A stretch of DNA of 35,672 bases. It comes from Bacteroidota bacterium (lineage in GTDB: Bacteria; Bacteroidota; Bacteroidia; Palsa-965). The translations under genes were made by a program, and so were the position numbers. This document shows, one piece after another, positions 1 to 35,672 of this stretch. Every line of letters begins with the position of its first letter. The stretch's first letter is position 1. The stretch lies in the NCBI GenBank assembly GCA_003153435.1, contig PLYR01000116.1, forward strand, positions 1-35,672, in the 5' to 3' direction. The notes below the pieces were generated by a model. The model was not told the origin of the DNA and searched no databases. It saw only the letters and a program-made list of their open reading frames with translations.

Positions 1-1
1 T

Positions 2-148
2 AGTAACACACTTTGTTACTCTAGTAGGACACTGAGCTACTCGAATAGCACACTCTGCTATGCTAGAAACACAGTTTGTTACTCTAGTAGGACACTCTTC
101 TACTCAAGTAGCACACTCTTGTACGATCGTAGTACACTCTGCTATGAG
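2..148. repeat. Tandem array of seven 21-bp hairpin units
   Basis: Seven consecutive units start at 2, 23, 44, 65, 86, 107 and 128, with an exact 21-bp period and a consensus near AGTAGCACACTCTGCTACT. Most units can fold as a short hairpin around a loop resembling ACACT. The stems change together: unit 1 pairs AGTAAC with GTTACT and unit 3 pairs ATAGCA with TGCTAT, while units 2 and 5 keep AGTAG with CTACT. Unit 6 pairs poorly. The array starts at the window edge and may extend left. The period is a multiple of three, so one frame reads as seven-residue repeats, but that frame has a stop in unit 2, so I do not call a gene. The rest of 149-244 holds nothing I recognise. Confidence 0.8.
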
Positions 149-244
149 GGTTAAATCGTACATTTTCACATCCACACAAAAAGCTCTAAAATTCCCTATT
201 AACTCTTTGACTATTCGTCAACTAGCCCGTCAACCAAATAAAAA

Positions 245-277
245 AGACCGTTGCAGAGTGTTAGTCTTCAACGGTCT
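245..277 (-). terminator. Rho-independent terminator next to a tRNA 3'-end remnant
   Basis: A perfect 9-bp stem (AGACCGTTG at 245-253, CAACGGTCT at 269-277) is followed, reading the minus strand, by a T-rich tract at 239-245. It lies just downstream of the displaced tRNA 3' end at 291-304. The same arrangement is seen at 21068-21127 and 25569-25610, so this was probably the terminator of the tRNA before the island grew. Confidence 0.75.
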
Positions 278-290
278 ATCAGGTTTAGTG

Positions 291-304
291 GTGGGCCCAC
301 TTGG
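291..304 (-). other. Putative att core: displaced tRNA 3' end (left end of region A)
   Basis: GTGGGCCCACTTGG is identical to the 3' acceptor strand plus half of the T stem of the intact tRNA at 25602-25675, and also occurs at 21114-21127. GTGGGCCCAC is itself a perfect 10-bp palindrome. Nothing else of a tRNA is present here, which is what remains at the far end after an element integrates into a tRNA 3' end. The attachment role is inferred. Confidence 0.6.
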
Positions 305-411
305 ACCATCCACATAAATAGCCTACAATACCTTTAACCTGTATAAACGACCCTTCATTCATTTTTAAACGATTCTGAATCGATCACAGAACTCAGGAAA
401 ACCCAGGAAAC

Positions 412-434
412 ACTTTACCGAATTTGATACCGAA
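412..434 (+). repeat. TACCGAA direct repeats, left copy (putative integrase arm site, region A)
   Basis: Two TACCGAA units at 416-422 and 428-434 (12-bp period) lie in a 23-bp stretch that is exactly repeated at 21038-21060 in the same orientation. Paired short direct repeats just inside both ends of an element are typical of tyrosine-recombinase arm sites. The role is inferred. Confidence 0.55.
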
Positions 435-490
435 TAAATTTGAGTGGATTTCGAGAGATTGAGAAACCGTTCTTTTGATAAGAATTCTTT

Positions 491-513
491 GAAAAGTGTA
501 ATGTTTTGTAAAA
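491..513 (-). repeat. TTTACA motif, site 1 of 7
   Basis: Read on the minus strand this is TTTTACAAAA, C, then ATTACACTTTTC: two TTTACA-like half-sites about 10 bp apart. It lies 29 bp past the stop codon of the gene at 543-1139. Sites 2-7 are at 2551, 3704, 5332, 18187, 19921 and 20777. Confidence 0.6.
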
Positions 514-542
514 ACTGTCCAATCAAACGAAACGCAAAATAT

Positions 543-1139
543 TTATTTGGAAATTTTCATACTTAATCCAGCAGACAACCAAAGCGGTTGAAAATAATAA
601 TCCATCGTAAGCCGGATATAAAAGCAATTCATGTAAGCAAAATATGTGAATCGTCTTTTGGCTCCAATCCTTACACCAGCCCGAAGCGTATAAGCAATAT
701 CCGCTGGTAGCTCATACCGGGTCGTCCCATACTTGTTCAGTGCTAAAGATGGATTTGTTTGGTAGAGTTGCTTATAATCACTCCTGTCACGGGCGTTGGA
801 TGGAAATGCCGATGGGCTTAGAAGTATTGTAACTCCAAGTCCTCCGAAGAATTGGAAATTTCCTTTGCCAAAATAGGCAGTATAATCTACAGGTATAAAA
901 TATTGGTCAACACCGTCAAAAAAGGATTTGCTGACTCCTATTTTAAGACTTTGAATTAGATTCTCTTTTATAGAAAGGTTTCTTTCGTAGCTCAGGGAAT
1001 AAGATAGACCAGTACCGCCTAGTTCTACTCCGATATAGTTTTTACCCATCCGGTTGGAATCGCCATCCGCAATTTTCTGTGAGTATAGAGTTGTAGTGAA
1101 GATAAGTGGGGCAAATAAAAGAAATGCGACCTTTTTCAT
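543..1139 (-). CDS. Secreted protein, probable outer-membrane beta-barrel
   Basis: This 198-residue protein has a clear signal peptide (MKK, a hydrophobic stretch, cleavage after about residue 20 near YSQ). The mature part is rich in alternating hydrophobic and aromatic strands, such as NYIGVELGGTGLSYSLSYER and NFQFFGGLGVTILL, and ends in a strand near the C-terminus. This resembles small outer-membrane beta-barrel proteins of Bacteroidota, but I cannot name a family. It is the last of three minus-strand genes with gaps of 28 and 37 bp, so it is probably co-transcribed with the lipoprotein and secreted protein before it. The start is the only methionine in front of the signal peptide. A role in the cell envelope is inferred only from the fold-like pattern. 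Confidence 0.7.
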   Translation of the reverse strand: MKKVAFLLFAPLIFTTTLYSQKIADGDSNRMGKNYIGVELGGTGLSYSLSYERNLSIKENLIQSLKIGVSKSFFDGVDQYFIPVDYTAYFGKGNFQFFGGLGVTILLSPSAFPSNARDRSDYKQLYQTNPSLALNKYGTTRYELPADIAYTLRAGVRIGAKRRFTYFAYMNCFYIRLTMDYYFQPLWLSAGLSMKISK

Positions 1140-1167
1140 AGGAAATGGTGCTTTTTAGGGGTCCGAC

Positions 1168-1716
1168 TCATAATTTGCTACAATAGAGGTCAGTAGTTCC
1201 ATCCCGAAGATGGAGTTTGCCTTGAAAAAGCTCAATTACTGACCAATATGAATAATTACGTGGTGGAGGAAAGGTGATTGTTTTAAAAAATAGGCTGTAA
1301 AAAGAAGAATCAGTCCTTGAATTTACTCCTGTGTTATAAAAGTCAAGTACGGTACTACTGTTATCTCGAAAGGTATATGTAAATAAATTGCTGCCGCTTA
1401 TGCTTTTCCCGTCAACAGTAATTGAGGTTCCATCATTGTATTTAAAATCGACAACCCCATGAGGGGAGCTGCTTGAAGAGTAAGCTCCAAAGATCATATT
1501 ACAATCAGTTAGTGTCCTTGGGGTTAGCATGCTGTCAAAATCGTGGCTATGTTCTACTCCATTGATTTGATAGGAAGTGATGTGCCAGTTGGATCCTATT
1601 AAGCGTGCATAAGGGCTTTGAAAAGAGATAAATGGGTCGGAGGGATATTTTTTGCACCCATCGCAGAACAAAACAACACCTATTAGAGTACAAATAATTC
1701 CTAAAAATAATTTCAT
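1168..1716 (-). CDS. Lipoprotein of about 180 residues, unknown function
   Basis: The N-terminus (MKLFLG, then a hydrophobic core, then VLFCDGCKKYPSD) is a lipoprotein signal, with Cys18 or Cys21 as the possible lipidated residue. The remaining 160 residues include a segment LIGSNWHITSYQINGVEHS that resembles the start of lipocalin-like lipoproteins of Bacteroidota, in which a predicted beta-sheet domain follows the lipid anchor. That similarity is weak and I give no function. It sits between two other exported proteins on the same strand with short gaps, so the three probably form one export-related transcription unit. Confidence 0.65.
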   Translation of the reverse strand: MKLFLGIICTLIGVVLFCDGCKKYPSDPFISFQSPYARLIGSNWHITSYQINGVEHSHDFDSMLTPRTLTDCNMIFGAYSSSSSPHGVVDFKYNDGTSITVDGKSISGSNLFTYTFRDNSSTVLDFYNTGVNSRTDSSFYSLFFKTITFPPPRNYSYWSVIELFQGKLHLRDGTTDLYCSKL

Positions 1717-1753
1717 TTTATGAATGGCTGTATATTACAAGAGATATTCTCCT

Positions 1754-2461
1754 TTAAGGGACAAGGGTAGCCGGAACATTTACCGTTAGGCGGTTTTCAA
1801 ACTTAAATGTTGTACCACTGAAAGTTTGTTCCTCAGTTTTAATAAATGTTATTCGCATTGTTACAAACTGACCGCACAGTCCTGTTAATTGAGTAGGAGG
1901 AATAGTTATACTCGTTGAAGTAGCACTTATTTTCCTATACCAAGGGGATAAGTAATGTAATTTTGAATCGTCAATTGTAAATTCAATTTCATCAGCTCCT
2001 CCAAAATTGTTTAAAGGTATAGTGATGCCCGCAGACTTGCAAATGGATTTTGGAATAGAGGATATTCCTCCAAAAGTTGGATAATTCCCTGAACAAGTAT
2101 AACTGAAATTGGGAAAACTAGAAGAATTACTAAGGTTCCAATTTAATCCTTGGTCGGTCTTTCTGTCGGCAGAATCTATATAAGCACGCATCGTTGATAG
2201 AAAATAGAGTGGGCGGTTGTTGAAAGCGATCTGTCCGTCATTTTCCCCATTCGCAGGTGAGAAACTTGCTACTGGAGTATTAAAAAGAAAACTCATTGGG
2301 TGGTAAATGATTGATGTTAATACAGTGTCCCTATAGTTAATTGTTTTTATGGCCCTAAATTCCCCACTATAAAGTGTTGGAGAGTTATTTAGAAACGAGC
2401 AGAAGCACGTCACAGAGAATAAAAGAATCAAAATATTTGCTAGTTTGTTCATCGGACACAA
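1754..2461 (-). CDS. Secreted protein of unknown function
   Basis: This 235-residue ORF begins MCPMNKLANILILLFSV, a signal peptide. The second methionine (start at 2452) fits the usual MNK/MKK beginning better, so the true start may be three codons in. The mature part is Ser/Thr/Asn-rich and beta-like, with a cluster of cysteines around residues 130-150 and near 195. I recognise no family. It is the first of three same-strand exported proteins. TTTACA site 2 (2551-2573) lies about 90 bp upstream, so the motif could act as an operator as easily as a recombination site. Confidence 0.6.
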   Translation of the reverse strand: MCPMNKLANILILLFSVTCFCSFLNNSPTLYSGEFRAIKTINYRDTVLTSIIYHPMSFLFNTPVASFSPANGENDGQIAFNNRPLYFLSTMRAYIDSADRKTDQGLNWNLSNSSSFPNFSYTCSGNYPTFGGISSIPKSICKSAGITIPLNNFGGADEIEFTIDDSKLHYLSPWYRKISATSTSITIPPTQLTGLCGQFVTMRITFIKTEEQTFSGTTFKFENRLTVNVPATLVP

Positions 2462-2550
2462 TTATTGAATGGTTATTTTACGATAATACTCTAGCCCCAA
2501 AGAACTCTTGAATTTGGCAATATAAATAAAAACATTTACAATTTACGCCA

Positions 2551-2573
2551 CAAAAGTGTAAAGTTTTGTAAAG
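2551..2573 (-). repeat. TTTACA motif, site 2 of 7
   Basis: The minus strand reads CTTTACAAAA, C, then TTTACACTTTTG, the clearest copy of the motif. A further pair of TTTAC half-sites lies beside it on the plus strand at 2534-2548. It separates the exported-protein operon from the zinc-ribbon gene. Confidence 0.65.
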
Positions 2574-2638
2574 GCTCAAAGGTTATTGTTTCGGAATGTA
2601 GTTCTGCCCTTTCTGCTTAGCTTGAGAGAAATTCACTC

Positions 2639-3631
2639 TTATTTGCTTTTCGGGCCGGGTCTGCTGTTGCAACCTGGACAAAGGCCACCACCTCTCATGA
2701 TGGTTTTAGGAATGACCTTCCAGGTGTGACCTTTGCTACATTTAACAGTAATGGCTACATGATTATTTATGTACTCTTTCGAAACGGACGAATATCCCTT
2801 TTTCTTTAAAACACCTTTCAACTTCTCAAACTGAGTTTCTCTTTTCCTCAATCCGTTTTCTCTATCTGCACAAATACCGCACCATGAACCATTTTTTATT
2901 GGACCCGGAACAGCCTTCCATTTATGCCCTTCTTTGCATTTCCAGATAAGCTTAGATGTTGAACTAACATATTTATCAGACAAACATTCTCCACCATGGC
3001 TGCGGGCAAGCTTTCTCATCTCGTCGATGGTCCCCTTCTGGGTTCCTGCACATTTCCTGCACCAGTCTCCTCTATATTTCAAACCACTTGCCGGTCCTCT
3101 CCAGCGATGTCCTTCTTTACACTGCCAGAGAAGAGGGGCCGAAACACTTTCATAAGTTTTTGACAAACACAACCCTCCTTTGCTTTTTGCAAGTTTTTGA
3201 ATGTCCTTCAAGGAGAGTCTTGTATCTGCCGAAATCCTTTCCCGGGCACAAATTCTGCACCAATTACCGCTCTTTATATTGCCAGCAGCCGAAATCCATA
3301 TATGCCCCTCTTTACAGCTCCATTTGATTTTAGAACGGTTGTTGGTGTATTCACTGGAAAGGCACTTTCCTCCGCGCTCTTTAGCAATTTCCTGTAACTC
3401 CTCAATAGTTGTCCGTCTGTTATTGACAGCACAGCCAGGACACCAACCTCCCTTTTTTATAGCTGCCGGAGCAGCATCCCAAGTATGTCCTTTCTCGCAA
3501 CGCCACAAAAGGGGGGTGCTACTATTGATATATTCTTTGGAAAGACAGGCTCCGCCATTTAAAGCTGCCCGATCCTTTAATTCCCTCAGAATGGTTTTGT
3601 GAATGGAACTCATCTGTGTGCAAATTTGCAA
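2639..3631 (-). CDS. Protein of five zinc-ribbon/treble-clef repeats (DUF4379-like)
   Basis: The 330 residues are five tandem copies of a unit of about 58 residues. Each has a helix, then GGxCLSxxY, then WxCxxGHxW, then about 15 residues and a closing WCxxCA. The paired cysteines of each unit would bind one zinc ion. The fifth copy is degenerate at the start (SSVSKEY instead of a CLS block) but keeps CSKGHTW and CPGC. This repeat is known as a probable zinc-ribbon (PF14311-like), found alone or joined to nuclease domains. Here there is no nuclease domain, so nucleic-acid binding is the most that can be inferred. MSS at residue 7 (start 3613) is an alternative start. It is divergent from the gene at 3821, with TTTACA site 3 in the 190-bp gap. 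Confidence 0.85.
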   Translation of the reverse strand: MQICTQMSSIHKTILRELKDRAALNGGACLSKEYINSSTPLLWRCEKGHTWDAAPAAIKKGGWCPGCAVNNRRTTIEELQEIAKERGGKCLSSEYTNNRSKIKWSCKEGHIWISAAGNIKSGNWCRICARERISADTRLSLKDIQKLAKSKGGLCLSKTYESVSAPLLWQCKEGHRWRGPASGLKYRGDWCRKCAGTQKGTIDEMRKLARSHGGECLSDKYVSSTSKLIWKCKEGHKWKAVPGPIKNGSWCGICADRENGLRKRETQFEKLKGVLKKKGYSSVSKEYINNHVAITVKCSKGHTWKVIPKTIMRGGGLCPGCNSRPGPKSK

Positions 3632-3703
3632 TTATTACTGAACTGATGGCTGCCGGACAGGAAATGGATTGAAACGGCAAGCAAACAGTAATAGGTTCCG
3701 ACC

Positions 3704-3726
3704 GGAAAGTGTAAACCTTTGTAAAA
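3704..3726 (-). repeat. TTTACA motif, site 3 of 7
   Basis: The minus strand reads TTTTACAAAGG followed by TTTACACTTTCC. It lies between the divergent genes at 3631 and 3821, about 75 bp upstream of the first. Confidence 0.65.
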
Positions 3727-3820
3727 TTTGCTAAGAGAAACCCTGATCCATCTTAATGTTTTAGACCAGTGCGATTAAGGTATTTTAACTAAATTGGATT
3801 CGTATTAAATATAATATAAA

Positions 3821-4624
3821 ATGGCGGCCTATTTAATTTTTACAAGAGAAAGGATATTGGACAGAATGGAATTGGAAGTTTATTGGAAAAAGATTCGAGC
3901 CACTTTTGAAGGCTACCCGATTAAGATTTTAGCAGCCTATGGCCAACAGGAAGTACTGGAAGGCCCACCAATAGAGGGAGTTGTTATTGCTGAATTTCCA
4001 TCCATTGAAATAGCCAAGGCCTGGTATAAGAGCCCAGCATACCAGGAAGCGGCAAAGCACAGATTTAAAGGGGCAGTATATAATGGAGTAATTGTAGAAG
4101 GTGTGCCTAGGCGGAAATTTATAAGTCACTCTAGGAAACGGAGCCTTCTAATAGCTAAAACCTACAAGGGAAAAAGCTTCCTAAAGGATTATGAAAATGA
4201 ATATATGCACGCATATAGAAATGGATATATAGAAGAGCTGCGGAAAATATTAAAATCACTCAAAAATAATCGCATAGAAGTCAGAAAAAAGCAAATTATT
4301 AAGCTGGCACGAAAAATCAAAGACAAAAAATTAGGCAACAGGTATCGGAAAGAGATCACACATGCAAAAGAAAATGGCTATTCGGCTGAACTCGTTAAAT
4401 TAGGAAAGTACAAACCCAATGCCAAACACTCCAAGCAGCGAACCCTTGAGTTTGCGAAAGAGTATAGAAAGGAAGTTAAAAAGTTGGGAACTAAGGCAAG
4501 ACTTTATAAAGGGAAACGAGTAGGAATTCCAGGAAAGTCATTTTTTCAGAGGCACCGGGCGGAATATGATCATGCAAGAAGATTTGGGTATTTAACGGAC
4601 CTCAATAAGATACTGTATCCATAA
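3821..4624 (+). CDS. DUF1330 domain fused to three basic helical repeats
   Basis: Residues 1 to about 96 match the DUF1330 family (small dimeric alpha/beta-barrel proteins), seen in MAAYLIFTRERI, IAEFPSIEIAKAWYKSPAYQ and the VIVEG ending. Residues about 105-267 are strongly basic and contain three related units. Each has a helix of the form L.LAK.Y and closes with a motif like YxHAxRNGYIEEL (YMHAYRNGYIEEL, ITHAKENGYSAEL, YDHARRFGYLTDL). Such units resemble short DNA-binding helical repeats attached to zinc-ribbon or homing-type nucleases. Stand-alone DUF1330 proteins are about 95 residues, so this is a fusion. The neighbouring divergent zinc-ribbon gene also looks nucleic-acid binding. No catalytic residues are visible and the function is unknown. 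Confidence 0.75.
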   Translation: MAAYLIFTRERILDRMELEVYWKKIRATFEGYPIKILAAYGQQEVLEGPPIEGVVIAEFPSIEIAKAWYKSPAYQEAAKHRFKGAVYNGVIVEGVPRRKFISHSRKRSLLIAKTYKGKSFLKDYENEYMHAYRNGYIEELRKILKSLKNNRIEVRKKQIIKLARKIKDKKLGNRYRKEITHAKENGYSAELVKLGKYKPNAKHSKQRTLEFAKEYRKEVKKLGTKARLYKGKRVGIPGKSFFQRHRAEYDHARRFGYLTDLNKILYP

Positions 4625-4809
4625 GTTTAACTGCTGGTTGCAAAATGTATAAACGAGCGTTTCCGACATTATTAGCCCAAAGAGAACAGAAGAAATGATC
4701 ACATAGGGAAAACGAAATTTATTTCTTAGTTTTTTTTGTCTCCGGAAGATCACCTATTGGTTTCAGCAGTTCTCGGACTAAAGAACTTGAACAGGAAGAG
4801 AAAGAATTT

Positions 4810-5316
4810 ATGGAAATGGTTGAGCCCATACCACCATCGGAACTGGAAAAATTGCGAAATCGCTATAAAACATTATCAGATTCGAGACCAAGTAAATTAC
4901 GTCAGAAATACCCTTACACACAAAGGCTTTCGCGGTTTTTATATGGTTTCTTTAAATACCTAACCGATGATATTGGAATCAAAGAAAAAGGTAAGAAAGG
5001 AAAACCTTCCAAGGAACATTTACATATCATTCTGGAAACAATATTATTTGCAAACATTTCGATTGATGTTGAGGCCAAAAGGGTTGGTAAAAAGGATAAA
5101 GGTTATGTCTATCTTCCTTTGAAAGAGTATAAGAAGAGCATCAATGATGATCTTGAATTCGAGGGCTCAATGAAAAATTTAATTGGCCATTGGATTACCA
5201 GAGGGAAAGAGATTTATGCCGAATCATTTAGTGAACTCAAAGCAGGGAAATATACCAGCGAAATAAAGACGCCAAATGGCAAAACGAAGTTCGTTGATTA
5301 CCCGTATAATCTATAG
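4810..5316 (+). CDS. Hypothetical basic protein, start uncertain
   Basis: This 168-residue protein from the ATG at 4810 is charged and mostly helical, with no signal peptide or membrane segment. I recognise no domain. The frame stays open upstream to 4699 without an ATG, GTG or TTG, and the codons just before 4810 read as plausible protein (TKELEQEEKEF). So either the gene uses a rare start, or it is the 3' part of a longer gene whose beginning was lost near the eight-T run at 4730-4737. A shadow frame from 4736 overlaps it and is not supported. It lies between the DUF1330 fusion gene and TTTACA site 4. Confidence 0.5.
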   Translation: MEMVEPIPPSELEKLRNRYKTLSDSRPSKLRQKYPYTQRLSRFLYGFFKYLTDDIGIKEKGKKGKPSKEHLHIILETILFANISIDVEAKRVGKKDKGYVYLPLKEYKKSINDDLEFEGSMKNLIGHWITRGKEIYAESFSELKAGKYTSEIKTPNGKTKFVDYPYNL

Positions 5317-5331
5317 CCTCGGGGAATTCAA

Positions 5332-5392
5332 CTTTACAAAACTTGACAGTTTTAGTTGTAAACCTTACACTTTTCATGTGTAAGCCTTACGC
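5332..5392 (+). repeat. TTTACA motif site 4 plus two inverted-repeat units at the integrase end
   Basis: Positions 5332-5353 hold CTTTACAAAA, C, TTGACAGTTTT on the plus strand. They are followed by two related, partly palindromic units 22 bp apart: TGTAAACCTTACAC (5357-5370) and TGTAAGCCTTACGC (5379-5392). The second contains the stop codon of the integrase at 5387. This is the only one of the seven motif sites that touches a recombinase gene, so it is the best candidate for that enzyme's own recombination site. Confidence 0.6.
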
Positions 5393-6628
5393 CACTTTCA
5401 AGTGAGCACCATTCTCCTGCCAGTGTTTTTCCAGCAGAACGGCAGCTTGTTCGTTGGTTGTTCGGATATATTTAAGGAATGCTTTTTCAGTCCTGTGGCC
5501 TGTTATGCGCATCACGGTCAATGATCCAAATCCGGAAAGGACCAAATTCGTGGCAAAAGACCTACGTGCTGTGTGGGTTGTAATGCGTTCATACTTCTTG
5601 TAAGTCGTCTCCTCTTTGCCGGAAGCTTTCATCCGGGTAACGGTTACAGTATCAGTTAAACCGGTTAGAAGTCCTATATCTTTTAAACATCTGTTAAGCT
5701 CCTGATTGGTTGTGGTCGGAAGCACACCTTCGTACTTGTGCATTATTTGGACCACATTGGGATGTATAGGAATAGTTACCTTCTGACCACCTTTCTCTGT
5801 GGTGATCTTGAAGAAGTTGCCTTCGACATTGCTCATCTTGATCTGATTAAAATCACTAAATCTGAGGCCAGTATACGCTCCAACGTAGAATAAGTCCCTC
5901 AGTCGTTCTAGCCGTGGTCTGCTGGACAAATCAAGGTCCAGCATCTTTTGAAGCTCCTTTTCAGTAAGGTAGATGGTATCTGCTGTTTCCTCAAGAGCGA
6001 CAAAGCCACGGGATTTGAATTCATGATTAGAATGATACCTACGTTCCAGAGCAACATTCATCACAGCCTTAATTACTCGGATGTTCTTCCCGAAAGCATT
6101 TCGGGTAAGATTCAGGTCCACCATCTGGAAGCGTTTGAAGCCTGTATAGAAGGTCATATCTATGCTGTCCCAATTGAGACTTACTTTCCTTTTCTTCTGG
6201 TAATTCTGAAGGTGATGCAGGGTTGTCACATAGGTTTTAACCGTTGCCGGTTTCTTTTCAGCCTTTGATTCCTCAATGAATTGGAGGAAGAAAGGCATAA
6301 AATCAGGAATGTCACTTGCCTTTGCTCCGGCGGTGAATTTCTCCCGGACATAAGCAGCTGATGGTTCAATGTTCCGGAACTTAGCCTCCCTAGCTATGTT
6401 ATCGATCCGCTCTTTTACAGACTTCAGGTATGAGTTCAAAGCCGAGAACCCTCTATGTGACTTACGGACCTCCTCACGGGTCTGATCCCAAGATTTAACA
6501 GGGACTTTCTCTCCAGTTGATAAGACAGTCTGCTTTCTTTGGTGGCAGTACCGTACAAATATTAGGCTTTCACCATCCTTTGTTGTACAGCCCGGATTAC
6601 TGCGAAGAATCAATTTTGTTGTGCTCAT
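5387..6628 (-). CDS. Tyrosine recombinase (site-specific integrase)
   Basis: About 413 residues from the likely start MSTTKL. An upstream methionine at 6661 would add 11 residues that fit the family less well. The N-terminal arm-binding domain (LILRSNPGCTTKDGESLIFV) and the central SAM-like domain (around residues 100-200) are typical of Bacteroidota integrases. The catalytic domain shows all key residues: Arg in GAYTGLRFSDF, His and Arg in THTARRSFATN, His in TGHRT and the nucleophile Tyr in FLKYIR. It would cut and rejoin DNA at attachment sites. An HTH gene lies upstream on the same strand, a usual int/xis-type pairing. It sits in the middle of region A rather than at an end, so it may belong to a nested or older element. 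Confidence 0.93.
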   Translation of the reverse strand: MSTTKLILRSNPGCTTKDGESLIFVRYCHQRKQTVLSTGEKVPVKSWDQTREEVRKSHRGFSALNSYLKSVKERIDNIAREAKFRNIEPSAAYVREKFTAGAKASDIPDFMPFFLQFIEESKAEKKPATVKTYVTTLHHLQNYQKKRKVSLNWDSIDMTFYTGFKRFQMVDLNLTRNAFGKNIRVIKAVMNVALERRYHSNHEFKSRGFVALEETADTIYLTEKELQKMLDLDLSSRPRLERLRDLFYVGAYTGLRFSDFNQIKMSNVEGNFFKITTEKGGQKVTIPIHPNVVQIMHKYEGVLPTTTNQELNRCLKDIGLLTGLTDTVTVTRMKASGKEETTYKKYERITTHTARRSFATNLVLSGFGSLTVMRITGHRTEKAFLKYIRTTNEQAAVLLEKHWQENGAHLKVA

Positions 6629-6697
6629 GGTATAGAGATATTTTAAGGGAACATTCACCAATTATTAGACTTGAGGCAAATGCTTCCTTGAATGGTC

Positions 6698-6973
6698 TTA
6701 CTTCTTGAATGTGGTCATGAATGACAGGACTTCCCTTCGTTTATACCTGATGGTCGTTCCTTCCAGCCAATAATGGGGAAGGCCACGGGACCTCAGTTTT
6801 ATAAGATAACTCTGGCTGATTTTCAGCAGGGTGAGTACTTCTTCAGAAGTCAGGATTTCATCGGTATCCGATTCGTGTTTTTCCTGAATAAGGGATTGGA
6901 GTTCTGTTCGGACTGCTTCTTTTACGAGGTTTAGGAGTTCTTCATTTCTGATTAGGATGATGTCGTTGGTCAT
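6698..6973 (-). CDS. Excisionase-type helix-turn-helix protein
   Basis: About 91 residues from MTNDIILI. An ORF start at 7030 would add a tail of 19 residues unlike the family. The C-terminal half (LTSEEVLTLLKISQSYLIKL, then GLPHYWLEGTTIRYKRREVL) is a winged HTH of the HTH_17/MerR-like type that accompanies Bacteroidota integrases and acts as an excisionase or directionality factor. The N-terminal half is a helix likely to dimerise. It lies 69 bp upstream of the integrase start on the same strand, so the two are probably one unit. Confidence 0.85.
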   Translation of the reverse strand: MTNDIILIRNEELLNLVKEAVRTELQSLIQEKHESDTDEILTSEEVLTLLKISQSYLIKLRSRGLPHYWLEGTTIRYKRREVLSFMTTFKK

Positions 6974-7197
6974 TAATAGAGGTGTATTGGTGTTTAACGA
7001 AACATAGGGAATCAGAAGTAGGACAGCCAACTGTTTTTTGAAATCTGCAGAATTTCAGGAGGGATCCGCATAGTTTAAGTTTGAGTTGGGTAGGATTTAA
7101 AGTATATGTAGGGCTGGTTCGTAATGTTTTTCAGCAAGCGATATTCCCACCGTTTTGCCTATCTTTAAATACGGAGCTGGCATTATAACGAACTATT

Positions 7198-8946
7198 ATG
7201 AAAGTACTTCTTTTGGAATTTGCTGTGGCTTTTCCCGGTGAGCAACCGAGAAGGCCTGAGGAATATTTAATGGGTGGAAACCGCGACCTTGTATTAAATG
7301 CAGCATCTTTCTTTCTAGGCTTTAAGAATCGGGATTCTCGGTATGTAAATAATAGGGATTTATTAGGCATGTTTTTTAGGCAAGAAAACAGAGACTTTGC
7401 AACAGCGGTACATGAGAGAATTCGGATTCAGGAAAGGCAGGGCCGTCAGGTACAAATAATTAACCCATATACAAGCCTGAAGCTATTTGAAACATTCTTT
7501 CAAATAGTAGATAACGATGTAACACAAACTCCACAGGAATTCGAAATCAATCTATTTAAAGCATATCTGGTTCTTAATTCGAACTTTACTTCCAGGCAGA
7601 TGGCTGCGACCACATCCACTACTGAATTGGAAGAGGAGCTGAAAATTCCAATGCTTTTTTTTTGCATGAGCTATGTTGCTTCAGACGTTACTAATTATGA
7701 CCTATCTGAACTGTGGATAACACAAACAATAAAAACCATTTACCTTTTCCAGTTTCTGGAACGTGATGCCAGGACCCAGCGATTACTTGCTGCTTTCCTT
7801 ACGCATTTTGAGTGTCGCTCATGGGAGGAATACTTGAAACGGTTGCTTCCGCTTACAGCTCCTGCCATCAAGAGTGAGCGTGAAGCCCATACGGACATAA
7901 TCCTCACGGGGGATGAGCAATATGAAGCGGCGTGTACTTTCATTGAAAAGTTCATTGTCCCTATCAATGAACCCTTATTGGAAAGCGATTTTCTTTCTCT
8001 TAGATCCAAACCTTTATACAAAATCGAGGACGGCAAGTATCGCATCATTTTTAGCCTCTTTGTGCTTGAAAAGATATTTAAAGGGATGTATTTTATTCTT
8101 CGTGACATAAATACCAGTTTGCCTGCAGATGAAAAGATAACAGATCTCAAAAGTTTGTTTGGTGCTGATTTTGCAGAGAACACCCTTTGTTCAGAAGTTA
8201 TCAAAATCATTTATCCTGATAATTGCGTTCGTTATTCCGGAGAGGAATTGGCGGCGATGGGAATCCAGGGTGCCCCGGACTCCTATGTTCGCAAAGCAAA
8301 GAATATCCTTTTAATTGAGTCAAAGGATTTCCTTATCCCAGCCCCCGTAAAGGAATCTTGCGATTACTCGCAATATGAAAACGAATTTGAGAAGAAGCTG
8401 TATTTTATGGTGGATAGACGGGGGGTGGAGATGCCAAAGGCAATTATGCAGCTGATTGGAACTATTAGGAGAGTTTTAAGAAAGGAGTTTGAAGCTGATA
8501 AGCGGTATCATTATCGTGATGTGACGATTTACCCAGTGCTTCTCACCCATGAACATCAATACAATGTTGCAGGTTTTAATGAACTATTAAACTATTGGTT
8601 TCAGGCTGAGCTTGAGCTATTGCAGGAAGAGGGTTTCTATATACGTGGTGTGAGGCCATTAGTTGTGGTCAACATAGATTCGCTTATCTACCATCAAGTG
8701 GCTCTCCAAAAAGAGATTCCATTGCATGAAGTGTTAAATAAATATTTGGAACACACCCATATTGCCCCTGGAATTATGTTCCCAACTGAAGCGGAAGCAC
8801 AAAAACACGTAATGTCGAAAATGGATCCTTTCTCCATTTTTATTCATAACTACTTTACGGATCTTGGATTCAGAGAATTCCCTCCGATGCTCAATGAACT
8901 CGGACTGACGATCTTTAAAGAGGAAAGAGAAAATTCGGATCAATAA
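7198..8946 (+). CDS. Unrecognised 582-residue protein with PD-(D/E)XK-like motif
   Basis: I recognise no named family. The protein is soluble, mostly helical, with no signal peptide. Its clearest feature is Pro360-Asp361, then twelve residues ending in a hydrophobic strand (NILLI), then Glu374-Ser-Lys376-Asp. This D-(X12)-ExK pattern is that of the PD-(D/E)XK nuclease core, which cuts DNA or RNA with divalent metal. No other catalytic motif is obvious. It is the first gene of a three-gene operon: the next gene starts 8 bp after its stop, and a third, related to the second, follows. The set lies beside an integrase/HTH pair in an island, a typical place for defence modules. Defence function and nuclease activity are inference. 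The start at 7198 is the first ATG after a possible promoter box TATCTTTA near 7159. Confidence 0.85.
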   Translation: MKVLLLEFAVAFPGEQPRRPEEYLMGGNRDLVLNAASFFLGFKNRDSRYVNNRDLLGMFFRQENRDFATAVHERIRIQERQGRQVQIINPYTSLKLFETFFQIVDNDVTQTPQEFEINLFKAYLVLNSNFTSRQMAATTSTTELEEELKIPMLFFCMSYVASDVTNYDLSELWITQTIKTIYLFQFLERDARTQRLLAAFLTHFECRSWEEYLKRLLPLTAPAIKSEREAHTDIILTGDEQYEAACTFIEKFIVPINEPLLESDFLSLRSKPLYKIEDGKYRIIFSLFVLEKIFKGMYFILRDINTSLPADEKITDLKSLFGADFAENTLCSEVIKIIYPDNCVRYSGEELAAMGIQGAPDSYVRKAKNILLIESKDFLIPAPVKESCDYSQYENEFEKKLYFMVDRRGVEMPKAIMQLIGTIRRVLRKEFEADKRYHYRDVTIYPVLLTHEHQYNVAGFNELLNYWFQAELELLQEEGFYIRGVRPLVVVNIDSLIYHQVALQKEIPLHEVLNKYLEHTHIAPGIMFPTEAEAQKHVMSKMDPFSIFIHNYFTDLGFREFPPMLNELGLTIFKEERENSDQ

Positions 8947-8954
8947 TTCCACAC

Positions 8955-9656
8955 ATGACAGAAACCGGAATCACAATAAAAATTGAATATTGCACCTTAG
9001 AAGAATATCGTCCAAAAGGAATGGAGGAATTCCAGCAAGTGCTTTCTGAAAATTACATAACAGTTATTCGTGCAATGCGTGGTAGCTGTGGTGGGGGAAT
9101 GAATCATTTAGCGGTGGAACTAATCTCTCAAATTGATCTAAGTGATGTCTTAAAAATCATCCGAGATGGTGTCATCTTTGATCTAATGAAGTCTGGTAGC
9201 AGGGCATTTGTATTACAACCGTTTTTAAACGCATACAAGAAACTTTGCAAGCTTAATGCAGGAGTTAGAGCAATAGGAATTGAAGAGTTAAACATTAGTT
9301 TTAGAGACTCGAAAATTAAAATATACAATTTAGGAGAAACAGACGTTATTGACGAGCTGGAGAAGATATTCGTAGCATTGGCTGGAAATTATGAAAATAT
9401 GATTCTTCCTTCAGGAGAAAAGCCTTATGAAGTTTATATCCCTGTTTTTAGAGATATCCGTGAAGATGGAGAAATAATCTACAGGCAATTGCAAGATTAT
9501 GACGAAACCATACAAGACGTTTCAAAGGATGACTATTATAATTATTGGGGATTGGGATACGATTGGGACATATTCTCAAGAGCTTATGATTTAAAAGCGA
9601 AACAACTCCTTCAAGAGCGATTTTTCAAACCGGACTGGATGCGATACTATCGTTGA
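8955..9656 (+). CDS. Operon partner protein, paralogue 1 (unknown family)
   Basis: This 233-residue protein has no signal peptide or clear membrane span. It is closely related to the next gene over its whole length. Shared segments are a start of the form GIxIKxEYCT, then MEEF with LSENYITVIR, a GGGxNH turn followed by an ISQ segment, a DGxIFD helix, ELNI and FKDS/FRDS strands, LPSGEKPY or LPTGEKPY, and an end with DxDYYxYWG followed by YDWD. The glycine-rich GGG-N-H turn and the acidic-aromatic DDYYNYWG block are the most conserved parts and may form a binding surface. The 8-bp gap to the PD-(D/E)XK-like gene suggests translational coupling and a shared complex. I do not recognise the family. 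Confidence 0.85.
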   Translation: MTETGITIKIEYCTLEEYRPKGMEEFQQVLSENYITVIRAMRGSCGGGMNHLAVELISQIDLSDVLKIIRDGVIFDLMKSGSRAFVLQPFLNAYKKLCKLNAGVRAIGIEELNISFRDSKIKIYNLGETDVIDELEKIFVALAGNYENMILPSGEKPYEVYIPVFRDIREDGEIIYRQLQDYDETIQDVSKDDYYNYWGLGYDWDIFSRAYDLKAKQLLQERFFKPDWMRYYR

Positions 9657-9682
9657 GCTAAAAATATTTGTAACATTTATTT

Positions 9683-10399
9683 ATGAAAACAGGGATTGCA
9701 ATAAAACTAGAATATTGTACCATCGGAAAGTATATGTTGGATGGTATGGAGGAATTTGAAACCTCCCTCTCAGAAAACTATATAACGGTTATAAGGCCAA
9801 GACCAGGAGGGCTTGGAGGAGGCTTAAATCATTTTATTGTTGATTTTATCTCCCAGACGAATTTGGAGGACATATCTAAGCTTGTTCAGGATGGGATAAT
9901 CTTCGATGCTCTGAAATATAGCGGTCGCACGCTTATAATAAAACCCTTCATTGCTGCCGTAAAAAAGTTAATTGCAATAAATAAACACAAGAATGTTGTC
10001 GGTATTTCGGAATTGAATATCACTTTTAAAGATTCAATCCTTAAAATTTACAATATCCGGGAATCAACCTTACTTGATCAACTGGAAGAAATCCTCAAAA
10101 TAGTATCTACAAATTATGTTTCGTTGATCCTGCCGACTGGAGAAAAACCATATATGATTCATCTTCCTCTGTTCAATGATCTGGAATCTGGTAAACTGCC
10201 TACGTTTAGAACCCTTTTTGATTTTGATGAACCGATTCAGGATGCTTCAGATGCGGATTACTATAAGTATTGGGGGATATATTACGACTGGGATGGAAGC
10301 AGAAAGGTTTTTGAAGTTAAGGAGCGGCTTCTTCATGCTAAAACTTTCTTCTTGCAATCAGAATACTGGCAGGAAATCGACAGGAGAAATAAAGCATGA
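9683..10399 (+). CDS. Operon partner protein, paralogue 2 (unknown family)
   Basis: This 238-residue protein is the tandem paralogue of the gene at 8955, with a 26-bp gap between them. By eye roughly 40% of residues match, spread over the full length, so this is an old duplication kept as two genes rather than a recent copy. That pattern fits a heteromeric complex or two target specificities. Differences concentrate in the middle (residues 100-150) and in the last 30 residues. The next gene is convergent, ending at 10481, so the operon ends here. No stem-loop terminator is evident in the 81-bp gap. Function unknown. Confidence 0.85.
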   Translation: MKTGIAIKLEYCTIGKYMLDGMEEFETSLSENYITVIRPRPGGLGGGLNHFIVDFISQTNLEDISKLVQDGIIFDALKYSGRTLIIKPFIAAVKKLIAINKHKNVVGISELNITFKDSILKIYNIRESTLLDQLEEILKIVSTNYVSLILPTGEKPYMIHLPLFNDLESGKLPTFRTLFDFDEPIQDASDADYYKYWGIYYDWDGSRKVFEVKERLLHAKTFFLQSEYWQEIDRRNKA

Positions 10400-10480
10400 C
10401 TATAATTTCCTAATCAATCTGGTAATCTTTACAAGCAAGAGGGCCAAATTCGTTCAAAAAAGCTATACAAAATACCTCCC

Positions 10481-12472
10481 TTACACTCTTACTCCAATCA
10501 ATGTTACATCATCTATCTGTTCTAGATCGCCTACCCATTCTTTAAATGTTATTTCCAGCAATTCTTTTTGGTCTTGCATTGGCAAATGAGCATTTGCGGC
10601 CAACAATTCTCTTAGATTCTTGCTCATAAATTTCTTGCCTTTTTCACCCCCAAACTGGTCTGGGAAACCATCTGTTAAAGTATAAACTACATCCCCTTGT
10701 TTTAATTCAATCTCCTGTTGGGTAAAAGAAGTAGCCTGTCTATCATGCTTCCCGACTGGCATTTTATCAGGTTTTATCTCAATAGTTTCGCTTCCCCTTA
10801 TGATCCAAACGGGGTTGTTGGCTGCTGCTATAGTTAATTTGTTTGTTTTAAAGTCATAAACAGTTAAGCTGGTATCCATTCCATCTTTACCTCCTTCGAG
10901 GCTACCATCTTTCTTCAGACGTTCAATTATTATTTTTCGTGTCGTATTTAAAATTTCCGAGGGGTTAGTGTCCGTTTCAATTGCTTTCTCAAGGCTGGTA
11001 ACATTTAATAAACTCATAATTGCTCCGGGCACTCCATGCCCAGTGCTATCAGCAGTAGCCAGGGCAAAAGTTCCATTATTTAATTTGCTGGCCCAATAGA
11101 AATCGCCACTTACAATATCCTTGGGTTTAAATAGAACAAAATAATCATGTAAATTCTCATTTAGGATTTCTGTGGTGGCTATAAAACTGCGTTGGATACG
11201 TTCTGCATAATTTATGCTGTCTATAATCTCCTTTTGGTGTTCTTCTACGAGATGCTTTTGTTTTTCAATAAGATGCTTCTGCTTTTGGGTTACTTTCCAT
11301 CGATTATACATGAAACCTGCAAAAACAGCAACGATTAATAGTATTAATATGACAGAATATAGAAAAAGACGTTGGCGTTTCTTCTCCTCTAATGTTATTG
11401 CCGATTGTTTCTCCTTATCTTTTTCAAGAAGCTTTATCTGAGACTCTTTCTTTTCGCTTTCATATTTTGCAGTCATTTCTGCTGTTTTCTTTGCGCTTTC
11501 AATATTGAAAATGGAATCATTAATTTGTTTAAAGAGAATATGATAATGAAACGCTCCCTTCCAATCTCCGGATATTGAATCACAGAATGCAAGGGCTTCG
11601 TAGTCTGATTTTGCCGTCTCTTTGGCTCCAATTTCAATGGCAACCTGAAGGCTGAGTAAGAGCTGACTCTTCGCTTCAGGAATTTTGTTCTGTTTTAGTA
11701 AAATATCGCCAATATTAGCCGTGGAAGCTGCAACTCCGTTTTTATCATTCAGCTCCTCAAAAAGCACTCTTGCATTTCTATAGTTCTCTAAAGCCTTTCC
11801 ATAATTGCCTTGACTATGGTAAACACTCGCAATGCTGTTATGCGTAATCGAAATTCCAGCTTTGTCTTTAAGTTCCTTAAATATTCCTAAGGCAATGAAA
11901 TCACTTTCTAATGCCTTATTGTAGTATCCTTTCCGCATATATAGGGTTCCCATAGTTCCAGCCGCCTTGGCAATACCTGGCTTAAATCCAATATCAGTAA
12001 ATAGCTTTAATGCTGATGAGTCCATTTCCAAAGCCTTATCCAGCTTCCCTTGGTTTTTGTAAATGGTTCCAATATTCAACTGGCAAGCCGCTCTGCCTTT
12101 ATCATTCCTAATTCGTTCATAAATTTTCAAAGCAGAAAAATATTCTTCTAATGCCATGTCATAATTGGCCTGATACATATAACAAGTACCGAGGTTAGTA
12201 AGAGTGTTAGCATTTAGCTTTTCTCCTCTCATGCTCTTTCCAAATGAAATCGTTTTGGCAAGTTCAATGCAAGCTTTTCCGGCTTCTATTGCTTTCTCGT
12301 ATGCCCCTTGGTCCTCATAAGCATTGCAAAGGGAATTGAGGTGCTTAACCTTCATGCTGTCATCTTTGTCTGATTTTGCAAGTGCGGACAAAGAATCTAT
12401 TTTGTTTTGGCAAAAAGAGATAAGGGTACTGCAGAAGAGAAAGTACAAAACCAGAATGGCTCTTTTAGACAT
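10481..12472 (-). CDS. Membrane TPR protein with SpoIIE/PP2C phosphatase domain
   Basis: This 663-residue protein has a signal peptide or first membrane anchor (residues 1-22), about six or seven tetratricopeptide repeats (residues 45-290, with motifs such as ALEYYSALKIY-like helices and YGKALENYRNA), a coiled stretch, one membrane span (about residues 369-390), a second coiled coil and a C-terminal PP2C-type phosphatase of the SpoIIE class. The metal-binding motifs are present: DIVSGDFYW, ADSTGHGVPGA, TLTDGFPDQFGG and DDVTLIGV. The TPR part is predicted outside the cytoplasm, so the protein probably senses an envelope signal and dephosphorylates a cytoplasmic partner, such as an anti-sigma antagonist. 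This architecture is common in Bacteroidota. No partner kinase or antagonist gene is adjacent. Confidence 0.92.
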   Translation of the reverse strand: MSKRAILVLYFLFCSTLISFCQNKIDSLSALAKSDKDDSMKVKHLNSLCNAYEDQGAYEKAIEAGKACIELAKTISFGKSMRGEKLNANTLTNLGTCYMYQANYDMALEEYFSALKIYERIRNDKGRAACQLNIGTIYKNQGKLDKALEMDSSALKLFTDIGFKPGIAKAAGTMGTLYMRKGYYNKALESDFIALGIFKELKDKAGISITHNSIASVYHSQGNYGKALENYRNARVLFEELNDKNGVAASTANIGDILLKQNKIPEAKSQLLLSLQVAIEIGAKETAKSDYEALAFCDSISGDWKGAFHYHILFKQINDSIFNIESAKKTAEMTAKYESEKKESQIKLLEKDKEKQSAITLEEKKRQRLFLYSVILILLIVAVFAGFMYNRWKVTQKQKHLIEKQKHLVEEHQKEIIDSINYAERIQRSFIATTEILNENLHDYFVLFKPKDIVSGDFYWASKLNNGTFALATADSTGHGVPGAIMSLLNVTSLEKAIETDTNPSEILNTTRKIIIERLKKDGSLEGGKDGMDTSLTVYDFKTNKLTIAAANNPVWIIRGSETIEIKPDKMPVGKHDRQATSFTQQEIELKQGDVVYTLTDGFPDQFGGEKGKKFMSKNLRELLAANAHLPMQDQKELLEITFKEWVGDLEQIDDVTLIGVRV

Positions 12473-13072
12473 ATTTTCAGTATGTGAGTGTTGTTGCGAT
12501 AGGGTGCGCTGCTTTGCTAAGGTATCGAAATAATCAGGAAGGAAAAAAGCTGAAAAAAAAGGAGCAGAAAAAGAAGTTAAATTGTAAGAGTATAATTGTA
12601 AACAGAGAATCAGAATGAAAATGCGACTATTTAGGGAGTTAACTTGGAGGGGTCCAGTCGGCGTGGAATTCGTGGGTCAAGCGAGATGGAATATCCACAA
12701 TAGACGGTTGCATTCTAAGTATTACGAGAGCGAATTAATAAATAAGCCTGGGTCAAAAATGTGGCTTTAACCTGAATCGTATTGGTGCCAGTGAAAAGCG
12801 GTGGTAAGGAGAGTCTGAAATACAGAACTAAGAGGTAAAAACGTTGGAGTCGCCTGCGGATTCGGACCTTAAGTGTTCATAATGGTAGAGTTCATCTCTC
12901 CTCCTCCAAAGGAGGAAAGAACGATACCCAAGTACATACTATCAATTTATCTGACGTCATGATTATTGATCCAATATAATTAACCTATATTTATATTCAG
13001 ATATCAGACTTGTTCTCCATCCCCCCTTTTAACTTGAAAAGAAATTCGTCTTATAAGCCAGACTTTATGACT
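12473..13072. other. Gene-free stretch between divergent genes
   Basis: About 600 bp separate the start of the SpoIIE gene from the start of the SBBP gene. It contains a purine-rich run (12541-12575), a 51-codon ORF (12615-12770, plus) with no feature supporting it, and a short inverted repeat CCTCC-AAA-GGAGG near 12903-12915. The part from about 12640 to 12910 is less AT-rich than its surroundings. I cannot assign it to a gene, an intron or a known RNA. Confidence 0.4.
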
Positions 13073-14671
13073 ATGAAAACAAAAGCAATCTGTCTTTTAC
13101 TTTATTTGTTTTTGTTTGCCTCCGCTTTAAGCTATGCCCAATCCTGGAAATGGGAAAGAAAGGCCGGAAGCCCTACCAATGACGTAGGGCAGGGTACAAC
13201 TACAGATAAGTATGCAAACGTTTATACCACAGGATACTTTACAGGTACTATGTCAATAGGTACAGCCTCTTTAATCAGCAGAGGAGGATGGGATGTGTAT
13301 TTAGCCAAATATGATTCAAGCGGAAATTTTATCTGGGCCAAAAGTGCTGGTAGTGTGGGTGATGATAATGGGGCAACCATGTGTACTGATGATTCATTAA
13401 ATGTTTATCTGGTCGGCACCGTGAACGGAACCGCGATTTTTGGCACAGACACGCTTATTGGATTTGGTGGGGACGACTGTTTCCTGGCTAAATACAATTC
13501 AGCTGGAACATTAATCTGGGTAAGGCATATGGGGGGTGCAGGTGCTGATGAAGGTACTGATGTACTCCTGGACAAAAATGGAGATCTTGTATTGAGTGGT
13601 TGTTTTTCAAACACTTGCTCATTTGACACCATAACAGCGATAAGCCAAGGAGGGAGTGATGCTTTTATTGCAAAATACAGCTCCTCAGGGCATGTAAAAT
13701 GGATCAGCACACAAGGAGGTACCAGTGATGATCTGGGTTTTGGTATTGCCATTGATAATAACAACAAAATCCTATATGCCGGTCTTTTTACCACATCAGC
13801 CACTTTTGGCACCGTGACATTAACAGGATTGGGAGCCAACTACAACACCTTCGTTTCCCGATATTCTTCAACAGGAAATCTGGAGTGGATAAAACAAGCC
13901 GGAGGCAATGGTCCCACAAATACACTAGCAATTGCAACCGATTTAAACGGCAGTGTATACATAACCGGTTACTTTTCCGGCACAACACATTTTGATACCA
14001 CTTCTTTTATATGCAAAGGCCAGGTAGATGCATTCGTTTCAAAATACGACAACAATGGAAACCGAAGGTGGACAAAACGTTTCGGAGGACCCAACTACGA
14101 TTACTCCTTTGCAATTGCAACAGACAAACAAGCTAACTGTTATATAGCCGGGGACACCGGCGCGACGGCTCATATTCACATCTTCATAAACAAATACGAC
14201 AGCGCAGGAGCTTTCGAATGGACAAAAACGGCCGGAGGATATGGTCAGTTAAACGCAGCATATGGATTGGCAACGGATGCTGCCGGGTATCTATACGTAA
14301 ATGGTATCTTTTCAAGTTACTGTCCATTTGATTCTGACACACTCCACACCAACGGAGGCTGGGATATCTTTCTATCCAAACTAAGTTCCCCTCCGGATAT
14401 GGATGATGCAGGAATAAATGAATTAAACTTTGCTCAGAACGTTGTAGTCTACCCCAACCCAACCACTGGAATGTTAACAGTTAAAAACGAGAATGGATTG
14501 CTGAAAAGGATTTACTTTTATAACCTGCTTGGAGAGCAGGTATATTCTAATTCTTCTGTGTTTCATCGGACGATCGTGGAATTTGACCTTTCAAAACAAG
14601 CAGCAGGGATTTATTTTATAAAGATAGAAACAGACAAAGGGGTGATGACAAAGAAAATCATCCTTAATTAA
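13073..14671 (+). CDS. T9SS-exported SBBP beta-propeller protein (copy 1)
   Basis: About 532 residues from MKTKAICLL, which starts a classic signal peptide ending at SYAQ. Longer starts at 13010 or 13067 only add non-signal residues. The mature part consists of about eight repeats of roughly 50 residues of the SBBP type (variants of FLAKYNSAGTLIWVRHMGG, then GNVYITGYF and FGxxTL), predicted to form a beta-propeller. The last 80 residues are a type A sorting domain for type IX secretion: NVVVYPNPTTGMLTVKN, then LGEQVYS, and an ending MTKKIILN. The protein is therefore expected to be secreted or attached to the cell surface. A paralogue follows at 14955 with a sorting-domain remnant between them. 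Confidence 0.92.
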   Translation: MKTKAICLLLYLFLFASALSYAQSWKWERKAGSPTNDVGQGTTTDKYANVYTTGYFTGTMSIGTASLISRGGWDVYLAKYDSSGNFIWAKSAGSVGDDNGATMCTDDSLNVYLVGTVNGTAIFGTDTLIGFGGDDCFLAKYNSAGTLIWVRHMGGAGADEGTDVLLDKNGDLVLSGCFSNTCSFDTITAISQGGSDAFIAKYSSSGHVKWISTQGGTSDDLGFGIAIDNNNKILYAGLFTTSATFGTVTLTGLGANYNTFVSRYSSTGNLEWIKQAGGNGPTNTLAIATDLNGSVYITGYFSGTTHFDTTSFICKGQVDAFVSKYDNNGNRRWTKRFGGPNYDYSFAIATDKQANCYIAGDTGATAHIHIFINKYDSAGAFEWTKTAGGYGQLNAAYGLATDAAGYLYVNGIFSSYCPFDSDTLHTNGGWDIFLSKLSSPPDMDDAGINELNFAQNVVVYPNPTTGMLTVKNENGLLKRIYFYNLLGEQVYSNSSVFHRTIVEFDLSKQAAGIYFIKIETDKGVMTKKIILN

Positions 14672-14762
14672 AAGGCGATAAGTGAAGCAGGTGTATAGTA
14701 AAACCAGTCATAAACCCCTAAAAGTGCATAGTTATTCCAGGGTGTAGACACAGTCTTATTCA

Positions 14763-14852
14763 TTAAATGTATTTCCCAATCCATTCAGCGAATTTATTAC
14801 TATGCGGATTGATGGAATTTATGCCAAAGGAGTTAAAATTTTGAAAGATTAA
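14763..14852 (+). pseudogene. Remnant of a T9SS sorting domain
   Basis: A 29-codon open stretch reads LNVFPNPFSEFIT, then MRIDGIYAKGVKILKD and a stop. The NVFPNPFS block is the start of a type A sorting domain, but most of the domain's middle is missing and an in-frame stop lies just upstream near 14745. It lies between two intact T9SS genes, so it is probably what is left of a third tandem gene. Confidence 0.7.
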
Positions 14853-14954
14853 TAATAATGGTTTTTGAGACGAAATGTCACTAAAGCTTGAGTATAGAAT
14901 TGGGTTTAACCTCATCTTCCGTTTAGCAGGCACTTCTATTTGTAAATAATCAAA

Positions 14955-16589
14955 ATGAGAAAACTATTCCTTTATGCTTTTTTTAGCCTATCCTCAATTT
15001 TGTGTTATTCGCAGAATTGGAAATGGGTTACTGGTGGGGGCGGACCTGGAAATGATGAATATTGGGCAATTAAACTTTCAAAAGATCTTGCAAATGTTTA
15101 TGCCGCTGGTCCATTTGAACAAACTGCCAAGATTGGATCTACATTTTTAACAAGTGCTGGTAGTGCTGATATTCTTTTGTCGAAGTATGATACAGCGGGC
15201 AACGTGGTTTGGGCGAAACGTATAGGTGGCGGTGCTGGCTATGATGCACCAACTGAAATATTTGAGGATGACTCATCGCATATATATGTATTTGGTGTTT
15301 TCCAAGGGAAAGCTGGCTTTGGCTCTGATACATTATTAGCTGGAGCGTCGGGTGATGGTGCTTTTTACGCGAAATATGATTCGAATGGCCAACAAATCTG
15401 GATTAAACAGATGCATGGCAATGGTATTTGTTATAGCGGTGAGATCAGGACTGATATGAATGGGGATCTTCTTATTTCAGGGCAGTTCTCCGATTCTTTG
15501 TCCATCGACACAATAACAATAGTCAGCAAAGGACTAGGCGATTGTTTTCTGGCTAAACTATCTCCGAATGGAAATGTTCACTGGGTTAGAACTGCGGGTG
15601 GCACTGGGGATGATGGTATTTCTGGTATGAATGTAGATAAAAATAATAATATAATGATCACTGGTTATTTTACAGACAATGCAATGTTTGGTTCAAATGC
15701 CATTATTGGAACTCCGAGCCAACCTAACGCTTTTGTTTCTAAATATTCTTCTTCAGGAACAAATTTATGGGTTAAATCAGGCGGAGGGAATGCGCGAACC
15801 TATGGAAGTTGGATAACATCAGACCTTGCTAATAATTATTATGTAGTTGGATATTTTTATGGAACCGTCCATTTTGATTCTACTGCCCTGACAAGTGCAG
15901 GTAAGGATGACATTTTCATTGCACGGTACGATGCGAATGGTAATAGGAAATGGGCTAAGAGATTGGGAGATGTGGGATATGATGAAGCTTACTATTCCGT
16001 TACCGACAATTCAGGTAATAGCTTTCTAACTGGGAGATATACACCAACAATATCAGGGATACCAAACCCCAATTCGGAATTTTTAGTTGCTAAGATTGAC
16101 AGCTCCGGAATATTGAAGTGGCTTAAGACAAGCGGAATGAAGAGAAATGCATATGGAGAATCATCTGAGTGTGCTTTTGACAATTCTAATAATCTTTATG
16201 TTGGAGGATTTTTTCAAGGGATCAATTACTTTGATTCAGATTCGGTTGTTTGTAACGGAGGATGGGACATGTGTCTGGCAAAATTGCATGATTCCACTGG
16301 AATTGTAAGTTCCATAACAGATTTGGTCGAACCGATTCATGTGACTATCTACCCCAACCCATGCATTGGTGAAATAACTCTGGATCTGAGTGGAGTTATA
16401 TTTGATGACTTGACAATTTCAATTTCAAACGTTCTGGGGCAAGAGATGCAAAAAAGCCAAATAAAGGCGACTGAAGAGGGGCACATCCATACCACAATAA
16501 TTTTGCCAGGGCTACCTTCTGGTATTTATTTAGTTCAAATCAAATATGGAAGCAGGTATGTGAGAAAAAAAATCATTGTTAGAGCATAA
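14955..16589 (+). CDS. T9SS-exported SBBP beta-propeller protein (copy 2)
   Basis: This 544-residue protein is the paralogue of the gene at 13073, with the same plan: signal peptide (MRKLFLYAFFSLSSILCYSQ), an NWKWVTGGGGPGNDE first blade matching SWKWERKAGSPTNDV of copy 1, about eight SBBP repeats, and a C-terminal type A sorting domain (VTIYPNPCIGEITLDLSG, then LGQEMQKS, ending RKKIIVRA). The blades keep the pattern F.AKYDSNGQQIW and GNVHWVRTAGG. Copy 2 uses more AT-rich codons than copy 1, so the two have diverged for some time or arrived separately. The likely location is the cell surface. No enzyme motif is seen and a binding role is inferred from the propeller fold. Confidence 0.92.
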   Translation: MRKLFLYAFFSLSSILCYSQNWKWVTGGGGPGNDEYWAIKLSKDLANVYAAGPFEQTAKIGSTFLTSAGSADILLSKYDTAGNVVWAKRIGGGAGYDAPTEIFEDDSSHIYVFGVFQGKAGFGSDTLLAGASGDGAFYAKYDSNGQQIWIKQMHGNGICYSGEIRTDMNGDLLISGQFSDSLSIDTITIVSKGLGDCFLAKLSPNGNVHWVRTAGGTGDDGISGMNVDKNNNIMITGYFTDNAMFGSNAIIGTPSQPNAFVSKYSSSGTNLWVKSGGGNARTYGSWITSDLANNYYVVGYFYGTVHFDSTALTSAGKDDIFIARYDANGNRKWAKRLGDVGYDEAYYSVTDNSGNSFLTGRYTPTISGIPNPNSEFLVAKIDSSGILKWLKTSGMKRNAYGESSECAFDNSNNLYVGGFFQGINYFDSDSVVCNGGWDMCLAKLHDSTGIVSSITDLVEPIHVTIYPNPCIGEITLDLSGVIFDDLTISISNVLGQEMQKSQIKATEEGHIHTTIILPGLPSGIYLVQIKYGSRYVRKKIIVRA

Positions 16590-16645
16590 TTGGAGGAAGA
16601 GTTCACCGAAGAAGGTCATTCTGACCATTCAAACAAAGAAGTCCT

Positions 16646-18082
16646 TCATTTCCACCACTGTTGTTCCTCAATCTCCATAGCTTTTTTCGCTTCAGGAGTG
16701 AAAGAACCATTTTCATACTGTTTTATGTAAGTATCCCAGCCATTAAAGCGATACTTTTGATTTGGCGAGAACTCCCCAGTGCCCCAATCGAAGTCTTTTC
16801 TGGAATCTGGAATCCTGAAATCACCCCAGCAACACTTTTTTGAAATACCGGTCTTATAGCTGGTCCATGTGCCTTCGAATTGATTATTACAGTAGCCGTC
16901 GGCCACTAGTGTCAGAGCATCATACCTTAGTTTCCCGTTCTGATCAATAAGGTATCCGCAATCGTACTTACCACGAATCACTCCTGACGCGAGGGCTTTT
17001 TTATCTTCATAAAGAACAACCTCGCAGCTTACAGTTCCTGTTTTAAACAGCGAATCTTCCAGAAAGGTCCCAAGATCCGCCGACTTCACCTTAATAATCC
17101 CCTTAAAAATGCAGATCGAATTATTTACTCTTGTCTTTCCATTCACAAAATACTCGTATGGGTTATAGCTATTCCGTGTGATGGAGCTGAAATGAATATA
17201 GAATCGCTGATAATTGGTATCAATGAAACCCAAAGGCTCCGGATGTTTCATCCAATGAGGCTCTGAAGGTGTTGCATCATCAAGGTAAATGCTGTCTCCA
17301 ATCCAAAGTGATTTTAGATTGTAGTTTTTGATTTCGGCATAATAGTTTCTTGAGTTTGCTTGTCGTGCTCCACCATATTCTTCGCTGATAAATTGAAGTA
17401 GGTCCTTTTTAGCAATAGTAGTCGATACTAGGCTTGGACCTTGCCCAAGTACATAGTCGCTATAATCGAATCGGATAGAACCGTTTTCAATATTAAAGAT
17501 TCCGGAAAGAAGACCATTCTCAAATACTTGGTTTTCTTCAAACAGAGAATCCTCTCCCAATAGCCTTTTTCCTATTATTTTTCGTAGTTCAGAACTGTCT
17601 TCTGCTGTTCGCAAAGGGAAATACGTTTTAAACGAAACTTCCCTTTTTCTGATAAAATCATAATTCATTGCGTGATAGTAGGTCCAAGGATGAACAGCCC
17701 CTGCATATTGAACGCTGATTGTATATAAAGTACTGGATATCCATGGATCAATAAAACCTGTTTCAGGTCTTATTTCAAAATCATTCCTAATTACTCCCAT
17801 TGGCTCACCGGCCTCAGGTATGCGTATGTCCTGTATATATTCGCACAAAAAACTATCGCATAACTGCCTGAGGAGTCTTCTTTGTTCAATTCCTTCCGGG
17901 CCTTTCAGTGACCAATAATTGATATGAATGGAAGTCTGAGATGACGAATCGTTTGACACGACTGAATCAGATTGCAGTAGAACTTTCTCGCTAGAAGGAG
18001 CTTTTTGAGCGAACAGATCACGCTCAGACACCCCTGAGATTCCAAGGAACAATAATAGACCCGAATATCTGAGAGTTTTCAT
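16646..18082 (-). CDS. Secreted protein with DUF3298-like domain
   Basis: This 478-residue protein has a signal peptide (residues 1-25, cleavage near FAQK). Residues about 50-240 fit the DUF3298/RsiV-like fold: YTISVQYAGAVHPWTYYHAM corresponds to the family's Y.GGAHP block, followed by a KTYFPL strand, an I-G-K-R-L-L helix and IRFDYSDYVLGQGPSLVSTT. In this fold the domain binds peptidoglycan or lysozyme-like ligands in some members. The last 230 residues are beta-rich with aromatic residues and four or five cysteines and are not recognised. The gene is the most downstream of three minus-strand single genes separated by long repeats (R1-R3). Its own upstream region carries repeat R1. Confidence 0.7.
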   Translation of the reverse strand: MKTLRYSGLLLFLGISGVSERDLFAQKAPSSEKVLLQSDSVVSNDSSSQTSIHINYWSLKGPEGIEQRRLLRQLCDSFLCEYIQDIRIPEAGEPMGVIRNDFEIRPETGFIDPWISSTLYTISVQYAGAVHPWTYYHAMNYDFIRKREVSFKTYFPLRTAEDSSELRKIIGKRLLGEDSLFEENQVFENGLLSGIFNIENGSIRFDYSDYVLGQGPSLVSTTIAKKDLLQFISEEYGGARQANSRNYYAEIKNYNLKSLWIGDSIYLDDATPSEPHWMKHPEPLGFIDTNYQRFYIHFSSITRNSYNPYEYFVNGKTRVNNSICIFKGIIKVKSADLGTFLEDSLFKTGTVSCEVVLYEDKKALASGVIRGKYDCGYLIDQNGKLRYDALTLVADGYCNNQFEGTWTSYKTGISKKCCWGDFRIPDSRKDFDWGTGEFSPNQKYRFNGWDTYIKQYENGSFTPEAKKAMEIEEQQWWK

Positions 18083-18186
18083 TAGCTGCAGAGTAAAGGT
18101 ATAATCCTTTCCAGTAACTCTTATTGGACAACTATTAATCGGTGGTAATCATTGATTAGTTGCCACAATTGGAATAAAAGAAGAAA

Positions 18187-18354
18187 CTTTACAAACCTTT
18201 ACTCTTTCAGGACTCACCTTTTTAATCCAATTCTCCAAAAAAGTTAGGAATAGGCGTGGGCCGGATTCCGGAAAAAGCCCATTCCTGATTATGCCCAAAA
18301 CAGATCAAATTTCATATCCCAATTCCCGAGAAACCGGATAATCCTCCCAAAAAC
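18187..18354 (+). repeat. Long hairpin repeat R1, headed by TTTACA site 5
   Basis: The copy begins with motif site 5 (18187-18209: CTTTACAAACC then TTTACTCTTTCA). It continues with ACTCACCTTTTTAATCCAA and a conserved hairpin in which GGGC (18258-18261) pairs with GCCC (18277-18280) and AGGAAT (18246-18251) pairs with ATTCCT (18281-18286). It ends in ATAATCCTCCCAAAAAC. R2 and R3 are homologous. It fills the gap between the genes at 18082 and 18460. Confidence 0.75.
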
Positions 18355-18459
18355 TGGATATTACACGCTGCTTGACCCAACTTTTCCACAAGAGCGCCAT
18401 TCTCGCGCAAAGTAAAATAAAAAAAGAATTTGGAGTTTTAGGATTCGTTCCATTCGAAA

Positions 18460-19872
18460 CTAGGGTTTAACAAAAATCCTATTGAACTCCAATCCATGGG
18501 AATTAACAATATCTGTATTCTTACTGTCCAAGACCCGCTTCCCATCGACAATAAATATATAATGATATTTCCCCGGTGATACAGTAAATTCACCAGTCCA
18601 TCTTCCATTCATTTTAACAAGGAAATGATTTATGCTGGGATCATCAAAGCCTTCAACAAATATATATTGGGCATTTTCATATCCGGGCAATTCAAATTTG
18701 ACATTTGCGCCTTTATCAAAAATCCCCTGCATTTGATTTAAAAGACTATGCATATCCTGATTTTCAGGATACTTAACCAAATATTTTCCGAGGACACCTC
18801 TGGCTTCGATTGCTTTGTCGGTACAGAATAAGGCCAGCGCATTGGTTGCCTGAATGGTTTCATCATTTTCTGCCTCTTTTTTTGATTTGATCAAATCCGC
18901 AAGAAACGGATAACCTTTAAATTCGTGGTTTATTAAGATTAAATCGGACGACAACATCCATAATATTTCGTTTTTTCGATTTAATGTTAAATGGGATTCA
19001 TCCAATTTCTTTATACCGGCTTCTACCCCTTTTTGTTTATATGTTTGAAATACATTAACAAGGGGAGCATCCAAGAACAGCTCATACATTAAAAAAGATC
19101 TGTTTCCATTTCTTAACAATTCCTTCAGACTTGTTTTATAAGGTCTGTTAAAATCCATTCCATAATAGAACCAAATATCGCCTGTATTCAGATCATGGAT
19201 GTTAGAATATAGGGTGCTTACCCCACTCTTCTGACTTGTGGAATCGCAAATTTCCCGAAAGGATTCTAATCCTGGTTCTTTTGACTTCAGGATTCTCTCG
19301 GCTATTGGGTAGCGCCAGCAGGTTTGACCATCTTTGTTGGAGTGGCATAAATTGTAATTGGTTGAAATCTGAAAATCTGCTTTCGTGATCCACATGCTAT
19401 CAGCCACAATAATCCCCAGGTTACCATACTTATCTGCAAAATGAAGCTGACCACCCTCGAGACCATCCTGTCTATATTCTTTAAACAAAGCCAGAACTTC
19501 CTGAACTGTTTTGCATTTTTTTAGAACATATTTAATCATCTCATTTTCTCCACCGGGAAAGGCCTTCTTCCTGTCATAATCCTTGTATTTTGAAGGACTG
19601 ACTGAATTGCCATCATAGAAAAGTCCTGCTTCATTTTCGCCACCCTGAATATATGCATCCGGGCTATAATATGTAAATCCGACATACCCATAGGTTGAAT
19701 CTGTTCCAACTACTAGATTCACATATGTATTAAAAGTAAAAACACCATCCTCGTTATTTCCTGCCCATACATGTCCTCTTTTATCCTTTCCTGAAAAAAT
19801 TGTACATGCTTGCAGGTTAGTTAACTGTCCCCCAAGGATAAATACCAAGAGCAGATATTTGATGATTCTCAT
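18460..19872 (-). CDS. Secreted Ntn-hydrolase (linear amide C-N hydrolase family) with CBM48-like C-terminus
   Basis: This 470-residue protein has a signal peptide ending at LQA-Cys23. In the Ntn-hydrolase families of acyltransferases, penicillin V acylases and choloylglycine hydrolases, an N-terminal cysteine exposed by processing is the nucleophile. Here Cys23 (CTIFSGKD) plus GNNEDG (residues 38-43) fit that site. Other family features are GGENEAGLFYDGNS and a DKYGNLGIIVAD strand. Residues about 240-380 are helical. The last 80 residues (starting VKFELPGYENAQYIFVEGF, with WTGEFTVSPGKYHYIFIVDG) are an E-set domain of the AMPK/CBM48 glycogen-binding type. Amide-bond hydrolysis in the periplasm or outside the cell is likely. 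Cys23 also fits a lipoprotein or signal-cleavage position. The substrate is unknown. Confidence 0.82.
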   Translation of the reverse strand: MRIIKYLLLVFILGGQLTNLQACTIFSGKDKRGHVWAGNNEDGVFTFNTYVNLVVGTDSTYGYVGFTYYSPDAYIQGGENEAGLFYDGNSVSPSKYKDYDRKKAFPGGENEMIKYVLKKCKTVQEVLALFKEYRQDGLEGGQLHFADKYGNLGIIVADSMWITKADFQISTNYNLCHSNKDGQTCWRYPIAERILKSKEPGLESFREICDSTSQKSGVSTLYSNIHDLNTGDIWFYYGMDFNRPYKTSLKELLRNGNRSFLMYELFLDAPLVNVFQTYKQKGVEAGIKKLDESHLTLNRKNEILWMLSSDLILINHEFKGYPFLADLIKSKKEAENDETIQATNALALFCTDKAIEARGVLGKYLVKYPENQDMHSLLNQMQGIFDKGANVKFELPGYENAQYIFVEGFDDPSINHFLVKMNGRWTGEFTVSPGKYHYIFIVDGKRVLDSKNTDIVNSHGLEFNRIFVKP

Positions 19873-19920
19873 TTCTGAAGGTTCAGGGTATTACGTTTAA
19901 ATCTCTCCGATCTTATGAAG

Positions 19921-20096
19921 CTTTATAAAAGTTTACACTTTATGGCTCCTCCTTAATTCCGAATTACACAAAAAAGGTAGTGAAAAGGATTGAGACGGAA
20001 TAATGTGGGCCGGATTCCAGAAAAAGCCCAATCATGAATAAGCCCAAAACAGATGAAATTTCAAATCCCAATTCCAGGGATTCCCGGAAATATTCC
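19921..20096 (+). repeat. Long hairpin repeat R2, headed by TTTACA site 6
   Basis: It starts with site 6 (19921-19943: CTTTATAAAAG then TTTACACTTTAT). It carries the shared core GTGGGCCGGATTCC near 20006, a GCCCAATCATGAATAAGCCC block and TTTCAAATCCCAATTCC. Its first 80 bases are more diverged than those of R1 and R3. It separates the genes at 19872 and 20127. Confidence 0.7.
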
Positions 20097-20126
20097 ACAA
20101 TGGCGGAAGTTTCAATAATTTCTTCA

Positions 20127-20624
20127 TTAATCGTTAAGGTGATACGCAGCCTTCACTTCGCTATAATTGTTCAGATTAACATTCGGTTTCGTAGCGGATA
20201 ATGGAATAACAACCACTTTAGCTTGAACAGCAGTTGAATAATAGGTATTCGGATCGCTTCCTAACCCTCCATTGTATGTCCAGGTAATCTCAACATCGCC
20301 TGGTGCAGTGAGGAAATTCATATAATAGTTTGTCGAAGCAACCTCTGTAAAAGGAACGGCAAACCAAACATCTCTTGTTGTACTGAAGTATACCTGTACT
20401 GCTGCTGAATTAATGTTGGCTAAAGTTAGGGCAGGTACAGAAAGATTAGTGTACCAAAAGATAGGCGAAGTAGTATGACTGATCCAGGTTGGAGTAAAGT
20501 TTAAAGCGGATACATTAGCATTTCCAGCAGGGCCAGCAGGACCTGAAATGCCATCCTTTCCTTTTGTACATCCATTGATTATCAGGGCTGCACAAAATAC
20601 AAAAGCAAGTGTTGATTTTTTCAT
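20127..20624 (-). CDS. Small lipoprotein with short collagen-like stretch
   Basis: This 165-residue protein has a lipoprotein signal (MKKSTLAFVFCAALIINGC) with Cys19 as the lipidated residue. A short Gly-X-Y run, GISGPAGPAG, follows, then about 120 residues of beta-rich sequence (APTW-like and VQVYFSTTRDVWFAVPF strands). Small envelope lipoproteins with a GPAGPAG linker are common in Bacteroidota and their function is not known to me. It is the first gene of the R-repeat-separated series. A TATATTTG promoter box lies 35 bp upstream on the same strand. Confidence 0.75.
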   Translation of the reverse strand: MKKSTLAFVFCAALIINGCTKGKDGISGPAGPAGNANVSALNFTPTWISHTTSPIFWYTNLSVPALTLANINSAAVQVYFSTTRDVWFAVPFTEVASTNYYMNFLTAPGDVEITWTYNGGLGSDPNTYYSTAVQAKVVVIPLSATKPNVNLNNYSEVKAAYHLND

Positions 20625-20658
20625 GATTTGGATTTATTGGGGTTTAACTGAATTCTAT

Positions 20659-20666
20659 CAAATATA
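20659..20666 (-). promoter_or_regulatory. Promoter -7 box of the lipoprotein gene
   Basis: TATATTTG on the minus strand matches the Bacteroidota TAnnTTTG box exactly and lies 35 bp upstream of the start at 20624. I see no clean TTTG -33 box at the expected distance. Confidence 0.5.
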
Positions 20667-20776
20667 ACAAATGGAGAAATCGGTTATTCAGAATTGAGTG
20701 GATGGTGCCCTCTATTGAGTGAATCGTTAGTTTGAGGCGGTGGATTACAGAAGTTGGGGTTCTCTAGACGTTCTAA

Positions 20777-20962
20777 CTTTACGAAAGTTTACACTTTCTA
20801 TAAAATCCCATACTTTGCGGGCTCACTTTTTTAATCCAATTCTCCAAAAAAGTTAGGATTGAGAGTGGGCCGGATTCCATAAAAGCCCAATCCTCAATCA
20901 TCCCAAATCTCATCAAATTTCAGATCCCAATTCCCGGGAAACCGGATAATCCTCCCAAAAAC
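20777..20962 (+). repeat. Long hairpin repeat R3, headed by TTTACA site 7
   Basis: It starts with site 7 (20777-20799: CTTTACGAAAG then TTTACACTTTCT). Its hairpin arms are GATTGAGAGTGGGC (20857-20870) and GCCCAATCCTCAATC (20885-20899), almost fully complementary. R1 pairs AGGAAT with ATTCCT at the same place, so base changes are compensated. It ends in ATAATCCTCCCAAAAAC like R1. It lies at the right end of region A, before the TACCGAA repeats. Confidence 0.75.
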
Positions 20963-21037
20963 AAAGTAAGAAGAGCGTTCTGAGTGTTTCTTAGACCCTG
21001 TTTGGGCTAAATCTTCAAATGAGAAGATGTCAAAAGT

Positions 21038-21060
21038 ACTTTACCGAATTTGATACCGAA
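21038..21060 (+). repeat. TACCGAA direct repeats, right copy (region A)
   Basis: TACCGAA at 21042-21048 and 21054-21060, within the 23-bp block identical to 412-434. It lies 54 bp inside the displaced tRNA 3' end at 21114. Confidence 0.55.
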
Positions 21061-21067
21061 ATAAAAA

Positions 21068-21100
21068 AACCTCTTCGAACTCTGTGAGTCTGAAGAGGTT
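21068..21100 (-). terminator. Rho-independent terminator carried by region A's right end
   Basis: A perfect 9-bp stem (AACCTCTTC at 21068-21076, GAAGAGGTT at 21092-21100) is followed on the minus strand by seven T and an AT-rich tail. It lies directly downstream of the tRNA 3'-end copy at 21114 and would have ended tRNA transcripts before region B arrived. Confidence 0.8.
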
Positions 21101-21113
21101 AATCCTGAACAGG

Positions 21114-21135
21114 GTGGGCCCACTTGGATTCGAAC
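21114..21135 (-). other. Putative att site between regions A and B: displaced tRNA 3' end
   Basis: The plus strand has GTGGGCCCACTTGG followed by ATTCGAAC. This equals the acceptor strand, T stem and T loop of the tRNA at 25602 with two base differences (25601-25622). It marks the left end of region B and the right end of region A. Confidence 0.7.
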
Positions 21136-21189
21136 TATTTGACTTAAAAGCCTATTAATATTGACATATAGGCGTTATTAATAAATAAA

Positions 21190-21208
21190 GGTGCGTATAT
21201 AGGTGCGT
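21190..21208 (+). repeat. GGTGCGT direct repeats, left end of region B
   Basis: GGTGCGT occurs at 21190-21196 and 21202-21208, 12 bp apart, just before the integrase. Four related copies lie at the other end of the region (25413-25461). Probable arm sites of the integrase at 21255. A TATCTTTG promoter-like box follows at 21225-21232. Confidence 0.65.
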
Positions 21209-21254
21209 ATTGCGTAAAAAGATTTATCTTTGACCTATACCAACACTCCATAAG

Positions 21255-22478
21255 ATGCACCTGTATTTTGAGAAGAAAAAGATAAATGAGAAAGAAGCGA
21301 CCATCCGGGTTATCTTATCTCAAAGCGGTGTCAAAGCCATTATTAGTACTGGTCAGAAGATAGAATTAAAGGAGTGGGGTGATGGTGGGCCAAAAGCAAC
21401 GAGCAAAAACGCCAACATCAGGCTCTACCTAAATAAATACAGGCGAGCATTCGAGAATTACATTACCGAAGCAAAGTTAGCAAACGATATATCAAGCCTC
21501 AACAAGGCAAAGGATTATATTAAATCCAATGTTAAAAGCTTGAACGCAGAACGTGGTAAAAAAGAGTTCACGGCCCTTTTAAAAGAATTCAAAACAGAGA
21601 AGGAAGGCTTTTTAAGAGAGGGGGCATTGAAAGTATACACCACATTGATTAACCACATCAGTGATTACAACAGCAACACTCAGTTCGCTGATATTGACGA
21701 AGAGTGGGCCAACAAGTTTGCAAAATACCTAGCCAACAAGAGTAAGCACGTGAAGGATGCAACCGACTTACAGAATCCAACCATCAACAAAATGCTGGTA
21801 ACGCTTAAAGTTTTTTGTAAATGGGCTCACAAGAACAAACACACTTCCTCAACCGATTGGCTGGGTATAAAACGACTAAAGGAGACAGAGCAACGTATTG
21901 TTACATTACAATTTGACGAGTTGATTAAGTATTTCAACTTTGATTTTGGCGAAAGAAAAAACCTTGAACGGGCTAAAGATGTGTTTTGCTTCGGCTCTTT
22001 CGTGGGCCTCCGTTTCAATGACTTGACGCAAGTTAATGAAGACTCAATCAAGAATGGTTACGTTCACATCAACACCCAAAAGAACAACAAAGAGTTGCGC
22101 ATCAAATTAATCCCGGAAGCATTACAGATATTGGCCAAATACGATAACAAATTACCAATAGACATAAGTAATCAAAAGCTAAACCAAAACATAAAGGCTG
22201 GTGTGAAGAAGGCTGGTATCAACCGGAAAATGACGACCATCATTCAGCATCTCAACAACCTGTCCAAAAAAGAAAGTTACATCCATCAGCTAATCAGTAT
22301 TCACGATGCCAGAAAAACGTTCATCACATTATCACTTGAAGGTGGCCTATCCATAAGCGAAGTGATGCAGATGAGCACACATAATGATTATAAATCGTTT
22401 TCACGATACGTAAACCTTGAAGCTTCCAAAGTTGATGAAAAGCTAGTGAACGTGTTTTCAAAGCTAAGAGTAGCATAA
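21255..22478 (+). CDS. Tyrosine recombinase of region B
   Basis: This 407-residue integrase has an arm-binding N-terminus (ATIRVILSQSGVKAIISTGQ), a SAM-like DNA-binding domain (residues about 95-195) and a catalytic domain with Arg in FVGLRFNDL, His and Arg in SIHDARKTFITL, His in MSTHND and the nucleophile Tyr in SFSRYVN. All five expected positions are filled. It lies 120 bp from the region's left attachment site, reading inward, with its probable arm repeats between. That position and its target, a tRNA 3' end, are normal for integrative elements. The start at 21255 follows a TATCTTTG box by 22 bp. It converges on, and overlaps by 155 bp, the HTH gene on the other strand. Confidence 0.93.
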   Translation: MHLYFEKKKINEKEATIRVILSQSGVKAIISTGQKIELKEWGDGGPKATSKNANIRLYLNKYRRAFENYITEAKLANDISSLNKAKDYIKSNVKSLNAERGKKEFTALLKEFKTEKEGFLREGALKVYTTLINHISDYNSNTQFADIDEEWANKFAKYLANKSKHVKDATDLQNPTINKMLVTLKVFCKWAHKNKHTSSTDWLGIKRLKETEQRIVTLQFDELIKYFNFDFGERKNLERAKDVFCFGSFVGLRFNDLTQVNEDSIKNGYVHINTQKNNKELRIKLIPEALQILAKYDNKLPIDISNQKLNQNIKAGVKKAGINRKMTTIIQHLNNLSKKESYIHQLISIHDARKTFITLSLEGGLSISEVMQMSTHNDYKSFSRYVNLEASKVDEKLVNVFSKLRVA

Positions 22479-22752
22479 GGAAGTCCCCTAGACCATCGGG
22501 GTTCTGGCTATCTAAAAATCTCATAATTTCTGAGTGTGCAATCAAAGGGCGATTATTGTTGCAAATGCGCAGCATTTGCCCCCTTTTGATTCGGGTTTTA
22601 AGCCCTTCCACGCTAATGCAAAGCATGTCAGCTGCCTCTCTGTACGTATAGTACTTCTTTTTCCCTAAAAGCGTTGGTAAGAGTTTTTTCAAAGCATCCA
22701 TTTGCTGGTTGCTCATGTCCTGTATTAGCTGCACCACGTCCCTGTTGGTCAT
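22324..22752 (-). CDS. Helix-turn-helix protein, excisionase type
   Basis: This 142-residue ORF has an N-terminal helix, then an HTH at residues about 35-85 (YYTYREAADMLCISVEGLK, then LIAHSEIMRFLDSQ), the pattern of HTH_17 proteins that pair with integrases. The last 50 residues lie antisense to the end of the integrase gene and look unlike protein family sequence. They may be a real but poorly constrained tail, or the original stop may have been lost when the two genes became convergent. The role is control of excision or of cargo expression. The start at 22752 is supported by MTNRDVV, a normal beginning for these proteins. Confidence 0.8.
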   Translation of the reverse strand: MTNRDVVQLIQDMSNQQMDALKKLLPTLLGKKKYYTYREAADMLCISVEGLKTRIKRGQMLRICNNNRPLIAHSEIMRFLDSQNPDGLGDFLMLLLALKTRSLAFHQLWKLQGLRIVKTIYNHYVCSSASLRLWIGHLQVIM

Positions 22753-22937
22753 ATCCTAAGTTTTTGAGTTAGAAGATGAAGTGGGGCTAATGCATGGCTC
22801 TCGGATTTATTGGTGGGTTATGACATTGAAACGGTATTAACCCAGAAAGGTTTCGTTTTCAGAATTAAAAACAATATTTACCTGTATTTCAGTACGTTAA
22901 AATTTATTTCATGGTTCTCCTAGCTTTTTGGCAAACC

Positions 22938-23081
22938 ATGAGATACTTATTTATGAAAAAGGGAAAAGAACGTGTCGTTGATTGGTGGGGTTGGGTCATT
23001 CCAATCCCTTTTTTATTGCATAAACTGGATAAACACCGTGTCCCTTATAAGTTGCGGTGTGTTCAGCCGGGAATAGATTGA
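22938..23081 (+). CDS. 47-residue ORF in front of the HUH endonuclease gene
   Basis: A short ORF starts MRYLFMKKGKERVVDW and continues with a hydrophobic stretch (WWGWVIPIPFLLHKL) and a basic end. It stops 6 bp before the HUH endonuclease start, which suggests translational coupling. No family is recognised. The coding call rests on spacing and composition only. Confidence 0.45.
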   Translation: MRYLFMKKGKERVVDWWGWVIPIPFLLHKLDKHRVPYKLRCVQPGID

Positions 23082-23087
23082 CAATCA

Positions 23088-23693
23088 ATGGCTGTATTGA
23101 ATGGTAAAAGAACACTACAGGAACATTATGGTTACTTCAATGATGTATTGAACAAATACATGAAAGATGCTTTTCATCCTAAAGAGGTGTTGGTATTTGT
23201 TTCATTCCAGCCAGCGCAGCTAACATTAGATGCAACCACGGTAGCTGAACACACCGGAGCAATGTTTAGTGACTATAAATACATAGAGGTGCTTGAACAA
23301 ACATTCAACACCAGCAACAGGTATAACGCTGGGGGTTACACGGATGGTTTTCACAGTCACATCATAATGCGAGAAGCTGATTATAAGTGTATTGAAGGCC
23401 GTTTAACCAAATACAATATAGTAGCGAAAAGAATTTATGATTCTGAGAGCTTGCGCAGATACCTTTCAAAACAAGCCGGGGCCAATGACCTACGGTTACT
23501 ACCTACCCTGCACTTACCAGCTCTAAAATGCTTGACAAATGACTCTTTAACTGATAACGTAAAGCTTGTCAATAAAATGACAGTTTCCAAGAGAGTGAGC
23601 CGGATAACATTAATTGAATTCCGCTCCGAGACACGCTATACTGTTTCAACCAATAAAATACTAGCTTTTCACCAATACATTGACGACACATGA
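23088..23693 (+). CDS. Small HUH endonuclease (Rep/relaxase-like)
   Basis: This 201-residue protein contains the two signatures of HUH single-strand nucleases in the usual order: His89-Ser-His91 followed by hydrophobic residues (FHSHIIM), and Tyr125-Leu-Ser-Lys128 (RRYLSK). The tyrosine would attach covalently to nicked DNA, with a metal held by the histidines. A strand with VLVFVSF (residues 34-40) fits the first motif of the fold. It is shorter than typical plasmid relaxases and has no helicase domain, so it resembles rolling-circle replication initiators or REP-type transposases. It could drive replication or transfer of region B after excision. A candidate nick-site hairpin lies 47 bp downstream. 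Confidence 0.7.
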   Translation: MAVLNGKRTLQEHYGYFNDVLNKYMKDAFHPKEVLVFVSFQPAQLTLDATTVAEHTGAMFSDYKYIEVLEQTFNTSNRYNAGGYTDGFHSHIIMREADYKCIEGRLTKYNIVAKRIYDSESLRRYLSKQAGANDLRLLPTLHLPALKCLTNDSLTDNVKLVNKMTVSKRVSRITLIEFRSETRYTVSTNKILAFHQYIDDT

Positions 23694-23739
23694 AGAAGGA
23701 GCCCCGGTAGGGGGTAACAGGTGAACTGGTGACCGTTTT

Positions 23740-23779
23740 CCGCCTTATATTAGGTGTGTACTAAGAACACATAGGGCGG
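23740..23779. other. Imperfect hairpin downstream of the HUH gene, possible origin
   Basis: CCGCC (23740-23744) pairs with GGCGG (23775-23779), with inner pairing of TAT/ATA and GTGT/ACAC and a short bulge. A hairpin next to an HUH gene is often the nick site or double-strand origin. No nick site is known here. The rest of the gene-free stretch 23694-24100 shows nothing else I recognise. Confidence 0.4.
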
Positions 23780-24100
23780 ATATGAATAGGCAAGAAAAAA
23801 TCCAGGCCAAATTTTTTACTTTTTCCTAGACAGTACCCTCTTTTTCAAAAAAAATCCAGGATATAAATCGGGGATGGATTTAAGACCGTTCTAGGTGCTT
23901 ATACGGGGCTCATGTGTTCCTTTTGGGCCAATGGTCGCAAGTTCCTATTCTTACGATTGAAGACCTGTTAGATTGAGCGTAAATGACTTATGCCGTATTC
24001 TATCATAGGTCAACCGAACAGGGGCTTGGGAAGCGGAAATTTTTGCAGGATTCGGAACAAATCCACCGCAACCAGATATTTATTGTTAAACATAGCCATC

Positions 24101-24226
24101 ATGAAAAAATTCATTCTGACCCGTAAGCAAGCGCAGCACCTGTTGAAGAACATAGCTCCCGGTAAGCCCATTCAAATTACCGTAGCCGATGCAAATCGGA
24201 TTCTCGGTAAACCGAATCAAAAATAA
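24101..24226 (+). CDS. 41-residue basic protein
   Basis: The likely start is MKKFILTRKQAQHLLKN at 24101. An in-frame ATG at 23990 would add 37 residues of unlikely sequence. The protein is basic and has a predicted helix followed by PIQITVADANRILGK, which could be a small DNA-binding helix pair. No family is recognised. It is the only plausible gene between the HUH gene and the LRR gene. Confidence 0.5.
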   Translation: MKKFILTRKQAQHLLKNIAPGKPIQITVADANRILGKPNQK

Positions 24227-24366
24227 AGGCCGCACAACTTGAAAATATAGGGTGAAAATGAACGTTGTAAGTTTTGCAGGCAATGCCTATGCTTTCCCAT
24301 TTTTAAGACATTTTATACTTGGGCTGAAGGCCTATTAGAGTGATTATCCAGGTTAATAAATTCTCC

Positions 24367-25233
24367 TTATGGTCTGTTCCTTTTTCCTTTCATAAGTTTA
24401 TTACTTATACTATCCATTGTATGGAAGTCCTTTTGATTTAGTCCACAAAAATTCAATTCACTATCAAATAAATGATGAAATTTCTCAATCTTATCGTATT
24501 TCTTAAACACTATATGGTAAGCCTCTTCATAAATTGCTAGAGGTGTATGGCAAATATCAATCGAATGCAACTTGGGAAGTTTTAATAACTCCGAAGGTAA
24601 GTCGTGAATGCCAGACCCTCGTAGTGACATAAATATAAGGTCTTTTAATCTCAGTAACTCAATTGGAAAGCTCTTGAGATTGTGGCTATGGATTGAACAA
24701 AAGGCGATACTGTCAAGGCTCCCAAACTCTTTCGGAAGACGATTGAAAATCCCATCGCACTCAAAGACCCCCAGCTGGTGCAATTTAGAAATGGCAGGGC
24801 TGATTATAGCCAGACTATCTAAATCAACATGCAATCTCCTGATTTGAGTTAACAGGAAAAGCGAATCTGGTAAGCGACTTAAACTTGCAGAAGACAGATT
24901 TATTTCATTCAGTTCAGGCAAACCTTTCAAAGCTGCCAGAATTGTGTTAAAAGCTGCTTCATCGCCAATATTATCGAGATGCACAGCTTCCAGCTTCAGT
25001 AACGCCTTCAGTTTTTGGACTTCGACTTTGCTTGATGAACCTAGCAGCAGTCGTATAACTTCATTTCTGTATTTAAAAGCAGTATCTATATTTCTACAAG
25101 ATTCATGACTAATTGGTCTTGCGTAGGTCGGAAAGGTACTGGTAGCCTTCTTAGTCTCTTTCTTGTTTTCACCGCATGAGGAAAGATAACAAAGCGAAAA
25201 ATAAAATGAAAGAAGTAATAAGCAGGTTCTCAT
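24367..25233 (-). CDS. Leucine-rich-repeat lipoprotein
   Basis: This 288-residue protein has a lipoprotein signal (MRTCLLLLSFYFSLCYLSSC; the cysteine before GEN is the likely lipid site). Residues about 60-250 hold six or seven leucine-rich repeats of about 23 residues with the bacterial pattern LxxLxxLxLxxN/C.. and IxxLPxEL, for example FRLPKEFGSLDSIAF-like and GIHDLPSELLKLPKLHSID units. Such repeats form a curved protein-binding surface. The final 40 residues are charged. It would sit on a membrane facing the periplasm or the outside and bind a protein ligand. As element cargo it has no partner gene nearby. Confidence 0.85.
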   Translation of the reverse strand: MRTCLLLLSFYFSLCYLSSCGENKKETKKATSTFPTYARPISHESCRNIDTAFKYRNEVIRLLLGSSSKVEVQKLKALLKLEAVHLDNIGDEAAFNTILAALKGLPELNEINLSSASLSRLPDSLFLLTQIRRLHVDLDSLAIISPAISKLHQLGVFECDGIFNRLPKEFGSLDSIAFCSIHSHNLKSFPIELLRLKDLIFMSLRGSGIHDLPSELLKLPKLHSIDICHTPLAIYEEAYHIVFKKYDKIEKFHHLFDSELNFCGLNQKDFHTMDSISNKLMKGKRNRP

Positions 25234-25412
25234 AGTTTAGCCATTTATATTCACACACATTCGCAGCTTTTCTACCCTTGGGTGCAGTCCTTCTTCAAAA
25301 CTGCTTTAATTCCCAGTTTCGTCTAACTGGAACTTATCAATCTGAAAGATAAGAATCATTATCCCAGATGAGAGCCCTTTTGTTTAATTTGGAGATAGAA
25401 GCACTTATAGGA

Positions 25413-25461
25413 GGTGCGTATAAAATGACATAGGTGCGTATAAGGGTGCGTGAGGGTGCAT
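25413..25461 (+). repeat. GGTGCGT direct repeats, right end of region B
   Basis: Four copies of GGTGCGT or GGTGCAT begin at 25413, 25433, 25445 and 25455, matching the pair at 21190-21208. They probably bind the integrase at 21255 and mark the inside of region B's right end. Confidence 0.65.
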
Positions 25462-25467
25462 GTTAGT

Positions 25468-25493
25468 GAACCTGGCCGAACCTACCTGAACCT
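25468..25493 (+). repeat. Three GAACCT units with a 10-bp period
   Basis: GAACCT begins at 25468, 25478 and 25488, one helical turn apart, directly beside the GGTGCGT repeats. This is a typical layout for a DNA-bending or excisionase site. The role is inferred. Confidence 0.5.
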
Positions 25494-25568
25494 TCTAAAA
25501 ATTGGCTTGGACTTAGCCAAAAGGCCAATGATACTAGTGGTTTCACGCAAAATGGCCAAAAAACAAAA

Positions 25569-25596
25569 GGGAGCCTAACATTTCTGTTAAACTCCC
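25569..25596 (-). terminator. Rho-independent terminator of the tRNA gene
   Basis: GGGAG (25569-25573) pairs with CTCCC (25592-25596), with inner TAACA/TGTTA pairing. On the minus strand it is followed by a TTTTG and T-rich tail. It lies 6 bp past the tRNA and appears to belong to region B. Confidence 0.85.
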
Positions 25597-25601
25597 AGTT
25601 G

Positions 25602-25675
25602 TGGGCCCACTTGGGATCGAACCAAGCACCCACAGATTATGAGTCTGTTGCTCTAACCAACTGAGCTATAGGCCC
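25602..25675 (-). tRNA. tRNA with CAT anticodon (Met or lysidine-type Ile)
   Basis: A complete 74-nt cloverleaf: acceptor GGGCCTA with TGGGCCC, D arm GCTCAGTTGGTTAGAGC, anticodon arm ACAGA-CTCATAA-TCTGT, T arm CTTGG-TTCGATC-CCAAG, discriminator A, no encoded CCA. The CAT anticodon fits elongator methionine or isoleucine with lysidine, and sequence alone does not decide. The 3' part is repeated at 21114 and 291, the 5' part at 34570-34627. It is the target around which the island is built. Confidence 0.95.
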
Positions 25676-25741
25676 TTTTTTGTTTAAGGAATGCAAAAAT
25701 AGGCATTCAGGGGGATTCTCCAAAATCTGAGTGAAATTGGG
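25654..25741. repeat. 88-bp direct repeat, left copy (tRNA 5' end and promoter)
   Basis: It is identical to 34856-34943. It covers the first 22 bases of the tRNA and 66 bp upstream, including the promoter. Beyond it the two copies differ by one base and then diverge. Confidence 0.9.
25694..25724 (-). promoter_or_regulatory. tRNA promoter (Bacteroidota type)
   Basis: On the minus strand a TTTG box (25721-25724) is followed after 19 bases by TATTTTTG (25694-25701), matching the TTTG / TAnnTTTG consensus, with the tRNA start 18 bases further on. The same promoter is preserved in the right copy of the 88-bp repeat. Confidence 0.75.
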
Positions 25742-25776
25742 TTGATTCTATAAATCCAACTTTCAAGCCTTAAACC

Positions 25777-25796
25777 TGCAAATTACGTGCAAATTA
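25777..25796 (+). repeat. TGCAAATTA direct repeats, left end of region C
   Basis: TGCAAATTA occurs at 25777-25785 and 25788-25796, 11 bp apart, immediately before the integrase ATG. A matching unit lies at 34511-34519 at the other end. Probable arm sites of the integrase at 25797. Confidence 0.6.
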
Positions 25797-27053
25797 ATGG
25801 AACAGGTTTTAGCCATAAAACCAATGTTTATGGCAACTTTAAAGCTTACAATGGATTCCAGACGCTCTTATAAAGATGGCAGGTATCCCATTATTATCAG
25901 GTTAACTGAAAATCAGAAGTCAACCTCTATTTCAACCAAGATCAGGTTAAGCCTTCAGGAATGGGATAATTCCAAAGCCAGAGTAACCAAAATTCACCCT
26001 GATTATAAAAACGTGAATCTGCTTCTAAAAAAGAAGCTAATGGAGCTTGAAAAAAAGGCAATAGGGTTACCAGTTACCCCTGATGAACTCAGTCCTTCTC
26101 AGGTTAGAGAAAGCCTCTTAAATCAAAGAAAAACCACACCGTTAACCTTTCTTGAATTTGCCAACCAACAGATACAATCTTTAAAGGATCAAGAGAGGTT
26201 TGGAAATGCTTCCGTTTATCAAACAGCCTTAAACAGGCTGATGAAATATACTGGTGAGAGAGCTACTTTGAATAGCATTGATTACAAAGTGATTTCTGGT
26301 TTTGAAACTCAATTGCTCAAGGAAGGAGTTAGCCGAAATACGATAGCCAGTTATATGAGGGAGATCAGGGCTATTCTAAATTCAGCTATCAAAAACGGAC
26401 TTCTGGAAAGAGCCAACTACGCCTTTTGTAATTTCAGAATTAAAACTGAGAAAACAGTAAGCCGTGCAATCACCAAGGATGATTTAGAGAAAATCAGGTT
26501 GCATCCTCTGGTTCCAGAAAATAAGCTTTGGCACAGTAGGAATATCTTCTTTTTAATCTTTAATCTAATAGGGATTTCCTTTATTGACCTTGCTTTACTC
26601 ACAGGTGATAGCATTCAGAATGGGAGAATAGTTTACCGTAGGAGGAAGACAGGGAAAATCTACAGTATAAAGATTTCGCCGGAAGCTGAAAAGCTTATTA
26701 ACTTCTATAGAAATGAAAAATCAAAATACCTGATCTCTTCTTTTAACCTTGATTCAGTTTCAAAACCTGATGAAATTGAAGTTATTCACCAGAAATTGAA
26801 AGTCTGTAACAAATACTTGAAAGACTTGGGTAAACTTTTATCCCTCTCTATTCCATTGACAACTTATGTAGCCAGATACAGTTGGGCTAACATAGCTAAG
26901 GCTAGTGGCTATTCAAAAGACCTTATAGCAGAGGCTCTAGGACATGAATACGGAAATTCAATTACAGGAATATACCTTGAGAGCTATGGAGATTCAGTGA
27001 TTGATGGAGTGAATGAAAAGGTGACTGAGTTTCAAAGTGACCTACTTCAATAG
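25797..27053 (+). CDS. Tyrosine recombinase of region C
   Basis: This 418-residue integrase has an arm-binding N-terminus (LTMDSRRSYKDGRYPIIIRL), a SAM-like domain (residues about 115-210) and a catalytic domain. The family usually begins near MATLKL, so the true start may be 25824 or 25830. The ATG at 25797 directly abuts a TGCAAATTA repeat. The second Arg (YVARYSWANIAKA), the His (LGHEYGN) and the nucleophile Tyr (ITGIYLESY) are visible. The His of the H-x-x-R box is Tyr or Thr, and the first catalytic Arg, normally in a GLRFxD or RGMxFxD block, is absent: the block reads NLIGISFIDL. Many Bacteroidota integrases seem to share this LIGI form, so the enzyme may still be active. It sits at the left end of region C. 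Confidence 0.9.
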   Translation: MEQVLAIKPMFMATLKLTMDSRRSYKDGRYPIIIRLTENQKSTSISTKIRLSLQEWDNSKARVTKIHPDYKNVNLLLKKKLMELEKKAIGLPVTPDELSPSQVRESLLNQRKTTPLTFLEFANQQIQSLKDQERFGNASVYQTALNRLMKYTGERATLNSIDYKVISGFETQLLKEGVSRNTIASYMREIRAILNSAIKNGLLERANYAFCNFRIKTEKTVSRAITKDDLEKIRLHPLVPENKLWHSRNIFFLIFNLIGISFIDLALLTGDSIQNGRIVYRRRKTGKIYSIKISPEAEKLINFYRNEKSKYLISSFNLDSVSKPDEIEVIHQKLKVCNKYLKDLGKLLSLSIPLTTYVARYSWANIAKASGYSKDLIAEALGHEYGNSITGIYLESYGDSVIDGVNEKVTEFQSDLLQ

Positions 27054-27095
27054 CAGAAATAAATAAAAAGGCCTGTAACAACTTGGTTATGGGCT

Positions 27096-27767
27096 TCAAC
27101 AATCACCTTTTGCTAGATTATGAGGAGCGCATAGGACTTGCAAATTTTCTAAGACTGTCTCACCTCCTTTAGACCAAGGGGTAATGTGATCAAAATGAAT
27201 ATTATCTCCTGTAACGATTACACCACAAAGCCTGCACTTATTTCCATCCCTCATTAAGACCTGAACTTTTAACCTCTCACTAGGAATTCTTTTGGTCTTG
27301 TGCTTATAAGTTGGCTCTTGACTATCAGAATCAACAGTTTCATTAGAATTATGCTCTTCAACTGGTTCTGAAGCTGAATTAATATATTCAACAAATTCTA
27401 CTAAGGCCTTTCGCCAGGAACCAAATGTAGTTATGTATCCTCTTTGAGAATAGTTAGAAAGCGGTTGCCTCATTTCCCTTGAAGTAGGTTGTCTACCCAA
27501 AGTGATCCAGACTTCTTCTAAATTTTGCAGGAGGTTGTCTTTTGAAATATTGCTAAGAACGGTAATTCCAACACCAGCTTTTTCCAAAGCTTTATTCCAA
27601 CCACCAAACCTTCTGCTAACTGTTCCTGAGCTAAATTGACCACCATTCTCATCATATTCACGGCTAGTTAACTTATCCTGCTTCAGTTTCTCAGAAATTC
27701 GTTTTATGTCCTCCAATAATTCTTGGTCAGTTCCAAAGTTGTTTCGGAAATTCAATTCAAACTTCAT
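27096..27767 (-). CDS. HNH endonuclease with two N-terminal homing-associated repeats
   Basis: This 223-residue protein begins with two related helical repeats of about 50 residues, each ending in FGGWNKALEKAG or FGSWRKALVEF, which match the repeat found before HNH nucleases (HNH_repeat). After a polar linker, residues about 165-223 form an HNH nuclease: CRLCG zinc pair, HFDHITPWSKGG with the catalytic His, then NLQVLCAPHNLAKG with the closing Asn-His and Cys. DNA cleavage is expected. The repeats probably give sequence specificity. It converges with the integrase, with a 42-bp gap. It could be a homing nuclease, a restriction enzyme without a partner methylase, or part of the neighbouring helicase module. 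Confidence 0.92.
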   Translation of the reverse strand: MKFELNFRNNFGTDQELLEDIKRISEKLKQDKLTSREYDENGGQFSSGTVSRRFGGWNKALEKAGVGITVLSNISKDNLLQNLEEVWITLGRQPTSREMRQPLSNYSQRGYITTFGSWRKALVEFVEYINSASEPVEEHNSNETVDSDSQEPTYKHKTKRIPSERLKVQVLMRDGNKCRLCGVIVTGDNIHFDHITPWSKGGETVLENLQVLCAPHNLAKGDC

Positions 27768-27872
27768 TCTACGTTTTATTTTGCTAAAGATATAGAAAAG
27801 CTGTTAGCAATAAAAAGAAGGCTTATTTCTTAACCCCTTCTTTTCATCTGCTGCTTTCATAAAATTACTTCG

Positions 27873-29741
27873 TCAACTTCTTAATTTTGTGGCCTCAATC
27901 TTAGATTTTTTCAGTTGTCCTAAAATTTGGTAAACATTACTTCCATCATTATTTTTTGTTCTTTTTATATCGAAGTATTTCCGTAGTGTAGATATTGCTT
28001 CTCTCTCTCCTAGTGCTCTTTGATTGGGAGAGATTAAAATGATTTTATTCAAACTGTCGGCAATCTCCTTTGGTGAAAATAAATGATTTCCAGAAAATGC
28101 TTTCAGCATGGCTGATTTAAATGGGTCATTTGCATCTGTATTCTGAAATCTATAAGACTCCGAAACCTTTTCAATATAACCCTTTCTACCTTTTGATTTT
28201 CTAACCTCCTCAATATTTTGAGTGAGAATATAAAACTCCAATAGTTTTCTTGTCAATCCAGAGCTTTTATAAATTAATTGAGAAATATTGTGAATTGAAA
28301 AATCAAAAGCATTTTCCCGCTGTTTTCTTTCATTTTCTTCTAGCATTGAGCAAATTGTTTCCATAAGTTCCTCTCTTCGTTTCTTTGTATTTTCATCTAA
28401 TTGATTTATTTTAATTATTTGATCCTGCGAGAATGCATGGACTCTTTTCCTGACAATGACTTCATTACCCTGGCTTAGTAAATATTCAACGAGTCCCATA
28501 TCATTGGAATACAACTCACTTTTAGTTCTTAATGAAATATATTCGCCATCAATTTCACAATAGTGAGGAACGAGATTTCTATTGAGGTCCTCTCTATACA
28601 ATGGTGTTCCTTCAAGCTCGTGCTTTATAATAATTTTCATTATTTCATTGAATCCAGCCTCTGAATGATACTTCCTATACTCTTGTGATAGACCTATCCA
28701 ATGATTGGCCCTATTAATAGCCCCTTGCTTATAAGTTTCATATTCACCCTTCAAGCTAGAATCATGATTGCAGATTATGATATCCTGTACACAACCATCT
28801 TTATCTCTAATCCTGCCGCGTATTTGCTTCAATTTGGAAGGACACAACATTGTGAAAGGTAAGTCTGTATCAATTACTGTAATTAGATTGTACTTTCCAT
28901 AAATGTCAATTCCACTGAAAAACGATGATGTGAAAAAATTGTATTTGTAATTCAGATCACCATTAAACTTTTTGAAATATTTTCCGGCTTTCTCAAAGCT
29001 TTCAGTAGTAGAGCTGCAAAATATTGCACACTCAGATTCATGGAGTCCCATTAAGGAAATAACTTCCAACATTCCATCAACGGAATTGAAGAAAATCAAA
29101 GAATTGCCTTCAAGATTGCCTAATACTTCAACCAGCCCCAGCGTTGGATTGTTTGACTGAACAAGATCAATATTTCTTTTTCGTGGCAAAACATATTTAA
29201 ATGTTGTCCAAGGCTCAGAAGCAAGAACGGGATCGGAAAACTCATACAAAAAAGCACTGACTAGAGCCCTGCTAGTGTTTGGGAATAATTTATAATAATC
29301 AAAAGCCTTTGCCATTGCTAACCTATAGGATGCTTCAGTCTGATATTGTTCTACCTCATCTATTAAATAGAAATATCTACTATAAACATCATCCTCCGCA
29401 GAATATTCCTTCAATAGAGATATTAGACGTGGCACTGAATCACTGACAACAAAAATCTTGCAATAATCACCAGCCCCAATTCTGTTCCGTAAGTATTCCT
29501 GAAAAACCTCATTTGAAACTCCTCCTTTAAATCCAAAGCAATGCTTGTTTTCACTAACCTTCCAATCTACAATAGCTATAGTAGGCTCTACTATAATTGA
29601 ATGCCTCTTACAATTAGCTTCTAGGGTCGTGGCTCCTATTCCTGTTTCAGTTTTATTTAAAATCCCCTCTGGAAGATAATTAATAACATCACCCAAATAC
29701 TGACCTTTTTTTAATTCACGTACATTTCCTTCTTTACTCAT
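27873..29741 (-). CDS. SF2-helicase-like protein with altered Walker A
   Basis: This 622-residue protein has the layout of a superfamily 2 helicase: a first motif at residues 33-40 (TGIGATTLE), DEAD-type motif II (YLIDEVEQY, about residue 128), a TSSFFSGIDIYGK strand for motif V and QIRGRIRDK for motif VI (about residue 305). The Walker A site lacks the usual lysine (GIGATT instead of GxGKT), so ATP binding may differ. This GxGATTLE form seems to recur in Bacteroidota mobile elements. The second half is helical and unrecognised. It may act in replication or transfer of the element, or in defence. It is upstream of the HNH gene on the same strand with a gap of 105 bp. Confidence 0.7.
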   Translation of the reverse strand: MSKEGNVRELKKGQYLGDVINYLPEGILNKTETGIGATTLEANCKRHSIIVEPTIAIVDWKVSENKHCFGFKGGVSNEVFQEYLRNRIGAGDYCKIFVVSDSVPRLISLLKEYSAEDDVYSRYFYLIDEVEQYQTEASYRLAMAKAFDYYKLFPNTSRALVSAFLYEFSDPVLASEPWTTFKYVLPRKRNIDLVQSNNPTLGLVEVLGNLEGNSLIFFNSVDGMLEVISLMGLHESECAIFCSSTTESFEKAGKYFKKFNGDLNYKYNFFTSSFFSGIDIYGKYNLITVIDTDLPFTMLCPSKLKQIRGRIRDKDGCVQDIIICNHDSSLKGEYETYKQGAINRANHWIGLSQEYRKYHSEAGFNEIMKIIIKHELEGTPLYREDLNRNLVPHYCEIDGEYISLRTKSELYSNDMGLVEYLLSQGNEVIVRKRVHAFSQDQIIKINQLDENTKKRREELMETICSMLEENERKQRENAFDFSIHNISQLIYKSSGLTRKLLEFYILTQNIEEVRKSKGRKGYIEKVSESYRFQNTDANDPFKSAMLKAFSGNHLFSPKEIADSLNKIILISPNQRALGEREAISTLRKYFDIKRTKNNDGSNVYQILGQLKKSKIEATKLRS

Positions 29742-30080
29742 TGATTAAACACAATTTAGGAATTTCTAGTCACTGGGCGGACTGTTAGCCGAGCTTCGAT
29801 TTATTTCTCACTCTTTTGAAAATCTATATATAAATACACGTTTTAGTGAGAATGTAATTTTAAAAAACAGACCCCCATCTACTTATAATATAAGCATTTT
29901 TTATGAGAAAGTCAAGCTTTTTGTACTATTTATTTTCAGTAAATATTGCAAATGACCAAGTGCTATTTAATACGCGCTAGAGGATTTTGGACTTTTATAA
30001 CAACCGCAATTATAAATTAGCTACTTCAGGAGGTAATTATAATAGTTGTTGTGATAAATCCGGGATGGTGATTCAGGAAC
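29742..30080. other. AT-rich gene-free stretch with a large hairpin
   Basis: The 339-bp gap contains a long imperfect inverted repeat: 29995-30015 (TTATAACAACCGCAATTATA and A) against 30037-30057 (TTATAATAGTTGTTGTGATA and A). About 17 of 21 positions can pair around a 21-base loop. A second inverted repeat, TCTCACT and AGTGAGA, lies between about 29804 and 29854. Either could be an origin, a transfer site or a terminator. No gene is visible. Confidence 0.5.
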
Positions 30081-30323
30081 TTAAAATCCTTTGAATAATT
30101 CTTCTAGGGAAAGGTCTAAAGCAGCAGCAATTTTATGTAGAATGAAAATTGAGGTATTAACCCTACCTTTTTCAATTCTTAAGAGGTTAGGCTTATCCAT
30201 AAAGCATAGCCTAGCCAATTCAGCAGCAGAAATATCCATAGACAGGCGTTTCTTCCTTATATGATCCCCTAACTGAACATTAAACTTATCTCTTTCCTTC
30301 TTCTCTTTTACACTTAAACCCAT
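30081..30323 (-). CDS. XRE-family transcriptional regulator
   Basis: About 80 residues from MGLSVKEKKERDKFN. An ATG at 30347 would add 8 residues and lies inside the operator. The HTH (DHIRKKRLSMDISAAELARL, then KPNLLRIEKGRVNTS and a helix LHKIAAALDLSLEELFKGF) is a typical Cro/C1-type fold and covers almost the whole protein. It is a likely repressor of its own gene and of the divergent genes from 30435, because an inverted repeat lies right in front of its start. Small regulators of this kind control integrative-element cargo and restriction systems. Confidence 0.9.
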   Translation of the reverse strand: MGLSVKEKKERDKFNVQLGDHIRKKRLSMDISAAELARLCFMDKPNLLRIEKGRVNTSIFILHKIAAALDLSLEELFKGF

Positions 30324-30347
30324 TGTATTGGCTGAAAACCAGTACAA
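30323..30347. promoter_or_regulatory. Inverted-repeat operator at the XRE gene start
   Basis: TTGTATTGG (30323-30331) and CCAGTACAA (30339-30347) match as inverted repeats at 8 of 9 positions with a 7-bp centre. The site overlaps the ATG of the XRE gene at 30323, which points to autoregulation. Binding is inferred. Confidence 0.6.
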
Positions 30348-30382
30348 TAAACGCGTATTTCTGTGTTACAGAGGGTATCTAA

Positions 30383-30413
30383 TTTGACACTCTTAAGAAT
30401 TGAATTACCTTTA
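30383..30413 (+). promoter_or_regulatory. Promoter for the 30435-32692 gene set
   Basis: TTTG (30383-30386), a spacer of exactly 19 bases, then TACCTTTA (30406-30413) match the Bacteroidota TTTG / TAnnTTTG promoter with one mismatch. The first gene starts 21 bases further on. Confidence 0.65.
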
Positions 30414-30434
30414 CGTGAAACAAAAAATTGAATC

Positions 30435-30632
30435 ATGTTAAAATTCAAAATCTATAAGCTTGTCACCGTCTCAGGAGATCAATATTCTGCACTTACCCCA
30501 TACAGATTGGAAGAAGCAAATGAAAAACCTTTGGACTCTGAAAATGAAGCGTATGAGAAGATCAAAAAAATGGATGTTAAAGAGAAGCAAATGGAAAAAT
30601 ATGTGGTCTTGAAAGAATTTATCAGGAAATAA
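30435..30632 (+). CDS. Small hypothetical protein
   Basis: This 65-residue protein (MLKFKIYKLVTVSGDQYSAL, then a charged helical tail) has no recognised domain. Its support is the well-formed promoter directly in front of it, the normal MLKFK start and a gap of only 57 bp to the next plus-strand gene. It is divergent from the XRE regulator, which probably controls it. Confidence 0.6.
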   Translation: MLKFKIYKLVTVSGDQYSALTPYRLEEANEKPLDSENEAYEKIKKMDVKEKQMEKYVVLKEFIRK

Positions 30633-30689
30633 TCTTTCTCTTTCCTTGTAAATATCAACGATAGAGTATTAACCCAATACCAGTCATTT

Positions 30690-32111
30690 ATGAGAATTAC
30701 TATTCTACTAGAGGAAGGTACTTTCTTATCAGCATTGCCAGCAATACTGCTGGGCATGACGTGTTTTGGCATAATTATGTTTCTCCTTTTTGCTCTTATC
30801 TCAAAAGCCACAGGTATTTCAATTAGATCAAAAGGGAGTATTCTTGGAGGAAAAGGTCAAATTATGACCGACCCGAACAGTTTAGATGAATTAGGAAAGG
30901 ACATAAGAAAGGTTTTCGATAAAAAATTTAAAGTGGGTGAGCGAGTTAAGAATGAATCCGGCAACATACCTTATTCAAAACTCATGGAAAAGGCTCCTGT
31001 TCCTCTGCAAATTCAGGAATCATTATTTGTACAGGACTTTCATTTCAATCACACTAAGTCAATAATAGAGAGATTTAATAGCAAAGTTGAAACACCTATT
31101 CGCTCTTATAGCAATCAAGAAGTACCAAAAATAAGAGAGCAAAGTTTTCAAGAAGATGATATTCCTCACGGAGCCAAGTTGTTTTTTTTAGCAAAAGAAT
31201 CTACAAAGATTTTAGAGGGTTACAAAAGGTTGGATGAGGCTGGGAGATTAGAAGCTACTCTTTTTTATTCTGCAATTATTTTCAAGTTCTATAACGAGAA
31301 TAGCCCAGAAGGATTTGAAAACATGACATCAGTTTATTGTGCATCTCTTTTTGCTGATGCAAAATTAGTATTTAAAGAAAACACAAGTGATGATTCGATC
31401 ACCCGTTTCTTAGAATCTAGGCTAAATTTCTATGCACAAGAAATTCAGGTTTTGAAACTTGGGTCAATAGACGACCCAATCAAAATTCCAGGAAAGGTTT
31501 ATCATGCCTTTTACATTTCACCTCTTTGCTTTGAGCCAGAGCAGAATTATGATTTTGGCGAAATCATGAAATTTACTCATGCCTTAAAAAATTCGCTGAA
31601 ATCAATTATTGAATGTATGCAACATTTTAACCTACATATTAAAATTGAACCACCCTCAAGTCAAATTTCAAGGATTAATGAAAAAAAGAATGAAGATCCA
31701 TTCAGTAAGGTCTTTGTGAATATTTCACAAGACCAACGGTATTCTATCTGTTGCCTGCTTATTTTTATAGGAGGTAGTGATGAGGAAGCAGGGAATCCAC
31801 AATTGGAATTGAAATTCATAAATAAGATCAGGAATCATTTGGAAGTTGCATCTAATGACTCCCTGAGCTTTATGGAAAAACATGGAGAAAAGATTTTTGA
31901 TATCATGATTACTAATTTGAAGAACCTCTCAGACATTCAAAAGGAACTATTACTCTTCACTTGCGGCGAACTAATAGTTTGTGATGGAAAACCAAATGAT
32001 TCAGAGCTAAAAATGCTGCTTCTTGTTTTTGAAAGATTAGGGTTTACTGAAGATAGGATTTTCTCTTCTTTAAATAAATCTCTCAACCTGATAAAAAGAT
32101 TTTTATCCTGA
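30690..32111 (+). CDS. Membrane-anchored protein with TerB-like C-terminus
   Basis: This 473-residue protein has one membrane span near the N-terminus (LPAILLGMTCFGIIMFLLFAL, residues about 10-33) with the rest likely cytoplasmic. The middle (residues about 140-330) is helical and unrecognised. Residues about 345-470 look like a helical TerB-type domain, with two acidic helix-turn segments: GGSDEEAGNPQLE and ELIVCDGKPNDSELKMLLLV. In TerB folds such acidic turns bind metal, and the domain is found in stress and phage-resistance modules. The next gene begins 8 bp downstream, so both are one unit. The start used (MRITILLEE) gives the membrane span directly. Function is inferred only at the fold level. 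Confidence 0.6.
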   Translation: MRITILLEEGTFLSALPAILLGMTCFGIIMFLLFALISKATGISIRSKGSILGGKGQIMTDPNSLDELGKDIRKVFDKKFKVGERVKNESGNIPYSKLMEKAPVPLQIQESLFVQDFHFNHTKSIIERFNSKVETPIRSYSNQEVPKIREQSFQEDDIPHGAKLFFLAKESTKILEGYKRLDEAGRLEATLFYSAIIFKFYNENSPEGFENMTSVYCASLFADAKLVFKENTSDDSITRFLESRLNFYAQEIQVLKLGSIDDPIKIPGKVYHAFYISPLCFEPEQNYDFGEIMKFTHALKNSLKSIIECMQHFNLHIKIEPPSSQISRINEKKNEDPFSKVFVNISQDQRYSICCLLIFIGGSDEEAGNPQLELKFINKIRNHLEVASNDSLSFMEKHGEKIFDIMITNLKNLSDIQKELLLFTCGELIVCDGKPNDSELKMLLLVFERLGFTEDRIFSSLNKSLNLIKRFLS

Positions 32112-32119
32112 GTAAATAA

Positions 32120-32692
32120 ATGACTTTCTATAAGCCACACACAACATTCAAACAGTTAGCTTTGGAAGCAAAGGAAGCTTCTTATGATTTAATGGAATTT
32201 TGTGATGGAGAATTTACAATAGAGGAAATAAAAATATGGCTATTCAAATACAGTGGCTTGGATGATGAAATAAATGAAATAGCAAAGCATGAAAGAAGGT
32301 ATAGGGAGGAAGAGATTTTTTTTAGCTACCCTGAGATTAAGCGTATTTATTTTCTATATAGAGGCATAAAACAATTTGAAGCAATTCACGAGCAACAGAA
32401 CATGATTGAGAAAGCAAATGGTGAAGCGGAGAATTTAAATGTTGATGCTAATAATAATGAAGACAAGAATGAGATTCTGGATTGGGTTATTAAATGGGAG
32501 TGTTTAAAGAGGCCGATTGAAATAAGTCCATGCTCTGAGGGATCAGACAATCCAGAGAAAATTATTTTTATTTTTAATGAAGCCCCCGATATTCAATTAA
32601 ATATGGCTCCTTTTGTATTCAAGCAGTACTTGAAATTCAAAAAACAGTTTAATTATTTTGAAGAAAAACTGATGCAGGAGTCATTCAACTAG
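32120..32692 (+). CDS. Hypothetical acidic protein
   Basis: This 190-residue protein is acidic and helical, without signal peptide or membrane span. It has repeated clusters of Glu/Asp such as CDGEFTIEEIKIW and EEEIFFSYPEIKRIYF. No family is recognised. It begins 8 bp after the membrane/TerB-like gene, which suggests translational coupling and a shared complex. It is the last gene before a 348-bp gap with a terminator. Confidence 0.6.
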   Translation: MTFYKPHTTFKQLALEAKEASYDLMEFCDGEFTIEEIKIWLFKYSGLDDEINEIAKHERRYREEEIFFSYPEIKRIYFLYRGIKQFEAIHEQQNMIEKANGEAENLNVDANNNEDKNEILDWVIKWECLKRPIEISPCSEGSDNPEKIIFIFNEAPDIQLNMAPFVFKQYLKFKKQFNYFEEKLMQESFN

Positions 32693-32884
32693 AAATATTA
32701 AATTTTCTATTTTTTTTTGTAAGCATAAAAACACCAAGTACCCCTATCCACATCCCCCACAAAAGCCTTGACTAGTGACTATACCCTAGCCAATGAATCA
32801 GGCAACATGAATGGAACTTCCTTTTAAGGGAAGCCATCTTTGGTTTTTGGGCAATTCTTCAAAGAAAATTCATGTTACTGAATG

Positions 32885-32917
32885 GGAGTACTCTTTAATT
32901 AAGGGTACTCCTTTTTT
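32885..32917 (+). terminator. Rho-independent terminator
   Basis: GGAGTAC (32885-32891) pairs perfectly with GTACTCC (32905-32911), followed by six T. It lies 190 bp past the gene at 32692. The gene-free stretch 32693-33040 also holds a small inverted repeat (CTTCC, TTTTAA, GGGAAG near 32819) and nothing else I recognise. Confidence 0.75.
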
Positions 32918-33040
32918 AGCTTCCTGCTCACACTCTCAGAGGTGTTCATGATCCTTCATTTCCTTCAGTTTCTTTCATCCAGAATTTCTGGCCTATATAC
33001 TTAACTATAGCTTTTTCTAACTATTTAAACCAAAACAAAC

Positions 33041-33490
33041 ATGGAAATCACAAACAAACTATCAGAAGTCTTTGTCAGCTACAGTCCAAGAGTAAAACCC
33101 TCCCAATTACCTCAAATAAGCAATTCAAAAGAGGTTAATGAATGTCTGAGGAGCATTTGGTCAGATAAAATGAATTACCGAGAGGAGGCCTATCTTTTGC
33201 TTTTAAACAGGTGTAATAAAGTGCTAGGGTATTCCCTGCTATCAGTTGGAGGGACTACAGGAACCATTGTAGATGTAAGGGTAATCTTTCAGACAGCTCT
33301 AAAGGTAAATGCCCATGCTATTATCCTCTCTCATAATCATCCATCTGGTAGCCTTAAACCCAGTGAAAATGATATTAAAATCACAAAGGAGGTGAAAGAG
33401 GCAGGTAAATTCTTGGGAATTCAGTTATTGGATCATCTTATCCTGACAGAGGAAGGATTTTATAGCTTTGCAGATGAGGGGTTAATGTAA
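33041..33490 (+). CDS. RadC-type JAB-domain protein
   Basis: This 149-residue protein matches the RadC/JAB metalloprotease-like family. The metal site is HNHPSGSLKPSEND (residues about 99-112), and LLDHLILTEEGFYSFADEG is the typical ending. It lacks the N-terminal helix-hairpin-helix part of chromosomal RadC, as do versions carried by mobile elements. The molecular role of the short form is not settled. It has often been linked to DNA repair or anti-restriction, though that is inference from its location. It follows a terminator and sits 43 bp before the deoxyribosyltransferase-like gene. Confidence 0.9.
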   Translation: MEITNKLSEVFVSYSPRVKPSQLPQISNSKEVNECLRSIWSDKMNYREEAYLLLLNRCNKVLGYSLLSVGGTTGTIVDVRVIFQTALKVNAHAIILSHNHPSGSLKPSENDIKITKEVKEAGKFLGIQLLDHLILTEEGFYSFADEGLM

Positions 33491-33533
33491 TTGACAAAAG
33501 TGATTTTAATAAATATTCCTAAAAAGTGGCATT

Positions 33534-34478
33534 ATGGATACTTGTTTAATAACTGGAATACAAATTAATCCAATTTCACAAAACAATGGGCGAATCTGGT
33601 ATGCCATCTCTGTAAATGGGGTAAATTTAGAGATCAAATTCCCCAAGGATTTCGTTATTGATTCTGACCTAGGTAAGTATATCATTTTAAACAAACACAT
33701 TCTTGAAGGACATATTTACAATAAAAAATGGTTGAAACAAGGCCAAGAAATTTCAATCAATGCTCTAGATAAATTAACTACTGAAAGTAATTACCCTAAA
33801 ACTCCTTTTGAAAAAAGAAACCTACTATTCAAATGCTTATGTTCTTATCAAGGCTTTGAGGGCATGTCAATTCACTCTGAGGATTTTCATCCTGATTCAC
33901 TTAGGTATTTGTGGAAATCATTGTATTTTAAAACCTATGGGGAATTTGCATTTTATTTCAATGCTTTGGCAAACGAAGACCTTATAGAGATAAGCACACA
34001 TAGTAGTCCAGGCATGGCACCTCACCGTTTCAATATTACAATGAAGGGCCTGGAATATGCTATTCAATTTGAAAATGGGCCACAATCAAACAATTGTTTT
34101 GTGGCAATGTCCTTTTCTCCAGAAACAAGAGCAATGTGTGAACCTGCCATCATTAAAGCATTAAATGCCACAGGATTTACTCCAATTATTATTGATAAAG
34201 AGCATTTGGATAGTGATGTGACAATTAATGATGGAATTCTAGCAAGTATTAAAAGATCAAAGTTCACAATTGCTGATTTCACAGAAAATAGAAGGGGAGT
34301 CTATTTTGAAGCTGGTTATGCTTTAGGAAGAGGGCAAAGTGTAATTTACACTTGTAGAAAGGATTATTTGGAGAAGCTACACTTTGACATTAACCACTAT
34401 CAACATATAGTGTGGGAGACAGAAGAAGAGCTTGAGAGAAAATTAACAGATAAAATAGAAGTTTTCATTAAAAAGTAA
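33534..34478 (+). CDS. Nucleoside 2-deoxyribosyltransferase/TIR-like protein
   Basis: This 314-residue protein has an unrecognised N-terminal half (starting MDTCLITGIQINP). Its C-terminal domain (residues about 180-314) matches the nucleoside 2-deoxyribosyltransferase superfamily as found in defence genes: NNCFVAMSFSPETR, then GFTPIIIDKEHL, then an SKFTIADFTENRRGVYFEAG block with a likely catalytic Glu, and ALGRGQSVIYTCRKD followed by HFD. These domains cleave N-glycosidic bonds of nucleosides or NAD-like molecules and are close to TIR domains. An effector that depletes a nucleotide during phage infection is a reasonable inference, with the N-terminal half as sensor. It is the last gene of region C, next to its right end. 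Confidence 0.75.
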   Translation: MDTCLITGIQINPISQNNGRIWYAISVNGVNLEIKFPKDFVIDSDLGKYIILNKHILEGHIYNKKWLKQGQEISINALDKLTTESNYPKTPFEKRNLLFKCLCSYQGFEGMSIHSEDFHPDSLRYLWKSLYFKTYGEFAFYFNALANEDLIEISTHSSPGMAPHRFNITMKGLEYAIQFENGPQSNNCFVAMSFSPETRAMCEPAIIKALNATGFTPIIIDKEHLDSDVTINDGILASIKRSKFTIADFTENRRGVYFEAGYALGRGQSVIYTCRKDYLEKLHFDINHYQHIVWETEEELERKLTDKIEVFIKK

Positions 34479-34510
34479 ATTCTAAATTAATTACTAATCA
34501 GGTTAAAACC

Positions 34511-34519
34511 TGCAAATTA
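34511..34519 (+). repeat. TGCAAATTA unit, right end of region C
   Basis: TGCAAATTA preceded by AAACC matches the left-end repeat at 25777. A second unit beside it is degenerate (TGCACAAGT at 34522-34530). Probable arm site. Confidence 0.5.
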
Positions 34520-34569
34520 AATGCACAAGTATTAAGAGGAAGGCTGAAAGGCTTATGAATAAAGGAATC

Positions 34570-34627
34570 CGAACCAAGCACCCACAGATTATGAGTCTGT
34601 TGCTCTAACCAACTGAGCTATAGGCCC
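34570..34627 (-). pseudogene. tRNA 5' fragment, right end of region C
   Basis: 58 bp identical to 25618-25675: acceptor 5' strand, D arm, anticodon arm and half of the T arm. After TTCG the sequence changes, so there is no 3' acceptor. This is what remains if region C integrated across the tRNA, with the intact gene rebuilt at 25602. Confidence 0.85.
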
Positions 34628-34669
34628 TGATTTATTTTCTTCCAAAAGTGTTTTCAGGCTTACACTATT

Positions 34670-34754
34670 AGATTATGTGTCTGTTGCTCCCTTGCCCGCC
34701 GTAGCCCCGATTGTTCTCGGGGCGAAGGAGGGTAACCAACTGAGCTATAGGCCC
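34670..34754 (-). pseudogene. tRNA pseudogene 2 with palindromic insert
   Basis: It has the 5' acceptor strand and D arm of the tRNA, then a 43-bp insert (34690-34732) after GGTTA, then an anticodon arm ACAGACACATAATCT with loop CACATAA. The 3' half is missing. It belongs to the tandem unit 34628-34754. Confidence 0.8.
34690..34732. repeat. Short palindromic insert in tRNA pseudogene 2
   Basis: The core GCCCCGA, six bases, TCGGGGC is a perfect 7-bp stem, flanked by CCTTGCCCGCC and GAAGGAGGG. It interrupts the tRNA at the end of the D arm. It looks like a small non-coding palindromic repeat of the REP type. I do not know its family. Confidence 0.65.
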
Positions 34755-34796
34755 TGATTTACTTATTTCCAAAAGTGTTTTCAGGCTTACACTTTA

Positions 34797-34877
34797 AGAT
34801 TATGTGTCTGTTGCTCCCTTGCCCGCCGTAGCCCCGATCTCGGGGCGAAGGAGGGTAACCAACTGAGCTATAGGCCC
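34797..34877 (-). pseudogene. tRNA pseudogene 3 with palindromic insert
   Basis: The same arrangement as pseudogene 2, with a 39-bp insert at 34817-34855 at the identical place. The loop is four bases shorter (GCCCCGA, TC, TCGGGGC). It belongs to tandem unit 34755-34877 (123 bp against 127 bp). Its 5' side continues into the 88-bp repeat with the tRNA promoter. Confidence 0.8.
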
Positions 34878-34943
34878 TTTTTTGTTTAAGGAATGCAAAA
34901 ATAGGCATTCAGGGGGATTCTCCAAAATCTGAGTGAAATTGGG
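34856..34943. repeat. 88-bp direct repeat, right copy (tRNA 5' end and promoter)
   Basis: Identical to 25654-25741, so the left and right copies lie 9202 bp apart. It preserves the tRNA promoter in front of a dead tRNA and is followed by the chromosomal response-regulator gene. Confidence 0.9.
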
Positions 34944-35001
34944 ATTGATTCTCTTATTGTACCTTTATGCCCTCAAACTTATACCCCTTTGACGGTTGGT
35001 C

Positions 35002-35672
35002 ATGAACACCTCACCCTCCCTTTTAATTATCGATGACGAAATCATTTTCCGTCAGCTTCTCGCCCGAATTATTGGTCTGGAAGGATTTACCATTTTTCAG
35101 GCGGAAAGTGTGGGTCAGGGATTGAAGATCCTGGAAAAGCAAAAAAACATAGACCTCATTCTCACCGATGTAAAGCTGCCGGATGGTAACGGGATAGCGT
35201 TTATAGAAAAGCTTCGGGCTGCCAGTCCCGGTTCAGAGGTTATTGTCATGACTGCCTTCGGCACCATTCACGATGGAGTGGAAGCCATGAAAAGGGGAGC
35301 CTTTGATTATTTCACCAAGGGCAATGACAATGAACAAATCATCCTTGCCCTGAACAGGGCCGCCGACAAAGTAAGACTTCAGAAACGGGTTACCGAACTT
35401 GAAAACAGACTGGGTTCCAAATATGGTTTTGAAACGATTCTTGGATCATCCAAAATCATACTCGATACTATTCGCATGGCAGAAAAAGTGGCTCCCACTG
35501 ATTCTACGGTACTGCTGGAAGGGGAAACCGGCGTAGGGAAGGAACTTTTTGCTCAGGCTTTGCATCATGCCAGTCCACGTAAAAGCAAACCTTTTGTTGC
35601 CGTGAACTGCAGCGCTTTTTCGAAGGAACTGATGGAAAGTGAACTCTTCGGGCACCGGAAAGGTGCCTTTAC
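35002..35672 (+). CDS. Sigma-54-dependent response regulator (NtrC family), 3' end outside window
   Basis: 223 residues are visible from ATG 35002. The receiver domain has the acidic pair Asp11-Asp12 in LLIIDDE, phospho-acceptor Asp56 in [11 protein letters not shown], Thr84 and Lys106. A short linker follows, then the start of an AAA+ sigma-54 activation domain with Walker A GETGVGKE (residues 174-181) and the beginning of the GAFT loop (221-224) that touches sigma-54. The ATPase remainder and the DNA-binding domain lie beyond the window. It activates transcription after phosphorylation by a sensor kinase, probably encoded nearby. The base composition is richer in G+C than the island, in line with chromosomal origin. 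Confidence 0.95.

Follow-up and report, generated by a model that had tools for sequence, protein, structure and literature searches.

A predicted PD-(D/E)XK nuclease of an undescribed Bacteroidota family, with an adjacent pair of paralogous genes from a separate family

Several described enzymes have the PD-(D/E)XK fold that is predicted for the protein reported here. They include the Nt.BspD6I and R.BspD6I subunits (PDB 6qnz, 2ewf, 2p14), which are its best structural matches, the archaeal Hjc Holliday junction resolvases, and McrC of the McrBC type IV restriction system. McrBC restricts without a methyltransferase and has a McrB-type GTPase. At the locus described here, a predicted nuclease of this fold is followed at close distance by two paralogous genes of another family, and the question addressed is whether the three genes belong together.

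The window analysed, a stretch of 35,672 nucleotides from a Bacteroidota bacterium, carries on its plus strand three open reading frames, designated A, B and C. Gene A (7198..8946, 582 aa) encodes a predicted PD-(D/E)XK-fold nuclease of an unnamed Bacteroidota family, as judged from its motif, its homologues, an AlphaFold2 model and Foldseek matches. Gene B (8955..9656, 233 aa), a member of a rare unnamed family, follows after 8 bp, and its paralogue, gene C (9683..10399, 238 aa), after another 26 bp; both were defined by ORF and protein comparison. Given this tight spacing, the three genes probably share one transcript; a sigma-70 scan gave a promoter count that did not exceed that of shuffled sequences. 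To the left of A, on the minus strand, lie a tyrosine integrase gene (5387..6661) and a gene for an HTH_17 (excisionase-type) protein (6698..7030, assigned by domain match). The integrase was identified by a domain search (Arm-DNA-bind_5, SAM-like and Phage_integrase domains) and signals a mobile element beside A, and HTH_17 proteins of this kind often come paired with integrases. The initial annotation had described both the three tightly spaced genes and the neighbouring integrase/HTH pair, and both were confirmed, the three genes at the coordinates it gave. On the right, A-B-C is bordered by a convergent TPR/SpoIIE phosphatase gene (10481-12472, minus strand, domain match). No methyltransferase gene adjoins A within the window, and no element ends (att sites) were found via repeats or by comparison with relatives.

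Elsewhere in the window, a third tyrosine recombinase-like gene was recognised by eye (25797-27053). It starts ∼120 bp from a tRNA-Met gene (25601-27053 for the whole region), and tRNA genes are typical integration sites. An intergenic repeat of ∼92 nt (GTGGGCCGGATTCC...) was present in three copies (18204-18347, 20005-20096 and 20813-20955), which were 76-83% alike over the repeat length; no further copies were found in the genome assembly. The protein encoded at 33534-34478 has a C-terminal stretch that weakly resembles, below cut-off, the nucleoside deoxyribosyltransferase and TIR_2 profiles. It is adjoined by two unrecognised ORFs at 30690-32692, and these genes possibly form another defence cassette.

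Profile-HMM searches bore out the view of the initial annotation that the locus matched no recognised family, including the second and third proteins, for which it had known none. Nothing above cut-off was obtained for A, B or C in Pfam, NCBIfam or PHROGs, and no PADLOC-DB 2.0.0 profile was matched by any of them. The same held for 43 homologues of A, which gave no Pfam match above cut-off and, against PADLOC, a single weak match to Cmr6 (E = 0.019). Searches of PDB sequences with single proteins and with profiles gave no match for A or B/C, and no account of A or its homologues came up in a shallow literature search. The proteins related to A constitute an undescribed family of predicted PD-(D/E)XK nucleases that is not seen by the profile libraries used here.

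The sequence of A contains P360-D361 followed, after twelve residues, by E374-S375-K376-D377, as the initial annotation had reported. The conservation of this motif was assessed in a set of 16 sequences, comprising A and homologues that were 19-53% identical to it and had been found without use of the motif. Only 12 columns were invariant in this set, and they include E327, P360, D361, Y363, R365, E374, K376 and Q418. On the plus strand of the window, the codons of the putative active site are located at 8176..8178 (E327, an invariant acidic residue in the helix preceding the core), 8275..8280 (P360-D361, the PD motif with the putative catalytic Asp), 8317..8325 (E374-S375-K376, the ExK motif with the putative catalytic Glu and Lys) and 8449..8451 (Q418, in the helix following the core strands). 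Since these residues are invariant where the mean column identity of the homologues is ∼40%, the motif is more than a chance occurrence. P360-D361, E374 and K376 are also invariant among the 43 A-family sequences, of which those from the GTDB scan were found with the ESKD stretch as seed and are therefore biased at that position; outside the seed, E327, PD, Y363, R365 and Q418 were still invariant among the scan sequences.

The structure of A was predicted by AlphaFold2 from an alignment of the 43 window and scan sequences, and the resulting model was confident (pLDDT 89.8, pTM 0.89). It divides the protein into an almost all-helical N-terminal domain (residues 1-312; 7198..8133) and a PD-(D/E)XK core (residues 313-498; 8134..8691), which was supported by the fold matches. 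In the model, the core comprises a helix (317-338), three strands (344-347, 362-366 and 369-376), two helices (390-402 and 415-427), a strand (443-450), a helix (460-477) and a strand (489-492). This is an alpha-beta-beta-beta-alpha-beta fold that bears the motif: P360-D361 is positioned immediately ahead of the second strand, and E374 and K376 are at the end of the third. The PD-(D/E)XK core includes residues 350-380, around which the initial annotation had expected such a fold. A Foldseek search against the PDB gave no match below E = 0.001, and the top matches were nearly all PD-(D/E)XK enzymes, namely Nt.BspD6I, the R.BspD6I small subunit (probability 0.98, TM to target 0.43), Hjc, the LCMV endonuclease, HindIII and McrC. 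Matches in a viral structure library were to VRR-NUC, Cas4, an exonuclease and a resolvase. On the strength of the invariant residues, the confident model and the predominance of PD-(D/E)XK enzymes among the matches, we regard the predicted fold assignment as strong, in agreement with the initial annotation, and A is predicted to be an active nuclease.

Homologues of A are patchily distributed. They were present in 13 of 394 other Bacteroidia genomes (roughly 3%), and a scan of GTDB genomes gave 51 loci, all of them in Bacteroidota; no archaeal relatives were found. A tblastn search of plasmid records gave homologues on eight Hymenobacter plasmids. Phage records contained no relative of A, and scans of viral contigs gave no match for A, B, C or the relatives of B. 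On the Hymenobacter plasmids, the A homologue adjoins MmeI (L004), lies beside AbiEii and DUF6088 together with tra genes (L002, L007) or beside a tyrosine recombinase (L005), and in one case (L006, 3117-10862) is next to a Piwi-domain (Argonaute-like) protein, accompanied by an integrase and, close by, a DNA methyltransferase. Metal-resistance genes are also among the plasmid neighbours. Chromosomal neighbours vary by locus and include HsdM, AbiEii, a subtilase, a SMEK protein, a resolvase, and a relaxase with ParB and SSB, the last three of these named by eye; nSTAND3 also occurs beside A. Many loci have ordinary neighbours, including housekeeping genes such as DHFR downstream.

At E ≤ 1e-10, the 124 neighbouring proteins from 33 A loci matched 262 PADLOC models, compared with 14 for 101 control proteins (13 regions) drawn from arbitrary positions in the A- and B-carrying genomes; as these counts refer to models, of which many are redundant for a single protein, and not to independent genes, the contrast indicates a direction and not a size. 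A 12.1-kb stretch bearing A was 99.98% identical between records of Zeaxanthinibacter and Aquimarina, which points to recent transfer between two genera, with the caveat that the Aquimarina record is an uncultured assembly. BLAST with the recombinases tested gave a match in the retrieved flanks of only 3 of the 51 A loci. The A homologue of one genome (G087; L036, 7135-8837) is split into two frames and represents a decayed copy.

The initial annotation had proposed that A, B and C form a three-gene module, possibly for defence, in which the nuclease is served by a two-subunit sensor. Its suggestion of a defence role agrees with the setting of A, which is rich in defence genes; its three-gene unit does not hold. 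Near the ∼65 homologues of A on Bacteroidota chromosomes and Hymenobacter plasmids, no B/C relative was found. This applies to the flanks of the eight plasmid loci and the class-wide A loci, and to the 51 GTDB loci, where profile and tblastn searches covered up to 8 kb around A. Relatives of B, in turn, occur without A beside them, and in the one genome that has both families (G374) they are on different contigs. Judged by linkage in other genomes, which the initial annotation had itself chosen as a test, the A-B-C operon is not a conserved unit.

Other small genes do follow A closely in other lineages. At five Aequorivita loci, a protein of 264-265 aa is encoded exactly 10 bp downstream of the A homologue (9745-10542 in L067, L068 and L069; 9745-10539 in L073 and L086), and the upstream genes differ. 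At another locus (L038), a SMEK-domain gene begins 18 bp downstream of A. That different small genes lie so close behind A at different loci suggests that A may recruit different partners. The motifs of the Aequorivita protein (FIDILGF...SDS...RGGxxxGxL...AYxLES) look, by eye, like those of a class III nucleotidyl cyclase. Neither Pfam nor the PDB confirmed this resemblance when searched, and the assignment is not claimed. A distant relative of this protein was found in L082, ∼6.7 kb upstream of the A homologue.

The proteins B and C could be aligned over 222 residues without gaps, with 48% identity (E = 6e-76), and they have the motifs GGG-[ML]-N-H and DYYxYWGxxYDWD in common; the full-length paralogy and the shared turn and C-terminal end noted in the initial annotation were thus confirmed. 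The identity between the two genes by codon position was 0.59/0.72/0.36, which indicates that both are real coding genes that diverged under protein-level selection. Neither protein has a transmembrane-like stretch, and eight members of the B family gave nothing above cut-off against Pfam. A model of B that was predicted by AlphaFold2 from the B and C sequences alone was poor (pLDDT 46.9). We also considered EACC1 (Effector Associated Constant Component 1, PF19953), a small protein whose alpha+beta layout, with a hydrophobic helix at its centre, is vaguely like that of B/C when compared by eye. EACC1 has a true transmembrane helix and adjoins a caspase gene (PMC7159879). This candidate was rejected, because the eight B-family members had no Pfam EACC1 match even at E up to 5 and because B and C have no transmembrane segment.

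Relatives of B are rare, with 5 of 394 other Bacteroidia genomes positive (6 of 395 by profile) and none found in phage or plasmid records. At five flavobacterial loci (L044, L046, L109, L110 and L111), the gene order is identical: a LytTR-like regulator, a TPR protein, a LuxR-type response regulator, the B relative and glyA, with gene names assigned by eye from sequence, as at all B-relative loci. The B relative of L110 is split into two frames. Other relatives stand by themselves, at L045 next to a cysteine desulfurase, at L047 in a contig rich in repeats and at L137 behind a methylmalonyl-CoA mutase. B and C appear as a tandem duplicate from a family that is separate from and unrelated to A, and the flavobacterial regulatory locus is the best lead on their function.

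The reading that we favour, with a probability of roughly 0.55, is that A is an autonomous PD-(D/E)XK nuclease carried as cargo, which probably restricts foreign DNA, and that B and C are of an unrelated family and here probably share its transcript. It is weakened by the missing PDB match at E < 0.001, the small number of recombinases, the many ordinary neighbours, and the 8-bp gap between A and B, which suggests co-expression of the three genes in this genome. The same two short gaps on one strand, together with the small genes trailing A in Aequorivita and in L038, speak for a cooperation of the three proteins in this lineage, in which B and C would form a heteromer that serves A as sensor, inhibitor or carrier, holding or activating it within a young, lineage-specific assembly. 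Against such a cooperation stand the ∼65 A homologues with no B/C relative nearby, the B relatives that occur without A, the separate contigs in G374 and the unrelated housekeeping genes, such as DHFR, downstream of A elsewhere, and we consider it rather doubtful; it is the 8-bp spacing that leaves room for it in this one genome, and nothing further points that way. A broader version would make A the fixed nuclease in a mix-and-match defence platform. B/C, the Aequorivita protein with its cyclase-like motifs and the SMEK protein would be partners that vary by lineage, and B/C would act here as a new kind of sensor or restraint; this we hold to be unlikely.

If A instead served the mobile elements themselves, in junction resolution, competition between elements or transfer, and not the defence of the host, its carriage on plasmids and its location next to integrases, resolvases and conjugation genes would be accounted for, as would the Hjc resolvases among its fold matches. 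However, there is no constant element type, the elements that carry A differ greatly, defence genes lie next to it, and its extra helical domain of 300 residues is unlike Hjc, which makes such a role quite unlikely. That A is catalytically dead, or its motif spurious, appears highly improbable: the PD-x12-ExK motif alone is short and no PDB sequence was matched, but A has every residue of the site, these residues do not vary among its diverse homologues, and the predicted secondary structure places them as in PD-(D/E)XK enzymes. For B and C, a possible but tentative reading, which is compatible with the favoured reading of A, is that they are associated with signalling and unconnected with defence, as an output or accessory of a flavobacterial regulatory pathway. 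The conserved gene order at the five flavobacterial loci and the negative searches for B relatives in phage and plasmid records are in line with this, whereas the flavobacterial relatives are only ∼19-26% identical to B, three relatives (L045, L047 and L137) have other contexts, and B and C in the window are without such regulators beside them.

Under the favoured reading of A as an autonomous nuclease, the protein would be a self-sufficient, metal-dependent enzyme that travels as cargo of Bacteroidota integrative elements, conjugative elements and plasmids, and its most likely role would be the restriction of invading phage or plasmid DNA. The site formed by E327, D361, E374, K376 and Q418 would bind metal and cut DNA, while the helical N-terminal half may recognise the target or form oligomers. 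As no methyltransferase or ATPase partner is constant, A probably detects a foreign feature (modified DNA, ends or replication intermediates) or becomes active in the course of infection. The tandem duplicate B/C would have landed directly behind A in this genome, where it is probably co-transcribed with it. If A restricts phages, it would be a single-gene defence that is missed by current annotation tools. Its family is unrecognised by the libraries used here, although it is present in ∼3% of the sampled Bacteroidia genomes and on plasmids beside anti-phage genes. B/C represent a second unrecognised family, for which the conserved flavobacterial locus offers a way into function.

Compared with known systems, the locus contributes two undescribed families, that of the PD-(D/E)XK protein and that of its companions, and no new kind of system is demonstrated by it. 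We considered A as part of a type II restriction-modification system and rejected this, because it has no constant cognate methyltransferase and its relatives are only occasionally near type I HsdM or MmeI. With no methyltransferase, helicase or NTPase constantly alongside, both the classical type II and the McrBC-like arrangement misfit A. McrC itself has the same fold and is a weak structural match (E ∼0.7-0.8, not significant), and no McrB-type GTPase adjoins A. The Nt.BspD6I and R.BspD6I subunits have the PD-(D/E)XK core in common with A, and the large subunit is similar to it in overall length, but the matches are limited to E ∼0.03-0.14, a whole-chain TM of only 0.16-0.20 and ∼10% identity, and A is without the type II restriction-modification context and the constant methyltransferase of these enzymes. 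The archaeal Hjc resolvases share the core with A over ∼125 residues (TM to target ∼0.36-0.40); unlike them, A is a protein of 582 aa with a helical N-terminal domain of 310 residues, and its neighbours are defence and mobile genes.
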